From contig NZ_JAAGOB010000019.1 of NCBI RefSeq assembly GCF_010550695.1, positions 1 to 63,821 of the forward strand: a stretch of DNA of 63,821 nt, written 5' to 3'. Under the pieces are notes generated by a model. The model worked only from the letters and a program-made list of their open reading frames with translations. It was not told the origin of the DNA and did not search any database. A program made the position numbers and the translations under genes. This DNA is from Phytoactinopolyspora alkaliphila. GTDB taxonomy: Bacteria; Actinomycetota; Actinomycetes; Jiangellales; Jiangellaceae. Position 1 is the first letter of the stretch, and each line of letters begins with the position of its first letter. Below, one piece after another: positions 1 through 63,821 of the stretch.

Positions 1-126
1 CTATACGGTTCCCGGAATACGGTCCGGACACCCCACACACACCCACCCACACCCCACCACACAAGGCGGGGGTGCACGGCCAGGGGCGTGTGTGGCGGGT
101 ACACACGTATTGACAATTCCCATAAC
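1..126. other. rRNA operon spacer upstream of 5S
   Basis: No coding potential. The stretch is rich in CA/CCA low-complexity sequence and leads directly into the 5S rRNA, so it is most likely the 23S-5S internal spacer. I do not recognise a 23S 3' end, so the 23S gene must end before the window. Confidence 0.55.
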
Positions 127-245
127 GTTCCGGCGGTCACAGCGAAGCGGGAAACGCCCGGTCCCATTCCGAACCCGGAAGCTAAGCCCTTCAGCGCCGA
201 TGGTACTGCCCCGGAGACGGGGTGGGAGAGTAGGACACCGCCGGA
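127..245 (+). rRNA. 5S ribosomal RNA
   Basis: About 119 nt with the conserved actinobacterial 5S core: the segment CATTCCGAACCCGGAAGCTA near 165-184, the GGTACTGCC helix and the closing GTGGGAGAGTAGG. The two ends (GTTCCGGCGG and CCGCCGGAC) pair as helix I. It is followed by a strong hairpin terminator, so this is the end of an rRNA operon. The ends are placed by homology and may be off by 1-2 nt. Confidence 0.95.
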
Positions 246-258
246 CACACACCACACA

Positions 259-298
259 ACCGAGGGCCACCCCCACAACCAGGGGGCGGCCCTCGGTT
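259..298 (+). terminator. rRNA operon terminator
   Basis: Perfect 10-bp GC-rich inverted repeat: ACCGAGGGCC at 259-268 pairs with GGCCCTCGGT at 288-297, and the sequence between can extend the stem (CCCCC/GGGGG). It lies 14 nt behind the 5S rRNA. There is no long T run, as is usual for actinobacterial terminators. Confidence 0.85.
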
Positions 299-358
299 CA
301 TTTCCACCACCAGCCAGAATGGTGTGACGGAACACGGCCGGAGAGGGAGAGTGGCTGT

Positions 359-1705
359 ATGGCGGAGCGAGGCGACGAGCGTCCGGACGAGTCGGTTGAC
401 AACGGCGGTGAGGACGCGAAGAGCCGAGGTTCGGATGCAGCCGGCGCGAGGAAGCCAGACCGTAAGGACGCTTCCCGCCGACAGGATCGTCCCGGCTCCG
501 GTAGCCGAAAGCCATTCAAAGGTGAGCGCGGGAAGCCTGACGGCAAGGGCCAGCGCCCGCGCCTCGCCGGCGGCGGCCGGGACGAGCGCGGCCGCCAGGA
601 CGAGCGGCGTGGCAGGCGTGATGATCGCCGTAGCCCAGGAGGCCAAGGGCAAACTCGTGACGGCTCCGGCGACCGTGGAGGTGCCCGCGGCGGCGGTGCC
701 GGAGGGTCCGCCCCGCGAGGCGGCACAGGCAACCGTTCGCCGCGAGACGGTGACGACCGGCGTCAGGGACCAGGGCCGCGTCGGCGTGATGACTCTGCCG
801 GCCGGCCCGGCGGCAAGGGTCCGCGGAGGAACGACGGCGCGGGTGACCGGCGGCGCGGGGACGGCGGAGAGCGGCGCACGTCGGGAGGACGGAGCGAACC
901 GGGTGACCGCCCGGATTCGCGGAGCCGGCGGCCAGTAGAAGACCGCGGCGGTCCTCGTTCGGGTCCGCCGTCGCGTCGCCCCGGTGGCGAACGTACCAGC
1001 AGGCCGGATCGTGACGCCGGACGCGCGGATCGTGGGCCGGTGGTCGAGGACCCCCCGATCGATGAGGATGTGACCGCCGCAGATCTCGATGAGATGATTC
1101 GCTCCGAGCTGAGCGGTCTGTCCGGTGGTGCGGCCAACGCTGTGGCCCGGCACCTGGTGATGGCGGGCCGGTTGCTCGACGAGGATCCGGAGGCCGCGTT
1201 CGCGCATACCCTGGCGGCGCGCCGGCGGGCGAATCGGATCGGGGTGGTGCGCGAGGCGGCCGGGATCGCAGCGTACCGGGCGGAGCGTTACGCCGAGGCG
1301 CTCTCGGAGCTGCGCGCCGCCCGGCGTATGACGGGCTCCGCGGAGTACTTGCCGATGATGGCCGACTGCGAGCGGGGCCTGGGGCGGCCATTGCGCGCCT
1401 TGGACCTGTCGGCGGATCCCGCGGTGACCGGCCTGGACACCGCGAGCCGCATCGAGATGCTGATCGTCGCCGCGGGGGCGCGCCGCGACCTCGGGGAGCA
1501 TTCGGCCGCGGCCGCCTTGCTCCAGGTTCCCGAACTCAGGGCGAGCGGGCACGAGGAATGGGTAGTACGTCTGCGCTACGCGTTCGCGGACGCCTTGGAG
1601 GCGGCGGGACGCGATAAGGAAGCGCAGCGCTGGTTTGCCCGGGCAGCCGAGGCCGACGTGGACGGCGAGACCGACGCCGCGGAACGAGCCGGCGTATCCG
1701 GCTGA
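359..1705 (+). CDS. TPR-like protein with long basic disordered N-terminus
   Basis: A 448-aa cytoplasmic protein in two parts. Residues 1 to about 225 are low complexity, dominated by R, G, D, S and P and predicted disordered. Residues 228-448 form a helical tetratricopeptide-like region, including the stretch ARHLVMAGRLLDEDPEAAFA and the motif YLPMMADCERGLGRP. It matches the conserved actinobacterial protein encoded first in the tlyA-nadK-recN gene string (Rv1691 position). The ATG at 359 is chosen because GGGAGAG at 345-351 gives 7-nt spacing; an earlier in-frame ATG at 92 would run through the 5S gene. Molecular function is unknown. The arginine/glycine-rich tail suggests nucleic-acid or ribosome contact, which is inference only. 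Confidence 0.85.
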   Translation: MAERGDERPDESVDNGGEDAKSRGSDAAGARKPDRKDASRRQDRPGSGSRKPFKGERGKPDGKGQRPRLAGGGRDERGRQDERRGRRDDRRSPGGQGQTRDGSGDRGGARGGGAGGSAPRGGTGNRSPRDGDDRRQGPGPRRRDDSAGRPGGKGPRRNDGAGDRRRGDGGERRTSGGRSEPGDRPDSRSRRPVEDRGGPRSGPPSRRPGGERTSRPDRDAGRADRGPVVEDPPIDEDVTAADLDEMIRSELSGLSGGAANAVARHLVMAGRLLDEDPEAAFAHTLAARRRANRIGVVREAAGIAAYRAERYAEALSELRAARRMTGSAEYLPMMADCERGLGRPLRALDLSADPAVTGLDTASRIEMLIVAAGARRDLGEHSAAAALLQVPELRASGHEEWVVRLRYAFADALEAAGRDKEAQRWFARAAEADVDGETDAAERAGVSG

Positions 1706-1918
1706 GCCGGTCTGTGCATATAGCCCGACGCGGGTCGCGGGGCGCTGGCTCACAGCCACCACGAGCCGGTGCGCGCAGCCTCGTCGCTGGCCTGATCCAC
1801 AAGGCGAACTTGGCCCTTGCTGTTGTCCACATACTTGAGTTGACGAGGCCGGAACGGGGTCAGCTTGCTGAACGATAGAACGCGTGGGAACCACGTGACG
1901 TCTATCGAGGAGTGAGCC

Positions 1919-2320
1919 ATGAGTGGGCCGCGGCGAGTGATCGAGCATCGCAATGAGATCAGGCTGGTGGGGAGGGTGGCGGCCGAGCCGAGCGTGTCGG
2001 TCCTGCCCAGCGGAGACGAGGTGGTGACGGCCCGCCTGGTCGTCGAGCGGCCGCCGTTCCCGGCGGGGAGGGGTCGCCGAGCGCCGGTGGACACGCTGGT
2101 GTGTTCGGCGTGGGGCCAGCCGATGCGCCGGCAGTTGCGGATGTGGCTTCCCGACGACGTCGTCGAGGTGACGGGCGCGCTCAGGCGGCGATTCTGGCGA
2201 ACGGGCGACGGGCCGCGCAGTCGCTATGAGATCGAGGTGGACACGGCTGTCCGCCTGGCGCGAGGTGCGCCGGGAGAACTGGGCACGGCATCCGAGGCGA
2301 GCCCCGTCGCGAGCAGCTAG
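1919..2320 (+). CDS. Single-stranded DNA-binding protein paralogue (OB fold)
   Basis: 133 aa with the start of an Ssb OB fold (EIRLVGRVAAEP, then EVVTARLVVER and a VDTLVCSAWG strand) through about residue 110. It is shorter than canonical Ssb (about 160-190 aa) and lacks the acidic C-terminal protein-interaction tip; the end is SEASPVASS. It is therefore likely an accessory ssDNA-binding paralogue and not the essential replication Ssb. The ATG at 1919 has GAGGAG at 1907-1912, 6 nt upstream. It stands alone in a 213-bp gap before and 22 bp before the phosphatase gene, probably co-transcribed with it. Confidence 0.8.
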   Translation: MSGPRRVIEHRNEIRLVGRVAAEPSVSVLPSGDEVVTARLVVERPPFPAGRGRRAPVDTLVCSAWGQPMRRQLRMWLPDDVVEVTGALRRRFWRTGDGPRSRYEIEVDTAVRLARGAPGELGTASEASPVASS

Positions 2321-2342
2321 GGACTGCGGGGAGAATGGACGC

Positions 2343-3410
2343 GTGACTGTGCCGACGCCGACCGAAGACGAGATCGACACCCGGGTACTGGCGCACGTGT
2401 ATGACGTCGCGCTGCTGGACCTCGACGGCGTCGTGTACATCGGCGCCAGCGCCGTGCACCATGCGCCGGAGGCGCTGTTGGCCGCTCGTGAAGAGGGCAT
2501 GCGGCTGGCGTTCGTCACCAACAACGCCTCGCGGGCGCCCGAGGCGGTCGCCGCGCACCTGACCGAGCTCGGCATCGAGGCGTTCGACGGCGAGGTCGTC
2601 ACGTCCGCTCAGGCGGCGGCGCGGCTGCTGGCCGAACGCCTGCGGCCGGGTGCCAGGGTTCTGGTGGTCGGTGGCGACGGCCTTCGATCGGCGCTGGACG
2701 AGAAGGGCCTGGTGCCGGTCTCGTCGGCTACGGACGCGCCGGAGGCGGTGGTCCAGGGGTTCGCACCGCAGGTGGATTGGCGTGCTCTCGCCGAAGGTTC
2801 CTACGCTGTGGCACAGGGCTTGCCATGGATCGCGAGCAACGCGGACCGGACCATCCCCACGCAGCGCGGCATCGCCCCCGGCAACGGTGCCCTGATCGAG
2901 GTCATCCGCGCGGCCACCGGACGGGAACCGGTTGTCGCGGGCAAACCGGAGCCGCCGATGCACCGGGAAGCCATGCTACGCAGCGGCGCCGTCCGCCCGA
3001 TCGTCGTCGGTGACCGGCTCGACACCGATATCGAGGGCGCGGCCCGGGCGGGCGCGGACAGCCTGCTGGTGTTCACTGGTGTGGCGACGGCGGCGGATGC
3101 GGTACTCGCGCCCGCGCAAGCCCGTCCGATGTACCTCGGCGAGGATCTGCGGGCGTTGCACCTACCGGGCGCGTCGTTGCTGGTGCGCGCGGGGAGTACC
3201 CGGCGCGGCGCTTGGTCCGCTGCGGTCGATGGGGGTGTGGCACGGCTGCAACGGTCCCCAGGCGACGGTCGCGAGCCGGCCGGCACCGCCTCCGACGAGG
3301 TCGACGGCCTGGACGCCGTGCGTGCGTTGTGTGGGGCGGTGTGGCCGTCGCCGCAACCCGTGGATCCGGATTCGGTCTACAGGGCACTTCGCGACGCGGG
3401 CATCGAGTGA
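2343..3410 (+). CDS. HAD-IIA family phosphatase (NagD/PGP-like)
   Basis: 355 aa. Motif I is DLDGVV (around residues 25-30, nucleophile Asp), motif II is FVTNNAS, and the C-terminal motif GDRLDTDIEGA binds Mg2+. This is the HAD subfamily IIA layout with an inserted cap between motifs II and III. The M. tuberculosis counterpart in the same gene position (Rv1692) is known as a glycerol-3-phosphate phosphatase; that substrate is an inference here. About 80 residues follow the HAD core, a C-terminal extension as in Rv1692. The GTG at 2343 is chosen because the reading frame before it overlaps the preceding gene and the family starts near this point. Confidence 0.88.
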   Translation: MTVPTPTEDEIDTRVLAHVYDVALLDLDGVVYIGASAVHHAPEALLAAREEGMRLAFVTNNASRAPEAVAAHLTELGIEAFDGEVVTSAQAAARLLAERLRPGARVLVVGGDGLRSALDEKGLVPVSSATDAPEAVVQGFAPQVDWRALAEGSYAVAQGLPWIASNADRTIPTQRGIAPGNGALIEVIRAATGREPVVAGKPEPPMHREAMLRSGAVRPIVVGDRLDTDIEGAARAGADSLLVFTGVATAADAVLAPAQARPMYLGEDLRALHLPGASLLVRAGSTRRGAWSAAVDGGVARLQRSPGDGREPAGTASDEVDGLDAVRALCGAVWPSPQPVDPDSVYRALRDAGIE

Positions 3411-3493
3411 CCGTCCGGTCCCGGCCCATGGTCGTTCCACGGTATCGATCACCGGGCGCAGAGCGATGCGGACGTAATACCGTGGAGCCATGC

Positions 3494-3526
3494 AGGAGGA
3501 GTCCACCCATGCGGGTCCTGGAATGA
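3494..3526 (+). promoter_or_regulatory. Five-codon minicistron coupled to downstream small gene
   Basis: A strong Shine-Dalgarno sequence AGGAGGAG (3494-3501) is placed 7 nt before an ATG at 3509 that encodes only MRVLE and stops at TGA 3524-3526. That stop overlaps the next gene's ATG (3523-3525) as ATGA. The only good ribosome-binding site here therefore serves the five-codon ORF, and the next gene would be read by coupled re-initiation. An alternative is that the next gene starts at ATG 3490, which would place this Shine-Dalgarno inside its coding sequence. Confidence 0.45.
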
Positions 3527-3735
3527 ACCATCAGCCATCGGCCACGGCCGGAGCCACCGCCGACGCCGGCGGCACCGGTGACTCCGCAGTCGATGAAGCG
3601 TTGAGCACGCTGAACGGGCTCGAGTCGCAACCGGTTCACCGCCACGCGGCCGTGATCGAGAACGTGCACCAGGCTTTGCGTGACCGGTTGGCTGACGAGC
3701 CGGTGGACGAGCAGCTCGGCGAAGGTCAGGGCTGA
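3523..3735 (+). CDS. Small conserved actinobacterial protein (Rv1693 position)
   Basis: 70 aa from ATG 3523 (81 aa if ATG 3490 is used). The first 25 residues are A/G/T-rich and look disordered. The rest is a helix with VDEALSTLNGLESQPVHRHA and VIENVHQALRDRLADE. It sits between the HAD phosphatase and tlyA, 4 nt before the tlyA start, where many actinobacteria carry a small gene of unknown function. No catalytic motif is visible. Function is unknown; the constant position next to tlyA suggests a role in ribosome or rRNA metabolism, which is only context. Confidence 0.65.
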   Translation: MNHQPSATAGATADAGGTGDSAVDEALSTLNGLESQPVHRHAAVIENVHQALRDRLADEPVDEQLGEGQG

Positions 3736-3739
3736 ACCG

Positions 3740-4546
3740 GTGGCCCCTCGCCGGCGTCTCGACGCCGAACTGGTTCGACGCAAGCTGGCCCGCTCGCGCG
3801 AGCACGCCGCCACACTCGTCGCCGACGGACGAGTACGTATCGCCGGAATGACCGCCACCAAGCCGGCCACGTCGGTCGACCCGGCCGTCGCGCTGGTTGT
3901 GGTGGAGGCACCGACCGGGGAGGACTACGTGTCGCGGGGTGGGCACAAGCTCGCCGGCGCGCTCGACGTGTTCGCCGCGCATGGCCTGGCCGTCTCGGGG
4001 CGGTGGTGCCTCGATGCGGGGGCGTCCACCGGCGGTTTCACCGACGTCCTGCTCCGGCGCGGCGCGGCAGGCGTGGTGGCGGTCGACGTCGGCTACGGCC
4101 AGCTCGCGTGGTCCCTGCGCTCGGACCCACGGGTGCAGGTTCATGATCGAACCAACGTGCGCGATCTCACGCCGGACATGATGGACGCCCCTGCCGACCT
4201 GGTCGTCGGCGACCTGTCCTTCATCTCGTTGCGGCTTGTCCTGCCGGCACTACGTGAGATCGCCGCTGACGGCGCCGACTTCGTGCTCATGGTCAAACCA
4301 CAGTTCGAGGTCGGCAAGGACCGGGTCGGCAAGGGCGGCGTCGTCCGGGAGCCCGGGCTTCGGGCGGAGGCTGTCCACGCCGTGGCGGCGTCGGCGGCCG
4401 AGATCGGCCTCGGATGCGCCGGAGTCACGGCGAGCCCGCTGCCCGGGCCTTCGGGGAACGTGGAGTACTTTCTGTGGCTCCGGGCCGGTGCACCCGCGCC
4501 GGATCCGGCGACCATACGGCGCGCCGTCGAGGAAGGGCCGCAATGA
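3740..4546 (+). CDS. 16S/23S rRNA (cytidine-2'-O)-methyltransferase TlyA
   Basis: 268 aa. Residues about 3-65 form an S4 RNA-binding domain (RRRLDAELVRRKLARSREHA, then LVADGRVRIAG). Residues 75-255 are a Rossmann methyltransferase of the FtsJ-like type with the SAM site LDAGASTGGFTDVLLRRGA and VVAVDVGYGQLAW. In the family this enzyme 2'-O-methylates cytidines in both rRNAs and its presence gives capreomycin sensitivity. GTG 3740 is chosen because it starts exactly at the S4 domain, 4 nt after the previous stop. The stop overlaps the nadK ATG (ATGA), so the two genes are coupled. Confidence 0.95.
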   Translation: MAPRRRLDAELVRRKLARSREHAATLVADGRVRIAGMTATKPATSVDPAVALVVVEAPTGEDYVSRGGHKLAGALDVFAAHGLAVSGRWCLDAGASTGGFTDVLLRRGAAGVVAVDVGYGQLAWSLRSDPRVQVHDRTNVRDLTPDMMDAPADLVVGDLSFISLRLVLPALREIAADGADFVLMVKPQFEVGKDRVGKGGVVREPGLRAEAVHAVAASAAEIGLGCAGVTASPLPGPSGNVEYFLWLRAGAPAPDPATIRRAVEEGPQ

Positions 4547-5478
4547 GCCGGACCACCAGGGGTGACCGCACCGTTCTCATCGTCACTCACCCGGGACGCG
4601 AAGAGGCGCGGCTGGTCGCCAAGGAGGCGGTCCAGCGTTTCACCGAACAGGACATCGGCGTGCGGGTGATGGCCGACGAGTCGGCCGAGATGCCGGACCT
4701 CCCGCTCGAGCTCGTGGACGTGGTGGCTCAGGGAGCCGATTCCGCCGACGGATGCGAGCTGGTGGTGGTACTCGGCGGCGACGGCACCATCCTGCGCGGC
4801 GCGGAGGTGGCCCGCCCGTCGGCCACACCGATCCTGGGGGTCAACCTGGGACACGTGGGCTTCCTGGCCGAGTCCGAGCGTGACGCGCTGAGCTACACCG
4901 TCGACCGCGTGGTCTCCCGGCAGTATGTGGTTGAGCAGCGGATGACAGTGGACGTCACCGTCCGGCACAACGGCTCGGTGCTCGCCCGCGGCTGGGCACT
5001 GAACGAGGCCAGCATCGAGAAGGGCACCAGGGAACGGATGCTCGACGTGGTCGCCGAGGTCGACGGGCGGGCGTTGTCGCGCTGGGGTTGCGACGGAGTG
5101 GTGATGGCCACCCCCACGGGCTCCACGGCCTACGCCTTCAGCGCCGGCGGCCCGATCGTCTGGCCTGACCTGGAAGCGCTGCTGATGGTGCCGATCAGCG
5201 CGCACGCGTTGTTCTCCCGGCCACTCGTGGTGTCTCCGGCATCCGAGCTGGCGGTCACGCTTCAGCCGAGGTCGACGGGCGCGGTGTTGTGGTGTGACGG
5301 CCGGCGCGCCGTGGAGCTGCCCGCCGGCTCCCGCGTCGAGGTCCGGCGAGGGGAGTGGCCGGTGCGGTTGGCGCGACTGCATGAGGCGCCCTTCACCGAC
5401 CGCCTGGTGGCGAAGTTCGCGCTGCCGGTGGAGGGCTGGCGCGGACGCAGGGACGAGGCTCCGCGGGACGAGCGCTGA
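4543..5478 (+). CDS. NAD kinase
   Basis: 311 aa. It phosphorylates NAD to NADP using ATP or polyphosphate in the cytoplasm. The GGDGT motif of the catalytic Asp lies at about residues 77-81 (VVLGGDGTILRGAEVAR), with the NE-type substrate motif ALNEASIEKG and the conserved GDGVVMATPTGSTAYAFSAG region in the C-terminal domain. The ATG at 4543 overlaps the tlyA stop by ATGA. Length and domain order are those of actinobacterial NadK (PpnK). Confidence 0.96.
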   Translation: MSRTTRGDRTVLIVTHPGREEARLVAKEAVQRFTEQDIGVRVMADESAEMPDLPLELVDVVAQGADSADGCELVVVLGGDGTILRGAEVARPSATPILGVNLGHVGFLAESERDALSYTVDRVVSRQYVVEQRMTVDVTVRHNGSVLARGWALNEASIEKGTRERMLDVVAEVDGRALSRWGCDGVVMATPTGSTAYAFSAGGPIVWPDLEALLMVPISAHALFSRPLVVSPASELAVTLQPRSTGAVLWCDGRRAVELPAGSRVEVRRGEWPVRLARLHEAPFTDRLVAKFALPVEGWRGRRDEAPRDER

Positions 5479-5521
5479 CGCCACGCCCGCGCGGCAACCC
5501 GCGAGCGGTGGTGTGGTGGGC

Positions 5522-5527
5522 TAGGCT
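5522..5527 (+). promoter_or_regulatory. Leaderless-type -10 box of recN
   Basis: TAGGCT ends 8 nt before the recN GTG (5536). There is no Shine-Dalgarno sequence. This spacing puts the transcription start at or next to the start codon. Confidence 0.55.
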
Positions 5528-5535
5528 GGATTGTC

Positions 5536-7335
5536 GTGCTTCAAGAGATCCGGATCCGTGGGCTGGGCGTCATCGACGACGCCCAGCTAGAGCTTGGACC
5601 CGGTTTGACGGTCGTCACCGGAGAGACTGGCGCCGGCAAGACCATGGTGCTCACGGGCCTGGGGTTGCTCATGGGTGGCAAGCCCGACGGCGGCGCCGTC
5701 CGCGCGGGCGTCGAACGCGCCGTCGTGGAGGGTCGTCTCCGGGTGGATGCCGGCAGTCCCGCGGTGACCCGCGCCGTCGAAGCCGGTGCCGAGCTGGAGG
5801 ACGACGAGCTGCTTCTGAGCCGCACGGTGCTCGCCGGCGGGCGGTCGCGAGCCTACGTCGGGGGCCGAAGCGCGCCGGTGAGTGTCCTGGTGGACCTCGC
5901 GGAGGAGATGGTCGCGGTGCACGGCCAGAGTGACCAGCAGCGCCTGCTGCGTTCATCTCGGCAGCGCACCTCGCTGGACCGGTTCGCTGGCGCCGCCGTG
6001 GCGGAGCCGCTGGCCGAGTACGGGGCACGCTACGACCGGTTGCGAGCCGTGGACGCCGAGCTCACCGAGGTGACCACCCGGGCACGGGAGCGCGCTCAGG
6101 AAGCCGACCTGCTCCGGTTCGGGCTGAACGAGATCGAGCGTGTCGATCCGCAGCCCGGCGAAGATGTGACGCTGCGTTCGGAAGAGGACCGGCTCGCCTA
6201 CGCGGACGCGCTCCGGACCGCCGCGGAGACGGCCCACGGGTACCTGTCGGTGGACGAGACCGGCCCCGACCAGGTGGATGCACTGACCTTGCTCGGCTCC
6301 GCACGGCACGTGCTCGAGCCTGAACGCGGACACGACCAGCGGCTGGCCGCGCTCGCAGACCGGCTCGCCGAGGCGTCGTACCTGCTCGGAGATGTCGCCG
6401 CGGATCTCGCCTCGTATGCCAGCGGCCTGGAGACCGACCCCGCTCGCCTGGCAGAGGTGCAAGACCGCCGGGCGGCGCTGACCGATCTGATCCGCAAGTA
6501 CGCCGATCCGGCTGCGCTCACCGCCGAGACCGGCGCGGACGACGGCCCCGGCGAGGGCGCGGTCGGCGAGATCGATGCGGTCCTGGCCTGGGCTGAGCAA
6601 GGGTCGCGCCGGCTTCTGGAGCTCGACGGCGACGACGAGCGCGTTGTGGCGTTGCGGGAGGAACGAGACTCACTGCGGGCCGAACTCGACCAGCTGGCGG
6701 CCACCATCACCAAGGCGCGCACCGAGGCCGCCCAGCGGTTCAGCGAGGCTGTCAGCGTCGAGCTCACCGCTTTGGCGATGCCGCACGCCCGGGTCGTCGT
6801 CGAGGTACGGCCACGTGCAGAGCTCGGACCGCACGGCGCCGACGACATCGAGATCTTGTTCAGCGCGCACCAGAGCGCCAAACCCAGGTCGCTGGAGAAG
6901 GGCGCATCCGGAGGCGAGCTGTCCCGGCTGATGCTCGCCATCGAGGTGGTGTTCGCGGGCGCCGACCCAGTGCCCACGTTCGTGTTCGACGAGGTCGACG
7001 CGGGCGTCGGCGGCAAAGCCGCCGTAGAGGTCGGCCGCCGGCTTGCCGCACTGGCCCGGCATGCGCAGGTTCTTGTCGTCACCCATCTTCCGCAGGTGGC
7101 GGCATTCGCCGATCGGCACCTGACGGTTGTCAAGTCCGACAACGGAAGCGTGACCAGTAGCGACGTGCAGAACCTCGATGACCAGGCCCGGATACGTGAA
7201 CTTTCCCGGATGCTCGCGGGGCAAGAGGACTCCGCCTCGGCGCGGGCGCATGCCGAGGAGTTGCTCGCCGCGGCGGCCGCCAGCAAAGGGCGGTCGGCGG
7301 ACGGCGGGGGACGCATGGCAGGATACAGCCAGTGA
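5536..7335 (+). CDS. DNA repair protein RecN
   Basis: 599 aa SMC-like ATPase acting in recombinational repair of double-strand breaks. Walker A is GETGAGKT (about residues 31-38). The middle holds two long coiled-coil arms. The ABC-type signature KGASGGELSRL lies near residue 455 and Walker B VFDEVDAGVGG near 483. The GTG 5536 start is preceded by a TAGGCT box and no Shine-Dalgarno sequence, so the gene may have its own leaderless promoter despite lying in the nadK string. Its stop overlaps the next gene's GTG (GTGA). Confidence 0.96.
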   Translation: MLQEIRIRGLGVIDDAQLELGPGLTVVTGETGAGKTMVLTGLGLLMGGKPDGGAVRAGVERAVVEGRLRVDAGSPAVTRAVEAGAELEDDELLLSRTVLAGGRSRAYVGGRSAPVSVLVDLAEEMVAVHGQSDQQRLLRSSRQRTSLDRFAGAAVAEPLAEYGARYDRLRAVDAELTEVTTRARERAQEADLLRFGLNEIERVDPQPGEDVTLRSEEDRLAYADALRTAAETAHGYLSVDETGPDQVDALTLLGSARHVLEPERGHDQRLAALADRLAEASYLLGDVAADLASYASGLETDPARLAEVQDRRAALTDLIRKYADPAALTAETGADDGPGEGAVGEIDAVLAWAEQGSRRLLELDGDDERVVALREERDSLRAELDQLAATITKARTEAAQRFSEAVSVELTALAMPHARVVVEVRPRAELGPHGADDIEILFSAHQSAKPRSLEKGASGGELSRLMLAIEVVFAGADPVPTFVFDEVDAGVGGKAAVEVGRRLAALARHAQVLVVTHLPQVAAFADRHLTVVKSDNGSVTSSDVQNLDDQARIRELSRMLAGQEDSASARAHAEELLAAAAASKGRSADGGGRMAGYSQ

Positions 7336-8522
7336 GGATGCCAATGCTGCGCCGACGCAGGTCTGAGGGTCTGCCTGGTGTCACCGGCGTCGTCCGGCTT
7401 GACCATCGGACGAAGAACATCACCAAGCGGCTCAAGCCCGGCGAGATCGCCATCATCGACCATCTCGACATCGACCGGGTGAGCGCGGAGGCTCTCGTCG
7501 CCTGCGAAGCGGGTGCCGTGATCAACGTGCGCCCCTCCGTGAGCGGCCGGTACCCGAACCTCGGACCGGAGATCATCGTCGAGGCCGGCATCCCGCTCAT
7601 CGATGACGTCGGCCCGGATCTGTTCAGTCAAGTGCGCGAGGGCGAGGTCCTGAGGGTCGACGGCGACACGATCTACCGCGACACCGCGGACAAGAGCATT
7701 GCCGTGGGGCAAGGAACCAAGCACACCGACGAGAGCCTGGCCAAGCTCATGCACAGCGCCCGGGAGGGCCTGTCGGCTCAGCTCGAGGCGTTCGCTGCCA
7801 ACACCATGGAGTACCTCAAGCGCGAGCGGGAGCTGCTCCTTGACGGCATCGGCGTCCCCGACGTGCGCACGGCGTTCGAGGGCCGGCACGTGCTGATCGT
7901 CGTCCGCGGTTACGACTACAAGGAAGACCTCGTCGCACTGCGCCCGTATATCCGCGAATACCGCCCGCTGCTGGTCGGCGTCGACGGTGGCGCAGACGCG
8001 CTGCTCGAGGTGGGCCTGACTCCCGACATGATCGTCGGCGACATGGACTCGGTGTCGGACAACGCGCTGAGCAGCGGTGCCGAGCTGGTGGTCCACGCCT
8101 ATCGGGACGGGCGCGCGCCAGGCGCGGGCCGGCTGGAGCGCATGGGCCTCTCCGGGGTGCCGTTCCCGGCCGCCGGCACCAGCGAGGACGTCGCGATGCT
8201 GCTCGCCGATCACAAGGGTGCTGAACTGATCGTGGCGGTGGGTACCCACGCCACGCTCATGGAGTTCCTGGACAAGGGCCGATCCGGCATGGCGAGCACG
8301 TTCCTCACCCGCCTTCGCGTGGGAGGCAAACTGGTCGACGCCAAGGGCGTGAGCAGGCTTTACCACAGTCGGGTTTCGACGTCGCTGATGTGGTTGCTCG
8401 TCATCGCCGGCGCCGCGGCCGTGGCGGCCGCACTTTTTTCAACGCCCACCGGGCAGGCCTACCTCGACATCATCGGCTCGTGGTGGGACCGTTTCTATTA
8501 CTGGCTTCGAGGACTGTTCTAG
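7332..8522 (+). CDS. SteA-like septation protein
   Basis: 396 aa. The body resembles a thiamine-pyrophosphokinase-like fold (DGGADALLEVGLTPDMIVGD, then MDSVSD), followed by one C-terminal membrane segment (about residues 345-366, SLMWLLVIAGAAAVAAALF) and a short tail. This architecture and the position between recN and the steB gene identify SteA, shown in corynebacteria to act with SteB in daughter-cell separation through the peptidoglycan hydrolase system. The pyrophosphokinase activity itself is not established. GTG 7332 overlaps the recN stop; an ATG at 7338 is an alternative. Confidence 0.88.
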   Translation: MRMPMLRRRRSEGLPGVTGVVRLDHRTKNITKRLKPGEIAIIDHLDIDRVSAEALVACEAGAVINVRPSVSGRYPNLGPEIIVEAGIPLIDDVGPDLFSQVREGEVLRVDGDTIYRDTADKSIAVGQGTKHTDESLAKLMHSAREGLSAQLEAFAANTMEYLKRERELLLDGIGVPDVRTAFEGRHVLIVVRGYDYKEDLVALRPYIREYRPLLVGVDGGADALLEVGLTPDMIVGDMDSVSDNALSSGAELVVHAYRDGRAPGAGRLERMGLSGVPFPAAGTSEDVAMLLADHKGAELIVAVGTHATLMEFLDKGRSGMASTFLTRLRVGGKLVDAKGVSRLYHSRVSTSLMWLLVIAGAAAVAAALFSTPTGQAYLDIIGSWWDRFYYWLRGLF

Positions 8523-8523
8523 A

Positions 8524-9606
8524 GTGATCGACTTCCGATATCACCTCGTCTCGATCATCGCCATCTTTTTCGCGCTGGCGGCAGGCATCGTCCTGGGCGC
8601 CGGGCCGTTGAGCGAGACGATCGACGACACCCTGACCGAGCAGACCTCCCAGCTGCGCGAGGAGAACCGCCGGCTGCACGAGCAGCTGGACTCCGCCGCC
8701 GAGGAGAACGCCTACCAGGAGGTATTCCTCCAGGAGGTGACGCCCCGGCTCGTCTCCGACCAGCTCGACGGCGCGCGTGTCGCCATCATCGCCATGCCTG
8801 GCGCGGACGACGAGCTGATCGGCGCCGTCCGGGAAGGCATGGAGCGCTCTGGAGCGCAGGCCGAGCTGACGGTCCGGATCCAGCCAAGCTGGACCGACCC
8901 GGATTCCGAGCCTGTGCTCGACCAGCTCGCCACGGAGCTCGTGTCGACAGGCACCGAACTCGGTGCGGGCAACGGCTTCGACCGGGGCGCCACAGTCCTG
9001 GCATCGGCGTTGCTGAGCGAGCCGGCGGAGAACGGCATGCCGGACGAGGCGGCGGACACCGTGAACACCACCGTCGTGACGGCGTTCGAAGAAGCCGACC
9101 TGGTGCAGTTGGAGCAGGACACGTCCACTGCGCCGTCGCTAGCCGTGATCGTGGCCGGCGCCGTCTCCGGAGACGACGGCGAGGAGCGGCTCGCCCGTCT
9201 TGTCACCCTGATGGGTCAACTGCGTGGGGCCAGCGGCGGGGTCGTGCTCGCCGGGCCGCTCAGCAGCGTCGACGGCGGACTGATCGGCGCGTTGAGGGGA
9301 TCCGACGTCGCGGAACAGGTTTCCTCCGTTGACGTCGCCGACCAGCCCAGCGGCCGGGTGGCGATCGTCTTCGCCCTCACGGAGCAGCAGCGAGGCGAAG
9401 CCGGGCATTACGGCATCGGTGGCGGCTCGGACAGCGCGCTGCCGCCGGTTCCCGACACGGCGGCGCCCACCGACGAGACGGACGGAACCGACGAGGGCGG
9501 TGACGCCGGTGACGGTGACCCAGGAGACGGTGACCCAGGAGACGGTGACCCAGGAGACGGTGACCAGGGTGACGGTGACACCGGTGACGAGGGCGGTGAC
9601 GAGTGA
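8524..9606 (+). CDS. SteB / MctB-family envelope protein
   Basis: 360 aa. An N-terminal membrane anchor (about residues 5-27, HLVSIIAIFFALAAGIVLG) is followed by a coiled coil (about 30-65) and an extracytoplasmic domain. This is the DUF3186 family, called SteB in corynebacteria (cell separation, partner of SteA) and MctB in M. tuberculosis (reported copper handling). The last about 40 residues are a Gly/Asp repeat tail encoded by a 15-bp tandem repeat (9511-9585). It begins 1 nt after steA, so the pair is an operon. Confidence 0.88.
   Translation: MIDFRYHLVSIIAIFFALAAGIVLGAGPLSETIDDTLTEQTSQLREENRRLHEQLDSAAEENAYQEVFLQEVTPRLVSDQLDGARVAIIAMPGADDELIGAVREGMERSGAQAELTVRIQPSWTDPDSEPVLDQLATELVSTGTELGAGNGFDRGATVLASALLSEPAENGMPDEAADTVNTTVVTAFEEADLVQLEQDTSTAPSLAVIVAGAVSGDDGEERLARLVTLMGQLRGASGGVVLAGPLSSVDGGLIGALRGSDVAEQVSSVDVADQPSGRVAIVFALTEQQRGEAGHYGIGGGSDSALPPVPDTAAPTDETDGTDEGGDAGDGDPGDGDPGDGDPGDGDQGDGDTGDEGGDE
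9511..9585 (+). repeat. 15-bp tandem repeat in steB tail
   Basis: Unit GACGGTGACCCAGGA occurs three times without change (9511-9555), then two degenerate copies to 9585. It encodes repeated GDGDP. The array is in frame, so copy-number change alters tail length without a frameshift. Confidence 0.9.
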
Positions 9607-10556
9607 TGGGCGCGAGCCGAACCGTGGGCGCGGCCGTCGCCGCCGCGGCGGCCGGAGCCGTCACGTGGGCCCTGACGAGGCGGTGGTCGGATCGCCCGCC
9701 GCGTGTCGGCGCGACCTGGATCACCCCGCCGGTGCAGACTCGCCAACCTGAGGGCCGCCAGGAGCTCGGGGAGCCCGATCCGTTCAGCGAGCAGCCTCAT
9801 GCCGGCCATCAGTCTCAGCCTGACCGTGACGACCCCTTGTCGGCGGGCTGGTTGCGGACGAACTTCCACGGGGAGACCGTCTCCTTGGTCGCCGGGCCGG
9901 CCATGGCTGCCGGCGCGGCGGCCGGTATCGCGCTGGCGCCAGGACTCAGCCGTGCGGCGCGAACGGCCGGTGTGGGCAGTGCGCTTGCCATCGCCGCGGT
10001 CGGACTCTATGACGACCTCGCCGGGGACTCCTCGAGCAAGGGACTTCGCGGTCATCTCAGCGCGCTTCGCGACGGGAACCTGACCAGCGGCGCGGTCAAG
10101 GTCGGAGTGATCGGGGTGAGCGGCCTGGCCGGGGCGGCTCTGGTGAGTGACAATCCGTTTGACGCCGTGGTCGGCGGTGCTGCCGTAGCCGGACACGCCA
10201 ATCTGTTGAACCTCCTGGACCTTCGGCCGGGACGCGCGGGCAAGGCCGCCCTCATGCACAGTCCGCTGGTTCTGCGCGGGCCGGCCGCACCCGTCGGCGC
10301 GGCCACGCTGGCCGCACTGGCCGCCACCCTCCCGGACGATCTCGGTGAGCGGACCATGCTCGGAGACGCGGGAGCCAACACACTTGGCGGCCTTCTCGGG
10401 CTGGCCATGGTGGCCCGCGAGGGCAGGAGGGCACGCCTAGCTCATCTGTTCGTGGTCACGGCGCTGACTCTGGCGAGTGAGAAGGTCAGCTTCACCAAGG
10501 TGATCGAGAACACGCCGATCCTTCGCGACCTCGACCAGCTCGGCCGTCGCGCCTGA
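9606..10556 (+). CDS. MraY/WecA-superfamily-like membrane protein
   Basis: 316 aa from ATG 9606 (GTG 9603, overlapping the steB stop, is also possible). It has several hydrophobic segments and three motifs of the polyprenyl-phosphate sugar-1-phosphate transferase superfamily: YDDLAGD (the DD pair), NLLNLLDLRPGRAGK (the NxxNxxD motif) and MLGDAGANTLGG (the GD(T/A)G motif). The N-terminal about 85 residues are polar and replace the first helices of MraY or WecA, and the histidine-rich loop is absent. It sits between steB and murJ. A role in lipid-linked precursor handling is plausible, but the reaction is unknown and it could be a non-catalytic paralogue. Confidence 0.7.
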   Translation: MGASRTVGAAVAAAAAGAVTWALTRRWSDRPPRVGATWITPPVQTRQPEGRQELGEPDPFSEQPHAGHQSQPDRDDPLSAGWLRTNFHGETVSLVAGPAMAAGAAAGIALAPGLSRAARTAGVGSALAIAAVGLYDDLAGDSSSKGLRGHLSALRDGNLTSGAVKVGVIGVSGLAGAALVSDNPFDAVVGGAAVAGHANLLNLLDLRPGRAGKAALMHSPLVLRGPAAPVGAATLAALAATLPDDLGERTMLGDAGANTLGGLLGLAMVAREGRRARLAHLFVVTALTLASEKVSFTKVIENTPILRDLDQLGRRA

Positions 10557-10572
10557 GCGCCAGGGGAGTGGT

Positions 10573-12171
10573 GTGAGCGCGCGGCGGGTCGCCGCCGGTG
10601 TCACGGCGGGCATCGCCGGAGGCGCGGCACTGATCGCGGCGATCAGCGTGCTCGCCCGCGTCGTGGGCTTCGGCCGCCAGCTGGTCTTCCAGTACGCGGT
10701 CGGGCAGACCGTGCTGGGCGAGATCTACGCGACCGTCAACGCGCTGCCGAACGTCGTATTCGAGATCGTCGCGGGAGGTGCCCTCGCGAGCGTGGTCGTT
10801 CCCCTGATCGCCTCTGCCGCGAGCCGGGGTGACACCGCCTACGTGCGCCAGACGGCCTCCGCGCTGCTCGGGTGGACGCTGATCGTGCTCGTGCCCGTGG
10901 CTCTGCTTGGCGCGGCGCTCGCCGGTCCCATCGCGGAGGTGATGCTGCGCGGACGCGGCGGCGCCGAGGGCGTCGAGGTCGGGCGGACGATGTTGCTGCT
11001 CTTCCTGCCCCAGATACCTTTGTACGGCATCGCGGTCGTGACGGCAGGAGTCCTGCAGGCACACCGGCGCTTCCTGGCGGCGGCCCTCGCACCGGTGGTG
11101 TCCAGCATGGTGGTCGCCGCGACGTTCGTAACCTTCGCGTACGCGTTCCGCGGTGGTGACCGTAACGACCTCTCCTCCCTGGACCGCCGTTCCGAGCTCA
11201 TCCTGGCCGGCGGCACCACCGTCGGCGTCATGCTGCTTGCGATGACCACGCTGGTCCCGATGCTGATCCGGGCTACCGGCCTGAGTCCGACGCTCACCTT
11301 CCCGCCCGGGGTGGCGCGCCGCGCGGCCGGCCTGGCCGGAGCCGGGATCGCCACGCTCGCCGCGCAGCAACTGGCATACCTCACGTCGTATCTGATGTCG
11401 AACGAGCATGCGGGCACCGGCGGCGCCGTGACGTTCCTGAACAGCTGGATGGTCTACCTGCTGCCGTACGCGGTCCTGGCGGTGCCCATAGCCACCGCCG
11501 CGTTTCCGCGGTTGACCATGCATGCAGAGAGCGATCCCGGGGCCTACGCCCGCACCCTGGCACGATCGACTCGTGCGGTCCTGACCGCGTCCGCCGTGGG
11601 GGCAGCGATGCTGATCGCCACCGCGTGGCCGGTGGCCCGCTTCTTCGGCCTCCTGGACCGGGGTGACGTCGGCGTCGACCGGATGGCGTGGGCGCTGCTG
11701 GCGTTCGCACCGGGCCTGCTCGGTTACGGACTCGTGGCTCTCCTGGGCAGAGCGCTGTTCGCCCGGGGCCAGGGACGAGTGGCGGCGACGGCGATGGCGA
11801 GCGGCTGGCTGCTGGTGCTCCTCGCCGCGGTGGTGCTGGCCGGGGCCGTCGACGAGGAACGGGTCACAGCCGCGCTGGGTGCGGCGCACACGCTGGGGCT
11901 GACGGTGGCAGGCGGCCTGCTGCTCCGCGCGGTGGTGGCCGACTCCGGGCGCGCCGCGTTGCTCGGCGTGGGGCGCACGCTCGTCAGCGTCGTCGTGGCG
12001 GGTGGCGCGGGTGCGGCTTCCGGCTGGTGGGTGGCGAGCGTGATGCCGGATGAGGGCGGCCGGGCGGTGGTGTTGTCCGGGGTGGCCGGCGCGGCTGTCG
12101 CGTTCGTGGTGACCGGAGCGGTGGTCGTCGCGACCGATCGGCAGGCGCTGAGCGCAGTGCTGAGAAGATGA
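10573..12171 (+). CDS. Lipid II flippase MurJ (MviN family)
   Basis: 532 aa integral membrane protein of the MOP exporter superfamily with about 14 hydrophobic segments. It begins with the family's N-terminal helix and the motif VLARVVGFGRQLVFQYAVG, followed by NALPNVVFEIVAGGAL. MurJ moves lipid II across the membrane for peptidoglycan synthesis. GTG 10573 follows the MraY-like gene by 16 nt with GGGGAG just upstream. The next gene is a GT4 glycosyltransferase. The variant here lacks the large cytoplasmic pseudokinase domain of mycobacterial MurJ. Confidence 0.92.
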   Translation: MSARRVAAGVTAGIAGGAALIAAISVLARVVGFGRQLVFQYAVGQTVLGEIYATVNALPNVVFEIVAGGALASVVVPLIASAASRGDTAYVRQTASALLGWTLIVLVPVALLGAALAGPIAEVMLRGRGGAEGVEVGRTMLLLFLPQIPLYGIAVVTAGVLQAHRRFLAAALAPVVSSMVVAATFVTFAYAFRGGDRNDLSSLDRRSELILAGGTTVGVMLLAMTTLVPMLIRATGLSPTLTFPPGVARRAAGLAGAGIATLAAQQLAYLTSYLMSNEHAGTGGAVTFLNSWMVYLLPYAVLAVPIATAAFPRLTMHAESDPGAYARTLARSTRAVLTASAVGAAMLIATAWPVARFFGLLDRGDVGVDRMAWALLAFAPGLLGYGLVALLGRALFARGQGRVAATAMASGWLLVLLAAVVLAGAVDEERVTAALGAAHTLGLTVAGGLLLRAVVADSGRAALLGVGRTLVSVVVAGGAGAASGWWVASVMPDEGGRAVVLSGVAGAAVAFVVTGAVVVATDRQALSAVLRR

Positions 12172-12272
12172 CGTCTGCGTGCCTCTGGGACCGCGGGGCA
12201 GGGCGGACAGACGGTCGCCGGCGCAGAAGCGCTGTATGGGGCGGATGACGCGAGAACGGGTGTGGAGGTGTG

Positions 12273-13412
12273 ATGACGGAGCGAGTTCGGGTTGCCATCG
12301 TGCTGTCGACGAGCAGTGGTGGAATCGGTCGCCACGTCCGGTCGCTCGTCGACCGGCTGGAGGCGCGTGGCGTCGAGCCGCACGTCGTCGCACCTGCGGT
12401 GACCGGAGAGAACTTCGGGTTCACGGCACCCGCGTCGGGGAGCGCGCCGGTGCATACGCCGGTCAGGTTCAGTGCTGTGGAGATTCTCACCCGGCCGCGG
12501 CCACGCCACGACATGCGCGCGGTCCGAGCGCTGCGTCGCCTGCTCCGGGATGCGGATGTGGTGCATGCGCACGGCTTCCGGGCCGCCGCGTTGGCCGGGC
12601 TCGCTCTGGGCCGCCGCCGCGCCGGGCGCACGCCGCTGGTCGCCACGTGGCACAACGCCGTGCTTGGCAGCCCGCCCCGGCGAGCATTGCTCGTGGGACT
12701 GGAGCGCCTCGCCGCGCGCCGCGCGGACGTCACTCTGGGAGCGTCGGCGGACCTGGTCGAGCGTGCTGCCGCACTGGGTGCCGACGACGCCAGGCTGGCG
12801 CCGGTGGCGGCTCCCGCGATGCCGCCTCCGTCCCGTAGCCGTGCCGAGATGCGGGCCGAGCTCGGCGCAGCCGATCGTCCGGTTGTTCTCGCCGTGGGCA
12901 GGCTGGCCCCGCAGAAGGACTACGAGACTCTCCTGGCGGCCGTCGCCCGCTGGGCCACGCGTGAGCGGCAACCGCTCGTCGTCGTGGCCGGTGACGGCCC
13001 GGAGATGGACCGGCTGCGCCGAGACGCGGACAATGCGCGGATCGACGTGCGTTTCCTGGGGCACCGTGACGATGTGCCGGAGCTGCTCAACGCTGCCGAT
13101 GTCTACGTGATCACGTCTCGCTGGGAGGCAAGGGCCCTGGTCGTGCAGGAGGCGATGCGCGCCGGTGTTCCGGTGGTGGCTACGGCCGTGGGTGGGCTTC
13201 CTGAGCTGGTCGGCGAGGATGCGCTATTGGTTCCGGCGGCCGACCCCGGAGCCGTGGCGGCGGCTGTGACCCGCCTGCTCGATGATCCCGGGCTGCGGAC
13301 GGAACTCGCGGAACGGGCCCGGCTCCGGTCGCGGCAGTGGCCGGACGAAGACGGCACCGCCGACCAGCTGGTGCGGATCTACCGGGAACTGGCAACCCAG
13401 CCATCCCCATGA
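12273..13412 (+). CDS. Glycosyltransferase family 4 (GT-B)
   Basis: 379 aa with two Rossmann domains. The N-terminal half has the acceptor motif LSTSSGGIGRHVRSLVDRLE; the C-terminal half has AVGRLAPQKDYETLLAAV and the donor-binding EX7E motif SRWEARALVVQEAMRAG, then VVATAVGGLPELV. It is a retaining nucleotide-sugar glycosyltransferase, probably cytoplasmic, making a cell-envelope glycoconjugate or glycolipid; the substrate is not readable. ATG 12273 is preferred over GTG 12270 because GGAGG (12264-12268) is 4 nt before it. The TGA stop (13410-13412) lies inside a palindrome. Confidence 0.88.
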   Translation: MTERVRVAIVLSTSSGGIGRHVRSLVDRLEARGVEPHVVAPAVTGENFGFTAPASGSAPVHTPVRFSAVEILTRPRPRHDMRAVRALRRLLRDADVVHAHGFRAAALAGLALGRRRAGRTPLVATWHNAVLGSPPRRALLVGLERLAARRADVTLGASADLVERAAALGADDARLAPVAAPAMPPPSRSRAEMRAELGAADRPVVLAVGRLAPQKDYETLLAAVARWATRERQPLVVVAGDGPEMDRLRRDADNARIDVRFLGHRDDVPELLNAADVYVITSRWEARALVVQEAMRAGVPVVATAVGGLPELVGEDALLVPAADPGAVAAAVTRLLDDPGLRTELAERARLRSRQWPDEDGTADQLVRIYRELATQPSP

Positions 13413-13466
13413 TCATCGACGTTCGACCGAGCCAATGACGCGGCCAAACGTTGATGATCATGGGGA
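13404..13466. repeat. Intergenic palindrome overlapping a stop codon
   Basis: 20-bp arms at 13404-13423 (TCCCCATGATCATCGACGTT) and 13447-13466, 19 of 20 positions complementary, with a 23-nt loop. The glycosyltransferase stop codon is within the left arm. A third, degenerate half (CATCCCCGATGTTGATGATG) follows from 13478. It could act as a bidirectional terminator between the convergent neighbours, but has no T run. Confidence 0.8.
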
Positions 13467-13715
13467 CTGCGGCTGCCCATCCCCGATGTTGATGATGAAA
13501 CCGTAGACCTGAACCGCGGAATGCTCAATCACCGGCCGGCATGAACATGCTGGACGCGCACGGCGGCCGATGGTCGGAGCGGCGGATGGCCGCCGTGCCG
13601 GAATCGTTACCACAAGGCCTCACCGGCATGAACAGGTTCCGTGCCGTCCGGGTAGCACAGTCGGCGCCCTGGTACGTACCGGTAGCGAGGTCAGGCCGGA
13701 CGACGATCGCCCGGC
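13413..13715. other. Intergenic gap of about 300 bp
   Basis: After the palindrome and its partial third arm (to about 13500) I see no gene with a ribosome-binding site or recognisable protein on either strand. It separates the + strand glycosyltransferase from the - strand GntR gene, whose 3' end is at 13716. Confidence 0.5.
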
Positions 13716-14012
13716 CTAGTACTGCTCCTCGTCGACGCCGACATCGACGGCCGAGTTCTCCGGCGGCGGAGCCGCGATGTAGTGCCCTTTCGCGGGAAGT
13801 GTGGCGATCAGCCCACGTTCGCGGAGAATCTGGGTAGCCCGGCGGGCCGTGCCAATCGACACGCCGAACTGCTTGGCAAAATCACGTTCACCCGGCAGTC
13901 GGGTGCCCGTCTTCAGCTCGTTGGTCCTGATGAGTTCTTCGATGTGAGCGACCAGCCTGTTGTACAGGTACTCTGGTCCGCCTCCTTCGGGATCAAAATC
14001 CGGAACGCCCAT
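13716..14012 (-). CDS. Short GntR-family transcriptional regulator
   Basis: 98 aa, essentially only a GntR winged helix-turn-helix: PEYLYNRLVAHIEELI, then GTRLPGERDFAKQFGVSIGT, ARRATQILRERGLI and the wing ATLPAKGHYIA. There is no effector domain, only an acidic tail. Stand-alone GntR DNA-binding domains are common in actinobacteria and often regulate a neighbour. ATG 14012 is preferred to TTG 14021 because a TAGCTT box (complement of 14020-14025) lies 7 nt before it and there is no Shine-Dalgarno sequence. It is transcribed away from the small ORF and acetyltransferase-like gene to its right. Confidence 0.82.
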   Translation of the reverse strand: MGVPDFDPEGGGPEYLYNRLVAHIEELIRTNELKTGTRLPGERDFAKQFGVSIGTARRATQILRERGLIATLPAKGHYIAAPPPENSAVDVGVDEEQY

Positions 14013-14050
14013 GTCGTTCAAGCTAGGGGCGGCCCGATGGGAGGCTGAGC

Positions 14051-14167
14051 ATGAGGACGGCGGTCCGCGGAGTGCTCCGGTGGGGTGCGGGCGGACGCAT
14101 TCCCGCGTCGGCGCTGGTCAGCCAGAACTACCATGAAACCTACCCGTTGTCCCGGTGTGGAGGGTAG
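14051..14167 (+). CDS. Possible 38-aa small protein
   Basis: ATG 14051 has a full Shine-Dalgarno sequence GGGAGG (14039-14044) at 6-nt spacing. The ORF reads MRTAVRGVLRWGAGGRIPAS and continues to TAG at 14165-14167. It is basic, lacks a clear membrane segment, and is not a family I recognise. It lies directly opposite the GntR start, so it would be divergently transcribed. The strong ribosome-binding site is the main support; chance cannot be excluded. Confidence 0.35.
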   Translation: MRTAVRGVLRWGAGGRIPASALVSQNYHETYPLSRCGG

Positions 14168-14325
14168 CCACCCCGCGGACCGTCAGACCGGCTCGTCGGC
14201 GTTCATGTTCTGCGGGCGATGACGCACGACCAGCGCATACTGCCGTGCCCCGGACGCCACCGGACGCGAACCCGCGATCTGGCGGCGACGGGCGCATCAT
14301 CGACCAGACGGAAAGTGGGCGAACC
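14168..14325. other. Gap before acetyltransferase-like gene
   Basis: No recognisable gene or RNA. The start codon of the next gene is uncertain, so part of this stretch may be its leader. Confidence 0.4.
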
Positions 14326-15003
14326 GTGTCGGACAGATTTCCCGCGAATCCCATGACGATCGAACTCACGATCGCGCAGAGACGGCTCTGGTGGCACGGC
14401 GACGAACACAGTCCGGCGCCGGAAGACTGGCACGTCTCGGCGGACATCTGGGCGTTGAGCGCGCATCCTCCCGGAGACCGGCACGTCGGCGATCTGTCGC
14501 TCACCGTGGCGGCACTTGGGCGCGAACCCCACGCGCTGGACACCATGGCATTGAGCGAGTGGGCCCTCGCCTTCCTGAACGAGGCACACGCTGCGGAGGC
14601 GGGAACACTGCCGCCGGATCTCGACTGGGTCACACCCGGTCCGGAACGGATCGTGGTGGTCAGGCAGCTCGAGGTGGCGCCGGGCTGGCGCGGCTTGTCC
14701 GCAGGCGCGACGTTGCTGGCGTCGGCGCTGAGCGCGTTCGTCCCGTCCGCTCGGCTGGCGATCGCGCAGGAGTCGGCAGCCGCGCCGTCGGACGTTCACG
14801 ATGCCGAGGCCGCTGCGATCACAGCGGCACGCTGGGCGACCCTTCTGCGCAGGACGGGGTTCCGCGAACGCGGAAGTGTGCACGTGCTCGATCTCCACGA
14901 TCCGGCCTTGTCCACGGCGCGGCGCGCGATGATCGACGGGGCGATGAACGATGGGGCGGGCATCGACGGGGAGGGCGGCGAAGGCGACACCGCGCGGGAT
15001 TAG
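14326..15003 (+). CDS. GNAT-like hypothetical protein
   Basis: 225 aa from GTG 14326 (ATG 14353 is an alternative; neither has a clear Shine-Dalgarno). The only family hint is VVRQLEVAPGWRGLSAG, which resembles the beta4/alpha3 acetyl-CoA motif of GCN5-related acetyltransferases (V.P.wRG.G.G), near residue 120. The N-terminal half (about 1-100) does not match a family I know. The C-terminal tail is Asp/Gly-rich. Partner and substrate are unknown. It stands between the GntR regulator and pyrG and is not part of the conserved housekeeping string. Confidence 0.6.
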   Translation: MSDRFPANPMTIELTIAQRRLWWHGDEHSPAPEDWHVSADIWALSAHPPGDRHVGDLSLTVAALGREPHALDTMALSEWALAFLNEAHAAEAGTLPPDLDWVTPGPERIVVVRQLEVAPGWRGLSAGATLLASALSAFVPSARLAIAQESAAAPSDVHDAEAAAITAARWATLLRRTGFRERGSVHVLDLHDPALSTARRAMIDGAMNDGAGIDGEGGEGDTARD

Positions 15004-15045
15004 CGGCGCGTCCCTCGGCGAGTTGGGTATGAACCAGCCAAGTGA

Positions 15046-16752
<1,707 letters not shown>

Positions 16753-16766
16753 ACCGGACTGGCGAG

Positions 16767-17321
16767 TCAGCGCATCGCCTCGCCCGCGGTGACAGCTTTT
16801 GCCTGCTTGGCGAGGCGACCGGTGAGGGCGGCCAGAAGCTCGTCGTCGGGAACCGACAACCCAGCGAGCGCACGCAAGTAGAGGCCGTCGCCCACGAGCC
16901 GGACGATCTCCGCGGTGACCGGGTCGGAGATCCTGCGCCGCAGGATGTCCTCCCACCGGCTGAAGATGTCGGCGACGAGCTGGCGGGCCTCGCTGCTCGC
17001 GACGTCGTTGGTGCGCAGGGAGGCGACCAGGGACCACATCAGAGCGGCGTCCGAACTGCCCGGGACGGACACCCGCAGGTAGAAGGCGACGATGTCCTCG
17101 GCCTGCTCGGCTTCCTGGAACTCGTGCTCGGCGGCCTCGCACATACGCTGGACGAAGGAGTCGAGCATGGCTTCCTTGGTGGGGAAATGGTAGAGCAGGC
17201 CGCCCTTGGAGACACCGGCGTGGTCGGCGACCGACTCAAGCGTCACGGCGTGCAGCCCCTCCTGCATGAGGATCCGCTGGAGGGCATCGAGGATTCGATC
17301 GCGCGAAGAGGGTCGGGCCAT
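16767..17321 (-). CDS. TetR-family repressor of the adjacent MFS pump
   Basis: 184 aa. The N-terminal helix-turn-helix (about residues 22-45, LESVADHAGVSKGGLLYHF) is typical TetR_N; the remainder is a helical ligand domain. ATG 17321 is chosen because the N-terminus ARPSSRDRILDALQRI matches the family and the frame above it runs into the operator region. It is divergent from the MFS transporter, and two 14-bp palindromes lie between them starting 13 bp from its start codon. This arrangement implies autoregulation and control of the pump, relieved by a transported ligand. Confidence 0.92.
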   Translation of the reverse strand: MARPSSRDRILDALQRILMQEGLHAVTLESVADHAGVSKGGLLYHFPTKEAMLDSFVQRMCEAAEHEFQEAEQAEDIVAFYLRVSVPGSSDAALMWSLVASLRTNDVASSEARQLVADIFSRWEDILRRRISDPVTAEIVRLVGDGLYLRALAGLSVPDDELLAALTGRLAKQAKAVTAGEAMR

Positions 17322-17333
17322 GCGTGTTAGTAT

Positions 17334-17368
17334 ACCGTCCGGACGGTTTAGTGTACCGTCTGGACGGT
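17334..17368. promoter_or_regulatory. Tandem TetR operators
   Basis: Two near-identical palindromes: ACCGTCCGGACGGT at 17334-17347 and ACCGTCTGGACGGT at 17355-17368. Their centres are 21 bp apart, two helical turns, so two repressor dimers could bind the same DNA face. They lie in the divergent tetR/MFS promoter region. Confidence 0.85.
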
Positions 17369-17443
17369 TGAGCGACATGCGAGTGCGGTCCAGGTTTCGG
17401 TGAACCCTGTGCCAGCACCGCACAGCAGGGGAGTGTGCCGGCG

Positions 17444-19024
17444 ATGACGGTCGAATGTGCCGAGGGGCAGCCCGGCCAGCGGGCTGGGCGGCGCGAATGG
17501 GGCGCCTTGGGCGTTCTGGTGCTGCCGGTCCTGCTCATCTCCATCGACAACACGGTCCTCGGCTTCGCGGTCCCGCACCTGAGCGAGGGGCTCGCGCCGA
17601 GCGGGCCGCAGCTGCTGTGGATCGTCGACATCTACTCGTTCATGCTCGCCGGGCTCCTGGTGACCATGGGAACGCTCGGCGACCGCATCGGCCGCCGCCG
17701 GTTGCTCCTGGCCGGTGCGGCGGGTTTCGGTATCGCGTCCGCACTGGCGGCGTACGCGTCGTCGCCGGAGATGCTGATCGCCGCACGCGCTTTGCTGGGC
17801 TTCGCGGGAGCCACTCTGATGCCGTCGACGCTCTCGCTGCTGCGTAACATCTTTCTGGATCAGCGGCAGCGCACTACGGCCATCGCTGTGTGGGCGACCA
17901 TGTTCTCGGTGGGTTCCGCGCTCGGGCCGGTGGTCGGGGGATGGTTGCTGGAGCACTACTGGTGGGGATCGGTCTTCCTGCTGAACCTGCCGGTGATGGC
18001 CGTCTTCCTGGTGCTGGCGCCGACACTGGTGCCCGAGTCGAAGGACCCCAACCCGGGACGCTACGACCTGGTCAGCGCTGGTCTCTCCCTGGTCGCGATG
18101 ATCTCGGCGGTCTACGGCATGAAGTCGCTCGCCTCGCACGGCCTGGGAGCGGCCGGCGTCGCCTCCTTGAGCGCCGGAGTGCTCCTCGGCGTGCTCTTCG
18201 TCCGGCGCCAGCGCACTCTCGACGCTCCGCTGCTCGACATCAAGCTGTTCTCCAACCGCGGATTCAGCGTCTCGGTCATCACCAACATGCTGACCATGAT
18301 CGCCTTCATCGGCGCGCTGTTCTTCATCACCCAGTACCTGCAGATCGTCCTCGGGCTCAGCCCGATGCGCGCGGCGTTCGTGCTGGTGCCCGGCCTGACG
18401 CTGGCCATCTTCACCGGCCTGTTCGTCGTCCGCCTGATGCGGCGGGGCGGTATCGGCCCGCTGCTGCTCGGTGCGTTGCTGGGCGTGGCCGCCGGCTACG
18501 CGCTGATGACCCAGTTGCCGGACACGTCCAACCGTGGGGTGTGGCTGCTCGCGGTGGGGTTCACGCTCGTCGGCGCGGGGGTCGGGGCGGCGAACACCAT
18601 CACCAACAACACGATCATGTCGGCCGTCGGACCGTCGAAGGCGGGAGCGGCGTCGGCGATCTCCGAGACGGCATACGAGGTAGGAGCGGCCATGGGCACC
18701 GCCATCCTGGGCACCATCGTCACCGCCGTCTACGCGTCCGGCCTGGCGGGTGTGCCGGGAATCTCTGCCGCGGGCATGGACGAGGCGCGCCAGACACTGG
18801 GCGGCGCGCTCAATGTGGCCGCCGATGTCGGCGAGACGGCGGGAACGGCACTGATGCGGGAGGCAGGCGCGGCGTTCACCAGCGCTGTTCACGTCACCAG
18901 CCTGATCGGGGCGATTCTGGTCGCCTTCGCGGCGGTGCAGGCGTTCCTGGTGCTGCGTCGTCCCGTCCGGATCCGCGCCGGTGCGGAAGAACCGACATCG
19001 TCCGGCGGCCGTGGCCGCGCGTAG
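17444..19024 (+). CDS. MFS multidrug exporter, DHA2 (14-TMS) family
   Basis: 526 aa proton antiporter-type efflux protein in the membrane. The first segment carries the DHA2 signature VLLISIDNTVLGFAVPHL (motif D1), then the loop motif A LGDRIGRRRLLLAG and the antiporter motif C GSALGPVVGG. About 14 hydrophobic segments are visible, with a short charged C-terminus. ATG 17444 is preferred over GTG 17435, as AGGGGAG (17427-17433) is about 10 nt upstream of it. The QacA/SmvA-like sequence and the divergent TetR imply drug or quaternary-cation export; the substrate is unknown. Confidence 0.92.
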   Translation: MTVECAEGQPGQRAGRREWGALGVLVLPVLLISIDNTVLGFAVPHLSEGLAPSGPQLLWIVDIYSFMLAGLLVTMGTLGDRIGRRRLLLAGAAGFGIASALAAYASSPEMLIAARALLGFAGATLMPSTLSLLRNIFLDQRQRTTAIAVWATMFSVGSALGPVVGGWLLEHYWWGSVFLLNLPVMAVFLVLAPTLVPESKDPNPGRYDLVSAGLSLVAMISAVYGMKSLASHGLGAAGVASLSAGVLLGVLFVRRQRTLDAPLLDIKLFSNRGFSVSVITNMLTMIAFIGALFFITQYLQIVLGLSPMRAAFVLVPGLTLAIFTGLFVVRLMRRGGIGPLLLGALLGVAAGYALMTQLPDTSNRGVWLLAVGFTLVGAGVGAANTITNNTIMSAVGPSKAGAASAISETAYEVGAAMGTAILGTIVTAVYASGLAGVPGISAAGMDEARQTLGGALNVAADVGETAGTALMREAGAAFTSAVHVTSLIGAILVAFAAVQAFLVLRRPVRIRAGAEEPTSSGGRGRA

Positions 19025-19027
19025 GGT
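19022..19027 (+). promoter_or_regulatory. Leaderless-type -10 box of NUDIX gene
   Basis: TAGGGT ends 8 nt before GTG 19036, inside the last codons and stop of the MFS gene. No Shine-Dalgarno sequence is present. Confidence 0.5.
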
Positions 19028-19035
19028 GGTGACCC

Positions 19036-19680
19036 GTGAGCGGACAATGGGAAGACCGGCCGGAGCGCTGGCCCGTGGTGACCTCGGACCCGATCTTCGA
19101 CGGCGCGGTGATCTCCGTACGCACGGACGTGGTCAAATCCTCGGTTGACGGGTCAACGTTCACCCGGGACGTCGTCGTGCATCCCGGGGCGGTCGCCATC
19201 GTCGCGATAGATGACGACGAGCGGGTGCTGGTCGTGTCGCAGTACCGGCACCCGGTGGGCCACCGGTTGATCGAACTACCCGCGGGCCTTCGCGACGTGC
19301 CCGGTGAGCCGCCCCTGGATGCCGCCCACCGCGAGCTGTACGAGGAAGGCCACGTACGTGCGGCAGACTGGCGCGTCCTCGCCGACGTCTTCAGCTCGCC
19401 GGGCATGACCGACGAGGCGATCCGGGTCTTCTTGGCGCGCGGCATCTCGGCTGTCCCGGAAGACGAGCGGTTCGACGGTGAGCACGAGGAGGCAGACATG
19501 CCGGTGTCGTGGGTGCCGCTGGCCGAGCTCGTCCGCGCCGTTCTCGACGGCAAGGTGCAGAACGCCGTGTCGTGCCTGGGTGTGCTGGCGGCCTGGTCGG
19601 CGCGGCACGACGGCGGTTTCGACGCGCTGCGCGCCCCAGACGCGCCGTGGCCCGCGGGAGCGTCACCCCGCCACGCCTAG
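19036..19680 (+). CDS. NUDIX hydrolase, ADP-ribose pyrophosphatase-like
   Basis: 214 aa. It probably hydrolyses ADP-ribose to AMP and ribose-5-phosphate. The NUDIX box is near residues 83-106 (GEPPLDAAHRELYEEGHV): the metal-binding REL.EE is intact, while the glycine after EE is replaced (EEGH), a variant that I recall as common in actinobacterial homologues. The motif FSSPGMTDEAIRVFLA after the box is typical of the ADP-ribose subgroup. In mycobacteria and streptomycetes the same gene lies between pyrG and xerD; here an inserted TetR/MFS pair separates it from pyrG. Confidence 0.9.
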   Translation: MSGQWEDRPERWPVVTSDPIFDGAVISVRTDVVKSSVDGSTFTRDVVVHPGAVAIVAIDDDERVLVVSQYRHPVGHRLIELPAGLRDVPGEPPLDAAHRELYEEGHVRAADWRVLADVFSSPGMTDEAIRVFLARGISAVPEDERFDGEHEEADMPVSWVPLAELVRAVLDGKVQNAVSCLGVLAAWSARHDGGFDALRAPDAPWPAGASPRHA

Positions 19681-19934
19681 CGTCCTGCGTGGAAAGCCCT
19701 TTGTCACCGACTCTGTCCGGCAACATACTTCCTACGCAGGGCACTGGTGTCCCGTGCCGGGCCGGTGTGCTGTGAGACGGCTGGGGCGTGACCGCGGCCG
19801 ACCTTGATGATCTTGTGATGAGCCTGTTCTCGCATCGCGAGACCAGGGTGGGCAGTTCTGTTCTAGACTTCGGCGCGAGGGCTCGACTGTCCGCGGCGTA
19901 CCGCCGCCGGGCGAGGGAGTTGAAGGGGACAGAC

Positions 19935-21050
19935 GTGCTGGTCGGTATTCCTGCAGAGGTCAAGAACAACGAGTACCGGGTGGCGATGACCCCGGCGGGG
20001 GTGCATGAACTCATCACTCATGGCCACGACGTGGTGGTGGAGACGGAAGCAGGCCTCGGCTCCTCGATCCCCGACGACGAGTACCGGGCCGCCGGCGCGC
20101 GCATCGCCGGTACCGCCGACGACGTCTGGGCCGAGGCGGAGATGATCTGCAAGGTCAAGGAGCCGGTGGCCGAGGAGTATCACCGGATGCGGCGTGGGCA
20201 GGTGCTGTTCACCTACCTCCACCTCGCCGCCTCGCGGGAGTGCACCAGGGCCCTCCTGGATTCTGGCATCACCGCCGTCGCGTACGAGACCGTGCAGTCC
20301 GACTCCGGCCATCTTCCACTGCTGGCGCCGATGAGCGAGGTGGCCGGGCGGATGGCTACGCAGGTGGGCGCGCACGTGCTGGAGCGTGCGCAGGGCGGCC
20401 GAGGCGTCCTCCTCGGCGGTGTGCCCGGAACCCGGTCGGCGAAGGTCGTGATCATCGGCGCCGGTGTGGCCGGTATGAACGCCGCTGTCATCGCCATGGG
20501 GATGCTGGCCGACGTCTGGGTGCTGGACAAGAACGTGACGCGCTTGCGCGACGTCGAGGAGCTGTACGGCGGGCGGGCGCAGACCATCGCGTCGAACCTC
20601 TTCGAGATCGAGAACGCCGTGGTCGACGCCGACCTCGTGATCGGCGCGGTCCTGGTGCCGGGGGCCAAAGCGCCCCGGCTGATCTCCGACGAGCTGGTTG
20701 CCAGGATGCGGCCCGGCAGCGTGCTCGTGGACATCGCCATCGACCAGGGCGGGTGCTTCGAGAGCTCCCGCCCCACTACCCACGACAATCCGACGTTCGC
20801 CGTGCACGAGTCGATCTTCTACTGCGTGGCCAACATGCCGGGGGCGGTACCGCGGACCTCGACCTATGCTCTGACCAACGTGACGTTGCCGTATGTGGTC
20901 GAGCTAGCCAGCCGGGGCTGGCGGGACGCGATGCGCGGCGATCACGCGCTCGCCCGCGGCCTGAACACCCATGACGGCCAGGTGGTCTATGAGCCGGTGG
21001 CCGAGGCGCACGAGCTCGAGGCGGCAGACCTGGACGAGGTGCTCAACTGA
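19935..21050 (+). CDS. Alanine dehydrogenase
   Basis: 371 aa, exactly the usual family length. It catalyses the reversible NAD-dependent deamination of L-alanine to pyruvate. N-terminal motif [19 protein letters not shown] carries the substrate-binding residues; catalytic His is in FTYLHLAAS, and the NAD site is [23 protein letters not shown] 19935 has AAGGGG at 19923-19928 (6-nt spacing) and starts at the conserved N-terminus; the frame is open upstream to 19788 without family similarity. Its stop overlaps the start of xerD. Confidence 0.95.
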
Positions 21051-21979
21051 GCGAGCACACGGGACTAGCCAAGGCGGTCAGGGCCTATCTCGATCATCTG
21101 GCGGTCGAGCGGGGCCTGGCGGCCAACACGTTGGCGTCCTATCGCCGCGATCTTCGCCGGTACGTCGAGTTCCTAGCCGCTCTCGGCAGAGTCGAACCCA
21201 CCGACGTGCTGGAGAGCGACGTGATGGCCTTCCTGCGCAATCTCCGCGAGGGGAGCGACGCCTACCCGGCCCTCGGTGCCAGCTCGGCGGCGCGGACCGT
21301 CGTCGCTGTCCGGGGGCTGCACCGTTTCCTGTGCCGGGAAGGCATGACAGACGTAGACCCGGCGCGGACGGTCCGGCCGCCGGCCCCGCCACGCCGGTTG
21401 CCGAAGGCGATCCCCCTCGACCAGGTGGAGCGGCTGCTGGCGGCGGCCGCCGTGGGGGACGGGCCGCGCGCCCTGCGGGACCGCGCGCTGCTGGAACTGC
21501 TCTACGGCTGCGGGTCGCGGATTTCCGAAGCGGTGGGGCTCGACCGCGACGACGTCGACCTGGAGACCGGCACCGTGGTGTTGCGCGGCAAGGGCGGGAA
21601 GACCCGGATCGTGCCAGTCGGCTCCTACGCGACGTCGGCCCTGGAGGCGTATACGGTGCGCGGCCGTCCCGGTCTGCTGGGGTCCGGACCGGGAACGCCG
21701 GCGTTGTTCCTCAACGCCCGTGGTGGCCGGCTCTCCCGGCAGAGCGCGTGGACTGTTCTGCGTTCCGCCGCCGAACGCGCCGGCCTGGGCACCACGGTCT
21801 CGCCGCATACGCTGCGGCATTCGTTCGCTACCCACTTGCTCGACGGTGGCGCGGACGTCCGCGTGGTACAGGAACTGCTCGGCCATGCGTCGGTCACCAC
21901 CACCCAGGTGTACACGCTGGTGACGGTGGACCACCTGCGCGAGGTGTACGCCGCGGCCCACCCCCGCGCCCGCGGCTAA
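21047..21979 (+). CDS. Tyrosine recombinase XerD, CTG start
   Basis: 310 aa site-specific recombinase that with XerC resolves chromosome dimers at dif. The N-terminal SAM-like domain begins [20 protein letters not shown], the catalytic domain has the conserved residues in GCGSRISEA (Arg), [10 protein letters not shown] (Lys), [11 protein letters not shown] (His-x-x-Arg), [14 protein letters not shown] (His and nucleophile Tyr). No ATG or GTG exists in frame before the SAM-like domain; the first canonical start is TTG 21131, which would delete 28 residues including [14 protein letters not shown] 21047 has GAGG at 21036-21039 (7-nt spacing) and overlaps the ald stop as CTGA. Family length (about 300-310 aa) supports it. 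Confidence 0.88.
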
Positions 21980-22065
21980 ATGATCATGTAAACCATGCTT
22001 TCTCGTGCTTCACCATGCCTGCAGACCTGGTGAAGCACGAGAAAGCATGGTTTACATGATCATTT
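21978..22065. repeat. 88-bp near-perfect palindrome after xerD
   Basis: Arms of 38 bp, 21978-22015 and 22028-22065, are perfectly complementary around a 12-nt loop containing CTGCAG. The left arm begins within the xerD TAA stop codon. The sequence contains TGATCATG near both ends and CATGCTTTCTCGTGCTTCAC inside. A 53-bp copy with 2 mismatches is at 63645-63697. In RNA this would form a very stable hairpin. It may be a repeat element, a terminator between xerD and parA, or both. Confidence 0.9.
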
Positions 22066-22162
22066 GGGGGCGGCTGGCCCGGGGGGTGGGCTGGGGGATA
22101 GGGGCGCCAGAAAGAACCGGGCACCTGCGGTGCGGCTACGCGAGGCATCGCCCGGGAGCGAG

Positions 22163-22168
22163 TAGGCT
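22163..22168 (+). promoter_or_regulatory. Candidate -10 box of parA operon
   Basis: TAGGCT lies 46 nt before the parA GTG, in the 150 bp between the palindrome and the gene. It matches the -10 hexamers seen at other genes in this window, but here would give a leader of about 38 nt. No convincing -35 was identified. Confidence 0.35.
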
Positions 22169-22214
22169 CACACAGGACCGGTACGTCTGACCAGACCGAG
22201 GAGCTCTGAAACCC

Positions 22215-23135
22215 GTGCCACCGTCGACCTCCGGCGCTTCGGCCGGTGTCCTGCCGCTCGAGGGCGTCGCCTCTGACACCTCGGTAGACGAACCAGATGT
22301 CGATCTCGGCCCCACCCAGCGCCCGCGGGTCGAGTTCCCGCCCCCGCCGCCGGTCGAGAAGCACGGCCCGGCGCGGATCGTGGCGATGTGCAACCAGAAG
22401 GGCGGGGTTGGCAAGACCACCAGCACCATCAATCTGGGCGCTGCCCTGGCCGAGTACGGCCGCCGGGTGCTGCTCGTCGACTTCGACCCACAGGGCGCGC
22501 TCTCGGTGGGGCTCGGACTGAATCCGCATGATCTTGAGATGTCCATCTACAACATCCTGATGGACGACAGGCTGAAAGCGGCCGACATCCTGCAGAAGAC
22601 CCCCATCAACGGCATGGATCTGCTGCCGGCCAACATCGACCTGTCGGCGGCGGAGATTCAGCTGGTCACCGAAGTCGGCCGCGAACAGGCGCTCGGTCGC
22701 GTCCTGCGGCCGCTGATCCCGCACTACGACGTCGTCCTCATCGATTGCCAGCCGTCGCTGGGTCTGCTGACGGTGAACGCGTTGACCGCTGCCGACGGCG
22801 TGATCGTCCCGCTGGAGTGCGAGTACTTCGCGCTGCGCGGCGTGGCCCTCCTTCAAGAGACCATTGAGAAGGTCCGTGATCGTCTCAACCCACGACTCGA
22901 GATCGAGGGATTGCTGGCCACGATGTACGACTCGCGTACGGTGCACGGCCGGGAAGTGCTGAGCCGGCTGATCGAGGCGTTCGACGAGCGGGTCTTTCAC
23001 ACCGTGGTGGGCCGCACCGTACGGTTCCCCGAGACGACCGTCGCGGGCATGCCCATCACCAGCTTTGCGCCGTCTTCGCCAGGTGCCAAGGCATACAAGC
23101 AGCTGGCCCGGGAGGTTCTGGCCCGGTGGAAGTGA
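22215..23135 (+). CDS. ParA/Soj-family ATPase
   Basis: 306 aa. A proline-rich 50-residue N-terminal extension precedes the deviant Walker A CNQKGGVGKTTSTINLGAAL (about residues 57-75), and VLLVDFDPQGALSVGLG and VVLIDCQPSLGLLTVNAL give the A' and Walker B motifs. It is the ParA-like gene always found directly before scpAB in actinobacteria (Rv1708 position), distinct from the parAB locus at the origin. It probably acts in chromosome organisation with ScpA/ScpB. GTG 22215 follows GAGGAG at 22198-22203 (11 nt). Confidence 0.9.
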   Translation: MPPSTSGASAGVLPLEGVASDTSVDEPDVDLGPTQRPRVEFPPPPPVEKHGPARIVAMCNQKGGVGKTTSTINLGAALAEYGRRVLLVDFDPQGALSVGLGLNPHDLEMSIYNILMDDRLKAADILQKTPINGMDLLPANIDLSAAEIQLVTEVGREQALGRVLRPLIPHYDVVLIDCQPSLGLLTVNALTAADGVIVPLECEYFALRGVALLQETIEKVRDRLNPRLEIEGLLATMYDSRTVHGREVLSRLIEAFDERVFHTVVGRTVRFPETTVAGMPITSFAPSSPGAKAYKQLAREVLARWK

Positions 23136-24031
23136 CCAGCGACGCCGATCCGGCGCTGCTGCTGGACGTCGAGCTTGCCGAGCCGGCTGCCGGCAGCGAG
23201 GATGCCACCGGAGGCTTCGAGGTTCACCTCGAGAACTTCGAGGGCCCGTTCGACCTCCTGCTCAACCTGATCGCCAAGCACAAGCTCGACGTGACCGAGC
23301 TCGCGTTGCATCAGGTGACCGACGAGTTCATCGCCTATATCAAGGACGTGGACTGGGATCTCGACGAGGCCAGCCAGTTCCTGCTGGTCGCGGCGACCCT
23401 GCTGGACTTGAAGGCGGCGCGGCTGCTACCCAGCGGAGAAGTCGAGGACGAGGACGATCTCGCCCTGCTCGAGGCTCGCGACCTGCTGTTCGCGCGGCTG
23501 CTGCAGTACAAGGCCTACAAGGAGATCGCCGGGCTGTTCTCCATCCGGATGGCCGAGGAATCGCTGCGGTATCCACGAGCCGTGGGGCTGGAGGAGCGCT
23601 TCGCCAACCTCTTGCCCGAGGTGATCGTCGGTCTCGGCCCGCACGAGCTGGCCATGCTCGCCGCGCGGGTGCTCACACCCAAGCCGGAGCCCACCGTGGG
23701 CCTGGCGCATCTGCACGAGCCGCGGGTGAGCGTGCGCGAGCAGGCGTCCGTGGTGGTGGAATGGCTGCGCAGGTCTCGGCAGGTGACGTTCCGGGCGCTC
23801 GCGGCCGATTGCCCGTCCACCACGCACGTGGTGGCCCGGTTCCTGGCCTTGCTGGAGCTCTACCGGGAACGGGTGGTGGCGTTCGAGCAGGTGACACCGC
23901 TGGGCGACCTGACGATTCGATGGACCGGCGATGACGACGACGACACTCCGATCGGCGTGAGCGACGAGTTCGACGCTCCCGAGCAGACGATCGCAGACGA
24001 CATGGAAGGTACGGGAGAGTTCCCCACGTGA
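23126..24031 (+). CDS. Condensin subunit ScpA (kleisin)
   Basis: 301 aa. It links the SMC head domains in the SMC-ScpA-ScpB condensin. The core begins FEVHLENFEGPFDLLLNLI (about residues 31-49), followed by TELALHQVTDEFIAYIKDV and AATLLDLKAARLLP; the C-terminal winged helix is present. A nonconserved 30-residue acidic N-terminus precedes it. GTG 23126 overlaps the parA end by 10 nt, with GGAGG at 23111-23115; GTG 23132 is an alternative. The acidic C-terminus ends in a 4-nt overlap with scpB. Confidence 0.93.
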   Translation: MEVTSDADPALLLDVELAEPAAGSEDATGGFEVHLENFEGPFDLLLNLIAKHKLDVTELALHQVTDEFIAYIKDVDWDLDEASQFLLVAATLLDLKAARLLPSGEVEDEDDLALLEARDLLFARLLQYKAYKEIAGLFSIRMAEESLRYPRAVGLEERFANLLPEVIVGLGPHELAMLAARVLTPKPEPTVGLAHLHEPRVSVREQASVVVEWLRRSRQVTFRALAADCPSTTHVVARFLALLELYRERVVAFEQVTPLGDLTIRWTGDDDDDTPIGVSDEFDAPEQTIADDMEGTGEFPT

Positions 24032-24741
24032 GTGGCGACATGGATGCAGACGAGGTCACAGAGAACGGCGCGCAGCCCGCAGAGGGTACCGGTGAGCCGT
24101 CGGTCCCGGCGGCCATCGAGGCGATTCTGATGGTGGTGGACGAGCCGATCGACGAGGTGACACTCGCCCAGGTCCTGGAGACGCCCCGTGAGGAGATCGC
24201 GGCAACGCTGCGGGCGTTGTCCGAGGACTACACCCGGGCCGGGCGCGGCTTCGAGCTGCGCAGCGTCGCCGGCGGCTGGAGGTTCTACACCCGGGCCAAC
24301 TGCGCCGCGGTGGTAGAGCGATTCGCGCTCGACGGCCAGCAGGCCAGGCTGACCCAGGCCGCACTGGAGACGCTTGCCGTCGTGGCCTACCGGCAGCCGG
24401 TGAGCCGCGCCCGCGTCTCGGCGGTCCGTGGCGTCAACTGCGACGGCGTGATGCGCACTCTGACCACCCGCAGCCTGGTCGAGGAGGCCGGAGTGGATCA
24501 CGAGTCGGGCGCCACGCTGTACCGGACGTCGTCGTACTTCCTCGAGCGGCTCGGAATGTCGTCGCTGGACGAGCTGCCGCCGCTGGCGCAATACCTGCCC
24601 GATGTGGACGACATGGACGGCGAGGCCGGCTCCCGGGAGAGCGTCCGGGTCCCGGCCGGAGGTATGCCCGGCGACGAGCCGGCCGCTGTCGGAGCCACGC
24701 CCACCGGCCATGCCGACGACGAGTGGACCCAGGATGGCTGA
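24028..24741 (+). CDS. Condensin subunit ScpB
   Basis: 237 aa. Two winged helices are recognisable: AIEAILMVVDEPIDEVTLAQ (from about residue 27) and ETLAVVAYRQPVSRARVSAV followed by SLVEEAG. ScpB dimers bind ScpA in the condensin complex. The C-terminal about 45 residues are Asp/Gly/Pro-rich and probably disordered. GTG 24028 overlaps the scpA stop (GTGA) and its own end overlaps the next gene by 8 nt, so the parA-scpA-scpB-pseudouridine synthase genes form one translationally coupled operon. Confidence 0.93.
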   Translation: MSGDMDADEVTENGAQPAEGTGEPSVPAAIEAILMVVDEPIDEVTLAQVLETPREEIAATLRALSEDYTRAGRGFELRSVAGGWRFYTRANCAAVVERFALDGQQARLTQAALETLAVVAYRQPVSRARVSAVRGVNCDGVMRTLTTRSLVEEAGVDHESGATLYRTSSYFLERLGMSSLDELPPLAQYLPDVDDMDGEAGSRESVRVPAGGMPGDEPAAVGATPTGHADDEWTQDG

Positions 24742-25477
24742 GCACGAGGACGAGGGCGTACGGCTGCAGAAAGTCCTGGCCGGTGCGGGCGTCGGCAGCC
24801 GGCGCGCGTGTGAGGTCCTGATCGCGGCCGGGCGGGTCGAGGTCGACGGTAAGACGGTCCGGACACAGGGAATGCGGGTTGATCCGGCTCGCGCGGTCAT
24901 CAAGGTGGACGGGATGCGAATCGCCACCGCCGAAGCCGGCCTGGTCCACCTCGCCCTGAACAAGCCGCGCGGCGTGGTCAGCACCATGACCGACCCGCAG
25001 GGCAGGCCGAATCTCGGCGACTACGTGGAAGGTCGCAAGGAGCGGCTCTTCCACGTCGGGCGGCTCGACGCCGACACCGAAGGGCTGATCCTGCTCACCA
25101 ATGACGGCGATCTGGCGCATCGGCTGTCCCATCCGAGCTACGAGGTTCCCAAGACCTATCTGGCGGAGGTTCCGGGTCCGGTGGCACCCGGCGTCGGCCG
25201 ACGCGTCCGGGGTGGTGTCGAGCTCGACGACGGTGTCGTGCACGTCGACTCGTTCCGGGTGGTCGACCGTGTGGGCACCCGCGTGATGGTCGAGGTGGTC
25301 CTGCACGAAGGACGGAAACATGTCGTCAGGAGACTTCTGAAAGAGGTCGGTCATCCGGTCCAGCGGCTGGTGCGCACGCACATCGGCCCGGTGGCGCTCG
25401 GCGAGCTGCGACCCGGCAACGTGCGCAAGCTGACGCCGGACGAGATGGCGGCCCTGTACCGCGACGTCGGGCTCTGA
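24734..25477 (+). CDS. 23S rRNA pseudouridine synthase, RsuA/RluB family
   Basis: 247 aa. An S4 domain (about residues 8-65, RLQKVLAGAGVGSRRACEVL) is followed by the pseudouridine synthase domain with the catalytic Asp in GRLDADTEGLILLTNDGDLA (about residue 114) and the C-terminal HEGRKHVVRRLLKEVGHPV motif. It isomerises a specific uridine, most likely in 23S rRNA helix 90 like RluB. The same gene follows scpB in most actinobacteria. ATG 24734 lies within the end of scpB and starts exactly at the S4 domain. Confidence 0.92.
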   Translation: MAEHEDEGVRLQKVLAGAGVGSRRACEVLIAAGRVEVDGKTVRTQGMRVDPARAVIKVDGMRIATAEAGLVHLALNKPRGVVSTMTDPQGRPNLGDYVEGRKERLFHVGRLDADTEGLILLTNDGDLAHRLSHPSYEVPKTYLAEVPGPVAPGVGRRVRGGVELDDGVVHVDSFRVVDRVGTRVMVEVVLHEGRKHVVRRLLKEVGHPVQRLVRTHIGPVALGELRPGNVRKLTPDEMAALYRDVGL

Positions 25478-25538
25478 CCGACGTTCACCCGGGACCCCGG
25501 AAACGGTAGCGGGTGCGGTGGAGGAGACCGCGGAGCGG

Positions 25539-25544
25539 TACCGT
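25539..25544 (+). promoter_or_regulatory. Leaderless-type -10 box of aroH
   Basis: TACCGT ends 8 nt before GTG 25553. A GGAGGAG sequence at 25520-25526 is too far from the GTG (26 nt) to act as its Shine-Dalgarno. Confidence 0.5.
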
Positions 25545-25552
25545 GCTGTCTC

Positions 25553-25987
25553 GTGAGTGAGAACCGGACGATGGTGAGCGACGCGGCGAGGACAGGCGCG
25601 CGAACGGGGGAGAAGGTGTCGATACGTGCGGTGCGCGGTGCCACCCAACTTGATGTCGACCAGGCCGACCACCTCCTGGAACGCACCGCGGAGCTGATGC
25701 GCGAGGTGCTGAGGCGCAACGGGCTCGGAGCCGACGACGTCATCAGCATCTTCCTCACGGCCACGCCGGACCTGCGCTCGGCGTTTCCGGCGGCGGCCGT
25801 GCGCGGTATCGGCATTACCGACGTGCCGCTGATGTGCGCCCAGGAGCTCGACATCGACGGTGCGATGCCGCGCGTCGTCCGGCTGATGGCCCACGTCGAG
25901 ACGTCTCTGCCGCGCGATGAGGTCCGCCACGTATACCTGCACGGAACGACGGTGCTCCGCGACGACCTCGCCGGAGACGCTCGGTGA
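25553..25987 (+). CDS. Chorismate mutase, AroH type
   Basis: 144 aa. It converts chorismate to prephenate at the head of tyrosine and phenylalanine synthesis. The Bacillus-type trimeric AroH fold is recognisable from IRAVRGATQLDVDQADHLLE, DVISIFLTATPDLRSAFPA and the end VRHVYLHGTTVLRDDL. About 22 extra N-terminal residues precede the core. The stop overlaps the tyrA GTG (GTGA), coupling mutase and prephenate dehydrogenase. The AroH fold is less widespread than the all-helical AroQ mutase. Confidence 0.92.
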   Translation: MSENRTMVSDAARTGARTGEKVSIRAVRGATQLDVDQADHLLERTAELMREVLRRNGLGADDVISIFLTATPDLRSAFPAAAVRGIGITDVPLMCAQELDIDGAMPRVVRLMAHVETSLPRDEVRHVYLHGTTVLRDDLAGDAR

Positions 25988-27105
25988 GTGAGGCCGTGCC
26001 CGGCGCCGAGCACGTACCGACCGGCAACGGGCGGGCGGCGCTGACCGGCGGAGTACTCGTGGTCGGTGCCGGGCTTCTCGGTACGTCGGCCGGACTCGCT
26101 CTGCGGCGTGCCGGCGTCGACGTGCGGCTGCGGGACTCGAAGGCGGAGGTGCTGCGCGAGGCGATCGGGCGAGGCGCCGGCCGCGCGGAGGAACCCGGCG
26201 ACCCGCCCGCGGCGCTGGCCGTCGTGGCGGTCCCTCCGGAGACGGCGGGGGACGTCGTCGCCGACGTGCTGACCAGTGGTGCGGCCGAGTACGCCACGGA
26301 TGTTGCGAGCATCAAGGCCCTGCCCGCGGCCCGGGTACGCGAGCGGATGGGCTCGACCGGCCGCTACGTCGGCAGTCACCCCATGGCCGGACGTGAGATA
26401 TCCGGCCCGGGGGCCGCGCTGGCCGACCTGTTCGAGGGCCGGCCCTGGGTCATCTGCCCCGACGAGCATACCGACCAGCAGGCGGTGACGCGCGCGCTCG
26501 CGGTGGCGCGCATGGTCGGAGCCGCACCCGTGACGATGTCGATCACCGATCACGACGACGCCGTCGCCCTGGTCTCGCACACGCCGCATCTGGTGGCGGT
26601 GCTGATGGCGGCCCGGCTGGTGGATGCACCCGCGCATGAGATCCGCCTGGCCGGACCGGGAATCGCCGACGTCACCCGAGTGGCGGCGGGTGACCCGGCC
26701 CTGTGGACAGAGATCCTGTCAGCGAACGCGCCGGCGATCCGCGACGTGCTCCGGAACCTGCGGGCGGACCTGGACCGCACGCTGGCCGCCCTCGACGCCC
26801 CCGACACCGCGCAGGCGCAGCTGTACCAGTTGATGCGCTCGGGCGTGGACGGCCGGGCGCGGCTTCCGGGCAAGCACGGTGCGGCCCGTACCGACTTCGT
26901 GACGGTGTCGGTGATCGTCGATGACCGCCCGGGCCAGCTCGCCCGCCTGTTCGCCGACATCGGCGCGGCCGGAGCCAACGTCGAGGACGTCCGTATCGAC
27001 CACAGTCCCGGTCAGCCCGTGGGCATGGTCGAGATCGACGTGCGTCCGGGCACGGATCAGACGCTGCGTGCCGCACTGACCGAGTCTGGCTGGCGGGTGC
27101 CGTGA
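25984..27105 (+). CDS. Prephenate dehydrogenase TyrA with ACT domain
   Basis: 373 aa. It oxidises prephenate to 4-hydroxyphenylpyruvate using NAD(P). The dinucleotide motif is VVGAGLLGTSAGLALRRAG (about residues 24-42), the active-site His region is VGSHPMAGREISGPGAA, and a C-terminal ACT domain (about 296-370, VSVIVDDRPGQLARLFADIG) probably mediates feedback control by tyrosine. It follows aroH by a 4-nt overlap, so the two consecutive steps of tyrosine synthesis are co-expressed. Confidence 0.93.
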   Translation: MSEAVPGAEHVPTGNGRAALTGGVLVVGAGLLGTSAGLALRRAGVDVRLRDSKAEVLREAIGRGAGRAEEPGDPPAALAVVAVPPETAGDVVADVLTSGAAEYATDVASIKALPAARVRERMGSTGRYVGSHPMAGREISGPGAALADLFEGRPWVICPDEHTDQQAVTRALAVARMVGAAPVTMSITDHDDAVALVSHTPHLVAVLMAARLVDAPAHEIRLAGPGIADVTRVAAGDPALWTEILSANAPAIRDVLRNLRADLDRTLAALDAPDTAQAQLYQLMRSGVDGRARLPGKHGAARTDFVTVSVIVDDRPGQLARLFADIGAAGANVEDVRIDHSPGQPVGMVEIDVRPGTDQTLRAALTESGWRVP

Positions 27106-27161
27106 CTCCGCACTGAGGTTGCGAAGGTGTGGGCGAGCGTCACGGATCAGCGGAGAGGGAC

Positions 27162-27167
27162 TACCCT
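27162..27167 (+). promoter_or_regulatory. Leaderless-type -10 box of cmk
   Basis: TACCCT ends 7 nt before GTG 27175. It supports this start over the in-frame GTG at 27127, which lies upstream of the box and outside family similarity. Confidence 0.5.
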
Positions 27168-27174
27168 TCTCGAC

Positions 27175-27876
27175 GTGTCTTCCCATTCGAGCCACGCCGC
27201 CGGGGGCCTGGTGATCGCCATCGACGGACCCTCCGGTTCCGGCAAATCCACCGTTGCCCGTCGCGTCGCATCTGCGCTTCATCTGCGATATCTCGACACA
27301 GGGGCCATGTATCGGGCCGTGACCTGGTGGATGCTGGAGAACGGGGTCGATCTGAGGGACCGGGGCCGCGTCGCGTCCCTGGTGGGGGAGGTGCCGTTGA
27401 CCCTAGGCCTGGATCCGGCGGCACCGGAGATCCGCGTAGGCGAGGTGGACGTCGCCCGGGCCATCCGGGAAAGCCGGATTTCGGCCGCGGTCAGCGCTGT
27501 CGCGACCAACCTCGACGTCCGCGCGGACCTGGTGGCCCGCCAGCAGGCTGTGGCCGCTGAGGGCGGCGTGGTCGTCGAGGGCCGGGACATCACCACGGTG
27601 GTCGCGCCGGACGCTCCGGTGCGGGTCCTCCTGACGGCCAGCGAGGAGGCCCGCTTGGCCCGGCGCGCCCACGAGCTGCACGGCTCGGCGGCGGCCGCGG
27701 CTGTGGACGCCACCCGGGACGAGGTGGTCCGCCGTGATGCCGATGACTCGACCGTCGCGCGGTTCCTGGAGGCCGCGGACGGCGTGGACGTCGTGGATTC
27801 ATCCCACTTGTCGCTCGACGAGACGGTCGGCGCTGTACTGGAGCTGGTGGAGAAGCGCACCGGGGTCCGGGCGTGA
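27175..27876 (+). CDS. Cytidylate kinase
   Basis: 233 aa. It phosphorylates CMP and dCMP with ATP. Walker A is IDGPSGSGKSTVARRVA (about residues 15-31), followed by YLDTGAMYRAVTWWML and the NMP-binding motif VVEGRDITTVVAPDAPVRV, then the LID segment with RRDADDSTVARF. The same position before der is conserved in actinobacteria. The 3' end overlaps the acyltransferase gene by GTGA. Confidence 0.95.
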   Translation: MSSHSSHAAGGLVIAIDGPSGSGKSTVARRVASALHLRYLDTGAMYRAVTWWMLENGVDLRDRGRVASLVGEVPLTLGLDPAAPEIRVGEVDVARAIRESRISAAVSAVATNLDVRADLVARQQAVAAEGGVVVEGRDITTVVAPDAPVRVLLTASEEARLARRAHELHGSAAAAAVDATRDEVVRRDADDSTVARFLEAADGVDVVDSSHLSLDETVGAVLELVEKRTGVRA

Positions 27877-28571
27877 CCGAGACAGTCCCCGGTCCCGGCG
27901 GCGCCGCCGTCGGACGACGGCTCGCGCAGGTCGTGATGAAGCTCTGGTCGGTGCGGCGGCACGGCGTGGAGAACGTGCCCCGCGCCGGGCCGGTGATCCT
28001 GGCGCCGAACCACGCCGGCTTCATCGACGCGCCACTTCTCATGGGGACCTGCCCACGACCGGTGCACACGCTCGCCAAGAAAGAGCTGTTCAAGGGTCCG
28101 GTCGGCTGGGTGCTGCGCGGGGTCGGACAGATCCCGCTCGACCGCGAGGAGCCCGGCAGGGACCTTCTCGAGGCCGGCCTTGGTGTCCTGGAGGACAACC
28201 GGATCCTCGTGGTCTTTCCCGAGGGCACCCGTGGGGCAGGCGACTTCAGTGAGATGCGCACCGGCCTGGCCTGGTTCGCCCTGCGCTCCGGCGCGCCGGT
28301 GGTTCCAATCATATTTGGCGGGACGGGTGCCCGAGGCCGTACTCTGGCAGGGTTGCCCCGGCTGCGCCAACGGCTGGATGTGGTCTTCGGTGCGCCGGTG
28401 ACATTGCCTACCGGCGGGCCACGGACCCGATCCGCGCTCGAGGCGGCGACGGAGCAGCTACGTGAAGCCCTGGTCAGCAATCGGGCGGCGGCGTACTCGA
28501 TGCTCCATGACCCTGAGGCAGACCTGAGATCCTCCAGACGGCACGACGACGGCCCTGAGCCGTGCGCGTGA
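27873..28571 (+). CDS. 1-acyl-sn-glycerol-3-phosphate acyltransferase (PlsC-like)
   Basis: 232 aa membrane-associated acyltransferase. The NHX4D motif is in APNHAGFIDAP (around residues 46-56) and the second substrate motif is FPEGTRGAGDF (about 114-124), with GAPVVPIIFGG after it. It probably acylates lysophosphatidic acid or a related lysolipid. GTG 27873 overlaps the cmk stop. The cmk-plsC-der order is conserved in streptomycetes. The C-terminal about 25 residues are polar and probably disordered. Confidence 0.9.
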   Translation: MTETVPGPGGAAVGRRLAQVVMKLWSVRRHGVENVPRAGPVILAPNHAGFIDAPLLMGTCPRPVHTLAKKELFKGPVGWVLRGVGQIPLDREEPGRDLLEAGLGVLEDNRILVVFPEGTRGAGDFSEMRTGLAWFALRSGAPVVPIIFGGTGARGRTLAGLPRLRQRLDVVFGAPVTLPTGGPRTRSALEAATEQLREALVSNRAAAYSMLHDPEADLRSSRRHDDGPEPCA

Positions 28572-28604
28572 CGATGCTGGTGGACCGTGACGAGGAGAGA
28601 CGCT

Positions 28605-29966
28605 GTGACTGAGCCGGTCGAGACGGCCGAGGTGCCGGTCCCGCAGGGCCCCCTGCCCGTGGTAGCCGTGGTCGGCCGGCCCAACGTGGGCAAGTCCACG
28701 CTGGTGAACCGGATCCTCGGCCGCCGAGAGGCGGTCGTGGAGGACGTTCCGGGTGTCACCCGGGACCGGGTGGCTTACGAGGCGGTGTGGAACGGGCGCG
28801 CGTTCACGCTGCTCGACACCGGCGGCTGGGATCCCGAAGGCGAGGGAATGGCGGCCCGGATCACGGCTCAGGCGGAGGTCGCCGTCACAGCTGCCGATGT
28901 CGTGGTCTTCGTCGTCGACGCCACCGTCGGCGCCACCGACACCGACGAAGGCGTGGTCCGCGTACTCCGACGGTCTGGTAAGCCGGTGATCCTGGCTGCC
29001 AACAAGGTCGACGGCCCGTCTGCCGAAGCCGACGCCGCAGCCCTGTGGAACCTCGGACTTGGTGAGCCGCACGCGGTGTCCGCCTTGCACGGCCGCGGCA
29101 GCGGGGACCTCCTCGACGCCGTCCTGAATGCCGTGCCGGATGCTCCTGCCGAGTCGTTCGACGAGGTCGACGAGGTGCGGCGGGTGGCCCTCGTCGGCAA
29201 GCCCAACGTCGGCAAGTCGAGTCTGCTCAACAAGCTGGCCGGCGAGGACCGGGTCGTGGTGGACTCGGTCGCGGGAACCACCGTCGACCCGGTCGACGAG
29301 CTTCTGGTCCTCGGTGACCGGGAGTGGCGGTTCATCGACACCGCCGGCATCCGTCGCCGGGTGCGTGAGGCGTCGGGAGCCGAGTACTTCGCCTCGCTGC
29401 GGACCGCGGCGGCGCTCGAGCGCGCCGAGGTCGCCGTCGTGCTCATCGACGCGAGCGAGCCACTGGCGGAGCAGGACCTGCGGATCATCTCGATGGCCGA
29501 GGAGTCCGGCCGCGCGGTCGTGCTGGCCTACAACAAATGGGATCTCGTGGACGAGGAACGCCGCGAGTCTCTCGACCGCGAGATCGACCGGCAGCTGGTT
29601 CAGGTGCGCTGGGCTCCGCGGGTGAACGTCTCCGCGCTCACCGGCTGGCACGTCGATCGGCTCGTGCGGGCCATGGACACGGCGCTGGAGGGATGGTCCA
29701 CCAGGGTGTCCACAGGCAAGCTGAACTCTTTCCTGGGCGAGCTGGTGGCGGCGCATCCGCATCCGGTCCGCGGCGGGAAACAGCCCAAGATCCTCTTCGC
29801 TACCCAGGCCGACATCAAACCGCCTCGATTCGTGCTGTTCACCAGCGGTTTCCTGGAGTCGTCGTACCGCCGGTTCATTGAGCGCCGGCTTCGCGAGGAG
29901 TTCGGCTTCGCGGGCACCCCCATCGAGCTGTCGATGAAGATCCGGGAACGACGCTCGCGCCGCTGA
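28605..29966 (+). CDS. Ribosome biogenesis GTPase Der (EngA)
   Basis: 453 aa. Two GTPase domains in tandem: first with [20 protein letters not shown] (about residues 20-39), DTGGWD and NKVD; second with [20 protein letters not shown] (about 195-214), DTAGIRRR and NKWD; then a KH-like C-terminal domain (about 360-453). It acts in 50S assembly. GTG 28605 has GAGGAGAG at 28592-28599; GTG 28587 is also in frame but upstream of this site. This gene ends the first conserved block. Confidence 0.96.
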
Positions 29967-30240
29967 GTTCTCTGTGCCCGAGGAAGGCGTCGTCGTTCTA
30001 GCCCACCACGATCACGGGCAGGCCGGGGCGCCGGACGAAGTCTAGGTCGTCCGCGGATATCAGCGCACCGCCGTCAGGTCACCCAGCCTGCGCACCTTCA
30101 CGGCGTCGAACCCGTAGCCACTCTGTGAGCCGGGCACAGGCGTCGGCCATGCCGCGCCTCGGACGTGATCATCATGTGACCTCACCGGGCCGGCAATCCA
30201 GGCTCGGCCCCTGCGACCGCGCAAAACCGTGGGTGGCACT
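29967..30240. other. Gap after der with possible coding remnant
   Basis: No intact gene. On the - strand short broken stretches are readable, for example a segment ending SADDLDFVRRPGLPVIVVG then TAG (complement of 30001-30003), preceded in other frames by MADACARLTEWLRVRRREG. These look like frameshifted fragments of one decayed small gene, but I do not recognise the family. This gap is where conserved synteny stops. Confidence 0.3.
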
Positions 30241-30290
30241 TTGTCGCCTGGGTTGATTGGTGCTATGGTTCATTAGTCAAGTAATGAACC
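30241..30290 (+). promoter_or_regulatory. Promoter and GntR operator
   Basis: A good promoter, TTGTCG (30241-30246), 17-bp spacer and TATGGT (30264-30269), is overlapped by a 24-bp palindrome: GGTTCATTA (30267-30275), 6-bp spacer, TAATGAACC (30282-30290), perfect arms. The palindrome covers the -10 edge and transcription start, the expected site for repression by the GntR-family product of this operon. Confidence 0.8.
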
Positions 30291-30322
30291 TATGGACCGC
30301 GACAGGGAGCTGGAGGTGCCGG

Positions 30323-30784
30323 ATGTTCGACGACCGGAGCCCCATCTATCACCAGATCGCGGAAGCCATCAAGAACGACATCCTCAGCGGACAGCTAGGA
30401 GCGGACGACCAGGTCATGTCCACCAACCAGTACGCGGCCTTCTATCGGATCAACCCGGCGACAGCGGCCAAGGGCTTTGCCCAGCTGGTCGACGAAGGGG
30501 TGATCTACAAGCGGCGTGGCATCGGCATGTTCGTCAGTCCCGATGCCCGGGAGCGGTTGCTGAAAGAGCGTCGGGAGCGGTTCTTCGCCGAGGTGGTCGA
30601 TCCCATCGTCGACGAGGCGCGAGTGATCGGCGTGCCGCTGACGGAGATCGTCGCTCGCATCCAGGCCTATGCCGGAGACGCGAACGGCGGCCGCAGGACA
30701 GGTGGCGACGAGCAGGCCGGCGATGACCCCGTGATGCGGCCTGACCGAGGCGAGGAGGCGGGACGGCATGACACTCGGCATTGA
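30323..30784 (+). CDS. GntR/YtrA-family transcriptional regulator
   Basis: 153 aa. The N-terminal winged helix (DRSPIYHQIAEAIKNDILSG, then NPATAAKGFAQLVDEGVIYK) is the YtrA-type GntR domain, followed by one long helix used for dimerisation (about residues 72-115) and a polar tail. YtrA regulators control adjacent ABC transporters. ATG 30323 has GGAGG (30312-30316). The 3' end overlaps the ABC ATPase gene by 17 nt, so regulator and transporter are one operon under the palindromic operator upstream. Confidence 0.92.
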   Translation: MFDDRSPIYHQIAEAIKNDILSGQLGADDQVMSTNQYAAFYRINPATAAKGFAQLVDEGVIYKRRGIGMFVSPDARERLLKERRERFFAEVVDPIVDEARVIGVPLTEIVARIQAYAGDANGGRRTGGDEQAGDDPVMRPDRGEEAGRHDTRH

Positions 30785-31649
30785 CGTGCGAAACCTCACT
30801 GTGAGGTTCGGCGATGTCGTCGCGGTCGACGACGTGTCCTTCACGCTCAGCGGCGGCAAGATCTACGGGCTGCTCGGCCGCAACGGGTCGGGCAAGACCA
30901 CGTTGCTGTCGCTGCTGGCCGCGTTCGCTCCGGTCCGGCAGGGGAAGGTTCTCGTGGGTGGCGCGGAGCCGTTCGAGAACAGTGCTGTGACCGAGAAAGT
31001 CTGTCTGATCAGGGAACGCAGTATCGCTCCGGATGGCACGACCGTCAAAGACATCCTGAACGACGCGCGGGTCTTCCGGCCTGCGTGGGACGAGAAGTAT
31101 GCGGACCGGCTGCTCGACATGTTCCAGCTGCCCCGCAAGAAGACAGTGTCGAGGCTTTCGCGTGGACAGCAGTCCGCGTTGGGCATCACGGTGGGGCTGG
31201 CGTCCAGAGCGTCGGTGACGATTTTCGATGAGTCGTATCTAGGTTTGGATGCGCCCACGCGCTACGACTTCTACGACGAGCTCCTCCGTGACTACATGGA
31301 GCAGCCACGCACCATCATCATGTCCAGCCACTTGATCGAAGAGGTGGGACGGCTCTTCGAGGAGGTCCTGATCCTCGACCGGGGCCGGCTCGTCTCCCAT
31401 GAGGAGACCGACACCCTCCTCACAGCCGGCGCGGCGGTGACGGGCCCAGCACACCTGGTGGACGAAGTAACGCAGGGGCTGACCGTCCTGAGTCAGCAGC
31501 AACTGGGCGGGACTAAGTCCACGGCCGTCTACGGGAAGATCTCCGAGGACGCTCAGGCGCGCGCTCGCTCGGCCGGCCTCGAGATCGGATCACTGGGCCT
31601 TCAGGATCTGTTCGTTCACCTGACGAGGGAGAGGGAGGAGCCCACATGA
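30768..31649 (+). CDS. ABC transporter ATP-binding protein (YtrB-like)
   Basis: 293 aa. Walker A LLGRNGSGKTTLLSLLAAFA (about residues 34-53), signature LSRGQQSALGIT and Walker B VTIFDESYLGLDAP, where the usual DEP is DES; then the switch His in MSSHLIEEVGRLF. A C-terminal accessory stretch of about 80 residues follows. It powers the permease encoded next, overlapping ATGA. YtrA-linked ABC systems often respond to cell-wall-active compounds; the substrate here is unknown. Confidence 0.9.
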   Translation: MTLGIDVRNLTVRFGDVVAVDDVSFTLSGGKIYGLLGRNGSGKTTLLSLLAAFAPVRQGKVLVGGAEPFENSAVTEKVCLIRERSIAPDGTTVKDILNDARVFRPAWDEKYADRLLDMFQLPRKKTVSRLSRGQQSALGITVGLASRASVTIFDESYLGLDAPTRYDFYDELLRDYMEQPRTIIMSSHLIEEVGRLFEEVLILDRGRLVSHEETDTLLTAGAAVTGPAHLVDEVTQGLTVLSQQQLGGTKSTAVYGKISEDAQARARSAGLEIGSLGLQDLFVHLTREREEPT

Positions 31650-32401
31650 CCGCGCTGGTCGACACGCCAGGCCGGACCTGGCGTCGGGGGTTGCTGTGCG
31701 GCCGCCAGCTGACCGTCATGATGGCCTACGTCGGCGGCTTGTGGTTCCTGCCAATCGTCGTGGTGGTCTTCGTCGGAATAGGAGCTTTACAGGTCGCGAC
31801 CGGCGGTTGGGGTGATCTGTCGTGGAGCAGTGTGTGGGAGCACAGCCTGCAACCGATGCGGTACTTCCCGCTGGCTATGGCGATCATCGTGGGGGCGGGC
31901 ATGTTGCCCAACTACGTGTCCCACGGCATGACGCGCAGGGAGTTCTCGATCGGTGTGGGCATCATGATCGCCGTCGTGTCGGTGGCATTCGCTGTGGTCG
32001 GGGCTATCGGCCTGGGAGTGGAAGACGTGATCTACGGGTGGTTCGGGGAGTCGCCCGAATACACCGTGCCGCACCTGTACGCCGACCCCGGTGACGTCCC
32101 CCTTGTCCTCGCCCAATACGCGCTGTTGACCTCTGCGCACATGGCCACAGGTTGGTTGATCGGCGCCACGTACTACCGCTTCGGCGGATATCTCGGGACA
32201 GCGATGCTGCTCGTCACGCTTCTGCCCGCCATCGCCGTGGAGTTTGTGCTCTCGGTCTCGTATTTCGGCCAGGTCGCACAGGACGGTTTCGGCTGGGACC
32301 GCCCACCCCTGGCGGTCGTCATCCCGGCGTGCCTCGCCATCACTGCGGCGACGTGCTACGGCACGTACCGGTTCGTCCGACGCCTCGCTATCAAGCCCTA
32401 G
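31646..32401 (+). CDS. ABC transporter membrane protein
   Basis: 251 aa with about six hydrophobic segments (for example FLPIVVVVFVGIGALQVA and IGVGIMIAVVSVAFAVVGAI). It is the transmembrane partner of the preceding ATPase, with which it overlaps by ATGA. The motif GMLPNYVSHGMTRREF resembles permeases of the YtrC/ABC-2 type that carry an (N/S)G.(S/T)RR loop. No substrate can be read. Confidence 0.8.
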   Translation: MTALVDTPGRTWRRGLLCGRQLTVMMAYVGGLWFLPIVVVVFVGIGALQVATGGWGDLSWSSVWEHSLQPMRYFPLAMAIIVGAGMLPNYVSHGMTRREFSIGVGIMIAVVSVAFAVVGAIGLGVEDVIYGWFGESPEYTVPHLYADPGDVPLVLAQYALLTSAHMATGWLIGATYYRFGGYLGTAMLLVTLLPAIAVEFVLSVSYFGQVAQDGFGWDRPPLAVVIPACLAITAATCYGTYRFVRRLAIKP

Positions 32402-32476
32402 ACCTGCAATTTCGTGTTGACCGCTCGGCAGGCGGCGAAGCCCTGCCCACATTCAAGGACACGGAGGAAGGAACCC

Positions 32477-33406
32477 ATGCCCATCATCGAGGTGGAGAAA
32501 CTCCACAAGCGATACGGCGAGACCATCGCCGTCGACGACGTGTCGTTCAGCGTCGAGCCAGGCGAGATCTTCGGCATTCTCGGTCCCAACGGAGCGGGGA
32601 AGACCACCACGGTCGAGTGCATCGAAGGGCTGCGGCGACCGGATTCCGGGGAGGTGCGCGTGTTGGGCCTGCAGCCGGGCCGGGATCGGGCCGAGCTGGC
32701 CCAGCGGGTCGGAGTCCAGCTGCAGGAGAGCGCGTTGCAGGAGAAGCTCAAAGTGCGTGAGGCGTTGGACCTGTACGCCTCGTTCTACCGCCAGCCCGCG
32801 GACGGCGACGAGCTGCTGCAGATGCTCGGCCTACAGGACAAGCGGGAGACCTACTACCGCAAGCTGTCCGGAGGGCAGAAGCAGCGCCTGTCGATCGCCA
32901 TGGCATTGATCGGCAACCCCGAAGTGGCGATCCTCGACGAGCTCACCACAGGCCTGGATCCGCAGGCTCGCCGGGACACGTGGGAGCTCATCGAGCGCGT
33001 GCGCGACCGTGGAGTGACCATTCTTCTCGTCACTCATTTCATGGACGAGGCGGAACGGTTGTGCGATCGATTGGCGCTGATCGAGTCCGGCACGGTGGTC
33101 GCCACGGACACCCCCGCGGGCTTGATCCAGCGCGTCGACCGCGGTCAGCGGGTCCGCTTTCGTCCGTCGGCGCCGGTCGACGATGCCCTGCTCACCGCTA
33201 TCCCTGACGTCACCGGTGTCTCCAGGCACGGCGACGAGGTAGTGGTCACCGGATCAGGAAACATCGTCGCCCTCATGGTGACCGCACTGGCAGGTGAGCA
33301 GATCGTCCCGCTGGACGTCCGCGTCGAGCAGGCCAACCTTGAGGACGCGTTCGTCGCGTTGACGGGCCAGAAGCTTATTCACGACGACCACGAGAGCACG
33401 AGGTGA
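32477..33406 (+). CDS. ABC exporter ATP-binding protein
   Basis: 309 aa. Walker A GILGPNGAGKTTTVECIEGL (about residues 34-53), signature LSGGQKQRLSIAMALIGNPE, Walker B VAILDELTTGLDP and switch His in LVTHFMDEAERL, then a C-terminal domain as in DrrA-type exporters. DELT in place of DEPT is common in actinobacterial members. ATG 32477 follows GGAGGAAGG (32463-32471). It starts 75 nt after the first transporter and overlaps its own permease gene by GTGA. Confidence 0.92.
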   Translation: MPIIEVEKLHKRYGETIAVDDVSFSVEPGEIFGILGPNGAGKTTTVECIEGLRRPDSGEVRVLGLQPGRDRAELAQRVGVQLQESALQEKLKVREALDLYASFYRQPADGDELLQMLGLQDKRETYYRKLSGGQKQRLSIAMALIGNPEVAILDELTTGLDPQARRDTWELIERVRDRGVTILLVTHFMDEAERLCDRLALIESGTVVATDTPAGLIQRVDRGQRVRFRPSAPVDDALLTAIPDVTGVSRHGDEVVVTGSGNIVALMVTALAGEQIVPLDVRVEQANLEDAFVALTGQKLIHDDHESTR

Positions 33407-34215
33407 ATCCCATGTCCACCACAGCATCCGGACCGCACTTTCCCGCGAGCGCTCCGGCAGCGTGGCGCCGGCGGGCTGTCGTCAAGATCACGATGGCTGA
33501 GGCGAAGATCATGCTGCGTGACGTCGCAGCCGTCTTCTTCGCGTTCGTCTTCCCGGCCTTGCTGCTCATCGCCCTGGGCGCAGGCATGCCGGGATTCCAG
33601 GACGAGGCCGAGGAACTCGGCGGCTTGCGTCCGGTCGACGTCTACGGACCCGTGGTGATCGGTCTGGCGATCGCCACCACCGCCTTCACGGTGCTCCCCG
33701 CCTACCTGGCGCTCTATCGGGAAACAGGCGTGCTGCGGCGGCTGGCTGTCACCCCGGCCTCGCCCGCCATGCTGCTCGCCGGCCAGCTCGTCGTCAATGT
33801 GCTACTCGCGACGATCGGCTCCATCATCGCCCTGCTGGCGGCGGTCGTCCTGTTCGACGTGGAGCTGCCGGGGAATCCGGCAGGCCTGGCGCTGGCGTTC
33901 GTCCTCAGCACCGTGGCCAGCTTCAGCCTCGGCCTGGTCATCGCGGCGGTCGCGAAGAACGGCCGGGTTGCCTCCGGGATCGGCATGGTCGTCTACTTCC
34001 CGATGCTCTTCTTCGCCGGGGTGTGGACTCCCGGCGACACGATGCCGGACGGCGCTCGAGCGGTCGCCGACTTCACACCGCTCGGTGCCGCCACCGAGGC
34101 GATGGCCGACGCGTGGGTCCACGGTGACTGGCCGAGCACACTGCATCTGCTGGTTCTGGCCGGCTGGGCCGTCGTCGGTGGATTCGCCGCGGCCAGACTG
34201 TTCCGCTGGGAGTGA
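33403..34215 (+). CDS. ABC-2 type permease
   Basis: 270 aa with about six hydrophobic segments in the ABC-2 layout: a first segment AVFFAFVFPALLLIALGAG, then a periplasmic loop, then five segments ending with VLAGWAVVGGFAAARLF. It is the partner of the ATPase upstream (overlap GTGA). The motif YLALYRETGVLRRLAVTPAS is typical of DrrB-like exporters. An alternative start is ATG 33412. The exported compound is unknown. Confidence 0.9.
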   Translation: MNPMSTTASGPHFPASAPAAWRRRAVVKITMAEAKIMLRDVAAVFFAFVFPALLLIALGAGMPGFQDEAEELGGLRPVDVYGPVVIGLAIATTAFTVLPAYLALYRETGVLRRLAVTPASPAMLLAGQLVVNVLLATIGSIIALLAAVVLFDVELPGNPAGLALAFVLSTVASFSLGLVIAAVAKNGRVASGIGMVVYFPMLFFAGVWTPGDTMPDGARAVADFTPLGAATEAMADAWVHGDWPSTLHLLVLAGWAVVGGFAAARLFRWE

Positions 34216-34296
34216 CGGCCGGGCCCGGCACGTCGCGATGGCGCTGCACGCTGGTGTAGAGTTCTGCATGGTCCGGCGAGCACTATGCCGGCTGTT

Positions 34297-34370
<74 letters not shown>

Positions 34371-34377
34371 CGTATGG

Positions 34378-34411
34378 AATCGCCCCGCTGACGCACGTCG
34401 GCGGGGCGATT
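34378..34411 (+). terminator. tRNA-Pro terminator
   Basis: Stem AATCGCCCCGC (34378-34388) and GCGGGGCGATT (34401-34411), extendable by TGAC/GTCG. It is followed by a short T-containing stretch. Confidence 0.8.
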
Positions 34412-34442
34412 CGTGTTGGCGCTAGCCCACCGGGACGCGCGT

Positions 34443-35402
34443 TCACGAGGTGGCGCGGAAGGAGCGCCGGTAGCCCGCAGGGGAGACGCCGACGAACCGC
34501 TTGAACTGGCGTCGCAGGGTGGTGGCGGTTCCCATGCCAGTGGCCAGGGCTACCGCGTCGACGCTCTGGTCGGTGGTCTCCAGCAGCTGCTGGGCGCGGC
34601 GGACGCGCTCAGCCAGCAGCCACTGGAGCGGCGGCTGCCCCGTCACCGAACGGAACTGCCGTGCGAGGTTTCGTGGGCTGGTGTTCGCCTGACGCGCGAG
34701 GTCGGTCACGGTGATCGGCTGGTCCAGCCGCCCCTGCGCCCAAGCCAGGAGGTGGGCGAGCTTGTGGTCGCCGGTGGCCTGTATCGGTGTGGCGACGAAC
34801 TGGGCCTGTCCGCCCGCTCGGTGCGGGGCCATGACCAGGCGGCGAGCGACAGAGTTGGCAATGGCCGTGCCGTGGTCGAGCTGGAGCAGATGGAGGCAGA
34901 GGTCCACCGCGGCGGCCTTCCCGGCGGAGGTGAGGACGCTGCCGTTGTCGGTGTAGAGCACGTCAACGTCGACGATCGCCAGGGGATGGCGGGCGCTCAG
35001 CTCGGCCGCGTGGGCCCAATGGGTGGCTGCCCGGCGGCCATCCAGGAGGCCAGCCGCGCCGAGCACGAAGGCACCCGTGCAGAGGGACACGACCCGGGCT
35101 CCGGCTTCGTGCGCTTCGCGGACGGCGTCGACCAGCATTGCCGGCGGTGGATGGTCGACGCTGGCGCTGGCGGGCACGATCACCGTGTCGGCCGCTGTTA
35201 GGTAGTCGAGCCCATGGTCGGGCTCCACTGTGAACGGACCGACCTGCATCGGGCCCGGTCCGCAGATCTTCACGTCGTACCAGCCTTCAGAGACCTCCAA
35301 CGGGGGGTTCCCGAAGATCTCGTAGGCCACCGCGAGCTCGAAATGCAGCATGGGGCCGGCAGCGGCGACAGCCACGGAGTGCATGTCCGAAATTGTACGC
35401 AT
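34443..35402 (-). CDS. AraC/GlxA-type regulator with DJ-1/PfpI domain
   Basis: 319 aa. The N-terminal class I glutaminase-like (DJ-1/PfpI) domain (about residues 10-180) includes VSLCTGAFVLGAAGLLDG, and the C-terminal AraC-type pair of helix-turn-helices (about 215-315) includes VTDLARQANTSPRNLARQFR and VGVSPAGYRRSF. Such GlxA-like regulators usually activate a divergent enzyme operon. Here the divergent neighbour, 74 bp away, is the frameshifted saccharopine dehydrogenase-like gene. The start could also be the ATG at 35384. Confidence 0.92.
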   Translation of the reverse strand: MRTISDMHSVAVAAAGPMLHFELAVAYEIFGNPPLEVSEGWYDVKICGPGPMQVGPFTVEPDHGLDYLTAADTVIVPASASVDHPPPAMLVDAVREAHEAGARVVSLCTGAFVLGAAGLLDGRRAATHWAHAAELSARHPLAIVDVDVLYTDNGSVLTSAGKAAAVDLCLHLLQLDHGTAIANSVARRLVMAPHRAGGQAQFVATPIQATGDHKLAHLLAWAQGRLDQPITVTDLARQANTSPRNLARQFRSVTGQPPLQWLLAERVRRAQQLLETTDQSVDAVALATGMGTATTLRRQFKRFVGVSPAGYRRSFRATS

Positions 35403-35476
35403 GTTGTCGTTTTAGACCCTTCCTATGCAGTGGACGCACGAAGACACTGAACTCACGAGGACTTGATAGGGGAATC

Positions 35477-36537
35477 ATGAGTGCAACGGCTGCCGTAGTT
35501 GTCTACGGAGCAACGGGTCACACTGCCGATTCGTGGTCGCCGAGTTGCTGAGGCGCGGCTTCGCGACTGTCGTCTCGGGTCGCGACGCAGGCCGGCTGAA
35601 CACACATGCCGGCCATTGGGACGACGTCGAGGTGCGGCCGGCGGCGGTGGACGACCCTGGCTCGCTGGACCGTGCGCTCGCCGGTGCCGCGGCGGTCGTC
35701 AACTGCGCCGGGCCATTCGCCGTGACCGGCGCTCCGGTCGTCGAGGCAGCTCTGCGTGCGCGGATCCCGTACGTTGACGTCGCGGCCGAGATCGAGGCGA
35801 ACGTGGCGATGTTCGCCGACCACGCGGCGGCGGCCCAGGCAGCAGGCACGATCGTGGTACCGGCGATGGCGTTCTACGGCGGCCTGGGCGACCTTCTCGT
35901 GACTGCGGCGATGGGCGAGTGGACCGACGCGGACGAGGCGCACATCGCCTACGGGCTCAGCACGTGGCATCCCACACCCGGGACCCGGCTGGCGGGCGAG
36001 ATGTCCCGTCAGCGCCGCGGGGGCCGTCGCGTGCGATTTTCCGAGGGGGCTCTGCAGTACCACGACGAGCAGCCCTGGCAGGAGGACTGGCCGTTTCCGT
36101 CGCCGCTGGGCCGGCGGCCGGTGATGGCCGAGTTCACCATGACGGACGTGGTCACCGTCCCCAGCCACGTGTCAGTACCGGAGGTTCGTACCTACATGAC
36201 TGTCGACGCCGCGAAAGACATCTCCGACCCGGGCACACCGCCACCGGAACCAGTGGACGATCTCGGGCGATCGGACCAGACGTTCGTGGTCGACGTGATC
36301 GTTCGTAGAGCCGGCTCCGAGCGACGGGCGACCGCTCGCGGCCAGGACATCTACGCCGTCACGGGCACCCTGGTGGTCGAGGCCGTGCGACGCGGTCTGG
36401 CCGGGCAGACAAGAACCACGGGCGTGGTCTCCGCTGGCGCCGCTTTCGACGCGGTCGACTTCCTCCGAGCCCTCGGTCCGGACATATCGGTTGAGTTCGC
36501 GCCGTCCCCGGGTGAGAAGCGGCCTGCAACACCGTAA
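35477..36537 (+). pseudogene. Saccharopine dehydrogenase-like NAD(P) protein, frameshifted
   Basis: ATG 35477 encodes MSATAAVVVYGATGHTADSW and stops at 35551. The family sequence continues in another frame: RFVVAELLRRGF from about 35529 to TAA 36537 (about 335 residues). Restoring one base near 35525 (ACTGCCGAT to ACTGGCCGAT) would give GATGHTGRFVVAELL, the standard Rossmann nucleotide-binding start of saccharopine dehydrogenase-like trans-acting reductases. The rest of the reading frame is intact, so the mutation is recent or a sequencing error in a GG run. A shortened product from an internal GTG (35533) would lack the cofactor motif. Confidence 0.85.
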
Positions 36538-36626
36538 TCGCGGCGCGTACGGCCGTCACGTGACGTCGGAGCGGCGCGCGAAATCGAGGACGGTTTTACT
36601 CCAGTTCGAGCCGAGGTGGCTCGCCC

Positions 36627-36667
36627 GTGTCAGCAGCCGTGTCAGGGGCATGACAGGTGGGTGTCAG
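36627..36667 (+). promoter_or_regulatory. Four SARP-type heptamer direct repeats upstream of drrAB
   Basis: GTGTCAG at 36627, GTGTCAG at 36639, ATGACAG at 36650 and GTGTCAG at 36661: successive spacings 12, 11 and 11 bp, ending 22 bp before the drrA-like ATG. Direct heptamers at 11-bp spacing upstream of a promoter are the known binding signature of SARP-family activators. The AfsR/SARP-type regulator gene is at 39258-42470, just beyond this operon. The -10 region after the last repeat (about 36674-36680) is not a good consensus, as is typical of activator-dependent promoters. Confidence 0.65.
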
Positions 36668-36689
36668 GCGGGGCATCGACGCTGATTGC

Positions 36690-37631
36690 ATGACGAATTC
36701 AGCGATTGCAGTCTCTGGGCTGCGGAAGGCTTTTGGGGACAAGACCGTCCTCGATGGCATCGATCTCGATGTGCGCAGGGGCTCTATCTTCTCCTTGCTC
36801 GGCCCGAATGGCGCGGGCAAGACGACGACAGTGAACGTGCTGAGCACGTTGTCGAAGGCCGACGGTGGGACGGTACACGTCGCCGGTCACGATGTGGCAA
36901 CCGAGGCCAAGGCGGTACGCGCGGCGATCGGAGTCACCGGCCAGTTCGCGGCGGTGGACGAGCTGCTGACGGGGCAGGAGAACCTGCAACTGATGGTGGA
37001 TCTGAGTCCCGTGTCCGCCAAGGACGGCAAGCGGATGGTTACCGAGCTGCTGGAGCGTTTCGACCTGGTGGAGTCGGCGCAGAAGCCGGCGTCAACCTAT
37101 TCCGGAGGTATGCGCCGGAAGCTCGACCTGGCGATGACGCTCGTCGGCGACCCTCGGATCATCTTCCTGGACGAGCCGACGACGGGACTGGACCCGCGCA
37201 GCCGCCGAACCATGTGGACGATCATTCGTGAGCTGGTGGCCGGCGGTGTGACCATCTTTCTCACTACCCAGTACCTCGAGGAAGCCGATCAGCTCGCCGA
37301 CCAGATTGCGGTGCTCGACCAGGGCCGGCTGGTCGCTCAAGGTACTCCGGACGAGCTCAAGCGGCAGCTTCCCGGGACGCACGTCCAGCTCAGGTTCACC
37401 TCCGTCTCCGAGCTCGACGCGGCCGCGCCGCTCTTCAGCGACTCCACGCGCGACGACGAATCGTTGCTCTTGCGAGTTCCCAGCGATGGCGGGACGAAAT
37501 CGCTGCGGGCTGTGCTGGACAGGCTCGATGAGTATTCGCTCAGTGCCGAAGAGTTCTCCGTGCACACACCGGACCTCGACGACGTTTTCCTCGCCCTGAC
37601 GGGCCACACCACGAAGGATGTCGCGAAATGA
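36690..37631 (+). CDS. ABC exporter ATP-binding protein, DrrA family
   Basis: 313 aa. Walker A SLLGPNGAGKTTTVNVLSTL (about residues 35-54), signature YSGGMRRKLDLAMTLVGDP, Walker B IIFLDEPTTGLDPRSRR and switch region LTTQYLEEADQLAD, in which the switch His is Gln as in the DrrA family. The C-terminal region includes the LDDVFLALTG motif typical of daunorubicin-resistance-type exporters. ATG 36690 has no strong Shine-Dalgarno. The stop overlaps the permease ATG. Confidence 0.94.
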   Translation: MTNSAIAVSGLRKAFGDKTVLDGIDLDVRRGSIFSLLGPNGAGKTTTVNVLSTLSKADGGTVHVAGHDVATEAKAVRAAIGVTGQFAAVDELLTGQENLQLMVDLSPVSAKDGKRMVTELLERFDLVESAQKPASTYSGGMRRKLDLAMTLVGDPRIIFLDEPTTGLDPRSRRTMWTIIRELVAGGVTIFLTTQYLEEADQLADQIAVLDQGRLVAQGTPDELKRQLPGTHVQLRFTSVSELDAAAPLFSDSTRDDESLLLRVPSDGGTKSLRAVLDRLDEYSLSAEEFSVHTPDLDDVFLALTGHTTKDVAK

Positions 37632-38377
37632 AAACCAAGTCCCATTCGATGGTGATGTTGCGCCGCAACTTCAAACACATTGCCCGAAACCCCACGTCGG
37701 TCTTCAACGCGGTCTTGATGCCGATCGTGATCATGCTGATGTTCGTGCACATGTTCGGCAAGGCCTTCGATGTCGGCGTCGATTACATCGAGTACGCGAC
37801 GCCGGGCCTGATACTACTGGCCGTTTGTTACGGCTTGAGCGCGATCGCCCTGTCGGTGAATTCCGACATGACGAAGGGCATCATCAACCGGTTCAAGGTC
37901 ATGGACGTCTCGCGTGGTGCCGTGCTGACTGGTCACGTCATCGCCAGCGTGCTGACCAACCTGGCCGCCATTGCGGCCCTTGTCGGGGTGGCCTTCCTTC
38001 TGGGATTCAGATCTTCGGCGAGCTTCTCCGACTGGCTGGGGGTCGTCGGCTTGGTTGTACTGGTCGCATTCGCCGCCGGCTGGCTCACGGTCGCCTTGGG
38101 GCTGGCCGCGAAGTCTCCGGAAACGGCGGGTATGGCCGCTGTGCCGCTGGTCATGCTGCCGTTCTTCAGCAGTGCCTTTGTGCCCGCGGAGACCATGGGC
38201 GTGGGTCTGCGGCAGTTTGCGGAGTATCAGCCCTTCACCCCGATCATCGAGACCGTGCGTGGTCTGCTGACCGGTGATCCGTCAGGCGGTGACGCGATCC
38301 TCGCGGTCGCCTGGTGTGTCGGCATTGCCCTCGTCGGTTACCTGTGGGCGCTCACCACTTTCAAGAAGCGGGCCTGA
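37628..38377 (+). CDS. ABC-2 permease, DrrB family
   Basis: 249 aa, about six membrane segments in ABC-2 order: the first SVFNAVLMPIVIMLMFVHMF, the last VAWCVGIALVGYLWALTTF. The loop motif SDMTKGIINRFKVMDVSRGA matches the conserved DrrB loop (D...G...R.R.M...R.A), and LPFFSSAFVPAETMG is the conserved C-terminal loop. It exports an unknown compound with the preceding ATPase, ATGA overlap. Confidence 0.93.
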   Translation: MKTKSHSMVMLRRNFKHIARNPTSVFNAVLMPIVIMLMFVHMFGKAFDVGVDYIEYATPGLILLAVCYGLSAIALSVNSDMTKGIINRFKVMDVSRGAVLTGHVIASVLTNLAAIAALVGVAFLLGFRSSASFSDWLGVVGLVVLVAFAAGWLTVALGLAAKSPETAGMAAVPLVMLPFFSSAFVPAETMGVGLRQFAEYQPFTPIIETVRGLLTGDPSGGDAILAVAWCVGIALVGYLWALTTFKKRA

Positions 38378-38439
38378 CCAACTCGGTTGGGGCGACCGGC
38401 TCGACGACACAAGACATTCGACGTACAGGGAGAGTAGTC

Positions 38440-39276
38440 ATGCCCACATTTGCCACCCCAGGGGCGATCGCCGCGACCGTGGAGGTCGCCGGGGCTCAGG
38501 TGCAGGTCACCGCGAGCGACCGGATTGACACCGTTGTCCTGGTCGAGCCCATCAACAAGACGAGCCGGAAAGACGTCAAGGTGGCCGAGAACACCAGAGT
38601 CGATTTCGCTGACGGTCGGCTATCGGTCAGAACGAAGACGGCCGGAGACAAGAAAGGCTCGGTCGCCATCACGATCGACCTGCCCGTCGGCTCCAGCCTG
38701 GCCGCGTACCTGGCACACTCGGATGTCCACGCCGACGGCTCGTTGGGCGAGTGCGAGCTGCATATGGCATCGGGTCAGGTGCAGCTTGATGGCATCGAGG
38801 CGCTACAGGCCAACATCGCCTCGGGTGACGTCGCGATCAGCCACATCGCCGGGCGCACTGATATCGAAGGCGCGGCGTTCACGATGCGGATCGGAGAGGT
38901 CAGGGGCACGGTCGGGTTCTTGAACTCAGGCGGGCAGACTTGGATCGGCCACGCCGCGGCTGATCTGGGTCTCAGGAGCAGCAGCTGCGACTTCGACATC
39001 GACCGCGCCGATGGCAGCGTCACCGCCACGACCGGCAGCGGTGCCATTCGGATCGGACGGATGGGCGACGGCCGGGCGAAGCTGACGACCGGCTCGGGAA
39101 ACATCGAGGTCGGCGTCGCCGACGGTGTGTCCGCCTCCACTGACGTCAACAGCGAGCGAGGAGCCGTGCACAACGTCATCTCCTCGTCCGGCGAGCCGGG
39201 CACCTCCGATGGCAAGGTCTCGGTTCACGCGCGGACGCGGCATGGCGACATCACCATTCAGCGCGTGGCCGGCTGA
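38440..39276 (+). CDS. DUF4097-family beta-repeat protein
   Basis: 278 aa with repeated short beta segments of the DUF4097 type (for example SVTATTGSGAIRIGRMGDGR, AKLTTGSGNIEVGVADGV), a fold predicted as a beta helix. It has no signal peptide or membrane segment. Genes of this family often follow DrrAB-type exporters and SARP regulators in actinobacteria; function is unknown. ATG 38440 follows GGGAGAG. Its 3' end overlaps the convergent AfsR-like gene by 19 bp. Confidence 0.85.
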   Translation: MPTFATPGAIAATVEVAGAQVQVTASDRIDTVVLVEPINKTSRKDVKVAENTRVDFADGRLSVRTKTAGDKKGSVAITIDLPVGSSLAAYLAHSDVHADGSLGECELHMASGQVQLDGIEALQANIASGDVAISHIAGRTDIEGAAFTMRIGEVRGTVGFLNSGGQTWIGHAAADLGLRSSSCDFDIDRADGSVTATTGSGAIRIGRMGDGRAKLTTGSGNIEVGVADGVSASTDVNSERGAVHNVISSSGEPGTSDGKVSVHARTRHGDITIQRVAG

Positions 39277-42200
39277 CCCTCAGAGGCGAAAGTGACCTCG
39301 ACCAGCTCAGACCAGCTCGTCTGAGAAGCCGCCTGCGTCACCTCGGCGAAGCGTGCCTCGCCGAGGTGACGGCGCACGTTCTGCTCGATTCTGGCCGCGT
39401 CAGGGTGGGAGCGATCGGGCAGGCCGCGTGCGCTGACACTGGCTGCCAGCAACCGTGCCGCGTGTTCGTGCTGATCTAGACGGATGGCGAGGTCCGCGAC
39501 CCCGACGAGGATCTGGGCGATCAAGTGCGGAGCTCCCGCCTCGGTCGCCGCCAGCCAGGCAGCCACGCGATGGGTACGAGACTCTCGGAGATCGTCGGCC
39601 AGGTAACCGAGCATGTCATGTATCCCTGCCCGGATGGTCGCGTGCTCGGCGGCATCGCCCAGGAGAGTGGTCGCGAGCCCGAGCTGCCGGCGGGCCTCCT
39701 TGGTGTCACCGCCCCGGCGAGCGAGCTCTGCCTTGGCGAGCGCCAAGTCGACCAGCGCGTACGGCCAGGTGACACCGTCGGCGACTCGCTCGGCATCGGC
39801 GATGGCGGCGGCGCTGGCCGTGCGATCGCCGTCGAGCCAGTAGAGCAGCGCCTGTTGAGTGCGTGCCTCGATCACATCCTCGACAGCGCCGAGCTCGGTG
39901 AGGGCCGTGACGGCCTGGTCGTGGTACTTGCAGGCAGCGGAGAATTCGCCTCGTGCGGCACATTGGCCCGCCAGTACGGACAGCGCCAACGACAACCCGA
40001 ACCGTTCGCCTAGCGCCTGAAACTCCGCAAGCGCCTGTTCCAGCTGGGCGTCCACTTCCGGGCCGCCCTGGCCGAGCATGGTTCGCAACTTGCCCGCCTG
40101 CCACCGCGCCATCGCGCGTACCCAGGGGTCGACGCTGCCCAGCAGCGACTCGAACGCGGTCACCGCTTCCTCGGGTGCCTGGAGAAGGCGTTCCAGCGGG
40201 ATAGCGAATTCCAGCAGGGGGTTGTCGTTCTGGCTTCGCTGGCTGAACCGGTACGCCTTGTGTATCCACTCCGCGCCCAGGTGTTCGTCGCCCCGCCCGG
40301 AGGTCACATAGAGCACCACCAGCCCGTATGTGATGGCGCGGAGGTCGTCGGGAACCTCGCCGGACAGGTTGGCGGCCGAGATGAGCAGCTCAAGGCCTTC
40401 GGTCCGGCGCCCGCCGAGCCACCAGTACCATCCGGTGGCGGCAGCGAGCCGCATGGCCGCCCGTGCGTCACCGGCTGCGATGGTCCCGCGCAGGGCGGCG
40501 CTAATGTTGTCGTGGTCGGTCTCGAGCGTGGCGAGCCATTCCAGTTGTTCGGCGCGGCGCAGGTGTGGCTCCGCGGTCTCAGCGAGCTCGGTGAAGTAGG
40601 TCAGGTGAGCCCCGCGGGCCTGGCTTAGTTCCCCCGCCTCGGCGAGCCGATCCGCGGCGTACTCCTTGATCGTGGTGAGCATCCGATAGCGCGGGTTGCC
40701 GCTACCCTCGGTGATCAGCAGCGACTTCTCGGCCAACGAGGTGAGCAACTCCAGCACCTGCTCTGGTTCGACGGAATCGGCAGCGCAGACTCGTTCTGCC
40801 GCCTCCAGGCTCGCCCCGCCCGAGAACACTGACAGGCGGCGCAGCACCATGCGTTCGGCATCGGTGAGCAACTCCCAGCTCCAGTCGACCACCGCGCGCA
40901 GCGTCTTGTGCCGCGGCAACGCAGTGCGGCTGCCGCTCGTCAGCAAGCGGAACCGGTCGTCGAGCCGATTGGCGAGCTGCTCGACGGTCATGGTGCGCAG
41001 CCTGGCGGCGGCGAGTTCGATCGCCAGCGGCATACCATCCAGCGCCTGGCAGATCCGCACCATCAAGTACTGCGTGTGCTCATCGATGCCGAGGTCCTTG
41101 CGCACTGCGCTCGCCCGGTCGCGCAGCAGCCGCACCGCCGGCGAGGTGGCGACCTCGCCGAGGCCAGCGCCGGTTGGCATGGCCAGCGGCTCGACATGCC
41201 ACAGCGCCTCACCGGTAATGCCGAGGGGTTCCCTGCTGGTCGCCAGGATCCGCAGGCGCCGGCACTCTCCGAGCACCCGTTCGGCCAGAGCCGCGACGGG
41301 CTCGATCACATGCTCACAATTGTCCAAGATCAGGAGCATCTCTCGATCGCGGAGCGCAGCGATCAGCCCGTCCACGGGATCAGCACTCTGCGCCGTACCG
41401 AACAGCGCATCGCGGAGACCCAGCCCGGTCAGCGCTGCCTGCGCCACGTCACCGTCCGAAGGACCCCCGCCGCCGCCCGCATGTGGAGACGCTTGGCGGC
41501 GCAGATCGACATCGGCGCCGATGGGAGCGAACTCGACCAACCACACTCCGTCCGGCAGATCGCCGATCATCGTCCGTGCGGTTTCCGTGGCGAGCCTGGT
41601 CTTGCCCGACCCGCCCGGCCCGGTCAACGTGGTGAGCCGATGTTCTCCGATGAGCTTGCTGACCGCGGCGACGTCGGCGTCTTTCCCGACGAAGCTGGTC
41701 AGCTGGGCACGCAGGTTGGTCTTCCGGTTCCCGTCCCGCTGCCCCAACTCGCCGCGCAGCAGCGCGACGTGCACGGCTGACAACTCCGGCGAGGGATCAA
41801 CCCCCAAGGCGTCGGCCAGGGCTTCCCTCGTACGCTCGTAGGTGAGCAGGGCCTCGGACGCGCGGCCCGCTGCCGCCAGCGCGCGCATCAGCGCAGCGAC
41901 CAGCCGTTCCCGCATCGGATACGCCGCCACCACGTCGGTCAGTTCCGGGACCAGTTCCGCGCCGTGTCCGAGGGCGACCTCCGCATCGAACCGATCCTCC
42001 ATCGCCGTCAGGCGCAGGCCCTCGAGCCGGGTCGCCGCGGCGTCGAAGGCTTCACTATCCTCCAAGCCGACGTCCTGCATTGCCGCGCCGCGCCACAGCG
42101 CGAGGGCCTCGCGTAGCAGCCGCACCCGACCAGAGCCCTCTTCCTGGCGGGCCAGCGCTACGAGGTGCTCGAACCGGACGGCGTCGACCATGCCGGGGTC

Positions 42201-42470
42201 CACGGTCAGTCGGTAGCCACCCGTCAGGCCCTCAACCCACCCTTCGGGCAGTGCTTTGCGTAACCGCGAAACCAAGCGCTGCAGGGCGTTCCCCGCGTCG
42301 GAGGGCGGCTGCTCACCCCAGATCCAGTCGACCAGCGTGTTCTTCGGGACGATGCGGCGTGGTTCTAGTGCGAGGGCGATCAGCAGGGCGCGCAACCGGG
42401 CACCCGGTACCTCCGCCACGGCGCCGTCATCCGTGCGCACTTCGAAGGATCCAAGCATCCTGATCTGCAC
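39258..42470 (-). CDS. AfsR/SARP-type regulator with NB-ARC ATPase and TPR region
   Basis: 1070 aa. Order: OmpR-like DNA-binding domain (about 15-90, ARLRALLIALALEPRRIVPK), BTAD domain (about 95-245), NB-ARC-like ATPase with Walker A TGPGGSGKTRLATETA (about 282-297) and Walker B LLILDNCEHVIEPVAAL, a winged helix, then about 450 residues of TPR-like helices. This is the AfsR-like large SARP architecture, which binds direct repeats and activates nearby operons. GTG 42470 is the likely start. It is convergent with drrAB-DUF4097, whose promoter holds SARP-type repeats, and divergent from the sigma factor gene. Confidence 0.93.
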   Translation of the reverse strand: MQIRMLGSFEVRTDDGAVAEVPGARLRALLIALALEPRRIVPKNTLVDWIWGEQPPSDAGNALQRLVSRLRKALPEGWVEGLTGGYRLTVDPGMVDAVRFEHLVALARQEEGSGRVRLLREALALWRGAAMQDVGLEDSEAFDAAATRLEGLRLTAMEDRFDAEVALGHGAELVPELTDVVAAYPMRERLVAALMRALAAAGRASEALLTYERTREALADALGVDPSPELSAVHVALLRGELGQRDGNRKTNLRAQLTSFVGKDADVAAVSKLIGEHRLTTLTGPGGSGKTRLATETARTMIGDLPDGVWLVEFAPIGADVDLRRQASPHAGGGGGPSDGDVAQAALTGLGLRDALFGTAQSADPVDGLIAALRDREMLLILDNCEHVIEPVAALAERVLGECRRLRILATSREPLGITGEALWHVEPLAMPTGAGLGEVATSPAVRLLRDRASAVRKDLGIDEHTQYLMVRICQALDGMPLAIELAAARLRTMTVEQLANRLDDRFRLLTSGSRTALPRHKTLRAVVDWSWELLTDAERMVLRRLSVFSGGASLEAAERVCAADSVEPEQVLELLTSLAEKSLLITEGSGNPRYRMLTTIKEYAADRLAEAGELSQARGAHLTYFTELAETAEPHLRRAEQLEWLATLETDHDNISAALRGTIAAGDARAAMRLAAATGWYWWLGGRRTEGLELLISAANLSGEVPDDLRAITYGLVVLYVTSGRGDEHLGAEWIHKAYRFSQRSQNDNPLLEFAIPLERLLQAPEEAVTAFESLLGSVDPWVRAMARWQAGKLRTMLGQGGPEVDAQLEQALAEFQALGERFGLSLALSVLAGQCAARGEFSAACKYHDQAVTALTELGAVEDVIEARTQQALLYWLDGDRTASAAAIADAERVADGVTWPYALVDLALAKAELARRGGDTKEARRQLGLATTLLGDAAEHATIRAGIHDMLGYLADDLRESRTHRVAAWLAATEAGAPHLIAQILVGVADLAIRLDQHEHAARLLAASVSARGLPDRSHPDAARIEQNVRRHLGEARFAEVTQAASQTSWSELVEVTFASEGQPATR

Positions 42471-42643
42471 GTGGCCACTCTCTCACGGTGCTCGCCCCAG
42501 CTGGCGCGCGAACCCACGTCTGCGGCGTGGGGCGACCCCTGCAGCACAGTGGAACGTGCTAGGGCTTCCGGCGCTCTCGATCGCTGCTTGATCGTTGTAG
42601 CGTGGGCGATGATGTACGCGGGGGAGTGTCGGATGGGAGGGCG

Positions 42644-43585
42644 ATGGCGGGAGTCGCTGAGGTGACGGGCGCCGAGGAGTTCGAGGAACTGCGGGCCCTG
42701 CTGTTCTCTATCGCCTATCGCATTCTCGGCAGTGTGAGCGAGGCGGAGGACGTGGTTCAGGAGGCGTGGCTGCGTTATGAATCTTCCGGCACGCGCGCCG
42801 CCTCCCCGAAGGCGTTCTTGTCGACCGTGGTGACCAGATTGTCGATCAACGAGTTGCGGTCTGCCCGAATGCGCCGCGAGCAGTACGTCGGCGAGTGGTT
42901 TCCGGAGCCATTGCTGGAGGATCCGTATCAGGACCCGGAGCGCTCGGCGGAACTGGCCGAGTCGGTGTCGATCGCGGTCCTGCTGCTGATGGAACGGCTC
43001 AGCCCGCTGGAACGTGCTGTCTTCGTCCTTCGGGACGTGTTCGGGTTCGGATTCGCCGAGATCGCCGCGATGATCGAACGCTCAGAGTCTGCGTGCCGGC
43101 AGCTGGCGGTGCGAGCGCGACACCACATGGACGAGGGCTATCCCCGTTTTGAGGCGGATCGACGTGAGCACAAGCGCTTGGCCGCGCACTTCTTCGCGGC
43201 GCTGAGTGACGGCGATGTGGGCGCGCTGCGGGAGTTGTTGGCCGCTGACGTTCACGTCGTCTCTGATAGCGGCGGCAAAGCACCGAATCTGCCCAGAACC
43301 GTTGTGGGTGCGGACAAATCCGCTCGGCTGCTCGTGTCGGCATGGCCGCAGCTCACCCAGATCGGCCTCACCGGGGAAGTGCGCGAAATCAACGGTCAGC
43401 CGGGTGCCGTCGTCCGGGACGGCGCCGGGGCGGTGGTCAACGTGATAATGCTCGACATCGCCGACGGCCTGGTCCAGGCGGTGCGCGCCGTGACCAACCC
43501 GGACAAGCTCGCGCACCTCGGCCCGGTTGCCGACGCCTGGTTGACACGTGAGGCCTACCTCGCAGCCAAGCGTCAGCAGCCGTAG
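42644..43585 (+). CDS. ECF41-family RNA polymerase sigma factor (SigJ-like)
   Basis: 313 aa. Sigma region 2 (about residues 8-75, LFSIAYRILGSVSEAEDVVQ), linker with WFPEPLL, sigma region 4 (about 115-165, VFVLRDVFGFGFAEIAAMI) and a SnoaL-like C-terminal domain (about 175-313). The ECF41 hallmarks are present: the WLPEPLL-type motif (here WFPEPLL), the DGGGK-type motif (here DSGGK) and NPDKLAHL. In this family the C-terminal domain itself acts as regulator in place of an anti-sigma protein. ATG 42644 is chosen (GGGAGG 42635-42640); GTG 42626 is an alternative. Confidence 0.9.
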   Translation: MAGVAEVTGAEEFEELRALLFSIAYRILGSVSEAEDVVQEAWLRYESSGTRAASPKAFLSTVVTRLSINELRSARMRREQYVGEWFPEPLLEDPYQDPERSAELAESVSIAVLLLMERLSPLERAVFVLRDVFGFGFAEIAAMIERSESACRQLAVRARHHMDEGYPRFEADRREHKRLAAHFFAALSDGDVGALRELLAADVHVVSDSGGKAPNLPRTVVGADKSARLLVSAWPQLTQIGLTGEVREINGQPGAVVRDGAGAVVNVIMLDIADGLVQAVRAVTNPDKLAHLGPVADAWLTREAYLAAKRQQP

Positions 43586-43610
43586 CACCGGCCCGCCCTG
43601 ATCGTGGCGA

Positions 43611-43637
43611 TGTCACAATCGCCAGGCGTGTCTTGTC
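43611..43637 (+). promoter_or_regulatory. Candidate ECF41 promoter
   Basis: TGTCACA at 43611-43617, 16-bp spacer, TGTC at 43634-43637. The known ECF41 promoter is TGTCACA with CGTC about 16-17 bp downstream, so one base differs. It lies between the sigma gene and the DUF6069 gene and would drive the latter. Confidence 0.6.
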
Positions 43638-43683
43638 TCAGGGAGTAGCACCGTCGGTACGAAGCTCTCTTGGAGGAACACGC

Positions 43684-44133
43684 ATGCCTGTTTCGATCGT
43701 CCGCGCCCACACGTCATCCGACCTCGGCCGCCGCGCCGCAAGGTTCGCACCCGTGGCTGCCGTGTGCATCGTGGTCGCCACGGTGGCGAATCTCGGGCTC
43801 TATGCCATCGGAAAGGCAGCCGACGCGGCGCTGCGGATCGATCCTGGTGCTGGTGAGCCCAACCACGTGATTGTCCCCGGTGATGTGGCGTGGAAGACAG
43901 CGGTCCCACTCGCGCTCGGTGCCCTCATGCTGGCGTTGATCGCACGCCGCTCCCGCCGCTGGACAATGATCGCGATCGTCGCGGGCGTGGCCGGTGTCAT
44001 CATCACCATCCCGTTCGTCCTCACTGGCGCGCACGACCTCACCACAGGTCTGCTGCTCGCCGGGATGCACACGATCGGAGGGCTGACGTACGCGGTGATC
44101 GGGATGAGAGCCCGGTTGAACGCGAAGGCGTGA
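43684..44133 (+). CDS. DUF6069-family membrane protein
   Basis: 149 aa with four hydrophobic segments (for example APVAAVCIVVATVANLGLYA and WTMIAIVAGVAGVIITIPFV). It resembles the actinobacterial DUF6069 family of four-helix membrane proteins of unknown function. ATG 43684 has GGAGG (43673-43677). An ECF41-type promoter lies upstream, so it is the likely target of the neighbouring sigma factor. ECF41 sigma genes usually sit beside a carboxymuconolactone decarboxylase or oxidoreductase; none is seen here. Confidence 0.78.
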   Translation: MPVSIVRAHTSSDLGRRAARFAPVAAVCIVVATVANLGLYAIGKAADAALRIDPGAGEPNHVIVPGDVAWKTAVPLALGALMLALIARRSRRWTMIAIVAGVAGVIITIPFVLTGAHDLTTGLLLAGMHTIGGLTYAVIGMRARLNAKA

Positions 44134-44257
44134 TGCAGGGTCTGCCTTGCCGCCCGCCCACCTGCTGCAACCCGTAAGCGAAGTCCGTGTCAAGGGACAG
44201 CGGGAACTGCCCGGTGGCGGGATGCCGAGCACTGCGGAAACGCTCGTTCGCTGGGTG

Positions 44258-44287
44258 TTGAGCCGCGAATTGATCGACACGTACCGT
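44258..44287 (+). promoter_or_regulatory. Promoter of the acetyltransferase gene
   Basis: TTGAGC (44258-44263), 18-bp spacer, TACCGT (44282-44287), ending 6 nt before ATG 44294. This would give an mRNA with almost no leader. Confidence 0.5.
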
Positions 44288-44293
44288 GAGGCA

Positions 44294-44893
44294 ATGATGA
44301 CGACGCAGTCCGCCGACGGTGCGTTCAGCGAGGTCGAGGTCCGGTCCGCAGTGGGCCGGTTCACCGACTTCGCCGAGGTGGTGGGGGTGAAGAAGCCGGG
44401 TGGCAAGGGCTGCTGGTGCATGTCGTACCGGGACTCGCGAGTATCGAACGAGGATCGCCCGGGCTTCATGCGCCAGTTGTGTGAGGTGGAGCCAGGCCCG
44501 GGCGTGATCGCCTATGTCGACGACGTTCCGGCCGGTTGGTGCTCGGTGGCACCGCGAAGCACCTATCGGCGTCTGATGAACTCCCGCACTATCCCTTTCC
44601 TCGACGAGCGCGACGCCTGGGTGGCGGTCTGCTTCGTCGTGCGCGCCGGATTCCGCCGCAGAGGGCTGATGCACGCATTGCTCGAGGGCGCCGTCGAGCA
44701 TGCCGCGGCGAACAGAGCCGAGGTGATCGAGGGTTACCCAGTCGAGGTCGGCGACGGCGAACGCGTTGACGTGATCAGCGGGTACGTCGGCTCGACGCGA
44801 CTGTTCGAAGCCCACGGCTTCCACCGTGCCGTACCCACCACGGGTCGCAGCGGCGGGCGGCCGCGCTCGATCATGCGCCGCGAATTAGCTTGA
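44294..44893 (+). CDS. GNAT-family N-acetyltransferase
   Basis: 199 aa. The acetyl-CoA motif is VAVCFVVRAGFRRRGLMHAL (about residues 107-126), preceded by VIAYVDDVPAGWCSVAP. The segment GGKGCWCMSYRD near residue 36 is typical of a GNAT subgroup with a Cys-containing N-terminal loop. The substrate is unknown. The frame is open upstream to 44147 without similarity, so ATG 44294 (or 44297) is chosen. It is separated from the AbiE region by 115 bp. Confidence 0.85.
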   Translation: MMTTQSADGAFSEVEVRSAVGRFTDFAEVVGVKKPGGKGCWCMSYRDSRVSNEDRPGFMRQLCEVEPGPGVIAYVDDVPAGWCSVAPRSTYRRLMNSRTIPFLDERDAWVAVCFVVRAGFRRRGLMHALLEGAVEHAAANRAEVIEGYPVEVGDGERVDVISGYVGSTRLFEAHGFHRAVPTTGRSGGRPRSIMRRELA

Positions 44894-44958
44894 CGAACAG
44901 GACGCGGCCTAGCGGTATGGCGCGAACCGGCCGGAGCGACCGGCAACCCAGGAATTCC

Positions 44959-44995
44959 TATCTGTATGCAGGTATGCTCTACCTGTATACAGATA
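44959..44995. promoter_or_regulatory. AbiEi operator: paired 16-bp inverted repeats
   Basis: TATCTGTATGCAGGTA (44959-44974) and TACCTGTATACAGATA (44980-44995) form an inverted repeat, 15 of 16 complementary, with a 5-nt loop. Each half is itself nearly palindromic. AbiEi antitoxins are known to bind inverted repeats in their own promoter and repress it. The Shine-Dalgarno AGGAGG (44995-45000) follows directly. Confidence 0.8.
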
Positions 44996-45008
44996 GGAGG
45001 TCACTTGC

Positions 45009-45584
45009 ATGACGGCGCCCCACACTCCGGCGTTCACGCTCAGCCACGCGCGTGCCGCTGGACTACGCAAGGACCAGGTCTATCGAATGATCGAAACCGG
45101 TGAGCTCGAGCGTGTCGGTCGTGGCGTGTACGTTCGGCCCAACATGATCGATCCCGCCTTCACCTCGTTGGCCGCCGCGACCGCGGTGCAGCCTGAAGCG
45201 ACAATGTGCCTGACCAGTGCGCTCGTCCACCACAACCTCAGCGACGCCATCCCGTTCGGCGCGGACATCGCACTGCCTCGCGGCACCCGCCATCCCGCGG
45301 GATTCGAGCACGTCACGTGGCACAGCTTCGATGCCGCGACGTTCGATGTCGGCCGAGCAGCGCTCTGGGCCGGGGCCGGACTCGAGCTCGCCGTCTACTC
45401 GGCCGAGCGCACTATCGTCGACTGCTTCCGCCTGATGCATCAGGAAGGCGGCGACGTTGCTCATACGGCGTTGCGCCAGTGGATCGGGCAGCGTGGCAAC
45501 TCACCGTCGGACCTGCTCGAGATCGCAACAGCCTTCCCCAAGGCTCTACCGCGGCTTCGACAGGCGCTGGAGATCCTCTTGTGA
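45009..45584 (+). CDS. AbiEi antitoxin, type IV toxin-antitoxin
   Basis: 191 aa. The N-terminal winged helix (about residues 10-45, SHARAAGLRKDQVYRMIETG then ELERVGRGVYVRP) is the AbiEi_4 type DNA-binding domain; the C-terminal domain (about 55-191) includes LYSAERTIVDCFR-like AVYSAERTIVDCFRLMH. It represses its operon and, in intact systems, opposes the AbiEii nucleotidyltransferase. The gene is complete and starts 8 nt after AGGAGG. The toxin gene that overlaps its stop is broken. Confidence 0.9.
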   Translation: MTAPHTPAFTLSHARAAGLRKDQVYRMIETGELERVGRGVYVRPNMIDPAFTSLAAATAVQPEATMCLTSALVHHNLSDAIPFGADIALPRGTRHPAGFEHVTWHSFDAATFDVGRAALWAGAGLELAVYSAERTIVDCFRLMHQEGGDVAHTALRQWIGQRGNSPSDLLEIATAFPKALPRLRQALEILL

Positions 45585-46245
45585 CACCGCCTGGGCCCAC
45601 GCGTGAGACCGCCGCTGGACGCGCGTATCTTGACCTGCGCAGGCTCGCTAACCGTCATCGTCGCCAATCGGCTGAGTACTTCACCCTGTATGCGCTCGAA
45701 GGCTTCCTCGGGCGGCTCGCCAGGTCGCAGCACGCCGCGGACTTCGTGCTCAAAGGCGGTGTCCTGATGGCGGCGTTCGCTGCGCGACGCCCTACCAGAG
45801 ACATCGACCTGGCGGCGGCTGGGTTCCGCAACGACGTTCATGACGTCACTCAGCGAGTAAAGGCGATAGCCGCGCTCGATACCGGTGACGGCCTGGTGTT
45901 CGGCTCCGAGTCGGTGTCTGGCACTGTCATCCGTGACGACGATTACTACTCCTGGTGAGCGCAGTCGGCGCAGTCGCTGGCAATCGCGGCGTGAGGTTGA
46001 GGCCATTGGCAGAGGCGCTCGACGGCATGGCCGACCTCGCTCAGCCGAAGTGGTTGACCTGGCGACGTAAACAACGCCTCGAAGCGTCCACCCCGGAACG
46101 TTTCGGCGTTCTCCTCTTCGACATCGTCGAGTTCACCGACCCGGTGCTCAGCGGTGGCGCCGCCGGCCTCCACTGGTCACCCGAACAACGAGCTTGGATC
46201 AAGGCAGGCGAGTTCACGCAGGCTCCGGCGGCTGCTCCGCGTTAA
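45581..46245 (+). pseudogene. AbiEii nucleotidyltransferase toxin, internal deletion
   Basis: GTG 45581 overlaps the antitoxin stop. The first 125 residues carry the nucleotidyltransferase start, FVLKGGVLMAAFAARRPTRD then IDLAA (the GGx / D.D-type motif region), and stop at TGA 45956-45958 just after VIRDDDYYSW. A C-terminal AbiEii segment appears immediately after in another frame (from about 45955): RLRPLAEALDGMADLAQPKW and LSGGAAGLHWSPEQRAW. Compared with an intact toxin of about 290-300 aa, roughly 80-90 central residues are gone. The toxin is therefore almost certainly inactive. Confidence 0.85.
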
Positions 46246-46720
46246 GGCCGGTCCCTTCGCGTTCGATCGTGTCGATCGCGCTGAGCATTTCGGTGAGGAC
46301 GCGGAGGGTGGCGTCGATCTCGGTGCCGGTGAGGTCGCCACCCACGCGACGCAAGAGCCCGTGCTCACGAGCGGCGACGGCTCCGATGGCATCCTCTCCG
46401 CTGGGCGTGAGGCGGATCAGGTGAGAGCGGCGGTGTGCGGGATTCTCGACGACGTCGACCCAGCCGGCAGCCCGCGCGTCGTTGACCATGCGCTGCACGA
46501 ACTGACGGCTCAGGTCCTGGTCGCGCGCCATGTCCGGGACCGTCAGAGCGCCGCGCCGGCGCAACTGGTCCAGCACCGCGCGCACGCCCACGGACATCCC
46601 CATGACCTGTTGGTCGCGTTCCACCACGCGCAGGACCTTGCGATACAGCGGACCGACCACGAGGTAGACCTCGGCGAGGCGGGCGGCGAGTGCATCAGGG
46701 TCGAGCGGCTCGGTCGTCAC
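46214..46720 (-). CDS. MarR-family transcriptional regulator
   Basis: 168 aa. Winged helix with LTVPDMARDQDLSRQFVQRM (about residues 60-79), followed by AAGWVDVVENPAHRRSHLIR and LTPSGEDAI, the MarR recognition helix and wing. GTG 46720 is preferred over TTG starts upstream because a CATACT box (complement of 46729-46734) lies 8 nt before it and the upstream frame runs through operator sequence. It is divergent from an alpha/beta hydrolase gene, which it probably controls through palindromes between them. Its 3' end meets the AbiEii remnant. Confidence 0.9.
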   Translation of the reverse strand: MTTEPLDPDALAARLAEVYLVVGPLYRKVLRVVERDQQVMGMSVGVRAVLDQLRRRGALTVPDMARDQDLSRQFVQRMVNDARAAGWVDVVENPAHRRSHLIRLTPSGEDAIGAVAAREHGLLRRVGGDLTGTEIDATLRVLTEMLSAIDTIEREGTGLNAEQPPEPA

Positions 46721-46731
46721 GACAACCAAGT

Positions 46732-46781
46732 ATGACACCTGGATTGTCAAACTCCAGGAACTATGACACCTTAGGTGTCAT
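46732..46781. promoter_or_regulatory. MarR operators
   Basis: A perfect palindrome ATGACACCT-T-AGGTGTCAT spans 46763-46781 and overlaps the hydrolase start codon (46780). A second, weaker copy begins with ATGACACCT at 46732 and continues toward TTGTCA at 46744-46749. The two lie in the 59-bp divergent promoter region and next to both start sites. Confidence 0.8.
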
Positions 46782-47631
46782 GATTGACGTGCAACCCCCG
46801 ATCCGCTTCCTCAGCGGCGATGGTCTGACCGTCGCCTATGTCGACCGCGATCCAGGAACGGACGCCATCCCGCTGGTTATGCTGCACGGCGGCGCCGTCG
46901 ACCACCGGATGTGGGCGCAGCAGTTCGACGCGTTCACCGGCCGGCGGATCGTGGCTCCGGACGCTCGCGGCCATGGCCGCTCCTCCACGGCCACCGGCCC
47001 ACATCGCCTGTGCGACGACGTCGTCGCCCTCCTCGACGCCCTGCAGATCGAGCGGGCGGTGCTGGTGGGCCTGTCCATGGGCGGCAGCACCGCCGTTGAC
47101 ACCGCGCTCGAGCATCCTGCCCGGGTGGCGGGGCTCGTCGTCACCGGCGCCGGCACCAGCGAGCCGGACTTCAGCGACCCATGGACCTTGGATGTCTTCG
47201 CCGCATGGCAGCAGGCACAGGCCGCTGGAGACGCCGACGGATGGATCGAGGCGTTCATGCGGTTCGTGCCGGGTCCTCACCGCGACTTGGGTGAGGTGGC
47301 CCCGGGCGTCGTCGAAGGAGTCGAGGCGATGGTGCGCGACACGCTCGCCACACATGTGGTGCCGGACGAGCCCGGCACGCCGAGGCCGCCTGTTCCGGCT
47401 ACTCCGGTGGCGGGCACCTGGCCTCGCCTCGCGGGCATCGAAGCGCCGGTCCTGGGCATCGTTGGCAATCTCGACGCCCGCGACCATCTGCGGATGGCGC
47501 GCACGCTGGTCGAGTCCGTGCCGCGCGGGCAACTCGTCACCATCGAGGGCTGCGCTCACTACCCGAACATGGAACGCCCGGGTAAGTTCAACGCCGCCGT
47601 CGCCGCCTTTCTCGGATCCCACGACCTCTAG
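46780..47631 (+). CDS. Alpha/beta hydrolase
   Basis: 283 aa. Oxyanion motif MLHGGAVDHRMW (about residues 31-42), nucleophile elbow VGLSMGGSTA (Ser, about residue 97) and catalytic His in EGCAHYPNMERPGKF (about 262). Family members hydrolyse esters, lactones or chlorinated compounds; the substrate is unknown. The ATG at 46780 lies inside the MarR palindrome, so repressor binding would block transcription and the gene is expected to be induced by a ligand of the MarR protein. Confidence 0.9.
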   Translation: MIDVQPPIRFLSGDGLTVAYVDRDPGTDAIPLVMLHGGAVDHRMWAQQFDAFTGRRIVAPDARGHGRSSTATGPHRLCDDVVALLDALQIERAVLVGLSMGGSTAVDTALEHPARVAGLVVTGAGTSEPDFSDPWTLDVFAAWQQAQAAGDADGWIEAFMRFVPGPHRDLGEVAPGVVEGVEAMVRDTLATHVVPDEPGTPRPPVPATPVAGTWPRLAGIEAPVLGIVGNLDARDHLRMARTLVESVPRGQLVTIEGCAHYPNMERPGKFNAAVAAFLGSHDL

Positions 47632-47724
47632 CGAGCGGATGCGCCGGGAGCGGCCGGAGTGACGGGCCTGTCTTCGCGGCAGCCAGGTGCGGCGTGCTGG
47701 AACCATCTGGCACGATTGACAACC

Positions 47725-48111
47725 ATGGCACGCTTACGTGACGTGGTGTTCGACTGCGGGAATCCGGCCGCACTGGCTCGATTCTGGGCGGCGGCTCTGG
47801 ACGACTACGACGTCGCCCCGTATGACGAGGAGGCCATGGCCTACCTCAAGGCGCAGGGCATCGACGATCCGGAAGACGATCCGTCGGTCCTCGTCGAGCC
47901 ACGCTCGGGGGTAGGGCCACGGCTGTGGTTCAATCTCGTGCCCGAGCCCAAGCAGGCGAAGAACCGGCTGCATATTGACATCACATCCGATGACTTCGAC
48001 GCCGAGCTTCGGCGCCTGACCGGCCTGGGTGCGTCCACGCTTCGGGAGGACGAGCAGGGCTGGACGGTGATGGCCGATCCGGAGGGCAACGAGTTCTGCC
48101 TCATGCGGTGA
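47725..48111 (+). CDS. VOC (glyoxalase-like) family protein
   Basis: 128 aa. It starts RLRDVVFDCGNPAALARFWA, typical of the vicinal oxygen chelate fold in the actinobacterial glyoxalase-like group, and ends WTVMADPEGNEFCLMR, the standard second metal-side motif. A mid-section RLHIDITSDDFDAELRRL completes two beta-alpha-beta repeats. Function (isomerase, dioxygenase-like or resistance protein) cannot be told. ATG 47725 is chosen over the upstream TG-rich frame (47659), which has no similarity. Confidence 0.88.
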   Translation: MARLRDVVFDCGNPAALARFWAAALDDYDVAPYDEEAMAYLKAQGIDDPEDDPSVLVEPRSGVGPRLWFNLVPEPKQAKNRLHIDITSDDFDAELRRLTGLGASTLREDEQGWTVMADPEGNEFCLMR

Positions 48112-48228
48112 TCCGTCGGCCGTCTCCTTGGCCCACGCATCGCCGCGGCCGCTGCCTTGGTTCTGTGGGAAAGTCGCTGCGGTGTACGGTTGACAAGGCC
48201 ATCGGCGCGGTAGGAGAGGCGGCCCGGC

Positions 48229-48816
48229 GTGGACGTTCAGGAGACGGAGGTGCAGACCGATCGGGTCTTCACCATCCCGAATCTGCTGTCCTTCCTTCGC
48301 CTCCTCGGCGTTCCGCTGTTCCTCTGGCTGATCTTGGTCGAAGAGGCCGACCTGCTGGCGCTCGCTGTCCTGGCATTCTCCGGATTCAGCGACTATCTCG
48401 ACGGAAAGCTGGCTCGGCGCTGGAATCAGATCAGCAAAGTGGGCGAGATCCTGGACCCGCTGGCAGACCGGCTGTACATCTTCAGCACGATCATCGCCTT
48501 CACCATCCGGGACATCATTCCGTTGTGGTTCGCGGCGCTGCTCGTGGCGCGGGATCTTTTCCTGGTTCTGCTGGTGCCGTTGCTTCGCCGGCGCGGCATG
48601 GTGAAGCTGCCCGTGCACTTCCTGGGCAAGGCCGCCACCTTCTGCCTCTTGTATGCGTTCCCACTGTTGTTGCTGGGCATCGGCGAGGGTACGCTACCTA
48701 TGTTGGCACAGGTGTTCGGGTGGGCTTTCGCAATTTGGGGCGTGGCCCTGTACTGGTGGGCAGGCATTCTTTATGCGGGACAGGTACGCCGGGTATTGCG
48801 AGAACTACCAGCATGA
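48229..48816 (+). CDS. CDP-alcohol phosphatidyltransferase
   Basis: 195 aa integral membrane enzyme. The CDP-OH-P signature D-x2-D-G-x2-A-R-x8-G-x3-D-x3-D is complete in SDYLDGKLARRW and SKVGEILDPLADR (about residues 57-85), and six hydrophobic segments are visible. It belongs to the PgsA family and occupies the pgsA2 position (Rv1822), directly before the DUF881-sbp-DUF881 genes. Product lipid (phosphatidylglycerol phosphate, cardiolipin or another) is not certain. A TTGACA at 48190-48195 lies upstream, 15 bp before TAGGAG (48211), a possible promoter. Confidence 0.9.
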   Translation: MDVQETEVQTDRVFTIPNLLSFLRLLGVPLFLWLILVEEADLLALAVLAFSGFSDYLDGKLARRWNQISKVGEILDPLADRLYIFSTIIAFTIRDIIPLWFAALLVARDLFLVLLVPLLRRRGMVKLPVHFLGKAATFCLLYAFPLLLLGIGEGTLPMLAQVFGWAFAIWGVALYWWAGILYAGQVRRVLRELPA

Positions 48817-48867
48817 CCGCAGCACCCGTACGGCATTGCCGGTGATCTTGGCAGGGCGTGCGACGAT

Positions 48868-49734
48868 ATGACGGTGTCGGGTAAGGAGACAGTGGCCACG
48901 CGTCCTCGTGACGCTTCCATGTCGCTGCTCAACAACGTATTCGCGCAACCGATGGATCCCGGATACGCCCAAGCTGCGGCGAAGCGTGCGGAGTCTGGGC
49001 AGACCACACCGCTGGGTCAGAAGAAGGGCCTATCGGTGGCATTGATAGCGGGCATGCTCGGGCTAGGCCTGCTGCTCTCAGCGGCCATCCTGCAGGCGCA
49101 GGGAAGCGCCGGCGTGGTCTCGGCGGAGCGCGCCGGGCTTATTGAGCGGATCCGTGCCCAGGAATCGACCACGGAACGCCTACAGGAGACCCTTGCCGAC
49201 CTTCAGTCGAGTATTTCCGAGCTCGAGGACAGCAGGCTCCAGAGCAGCGGCGCCGGGCAGCGCGTGCGTGAAGAACTGCAGTTGCTCCAGGGTTCGGCCG
49301 GCACGTCCGCCGTCGCCGGTCCTGGTGTGTCCGTGGTTCTGGACAACGCCGAGCGTCCGGAGGAGGCGGAGCGGCCGGACATGGCCCGGGTGCTTGACCT
49401 CGACCTGCAGCAAGTGGTCAACGGACTCTGGGCGGCGGGTGCGGAAGCGATCAGTGTCAACGGGCAGCGGGTCTCGGCCTTGAGTGCCATTCGAATGGCG
49501 AATGACGTGATCTTGGTCAATAGCCGGCCGCTGAGTCCTCCGTACTACGTCCAGGCCATCGGTGATTCGCGAACCCTGCCGAACCATTTCAGCGATGGCC
49601 CGGGCGGTGAGTTTCTTCGCAGCGCTTCGGCGCAGTGGGGCATCAGGTATTCCGTGCGGGCGGAAGAATCGATCGAGCTCCCGGCCACCAGCGTGAATCT
49701 GCTCTATGCCAACAATGCCGGGGAGGCCTCGTGA
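48868..49734 (+). CDS. DUF881-family membrane-anchored protein
   Basis: 288 aa. One membrane segment (about residues 53-72, SVALIAGMLGLGLLLSAAIL) is followed by a coiled coil (about 85-130, TERLQETLADLQSSISELED) and the extracytoplasmic DUF881 domain with GPGVSVVLDN and AISVNGQRVSALSAIRMAND. First of a DUF881-sbp-DUF881 operon found across actinobacteria and next to division genes in firmicutes; its role is unknown. The start may be GTG 48892 (AAGGAG at 48883-48888, only 3 nt spacing). Confidence 0.85.
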   Translation: MTVSGKETVATRPRDASMSLLNNVFAQPMDPGYAQAAAKRAESGQTTPLGQKKGLSVALIAGMLGLGLLLSAAILQAQGSAGVVSAERAGLIERIRAQESTTERLQETLADLQSSISELEDSRLQSSGAGQRVREELQLLQGSAGTSAVAGPGVSVVLDNAERPEEAERPDMARVLDLDLQQVVNGLWAAGAEAISVNGQRVSALSAIRMANDVILVNSRPLSPPYYVQAIGDSRTLPNHFSDGPGGEFLRSASAQWGIRYSVRAEESIELPATSVNLLYANNAGEAS

Positions 49735-50063
49735 TTCCCGTGTTCGGTCTCCTGCTGGGCGTCATCGCGGGACTGTTCCTGGATGTGTCCGTCCCGCTGA
49801 GTCTCCAGCCTTACCTGCCGATCGCCATCGTGGCAGCACTTGACGCAGTCTTCGGCGGTATTCGCGCGGTCATGGAAGGCATCTTCGACAGCAAGGTCTT
49901 CGTCGTCTCCTTCGTCGCGAACGTGCTGATCGCGGCGCTGATCGTCTATGTGGGCGACCAGTTGGGCGTCGGCGCTCAGCTGTCCACCGCGGTGATCGTT
50001 GTGCTCGGTATCCGCATCTTCACCAACGTCGCCACCATCCGTCGGCATCTGTTCCGGGCGTGA
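49731..50063 (+). CDS. Small basic protein Sbp (DUF1290)
   Basis: 110 aa. Three hydrophobic segments (VFGLLLGVIAGLFLDVSVPL, KVFVVSFVANVLIAALIVYV, and a C-terminal one) match the Sbp family, encoded beside ftsQ/ftsA-like genes in Bacillus and between two DUF881 genes in actinobacteria. The conserved LQPYLPIAIVAALDAVFGGI is present. GTG 49731 overlaps the preceding stop (GTGA), and the following gene overlaps its end. Function unknown. Confidence 0.92.
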   Translation: MIPVFGLLLGVIAGLFLDVSVPLSLQPYLPIAIVAALDAVFGGIRAVMEGIFDSKVFVVSFVANVLIAALIVYVGDQLGVGAQLSTAVIVVLGIRIFTNVATIRRHLFRA

Positions 50064-50884
50064 GCCGCATGACTGATCAGGAGAAGGCATCTCAGGCGCC
50101 GCCGGGCGGCGGCGCTGGGAGCACCGCTCGCTTCCGGCCGGTCGCTCCGTCCGGCGGTAAGCGGTTCTGGCGGGCCCTCACCGCTCGCCCGCAGACCAAG
50201 CACGTCGGTGTCGGGGTCCTCGTATGCCTGCTCGGCTTCGCCGCGGTGGTGCAGGTCCGCGGTGACGAAGAAGACACGCTCGCCCACGCCCGGCGGGACG
50301 AGCTGCTGCAGATCTACGACGGCCTCAGCCGCGAAGGGGACAGGCTGGAGGAGGAGATCCGGGAGCTCCGCCAGGACCGTGACGAGCTCACCTCGAGCGC
50401 GGATTCCGAAGGGGTGGCCCTGGAACAGGCTCAGGAGCGCATCCGGCAGTTACAGGTGATCGCGGGCACCGTCCCGGCCACCGGCCCGGGAATTCAGCTC
50501 ACCATCAGTGACCCGGAGGGCTTGGTCCGTGAGGTCCGGTTGCTCGCCGCGATCGTCGAGCTCCGATCGGCTGGCGCCGAGGCCATCCAGATCGAGGGAG
50601 TCGGGAGCGGCGAGAAGGTCCGGGTAGTGGCGAGCACCTATGTGCTGCCCGCTGAGAGGGGAGTCAACGTCTCGGGCGTCGAGTTGCACCCCACGTACGT
50701 GATCACGGCCATCGGCGATCCGGCGAGCCTGGACGAAGCCATGCACTTTCCCAACGGCGTCGTCAGCAGGATCGAGGAAGACGGCGGTGAGGCGACGGTC
50801 ACCCAGTTCAGCGAGCTGACGGTGGACGCGTTGCACGACGTTGACGAACTCGAGCACGTCCGACCGGCACCGGACGACGAATGA
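50060..50884 (+). CDS. DUF881-family membrane-anchored protein (second copy)
   Basis: 274 aa. Membrane segment about residues 50-68 (VGVGVLVCLLGFAAVVQV), coiled coil about 80-135, DUF881 domain with GPGIQLTISDP and AIQIEGVGSGEKVRVVAST. It is the third gene of the DUF881-sbp-DUF881 operon; the N-terminal 45 residues are longer and more polar than in the first copy. GTG 50060 overlaps sbp; ATG 50069 is an alternative. The two DUF881 proteins may form a complex with Sbp in the division envelope, which is inference. Confidence 0.87.
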   Translation: MSRMTDQEKASQAPPGGGAGSTARFRPVAPSGGKRFWRALTARPQTKHVGVGVLVCLLGFAAVVQVRGDEEDTLAHARRDELLQIYDGLSREGDRLEEEIRELRQDRDELTSSADSEGVALEQAQERIRQLQVIAGTVPATGPGIQLTISDPEGLVREVRLLAAIVELRSAGAEAIQIEGVGSGEKVRVVASTYVLPAERGVNVSGVELHPTYVITAIGDPASLDEAMHFPNGVVSRIEEDGGEATVTQFSELTVDALHDVDELEHVRPAPDDE

Positions 50885-50956
50885 GCCCCCCTTCCATGTG
50901 ATGATGTGGGCTTGCGGAAAAGAGCGCCACACCGTTGAAGGAGGCAGGTTCCATCC

Positions 50957-51343
50957 ATGTATCCCGATGACCTGAAGTACACGGCCGAGCACGAGTGGGT
51001 CCGCAGGCCGGGGGAGGCGGACGGGAGCGTGCGCCTCGGGATCACCGACTTCGCCCAGGAACAGCTGGGTGACATCGTGTACGTGCAGCTGCCGGCGGTG
51101 GGCGACGAGGTCACCGGGGGCGAGCCGTGCGGAGAGCTGGAGTCCACGAAGAGCGTCAGCGACCTGTACGCGCCATTGACAGGTCGCGTGGCGGCCCGTA
51201 ACGAGGCCCTGGACTCCGCGCCGGAGAAGGTCAACTCCGACCCGTACGGCGAAGGCTGGATGCTCGAGATCGTTCCCGCCGACGAGTCGGCGTACGACGG
51301 CCTCCTCAGCGCCGACGAGTACCGCTCTCAGGTCGAGGGTTGA
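50957..51343 (+). CDS. Glycine cleavage system H protein
   Basis: 128 aa lipoyl carrier. It shuttles the aminomethyl group from GcvP to GcvT. The lipoyl-lysine motif is ELESTKSVSDLYAPLTGRV (Lys about residue 63). The N-terminus YPDDLKYTAEHEWVRRPGEA is standard. ATG 50957 follows AAGGAGG (50936-50942) at 14-nt spacing. No glycine riboswitch is seen here; gcvP with a riboswitch is 5.2 kb downstream, and gcvT is not in the window. Confidence 0.96.
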   Translation: MYPDDLKYTAEHEWVRRPGEADGSVRLGITDFAQEQLGDIVYVQLPAVGDEVTGGEPCGELESTKSVSDLYAPLTGRVAARNEALDSAPEKVNSDPYGEGWMLEIVPADESAYDGLLSADEYRSQVEG

Positions 51344-51479
51344 GTTGACCCTGGGCCTGGTCGCGCCATAAGTTTCCCTTATCTTTCTCAACCCTCAGGC
51401 GAGGGTCGAGGGTCTGGCATAGACTTTCGACGCGCCGACGATATCGAGCCGCGTACATCAGCGGCGGGAGGCCGAGCCG

Positions 51480-52004
51480 ATGCCGTTCTGTACCCAATGC
51501 GGGCATGAGAATCCGAGCGATGCCAAGTTCTGCTCGCAGTGCGGAGCCAGGATCGCCACCTCGGGGTCGCCGGGCGAGACCGGAGACGCCACGAGCACCA
51601 TGATGATTCCGCGCGAGGAGGCGGAGCGGGACGAGGGCCGAGATCTCGGACCCACCGACCAGGCCGCCGTCGATGCGCTGCCCGAGGGCAGCGCGTTGCT
51701 CGTCGTCCTGCGCGGTCCCAACGCCGGGAGCCGTTTCCTCCTGGACACCGATGTCGTCAACGTGGGGCGCCACCCGGATTCCGACATCTTCCTCGACGAC
51801 GTGACGGTCTCGCGTCGGCACGCGGAGTTCCGCCGCCACGAGGGCGGCTTCGTCGTCTCCGACGTCGGCAGCCTCAACGGCACGTACGTCAACCGTGATC
51901 GCGTGGACGAGGTCCGCCTGGCCAACGGAGACGAGGTGCAGGTGGGCAAGTACCGCCTGGTCTATTACTCGAGCCAGCACGGGTTCGGGGGCGGACCGAG
52001 GTGA
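51480..52004 (+). CDS. FHA-domain regulator GarA/OdhI-like
   Basis: 174 aa. It has a zinc ribbon at residues 1-22 (PFCTQCG and FCSQCG), a linker with DATSTMMIPRE holding candidate phospho-Thr sites, and a C-terminal FHA domain (about 75-160, VNVGRHPDSDIFLDDVTVSR then SLNGTYVN). In mycobacteria and corynebacteria GarA/OdhI, phosphorylated by PknB/PknG, inhibits 2-oxoglutarate dehydrogenase. The zinc ribbon is an addition relative to M. tuberculosis GarA. GGGAGG precedes the ATG, and the stop overlaps the next gene (GTGA). Confidence 0.9.
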   Translation: MPFCTQCGHENPSDAKFCSQCGARIATSGSPGETGDATSTMMIPREEAERDEGRDLGPTDQAAVDALPEGSALLVVLRGPNAGSRFLLDTDVVNVGRHPDSDIFLDDVTVSRRHAEFRRHEGGFVVSDVGSLNGTYVNRDRVDEVRLANGDEVQVGKYRLVYYSSQHGFGGGPR

Positions 52005-52711
52005 GCTCGGCGCTGCCGGCTCGTCAGACCATGAGCATCGGGGAGGTCCTGGCGCAGCTGCGGCCGGACTTCCCGGATGTCAGCATCTCCAAGATTCGCT
52101 TCCTGGAGGCTGAAGGTCTGGTGGAGCCGCAGCGATCGGCGTCGGGCTACCGGCGCTTCACGCCCGACGATGTCGCGCGGTTGCGGTACGTGCTCACTGT
52201 GCAGCGAGATCACTATCTTCCGTTGCGTGTCATCAAGGAGCAGCTCGAACAGCTCAATCGCGGTATGGAGCTGGTCTCCGACGGTGAGCGTCCGGTCACG
52301 CCGTACACGGCTGGGTCGGCGAAGAGCGCGGGCGAGGACGAGGTCGCACTCACTCAGGCCTCCCTGGTCGAGGCGGCAGGAATCAGCGCCGAGCTGCTCG
52401 CCGAGCTGGAGTCGTACTCGCTGGTTCAGCCGTCGAGAAGTGGTGTCTACGACGCACACGCCCTGTTCGTCGCACGCACGGCAGGGGAACTCGCCCAGTA
52501 CGGCCTTGAGCCACGCCACTTGCGGTCGGTGCGCAGCGCGGCCGAACGCGAGGTGGATCTGGTGGAGCAGGTCCTGGCACCGATGTTGCGCCAGCGCAGC
52601 GCCGAGGCCGCGGGCAGGGCGGAGGAGACCGCCGCAGAGATCGCTAGGCTGACCACGCGCTTGCACGCGGCGTTCGTCGACGCGGGTGTGCGGCGGATCC
52701 GGCCGCGCTGA
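52001..52711 (+). CDS. MerR-family regulator FtsR-like
   Basis: 236 aa. The MerR DNA-binding domain (about residues 10-80) includes SISKIRFLEAEGLVEPQRSA and SGYRRFTPDDVARLRYVLTV; the C-terminal half is helical with an unusual long dimer region. It is the Rv1828/FtsR type, which in C. glutamicum activates ftsZ. Position directly after garA is conserved. GTG 52001 overlaps garA by 4 nt. Confidence 0.9.
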   Translation: MSSALPARQTMSIGEVLAQLRPDFPDVSISKIRFLEAEGLVEPQRSASGYRRFTPDDVARLRYVLTVQRDHYLPLRVIKEQLEQLNRGMELVSDGERPVTPYTAGSAKSAGEDEVALTQASLVEAAGISAELLAELESYSLVQPSRSGVYDAHALFVARTAGELAQYGLEPRHLRSVRSAAEREVDLVEQVLAPMLRQRSAEAAGRAEETAAEIARLTTRLHAAFVDAGVRRIRPR

Positions 52712-52802
52712 TCGAGCCGCACCGATGCCGGGACGCGCCGGCGTGCTGGCGATCACCGCAGATTCAGCCGCACGGGACGCTGGATCCCCGGGCCTGCGGG
52801 GG

Positions 52803-52808
52803 TAGTCT
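52803..52808 (+). promoter_or_regulatory. -10 box of bifunctional nuclease gene
   Basis: TAGTCT ends 6 nt before GTG 52815 without a Shine-Dalgarno sequence, again leaderless-like geometry but a shorter gap. Confidence 0.4.
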
Positions 52809-52814
52809 GGTGAT

Positions 52815-53321
52815 GTGCGCGAACTCGACGTGGTCGGCGTCCGGGTAGAGATGCCGTCAAATCAGCCCATCGTGCTCCTGCGTGAAGTGGGAGGACAGCG
52901 TTGTCTGCCGATCTGGATCGGTGCCGTGGAGGCCACGGCCATCGCCTTCGCCCAGCAGGGCGTCGTCCCTCCCCGGCCGTTGACCCATGATCTGTTCAAG
53001 GACGTGCTGGAAGCCGTGGGTGCGTCGTTGGAGCAAGTTCGCATCACCGAGGTCCGGGACGGCACGTACTACGCCGAGCTGGTCCTGTCCGGGGGCATTG
53101 AGGTGAGTTCGCGGCCGTCGGATTCGATCGCGCTTGCTCTGCGCACCGGAACCCCCATCTACGCGACCGAGCCGTTGCTCGACGAGGCCGGAATCGTGAT
53201 GAACGAGGGGCTGGAGAACCCGGACGAGAGCGAGATCCCCGAGGAAGAGGTTGAGCGCTTTCGGGAGTTCCTGGACCAGGTGTCGCCGGAGGACTTCCAT
53301 GGACAGCCCCCGGAGCGTTAG
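52815..53321 (+). CDS. Bifunctional nuclease family protein (DUF151)
   Basis: 168 aa. The DUF151 domain (about 5-130) includes QPIVLLREVGGQRCLPIWIG, AVEATAIAFAQQG and RPSDSIALALRTGTPIYATE. Family members have been reported with RNase and DNase activity; the actinobacterial one lies between two MerR genes (Rv1829 position). The last 35 residues are acidic. The physiological role is unclear. GTG 52815 is supported by the TAGTCT box. Confidence 0.9.
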   Translation: MRELDVVGVRVEMPSNQPIVLLREVGGQRCLPIWIGAVEATAIAFAQQGVVPPRPLTHDLFKDVLEAVGASLEQVRITEVRDGTYYAELVLSGGIEVSSRPSDSIALALRTGTPIYATEPLLDEAGIVMNEGLENPDESEIPEEEVERFREFLDQVSPEDFHGQPPER

Positions 53322-53376
53322 AGGGCGTCAAGCTGGCGCCGGCGTCTCCGGGAGAGCGGGGACTGCCGGAAAATGC

Positions 53377-53395
53377 GCTCAACCTGAAGTTGAGC
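53377..53395. promoter_or_regulatory. Candidate MerR-type operator
   Basis: GCTCAAC (53377-53383), 5-nt spacer, GTTGAGC (53389-53395): perfect 7-bp arms, followed by CTTGAGG. It lies about 85 bp upstream of the second merR gene. MerR regulators bind such inverted repeats near their promoters; the binding protein (either neighbouring MerR) is inference. Confidence 0.5.
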
Positions 53396-53480
53396 TTGAG
53401 GCTTTACCGCGTGTTGCGTTGACCGGGGTGCCGGGCACGCCTAACGTCACTCCTGTCACACCAATAACGAAGGGGACGGC

Positions 53481-54086
53481 GTGAGCGCAGAGAGCACATC
53501 CGGCACCGGTTCGGCCGGGCGTTTCGTGGAGTCCGGTGCCCGCGTCGGTGCCGCCCAGGGTCAGCTCTTCGACCCGGTGGTGAACGCTGTTCCCGAAGAC
53601 GCCGGTTATCGCGGCCCCACGGCGTGCAACGCCGCCGGGATCACCTATCGCCAGCTGGATTACTGGGCACGTACCGGTCTGGTCGAGCCCACGGTCCGCT
53701 CGGCCTCCGGCTCGGGAAGCCAGCGGCTCTACTCTTTCCGGGACATCCTGGTCCTGAAGATCGTCAAGCGGCTTCTGGACACCGGTGTCTCCTTGCAGCA
53801 GATTCGCCAGGCTGTCGGACACTTGCGGGAGCGGGGTGTGGAAGACCTGGCCGGTATCACCCTGATGAGTGATGGCGCCAGCGTGTACGAGTGCACATCC
53901 GCCGACGAAGTGGTCGACCTCGTTCAGGGCGGCCAGGGCGTGTTCGGGATCGCGGTGGGCAGGGTGTGGCGCGAGGTCGAGGCCACGCTCGTGGAGCTGC
54001 CGTCCGAGCGGGCCGACGACGACGCTGAGCATCCGGGGGACCAACTCGCGGCCCGGCGCCGTGCCCGCGCCGCCAAACCCGCCTGA
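53481..54086 (+). CDS. MerR-family regulator (Rv1830 position)
   Basis: 201 aa. Residues about 35-60 are an N-terminal extension; the MerR helix-turn-helix then reads GPTACNAAGITYRQLDYWAR, TGLVEPTVRSASGSGSQRLY, SFRDILVLKIVKRLLDTG. A C-terminal domain of about 100 residues is shorter than in classical metal-sensing MerR proteins and has no Cys cluster. It is the second of the paired MerR genes conserved between garA and gcvP. GTG 53481 follows GAAGGGG (53468-53474). Confidence 0.9.
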   Translation: MSAESTSGTGSAGRFVESGARVGAAQGQLFDPVVNAVPEDAGYRGPTACNAAGITYRQLDYWARTGLVEPTVRSASGSGSQRLYSFRDILVLKIVKRLLDTGVSLQQIRQAVGHLRERGVEDLAGITLMSDGASVYECTSADEVVDLVQGGQGVFGIAVGRVWREVEATLVELPSERADDDAEHPGDQLAARRRARAAKPA

Positions 54087-54137
54087 CGAGCCGCTCGGGC
54101 GAGGAAGGGAAACCCGCCACAGCCGAACGTACGGCCT

Positions 54138-54806
54138 CTACGAAGCCTCGGAGAAGCGTTCGGTGTCGCGCACCAGGCCGGAGACGATGACCGTGTCACC
54201 GGGCCGGATGATGGTCTCCGCGGTGGCGTAGGTGAAGCCCTCGCCGGGACGCTTGATCGCCACGACCGTGACGTTGTACTCCTGACGGACCTTCGAGTCG
54301 CTGAGCCGCCTGCCGACGATGTGCGCCGGGGGAGTGGTCTTCACCATGGCGAAGCCGTCCTCGAACTCGATGTAGTCCATCATCCGGCCCCTGACCAGGT
54401 GCGCGACTCTCGCGCCCATATCGTGTTCGGGACGGGTGACGTGGTGCACGCCGATCTGGGTCAGAATCCGGGCGTGCGAGTGACTGATCGCCTTTGCCCA
54501 GATGTTGGGAATACCCATCTCCACCAGCACGGACGCGGTGAGAATGCTCGACTCGATGTCCGAGCCGATGCCGACGACGGCGCGGGAGTACTCGTGCACG
54601 GAGAGCTGCCGCATCGCCTCTTCCTTGGTGGTGTCGGCAACCACGGCGTGCGTCAGGCGGCCGGACACCGATTGGACGGCGTCGGCGCTGGCGTCGATCC
54701 CGAGAACTTCGGTGTCGGCCTTCATCAGCTCGAGCGCGAGAGACTTGCCGAAGCGACCGAGCCCACACACCACCACGACGTTCACGTCGCGCTGCTTCCT
54801 ACCCAA
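54138..54806 (-). CDS. Potassium uptake regulator TrkA/KtrA-type
   Basis: 222 aa. The RCK-N domain (about residues 8-130) begins VVVCGLGRFGKSLALELMKA, a dinucleotide-binding motif (GxGxxG), and an RCK-C domain (about 140-222) follows. It gates the TrkH/KtrB channel encoded just upstream, probably through ATP/ADP or NAD binding. TTG 54806 has GGGAG 8 nt before it and overlaps the trkH stop; GTG 54785 is an alternative. Confidence 0.92.
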   Translation of the reverse strand: MGRKQRDVNVVVVCGLGRFGKSLALELMKADTEVLGIDASADAVQSVSGRLTHAVVADTTKEEAMRQLSVHEYSRAVVGIGSDIESSILTASVLVEMGIPNIWAKAISHSHARILTQIGVHHVTRPEHDMGARVAHLVRGRMMDYIEFEDGFAMVKTTPPAHIVGRRLSDSKVRQEYNVTVVAIKRPGEGFTYATAETIIRPGDTVIVSGLVRDTERFSEAS

Positions 54807-56187
54807 TGATCGGTCTCCCTTCGGGAAGCTGGTACAGCCGGGTCCGGTGACGCAGGGCGAGTGCCGTGCCCAGGGTGATGGGGCCCAGCCGTCCGATGAA
54901 CATCAACACGACGAGCATGCCTTGAACGCCACTGGGAAGTTCAGGGGTGATTCCGGTGGACAGGCCCACCGTGCATGCCGCCGAGATCACTTCGAATAAT
55001 ACGCGGTCCAGACTGAACAGGTCCGAAACGAACAAGATGATGACGGTGGGTATCACCACCAGTGCCACCGTCAGCAACGCGACCGTGAGCGCCTGACGCT
55101 GCACGCGCGGCTCCACCTGCCGGTCGAAGATGTTCACGTGCGGCTCGCCGCGCAGCTCGGAGTAGATCACGAAGGCCAGCAACGCGAACGTGGTGACCTT
55201 GATGCCGCCGCCGGTGCCCGCGCTGCCCGCGCCGATGAACATCAGGACGTCGTTGCCGAGCCACGTCGCCTCGTTCATCTGGTCCACGGCGAGTGTGTTG
55301 TATCCGGTGGACCGAGGCATCGTTCCATGGAAGAAGCCGGCCAGCAGCTTGCCCGGAAGGCTGAGCGGGCCGAGCGTGTTCTCATTTCCCCACTCGCTGG
55401 CCAGGATGAACGCGGAGCCGAGCACGAGCAGTAACACAGACATGGCCACGGTGAGCTTCGTGTGCAGGCTCCATGCCCGGGGCCGCCAGAACTGACGGCG
55501 CAGCTCCAGCAGGACCGGGAAGCCGATTCCTCCGCAGATCGCGGCGGCGGCGATCGGCAGGCAGATCCATGGATCGGTGACGAACCGCATCAGGCTGTCG
55601 CTGTAGAGGGAGAAGCCGGCGTTGTTGAAGGCCGAGACCGCGTGAAAGAGGCCCAGGTAGCTGGCTCGTCCGAGTGGCTCGTCGTAACCGATCATCAGCC
55701 GCGCGGTGAGAATGACAGCAACGGTGAGCTCGAAGGCGATGCTGACCTTGGCGACGCCGATGACCACCCGGCGTACGTCGCCGAGGCCAAGGCTCTTGGT
55801 CTCGGCGGCCGCAGTCAGTCTGGACCGCAGGTTCATCCGCCGGGAGATAAGCACGACGAGCAGCGAGCTCATGGTCATGATGCCGAAGCCGCCGACCTGG
55901 ATCATCCCCATGAGGGCGACCTCGCCGAAGGTCGACCAGTAGCCGGGCGTGTCGACAATGATGAGCCCGACGATGCAGACGGCCGAGGTCGCGGTGAACA
56001 ACGCCTCGAGGAAGGTGGCCGAACCCGGCCCTTCGCGCGAGATGGGCAGCAGGAGGATCACGGTGCCGACGGTCACCATGAGCGCGAACCCTGCGACGAC
56101 GAACTGCGCCGGGTGGGTGAATCGGGGACGCCGCCTGATCAGCCGCGCCAGCCAGCCGTCTTCGGCAGCCCCGTTTCGCCGTTGCAC
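54799..56187 (-). CDS. Potassium transporter membrane subunit TrkH/KtrB-type
   Basis: 462 aa, usual family length. It has repeated M1-P-M2 units with selectivity-loop glycines, visible in LFTATSAVCIVGL, SAFNNAGFSLYSDSL, GAGSAGTGGGIKVTTF and SAACTVGLSTGI. GTG 56187 is preferred: a TGTAAT/TAATGT box lies 5-7 nt before it and no Shine-Dalgarno sequence precedes it; ATG 56256 would add 23 residues. TrkA follows with an overlap. The pair faces away from gcvP. Confidence 0.9.
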   Translation of the reverse strand: MQRRNGAAEDGWLARLIRRRPRFTHPAQFVVAGFALMVTVGTVILLLPISREGPGSATFLEALFTATSAVCIVGLIIVDTPGYWSTFGEVALMGMIQVGGFGIMTMSSLLVVLISRRMNLRSRLTAAAETKSLGLGDVRRVVIGVAKVSIAFELTVAVILTARLMIGYDEPLGRASYLGLFHAVSAFNNAGFSLYSDSLMRFVTDPWICLPIAAAAICGGIGFPVLLELRRQFWRPRAWSLHTKLTVAMSVLLLVLGSAFILASEWGNENTLGPLSLPGKLLAGFFHGTMPRSTGYNTLAVDQMNEATWLGNDVLMFIGAGSAGTGGGIKVTTFALLAFVIYSELRGEPHVNIFDRQVEPRVQRQALTVALLTVALVVIPTVIILFVSDLFSLDRVLFEVISAACTVGLSTGITPELPSGVQGMLVVLMFIGRLGPITLGTALALRHRTRLYQLPEGRPIIG

Positions 56188-56353
56188 TCGCGCGACATTA
56201 CACCGCACAGGGCCGGACGCAACCGATGTGGTGCTCGTGTCACGCTGCGACGTCATCGGCAGGCAGGGGACTCCTACATCTCGAGTGCCTCCGGCGTGCG
56301 TACGCGGGTCTCTTGTCGCTTCGGCGTTATGCTGGGCGCAGAAGCCAGTGACT

Positions 56354-56465
56354 CCGGCTGGGAGAGTCCTCGTCGACAGCGACGTCGCGGGGCGCCGAAG
56401 GGGCAACATTCCCCGTCAACCTCTCAGGCATCAGGGACCAGCCGGGACAGGCGACTCTGGAGTGG
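56354..56465 (+). ncRNA. Glycine riboswitch upstream of gcvP
   Basis: An 8-bp P1 stem (CCGGCTGG 56354-56361 with CCAGCCGG 56438-56445) encloses GGAGAG (56361-56366), the core GGCGCCGAAGGGGCAA and CTCTCAGGCA (56421-56430), which are the known conserved elements of the gcvT-type glycine aptamer. After P1 the sequence GGGACAGGCGACTCTGGAG continues as in typical leaders. One aptamer is seen, not the common tandem pair. A hairpin at 56470-56484 may be part of the expression platform. It should raise gcvP expression when glycine is present. Confidence 0.85.
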
Positions 56466-56549
56466 CCGTCGCACACGGTGTGCGCGCGGGCCATGACAGA
56501 GGGGGAGCGCTCGATATTCCGCACACAGCGAAACCGAGGAGCTCCGGTC

Positions 56550-59420
56550 ATGTCTTCGTCCCATCCACGTCAGCAGCCGCTCTCCAGCGTGTCCGCCGAC
56601 GCGCCGTTCGTCGCCCGCCACATCGGCCCGCGCGACAACGAGATCACAGCGATGCTGACCACGGTCGGCTACGACTCGCTCGACGCCCTGACCGACGCCG
56701 CCGTGCCCGAGGCGATCCGCACCGTCGAACGCCTCGACCTGCCGACGGCCGGCTCCGAGCTCGACGCCTTGGAGGAGCTGCGGCAGCTTTCCCGGCGCAA
56801 CAAGCGGCTCACCCAGATGATCGGGCTCGGCTATCACGACACCGTGACCCCGCCGGTGGTGGTTCGGCGGGTGCTGGAGAGCCCCGCCTGGTACACGGCA
56901 TACACGCCGTACCAGCCGGAGATCTCGCAGGGCCGGCTCGAGGCCCTGCTGAACTTCCAGACGATGGTGGCCGACCTGTCCGGCCTGCCTACCGCCAACG
57001 CCAGTCTCCTGGACGAGTCCACCGCTGCCGCCGAGGCGATGACGCTGATGCGCCGGTCCGTCCGGGGTGGTGCGGACCGCTTGATCATCGACGACGACAC
57101 TCTTCCGCAGACGATCGCGGTGATCCGTACCCGGGCCGAGCCGCTCGGCATCGACGTGGAGGTCGCAGACCTGGACGCGGGGCTGCCGGAGGGTGAGTTC
57201 TTCGGCGTGCTGCTGCAATACCCGGGCGCGTCCGGGCGGGTCCGGGACCTGCGGCCGCTGATCGACGAGGCACATGAGCGAGGTGCACTCGTCAGCGTCG
57301 CCGCCGATCTACTGAGTCTCACCATGCTGGTGCCACCGGGTGAGTCCGGAGCGGACATCGTCGTGGGCAGTAGCCAGCGCTTCGGCGTGCCGCTCGGATA
57401 TGGGGGACCACACGCCGGATACATGGCGGTTCGCTCCGGCCTGGAGCGCGGGTTGCCCGGCCGGTTGGTGGGCGTATCCGTCGACGCCGACGGCAGCCAG
57501 GCCTATCGCCTCGCCCTGCAGACTCGTGAACAGCACATCCGGCGGGAGCGTGCGACGTCGAACATCTGCACCGCACAGGTTCTCCTGGCCGTCGTAGCCT
57601 CGATGTACGCCGTATGGCACGGCCCCGACGGCTTGCTCGAGATCGCCGGGCGCGTCCACCGGCATGCGGCGACCCTTGCCGTCCAGCTGCGAGCCGGTGG
57701 CGTCGAGGTGGCACATGACGCCTTCTTCGACACCGTTTTGGCGCGCGTGCCCGGCCGAGCGGAGGCGATCGTCGCCGAGGCCGCGGAACTCGGCATCAAC
57801 CTGGGGCTCCATGGCGCGGACGGCGTACGCATCGCGTGTGACGAAGTGACCACGGACGCCGATATCGCGGTGGTGCTGAAGATCTTCGGCACCGGCGTCG
57901 AGTCCGGGGCCGAGGTACGCTCGGCGATTCCCGGCGAGTTGCGGCGCACCAGCGAGTTCCTTACCCATCCCGTGTTCAACGTCCATCGGTCCGAGACCTC
58001 GATGCTGCGTTATCTGCGCCGGCTCGCCGACAAGGACTACGCACTGGACCGAGGCATGATCCCGCTGGGGTCGTGCACCATGAAGCTCAACGCCGCGACC
58101 GAGATGGAGTCCATCACCTGGCCCGGATTCGCGGGAATCCACCCGTTCGCTCCGGTGGAGCAGGCTGAGGGCTATCTCGAGCTGATTCGGCAGCTGGAGA
58201 CATGGCTGGCCACCATCACCGGCTACGCCGCGGTGTCGGTGCAGCCGAACGCCGGCTCACAGGGTGAGCTCGCCGGGCTCCTGGCCATCCGTGCCTACCA
58301 CCGATCGCGAGGCGACGAGGGACGAGACGTCTGCCTGATCCCGTCCAGCGCACACGGCACCAACGCGGCGTCGGCCGTCATGGCGGGAATGCGCGTGGTC
58401 GTCGTGGGGGCGGCGACCGACGGCACGGTCGACATGGACGCCCTGCGGGCCAAGATCGCCGAGCACCGGGAACGGCTGGCGGCCATCATGGTCACCTACC
58501 CGTCGACCCACGGCGTCTACGAGGAAGGCATCGGCGAGATCGCCCAGCTGGTCCACGAAGCGGGAGGCCAGGTCTACGTCGATGGCGCCAACCTGAACGC
58601 GCTCGTCGGCCTGGCCAAGCCGGGCGAGTTCGGAGCAGACGTCAGCCATCTCAACCTGCACAAGACGTTCTGCATCCCGCACGGCGGGGGAGGCCCCGGC
58701 GTCGGGCCCATCGGCGTCCGCGAGCACCTCGTGCCGTTCCTGCCGAACCACCCGTTGCTGCCCGAGGCCGGTCCCGCGACGGGTGTCGGCCCGATCTCGG
58801 CGGCGCCGTTCGGGTCGGCGTCGATCCTGCCGATCCCGTGGGCCTACATCCGGATGATGGGACCCGAAGGGCTCAAGCTCGCTACCCAGACGGCGGTCCT
58901 GTCCGCCAACTACGTGGCCGCCCGGCTGGCCGAGCACTACCCCGTGCTCTACACAGGCCGCGGCGGGCTAGTCGCCCACGAGTGCATCGTCGACCTCCGG
59001 CCGATGACGAAGGCGAGTGGCGTCACCGTCGACGACGTCGCGAAACGGCTCATCGACTACGGCTTCCACGCGCCGACGATGTCGTTCCCGGTGGCCGGGA
59101 CGCTCATGATCGAGCCGACGGAGTCCGAGGACCTGGCCGAGCTCGACCGGTTCTGCGACGCGATGATCGCCATCCGAGAGGAGGCCGACCGGGTGGCCGC
59201 GGGGGAATGGCCGGCCGAGGACAACCCGCTGCGAAACGCCCCGCATACCGCGGCGTCGATGGCGGCGGAGTGGGTCCACCCGTACAGCCGGGAGCTGGCC
59301 GTGTACCCGTCGGTGTCGGCCCGGGCCGACAAGTACTGGCCGCCGGTACGGCGCATCGACAGCGCTTACGGCGACCGGCACCTGGTGTGCGCTTGCCCGC
59401 CGCCGGAGGCGTTCGAGTAG
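56550..59420 (+). CDS. Glycine dehydrogenase (decarboxylating), P protein
   Basis: 956 aa, single-chain GcvP. It decarboxylates glycine and passes the aminomethyl group to GcvH. N-terminal half starts [20 protein letters not shown]; the C-terminal half holds the PLP Lys in [18 protein letters not shown] (about residue 708). The ATG at 56550 has GAGGAG (56536-56541) and follows the glycine riboswitch; the frame is open to 56478 without similarity. gcvT is not present in the window. The stop is followed by a terminator hairpin. Confidence 0.95.
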
Positions 59421-59440
59421 CAGGGCTGGCCTGAGCCGGC

Positions 59441-59488
59441 AGCGTCCTGCAGACCGGGCGCCGGACGGCTCCCTCTGCAGGACGCTGT
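59441..59488 (+). terminator. gcvP terminator
   Basis: Perfect 14-bp inverted repeat CAGCGTCCTGCAGA (59441-59454) and TCTGCAGGACGCTG (59475-59488), loop 20 nt, 21 nt after the gcvP stop. No T run. Confidence 0.75.
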
Positions 59489-59678
59489 GTGAGCTCGCCG
59501 GGGTGAATCCGGGGATGATCCCTCCGGGTTGACGAGACCAGAAGTCCACCTGTGGTCGTATGTCCTGGCGCGGTGTTGTGTGTAGCGTCGTGAAAGGATA
59601 GAAACGCTCAGGGACGGCAGACCCGGCACGCCGGTATGCGCCGTGGGCGTGACACGTCGTTCCACGGGGAAGAGGACC

Positions 59679-60425
59679 ATGCTGGAGGAACTGGGCGAGT
59701 TCGCCGACGCGATCTTGGCGGTCGCTGAGGACGCCATGTCCTCCCCGTGGATCTATGCGCTGATCTTCGGCTTCGCGATGCTCGACGCCTTCTTCCCCGT
59801 GGTACCGGGTGAGACGCTGGTGATCACCGCGGGCGTCTTTGCCGCCAGCGGAGAGCCGTCCCTGTTGTGGGTGATCGTGGCCGCGGCTGTCGGCGCATTC
59901 GTGGGTGACCATGTGTCCTACGCGATCGGCCGGACTGCCGGAGTGCGCTTGCGCAATCGCTTCCTCGGGGGGAAACGCGCGACTACGGCGATCGCGTGGG
60001 CGACGGATGCCCTGGAGCGTCGCGGAGGCCTGATCCTGGTCGTGGCGCGGTACATCCCGGGCGGCCGGACAGCGGTCACGCTGACCTGTGGGACCGTGCA
60101 CTACCCGCTGCGAAAGTTCAGCTTGTTCGACCTGTTCGCGGGGTTGTCCTGGGGCGCGTACTCTGGCCTGATCGGCTACTTCGGAGGTAAGGCGTTCGAG
60201 GAGGACCCCCTCCGTGGCCTGCTGCTTGGTCTCGGTATCGCGTTGGGCATCACCGTCCTGGTCGAGCTGATCCGTCATGTCATCAACCGTCGTCGTCGCA
60301 CGAACGGCCGGCTCTCTCACCTCGGAGTCGAGGATGGCTCCGAGGTCGAAACGGCGGACGGTGAGGCGGCGGGCCTGGTCGAGGTCCCCGACCTTCCGGA
60401 CGACGGTGGACCGCAGCGCGGCTAG
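59679..60425 (+). CDS. DedA-family membrane protein
   Basis: 248 aa with five or six hydrophobic segments and the DedA signature: FPVVPGETLVITAGVFAASG, then ARYIPGGRTAVTLTCG with the conserved R...PG.R motif. DedA proteins take part in membrane lipid and proton homeostasis, some as undecaprenyl-phosphate recyclers. The C-terminal 40 residues are charged. ATG 59679 follows GGGGAAGAGG (59667-59676); GTG 59643 is an in-frame alternative. A palindromic element lies 26 bp downstream. Confidence 0.88.
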   Translation: MLEELGEFADAILAVAEDAMSSPWIYALIFGFAMLDAFFPVVPGETLVITAGVFAASGEPSLLWVIVAAAVGAFVGDHVSYAIGRTAGVRLRNRFLGGKRATTAIAWATDALERRGGLILVVARYIPGGRTAVTLTCGTVHYPLRKFSLFDLFAGLSWGAYSGLIGYFGGKAFEEDPLRGLLLGLGIALGITVLVELIRHVINRRRRTNGRLSHLGVEDGSEVETADGEAAGLVEVPDLPDDGGPQRG

Positions 60426-60450
60426 GCCAGACAGCCCTGCCACCATGTTC

Positions 60451-60668
60451 GTCACCTGATCATCGTTTTGTCGTCTGATCGCGTTCGGGCGTGTCCCGTT
60501 GTGGATCAGATGACGTAGTCGGTACTTCAAGCGCGGTTGTGCCCTCTGATCGTTCCGCGTCCATATCGTGGGATGAGATCAGACGGCACAACCGTGCCCA
60601 TGCGGCGCGTTAGTACACCTGGCCTGTTCCAGGAAGATGATCAGACGACATATCGACGATCAGGTGAC
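60451..60668. repeat. 218-bp nested palindromic element
   Basis: Outer inverted repeat of 30 bp (60451-60480 and 60639-60668, 27 of 30 complementary) with an inner one of 19 bp (60533-60551 and 60577-60595, 17 of 19). TCTGATC or GATCAGA occurs at each of the arms and once more at about 60504. There is no ORF with a Shine-Dalgarno. It lies between the convergent dedA and tldE genes and could be a small non-autonomous mobile element or a structured intergenic repeat. Confidence 0.75.
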
Positions 60669-60680
60669 ACACACCCGGGG

Positions 60681-62072
60681 TTACGACGCTTGGCTGACCG
60701 ACGACATGTTGAAGTCGGGCACACGTAGGGCCGGCATCGCGGTACGCGGAAAGAACTCGCCCAGTTCACGGCCGAACGCCGGACCGGTGGCGCCTGCCTG
60801 GGTGAAGCGCTCGAGCAGCTCCACCGGGCTCTCGTTGAACCGGAAGTTGTTCACCGCCCCGGTGACCTCCCCGTTGCGGACCTGGTACACGCCGTCTCGG
60901 GTCAGGCCGGTGAGAAGCAGCCGCTGTGGATCGACCTCGCGGATATACCACAGGCAAGTCAGCAGGAGACCGTCCTCCACCTGTGCTGCCAGGTCGTCGA
61001 CGGTGCCGGAGCCTTCGGCCACCGTCATCCCAAGGTTCTCGATCCCGGGCGTGACCGGCAGGCCAGTGATGTCGGCGGCATGGCGGGTGTGCATGAGGGC
61101 GGACAGCCGGCCGTCGCTGATCCACTCGGTGCGTTGGAGGGGGAGCCCGTTGTCGAACACACTCTGCACCGATGACGACGCTCGAGCCAGCGCGAACGGG
61201 GCCGACTCCAGGCCGGGCGCCACGGGGTCGGACCAGAGGCTGACCGGATGCGGCGACAGTCTGTCCCCGACCCGGGTTCCCTGGCCTGGCGTCGCGAACA
61301 CTGTGCGGCCCTCGTGTGCGTCGCGCGCTCCCATGGAGAAGTACGCATAGATCATCAGATCGGCCACTGCCGAGGGCGGCAGCACGGTGTCGTAGTGCCC
61401 TGGTGGTAAGGCGATGGTACGTTCGGACCAGGTCAGCCGGCGATGCAGTTCGGCGTCGAGCCCGGCGACGTCGATATCCGATGGTGTAAGGAACGACTGG
61501 CCCGCCCACGCCGAGGCTGACCGGTCGGCGGACATGCCGGTGGTGGTGATGTGCCCGGACGGCTGTGCGTGACGCAGGGCCAGTCCGACTGAGTTTCCCA
61601 GGTAGGTGGTGGTGAGCACGTCCTCCACGTAGCCGAAGAGGAGCCGGTGACCGGAGCGCGCCCGCTCAAAGGCATCGCCCAGCGCCGGAGCAACCGTCGT
61701 GAACGCCGACGCCGACGTGAGCGCGGGTGGCTCGGTCCAGTCCGGTGAAGCGTCGCCGGTGACGAGTGGGCGGGCGTCCTCGGCTGGGCCGTTGGTCCGG
61801 GCGGCTTGTTCCGCGGCACGCACGAGCGGTTCGAGGTCTTCGGAGGTGACCGCGTTGCGGGCAACGACGCCCGAGGCGACGCCGGTGCCGTCCTCGACAG
61901 TGGCCATCACCGTGACCTGGCGGTCGTGCATCACGCCATTGGTGGTCAGCGCGTTGTTCGCCCATCGCAGATTGGCCGTGGAGGTCTCGTCGACCAGCAC
62001 CGTCGTTCCGTGGGCTTTCGACAGGCCGAGACAGCGCTCGACGATCTCCTGTGGTGTCATCGGCCCGGTCAC
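60681..62072 (-). CDS. TldE/PmbA-family metalloprotease partner
   Basis: 463 aa. The C-terminal region resembles the PmbA/TldE fold (TGVYQVRNGEVTGAVNNFRF) and there is no HExxxH site, as expected for TldE, which lacks metal ligands. TldE and TldD form a heterodimer that degrades or matures peptides (microcins, some RiPPs, and CcdA in Escherichia). GTG 62072 overlaps the tldD stop as GTGA, and MTPQEIVERCLGLSKAHGTT follows; ATG 62060 is an alternative. The end of the gene is 12 bp from the palindromic element. Confidence 0.92.
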   Translation of the reverse strand: MTGPMTPQEIVERCLGLSKAHGTTVLVDETSTANLRWANNALTTNGVMHDRQVTVMATVEDGTGVASGVVARNAVTSEDLEPLVRAAEQAARTNGPAEDARPLVTGDASPDWTEPPALTSASAFTTVAPALGDAFERARSGHRLLFGYVEDVLTTTYLGNSVGLALRHAQPSGHITTTGMSADRSASAWAGQSFLTPSDIDVAGLDAELHRRLTWSERTIALPPGHYDTVLPPSAVADLMIYAYFSMGARDAHEGRTVFATPGQGTRVGDRLSPHPVSLWSDPVAPGLESAPFALARASSSVQSVFDNGLPLQRTEWISDGRLSALMHTRHAADITGLPVTPGIENLGMTVAEGSGTVDDLAAQVEDGLLLTCLWYIREVDPQRLLLTGLTRDGVYQVRNGEVTGAVNNFRFNESPVELLERFTQAGATGPAFGRELGEFFPRTAMPALRVPDFNMSSVSQAS

Positions 62073-63595
62073 TCGGCGCCCTCCTGTGCGGTGTTGAGGA
62101 TGTTGATGTCGCGGAACAGCGCTGCCGGGCAGCCGTGCGAGACGGGTGCGAGCTGGCCGGGCTGCGCCTTGCCGCAGTTGAACGCACCGCCGAGGACGTA
62201 GGTCTGCGGCCCGCCGACCGCCGCCATGGAACCCCAGAAGTCCGTGGTGGTGGCCTGGTAGGCGACATCTCGGAGCTGACCGGCCAGCTGGCCGTTCCTG
62301 ATCCGGTAGAAACGCTGGCCGGTGAACTGGAAGTTGTACCGTTGCTGGTCGATCGACCACGACTTGTCGCCCACGACGTAGATGCCGTCGTCCACCTGAG
62401 ACACCAGCTCGTCCACCGACGGCCCGCCTTCGGCCGGCTGCAGCGACACGTTGGCCATCCGCTGGACGGGGAAACGGGTGGCCGACTCCGCGAACGCGCA
62501 CCCGTTCGATCTGCTGGTCCCGAGGGTATCGGCGTTGGCGCGGGCCATCGCCCGGTCGAGCTGGTATCCGACCAGGACGCCGTCGCGCACGATGTCCCAT
62601 CGCTGGGTCTGCACGCCTTCGTCGTCGTAACCGATGGTGGACAGGCCGTGCGGCGTGGTGCGGTCGCCCGTGACGTGCATGGCGGGCGAGCCGTACCGGA
62701 GGCTGCCCAGCTGGTCGAGAGTGGCGAACGAGGTCCCGGCGTAGTTCGCCTCGTAGCCCAGAGCTCGGTCTAGCTCGGTGGCGTGCCCGACCGACTCGTG
62801 AATGGTCAGCCAGAGGTTGGTCGGATCGACGACGAGGTCGTAGCGTCCGGCGTCCACGCCAGGCGCGGCCAACTTCTCTTCGAGCAGCGGTCCCAGCTCG
62901 TCGAGCGCGTCGTCCCAGGCGATCATCCCGTCCTCGCCGGAGACGTACTCCCAGCCCCTCCCGGCTGGCGCGGCCAGCGTGCGCATGGTGTCGAACCTGC
63001 CGCTGTCCGCGTCGACGCCGAGCGCTTCGAACACCGGCTGGATCCGCACCCGCTGCTGAGTGGTGATGGTGCCGGCCGAGTTGGCGTAGAACTTGTTCTC
63101 CAGGACCTGATCCAGCTGCGCGGTGACGTGGTCGACGCCGCGCTGTGCCAGCACGCGGCGGGAGCGGGCGGCCATCAACTCCAGCTTGTCCGCATGGGGC
63201 ACAGTGAAGGGGTCGATGCCGTACGCCGAGACCCAGGTGACGTCGGAGTGAACCGGCTCGTCGGCGAGCTCCACCCGGAGCGGGCTGAGCGTGCGGGCGA
63301 CTTTGGCGAGCTCCACAGCCTGTTCGGCGACGCTGACGGCGGCGTCGACGGTGAGGTCGACGGCCGCGGCGAAACCCCACGTGCCGTCGGCCAGGACCCG
63401 GACGCTGAACCCGCAGTCCTCGCCGTCGTGGCTTCCTTCGAGGTTGGCGTCGCGCAGGGCCATGCTCTGCGAGCGGATGCGCTGGAGCCGGAACTCGGCG
63501 AAGTGAGCTCCGAGATCTCGCGCGCGCTGCAGAGCGGCGTCGGCGAGCACACGCGAGGGCAAGGCGTTGAAGGTCGGGTCAATCTCATGAGGCAC
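62069..63595 (-). CDS. TldD-family metalloprotease
   Basis: 508 aa. The metal-binding motif HESVGH (HExxxH type) is in LTIHESVGHATELDRALGYE (about residue 268). N-terminal region starts FNALPSRVLADAALQRARDL. It forms the catalytic half of the TldD/TldE protease encoded in the next gene. No RiPP precursor or cyclase gene is seen in this window. GTG 63595 is preferred because a TAGCCT box (complement of 63603-63608) lies 7 nt before it. Confidence 0.94.
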   Translation of the reverse strand: MPHEIDPTFNALPSRVLADAALQRARDLGAHFAEFRLQRIRSQSMALRDANLEGSHDGEDCGFSVRVLADGTWGFAAAVDLTVDAAVSVAEQAVELAKVARTLSPLRVELADEPVHSDVTWVSAYGIDPFTVPHADKLELMAARSRRVLAQRGVDHVTAQLDQVLENKFYANSAGTITTQQRVRIQPVFEALGVDADSGRFDTMRTLAAPAGRGWEYVSGEDGMIAWDDALDELGPLLEEKLAAPGVDAGRYDLVVDPTNLWLTIHESVGHATELDRALGYEANYAGTSFATLDQLGSLRYGSPAMHVTGDRTTPHGLSTIGYDDEGVQTQRWDIVRDGVLVGYQLDRAMARANADTLGTSRSNGCAFAESATRFPVQRMANVSLQPAEGGPSVDELVSQVDDGIYVVGDKSWSIDQQRYNFQFTGQRFYRIRNGQLAGQLRDVAYQATTTDFWGSMAAVGGPQTYVLGGAFNCGKAQPGQLAPVSHGCPAALFRDINILNTAQEGAE

Positions 63596-63602
63596 GAACG
63601 TG

Positions 63603-63608
63603 AGGCTA
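63603..63608 (-). promoter_or_regulatory. Leaderless-type -10 box of tldD
   Basis: TAGCCT on the - strand ends 7 nt before GTG 63595. No Shine-Dalgarno sequence is present between them. Confidence 0.5.
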
Positions 63609-63644
63609 TCTCACATACCGGTCATGATTCGACGGCCCATTTCC

Positions 63645-63697
63645 AAATGATCATGTAAACCATGTTTTCTCGTGCTTCACCATGCCTGCAGCCCTGG
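63645..63697. repeat. Half of the 88-bp palindrome, cut by an IS30 end
   Basis: 53 bp match 21978-22030 with 2 mismatches (full left arm, the loop and the first bases of the right arm). At 63698 the match stops abruptly, and 5 bp later the IS30 transposase stop codon begins. The right arm should lie on the far side of the insertion sequence, outside the window. Confidence 0.85.
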
Positions 63698-63702
63698 CGG
63701 AT

Positions 63703-63821
63703 TCAAGTGGTGAGTGCAACACCGGGTGGATTGAATGGTTCTGAGAGTAGCTTGTTGAGTGCTTCGGCTGGGGTTTTCCAGCTCAGGGTTTTGCGGGGTC
63801 GGTTGTTCAGTTCGGTGGCGA
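63703..63821 (-). mobile_element. IS30-family transposase, C-terminal end (cut by window edge)
   Basis: The - strand reads ATELNNRPRKTLSWKTPAEA and then LNKLLSEPFNPPGVALTT with a stop at 63703-63705, the typical C-terminus of an IS30-family DDE transposase. The rest of the element lies beyond the window. The insertion sequence end is probably at or next to 63698, inside a palindrome; IS30 elements are known to prefer symmetrical targets. Confidence 0.85.

Follow-up and report, generated by a model that had tools for sequence, protein, structure and literature searches.

The 218-bp palindrome between dedA and tldE of Phytoactinopolyspora alkaliphila belongs to a mobile family of arrays with constrained sites and spacings, and is likely a non-autonomous copy of an array of double-stranded-DNA binding sites in a REP/REPtron-like relation to a gene encoding an AbiEi/DUF559 protein. 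The same arrays are found at both sides of this gene in four genomes, and the protein encoded between them is probably the mobilising enzyme, for which it is the candidate. The element lies near the end of the window, which is the whole stretch of 63,821 nucleotides that was analysed.

The original prediction was of a nested palindrome, either MITE-like or a structured regulatory repeat. The palindrome is real and its limits were placed correctly: the outer arms (60451-60480 and 60639-60668) match at 27 of 30 positions, the inner arms (60531-60551 and 60577-60597) are 21 nt long with 90% complementarity, and five TCTGATC/GATCAGA units are present as claimed. It is also without a gene, the stop codons of dedA (60425, 25 nt ahead of the left head) and tldE (60681, 12 nt past the right head) both lying outside. 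Inclusion of variants brings the sites to eight (Table 1), with start-to-start spacings of 19, 32, 39, 34, 39, 23 and 19. Folded as RNA, the element reaches -119.2 kcal/mol against -83.8 +/- 4.7 for shuffled sequences (z -7.5, 0 of 200 as low), and BLAST against its own genome gave 113 matching stretches at E<=10, the best non-self match having an E-value of 1.7e-17. Because the fold beats the shuffles and the genome holds many matches, the element is far from chance.

Table 1. Features of the element and its flanking genes, in window coordinates (> and < give site orientation)
Feature	Position	Strand	Sequence or remark
Whole two-headed element	60451..60668	.	8 sites, order >> < > < > <<
Left head	60451..60480	+	two direct sites 19 bp apart; faces dedA 3' end
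Right head	60639..60668	-	faces tldE 3' end
Site 1 (>)	60453..60461	+	CACCTGATC
Site 2 (>)	60472..60480	+	CGTCTGATC
Site 3 (<)	60504..60512	-	GATCAGATG
Site 4 (>)	60543..60551	+	CCTCTGATC
Conserved centre	60558..60575	-	family consensus TCTCACGATGTGGACG
Site 5 (<)	60577..60585	-	GATCAGACG
Site 6 (>)	60616..60624	+	CACCTGGCC, degenerate; spacing as expected from family frame
Site 7 (<)	60639..60647	-	GATCAGACG
Site 8 (<)	60658..60666	-	GATCAGGTG
dedA-like gene	59679..60425	+	open frame from 59643
tldE/pmbA-like gene	60681..62072	-	convergent with dedA

The 113 stretches merged into 41 copies in the P. alkaliphila genome (G000; 5.5 Mb, 33 contigs), including the window's own and one head-only copy, a count for which 40 of 76 first-look candidates were scored; the idea that no other copy exists anywhere can therefore be dropped. 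Copies were found through head similarity, so decayed ones are under-counted, and a strict head pattern recovers 36 heads in G000, some at places outside the 41 copies. In the family alignment, which was built on the right-head end of the window element (60639..60668), the copies consist of a single 9-bp site, CACCTGATC / GATCAGGTG with variants, repeated in either orientation. The canonical form, >> < > < > with start-to-start spacings of 19, 23, 39, 34 and 39, spans 165 bp, and arrays of 165-240 bp with 6-8 sites and near-fixed spacings are present in four genomes of three genera, the spacing of 34 being mostly replaced by 33 in two of them (G011 and G027). A regular expression recognised ten two-headed elements among the G000 loci, seven of which measure 217-240 bp. 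One G011 copy (L049) has a head with three direct sites at 19-bp intervals, not two.

The sequence is kept mainly at the sites and the centre, since information content there is high and the loops diverge, while loop length hardly varies. In 20 G000 copies, a selection that inflates the site values because every one of the six sites had to be in frame with no more than 4 of 9 mismatches, inner site columns average 1.70 bits, loops 0.53 and the centre 1.25, and the mean pairwise identity of two copies is 90% in sites and 40% in loops. The first long spacer was measured in heads with strict first three sites (132 heads, 123 with the next site in range), and is 39-40 in 20/20 heads of G000, 39-40 in 18/44 and 49-52 in 25/44 of P. 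limicola (G004), 39-41 in 21/34 and 49-51 in 12/34 of G011, and 39-41 in 22/25 and 49-50 in 3/25 of G027, with none of the 123 at 42-48 and two outliers at 69 and 71. Because these classes differ by about one helical turn, the step points to proteins on double-stranded DNA.

The head pattern is present in seven of 22 genomes of the family and seven of 393 of the class, which are the same seven (reversed-pattern control 0), with 160 heads in G004, 35 in G011, 27 in G027 and one each in G022, G024 and G028; three other members of the genus lack it. A stringent full pattern matched only Phytoactinopolyspora limicola HAJB-30 and Haloactinopolyspora alba DSM 45211 (33 stretches) among 84,980 species, a collection that may omit the genome of the window itself and a pattern that G027 mostly fails, having a spacer of 33 in place of the 34 demanded (22/23). 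Among the genomes searched, this dispersed repeat is restricted to Jiangellaceae.

The copies move, as follows from their patchy presence in Jiangellaceae and from two G004 copies (L092 and L098) that lie at unrelated places and share 97.5% identity over 611 bp, a stretch that ends 7-16 bp outside the heads. Shared positions are few, 2 of 34 G011 loci having a neighbouring gene in common with any of 38 G000 loci. At the junction under study, the array is absent in G001, G002, G003 and G005, in which dedA is downstream of tldE; in G004 an array directly follows tldE and dedA is further off. Occupation of the same site in all relatives is thus contradicted, as among four relatives of the same genus only G004 has the array after tldE. 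One of the loci without it (L112, G003) contains a different long inverted repeat downstream of tldE, CCGGATAAGGGTTCTCCCGG..., which suggests that the tldE-dedA junction is repeat-prone.

The MITE-like description holds in that the element is small, non-autonomous, dispersed in many patchily distributed copies, recently mobile in a relative and bounded by terminal inverted repeats, and fails in the matter of target duplication. A scan of 39 two-headed elements, covering lengths 3-9 at symmetric offsets of 0-25 and lengths 4-9 at unequal offsets, brought out none, with 3/39 at length 3 as the strongest symmetric signal. What the flanks of a pair often form instead is an inverted repeat specific to the copy. 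In four paired elements of G004 (L087, L097, L099 and L104) these repeats are perfect, 9-17 bp long and different between elements, as though one end were a copy of the other, possibly made by template switching. Two others (L090 and L093) have one end half in common, at 97.9% over 513 bp, and differ in the other half, and the element ends may therefore recombine. Of the 20 fetched G004 loci, 19 had been chosen for a +/- head pair, so that they give no measure of how common pairing is in this genome.

The arrays have a preference for gene 3' ends in three of the four genomes. The gene outside the array points toward the head in 22/26 cases in G000, 38/45 in G004, 27/34 in G011 and 16/27 in G027 (103/132 in total), with median stop-to-head distances of 16, 19, 22 and 43 bp, respectively, and some distances above 500 bp. 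These placements come from crude codon-model gene calls, which left one of 133 heads with no neighbour, and the G000 set comprises 25 strict heads plus the left head of the window, added by hand, the right head failing the strict pattern. The weak preference in G027, near the half expected by chance, speaks against the favoured explanation. In eight G004 cases the distance implies that a TGA within the head itself serves as the stop codon. A similar placement was reported by Di Nocera and colleagues for REPs of two species, most convergent ones of which lie no more than 20 bp from the 3' ends of the ORFs on both sides (PMC3733652).

This placement also bears on two readings of the element as a local signal. 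Repeated binding sites at regular spacing would suit operators of a transcription factor's regulon, a very unlikely role for arrays whose heads face 3' ends oftener than 5' ends (103/132) and whose near-identical 611-bp copies include the spacer too. The strength of the predicted fold (z -7.5) could in turn indicate a structured RNA or a cis-regulatory hairpin between dedA and tldE, to which we give next to no credence: the same array accompanies many unrelated genes, it is absent after tldE in G001, G002, G003 and G005, Rfam gave zero matches to the element up to E=1, and 40 copies (the head-only copy L042 being left out) show no Watson-Crick covariation above shuffled columns. The top column-pair score among the pairs listed for these copies was 22.1, five column shuffles peaking at 16.5-24.7, and the highest-scoring pairs among those listed are not nested helix pairs. 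The structured regulatory repeat that had been proposed is therefore not supported as an RNA, having helical-turn spacing in place of covariation or an Rfam match, and the strong fold is a by-product of inverted sites. A viral origin was also considered and rejected; three IMG/VR contigs match the head pattern, none with an array, and were taken as chance matches, two of them (L221 and L223) resembling coding sequence by eye.

In addition to dispersed copies, the arrays form tail-to-tail pairs, heads outward, around cargo. One gene family is the cargo in G000 (L033, L051), G004 (L050, L056), G011 (L057, L145) and G027 (L059, L184, in which the gene is interrupted), with members that are 55-66% identical. 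The unit of gene and arrays is located between sdhB and pcrA in G011, and adjoins sdhB in G027 and G022 and pcrA in G004, placing the partner gene at sdhB/pcrA in members of three genera. Within one genome, gene flanks and dispersed copies mostly carry the same site variants, the dominant one being TGCACCTGATCTCCG in G004, where some copies have the other form, and GTCACCTGATCGTCG in G000. Array traces on one side of the gene are left in G010 and G029 (the sdhB side) and in G022. At 28 paralog loci examined outside the close clade, these arrays were not found.

Several loci run against the preferred explanation. G010 and G029 have the gene at this site without a match to the head pattern. The nearest relatives of the gene in G001, G002, G003, G005 and G009 (47-55% identical) have neither sdhB nor pcrA in the fetched flanks. 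The sdhB-pcrA array pair of G000 (L009:1577-2674) encloses a glyoxalase gene (Pfam PF19581, E 2.3e-38), the AbiEi/DUF559 gene of this genome lying elsewhere between arrays of its own, and the cargo between array pairs can therefore differ. At 28 paralog loci examined outside the close clade, these arrays were not found.

The partner protein is predicted to combine an AbiEi-like DNA-binding N-terminus with a DUF559/Vsr-like nuclease C-terminus. PADLOC assigned AbiEi to both members scanned (3.3e-11 and 8.9e-19), Pfam gave DUF559 for one clade member (0.011, below the curated cut-off) and AbiEi_4 for a paralog (2.2e-5, just below the cut-off), and six members had no NCBIfam match up to E=1. A 17-member profile matched the endonuclease-like protein 3hrl in the PDB over the C-terminus (E 5e-5), and its N-terminal match to 6y8q, an abortive phage infection protein, was not significant (E 0.56). 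The residues D239, E250, G253 and H256 (numbering of the first sequence) are invariant in the 17 aligned members, in agreement with D...E-x-D-G-x-x-H, which we take to be the DUF559/Vsr-like nuclease motif. By sequence, the protein resembles no tyrosine transposase, and four clade members and three paralogs had no Pfam Y1 transposase match up to E=5. A single-sequence AlphaFold2 model (mean pLDDT 38) was set aside.

Where a genome lacks these arrays, members of the wider clade of the AbiEi/DUF559 gene have other repeats at their flanks, including ACCGACAT...ATGTCGGT-like palindromes in G001, G003 and G005, GATCATGAGTCA arrays in G009 and a 48-bp direct repeat in G002. Matching repeats at both sides, defined by a score >=18 within 400 bp, were found at 23 of 35 Jiangellaceae loci, at 20 of 30 loci of other actinobacterial families (drawn from 27 genomes, 12 of which had a match) and at 0 of 20 tldE control loci, whose best score was 14. 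In these counts orthologous loci are not independent, the control is a single gene family, and the matches include non-palindromes, namely long duplications (L238 and L247) and direct repeats (L246 and L255).

Palindromes flanking the family are dispersed in most genomes tested. The CCATGATCAT...ATGATCATGG type is present in 19 of 22 Jiangellaceae genomes with 9-111 copies each (control 0), and its copies flank AbiEi/DUF559 genes in G022 (C1:7587028/7588115) and G021 (C3:2881931/2882996). Two more near-perfect palindromes of the window, of the ATGATCAT type (13404-13466 and 21970-22073), apparently belong to a second dispersed family, which flanks other AbiEi/DUF559 genes and of which an exact pattern finds 20 CCATGATCAT palindromes in G000. 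ACCGACA...TGTCGGT occurs 25 times in G005, 12 in G000 and 10 in G003 (controls 0, 0 and 1), compared with 7 vs 5 for pattern and control in G001 and 4 vs 4 in G004. In a member of another bacterial family (G033), a 45-bp palindrome was matched 54 times over both strands, which makes 45 distinct places (control 0); two of these flank the AbiEi/DUF559 gene at C1:111645-112514, and the same pattern had 0-4 matches in three other genomes. The TTGCGTCCG...CGGACG palindromes of this genome are of several subfamilies that differ in the stem, each perhaps belonging to a single AbiEi/DUF559 gene.

Co-divergence of protein and palindrome was considered as well and rejected. Their similarities correlate at 0.30 over 44 loci (0 of 1000 permutations as high), a weak value that counts against the preferred explanation; this reflects close relatives only, as the correlation is -0.03 among 776 distant pairs and -0.17 at 18 loci from outside Jiangellaceae. 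The set was drawn from 69 loci in range, six of which were dropped by hand as duplicates or broken pieces and 19 more left out for a flank score <18, a match >120 bp or short flanks.

Two further accounts of the arrays have to be set against mobilisation by the AbiEi/DUF559 protein. Inverted ends with several binding sites, internally deleted forms, the glyoxalase cargo of one pair and the movement itself would all be expected of a classical MITE or transposon-end family, moved by some DDE or HUH transposase, with the AbiEi/DUF559 gene a passenger between two ends. We regard this as unlikely, given 39 pairs without target duplication, the same gene clade within array pairs in four genomes of three genera, the lack of arrays at the paralog loci outside that clade, and the unrelated repeats that flank relatives of the gene in other families, which a chance passenger would not explain. 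Less improbable, though still doubtful, is that the arrays are architectural or terminator sites kept by the host, which a DNA-binding protein would coat at gene 3' ends, blocking read-through or organising the nucleoid, with the AbiEi/DUF559 gene no more than autoregulated by the flanking copies. In favour of such sites, the site columns stay conserved where the loops do not, the heads follow stop codons closely in three of four genomes, the helical phasing would fit a large nucleoprotein complex, and AbiEi-type antitoxins autoregulate through inverted repeats (PMC7319586). Against them stand a distribution that is patchy even inside one genus, almost identical copies at sites with nothing in common, arrays at both sides of the gene and the few shared positions (2/34 G011 loci). 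An architectural role is compatible with mobility, and the two are not exclusive.

Under the preferred reading, mobilisation by the partner protein, the AbiEi part would assemble a nucleoprotein complex by cooperative binding to the CACCTGATC sites and the nuclease part would cut, so that copies would be made or placed mostly beside gene 3' ends. Binding of the array sites by the protein is a prediction made plausible by the AbiEi antitoxins, which bind inverted repeats (PMC7319586), and cut-and-copy chemistry by the DUF559 part is likewise predicted.

In layout the arrays are closer to REP/BIME elements than to MITEs. According to PMC2817692, two inverted REPs always flank the RAYT gene, and the TnpAREP groups are described as having co-evolved with their REPs (PMC8266576). 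As in a REPtron, the gene lies between two inverted copies of its own repeat (G000, G004, G011 and G027), many intergenic copies are dispersed near gene 3' ends (weakly so in G027), and no target duplication was seen. The protein differs, resembling AbiEi plus a DUF559/Vsr nuclease and not the HUH Y1 tyrosine transposase, and because it is of a different kind the array system is not a member of the REPtron family, although it may work like one. REPs are palindromes or hairpins of 20-40 bp with a GTAG or CGTC tag, and the arrays, with 6-8 helically phased sites, fall outside this definition by their size alone (165-240 bp). The host is also different, being actinobacterial, while RAYT homologs were described as lacking in other major bacterial lineages at the date of PMC2817692.

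Parallels exist with other systems. RAYT-like genes of some species are flanked by unrelated inverted repeats (TIRtrons), which are likewise gene-specific repeats at a single gene, some in repeated families (PMC3733652), with the difference that the TIRtron enzyme is a tyrosine transposase. CGTC-tagged REPs are also palindromes at gene 3' ends, described as having no known mobilising gene (PMC3733652), unlike the arrays, to which a candidate gene is linked. AbiEi antitoxins of type IV toxin-antitoxin systems have a related N-terminal DNA-binding domain, and one such protein, Rv2827c, binds two sets of inverted repeats in a promoter (PMC7319586); here a nuclease-like C-terminal domain replaces the antitoxin domain and the arrays are dispersed over the genome. 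MITEs are also short, without a gene, with inverted ends and many copies, yet the arrays differ in that target duplication was not found, sites are kept while loops are lost, and the partner, the AbiEi/DUF559 gene carried by the full elements, is not a known transposase. Ends of the Tn7/Mu type, which are acted on by DDE transposases and produce 5-bp duplications, have several transposase-binding sites per end; the arrays share the multiple sites and differ in showing no duplication.

The arrays and their gene look like a counterpart, not reported before, of the bacterial REP repeats with their transposases; no report of an association between AbiEi/DUF559 genes and palindromes was found in open-licence full text, part of it covered by title or start of abstract. 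A broader proposal, which we hold to be evenly poised, is that AbiEi/DUF559 proteins form a class of mobilising nucleases that is tied to repeats, independent of HUH enzymes and widespread in Actinobacteria, each member recognising the palindromes at its own flanks and having seeded them over the genome, mostly at gene 3' ends, and that one Jiangellaceae lineage turned a simple palindrome into a helically phased array. In the excerpts of the literature compared, REP-type repeats have one kind of partner enzyme, the HUH tyrosine transposases. A second, unrelated partner, if true, would mean that systems of a gene plus dispersed palindromes arose more than once, would hint at what an as yet uncharacterised protein family of Actinobacteria does, and would account for many of the intergenic palindromes of Actinobacteria.
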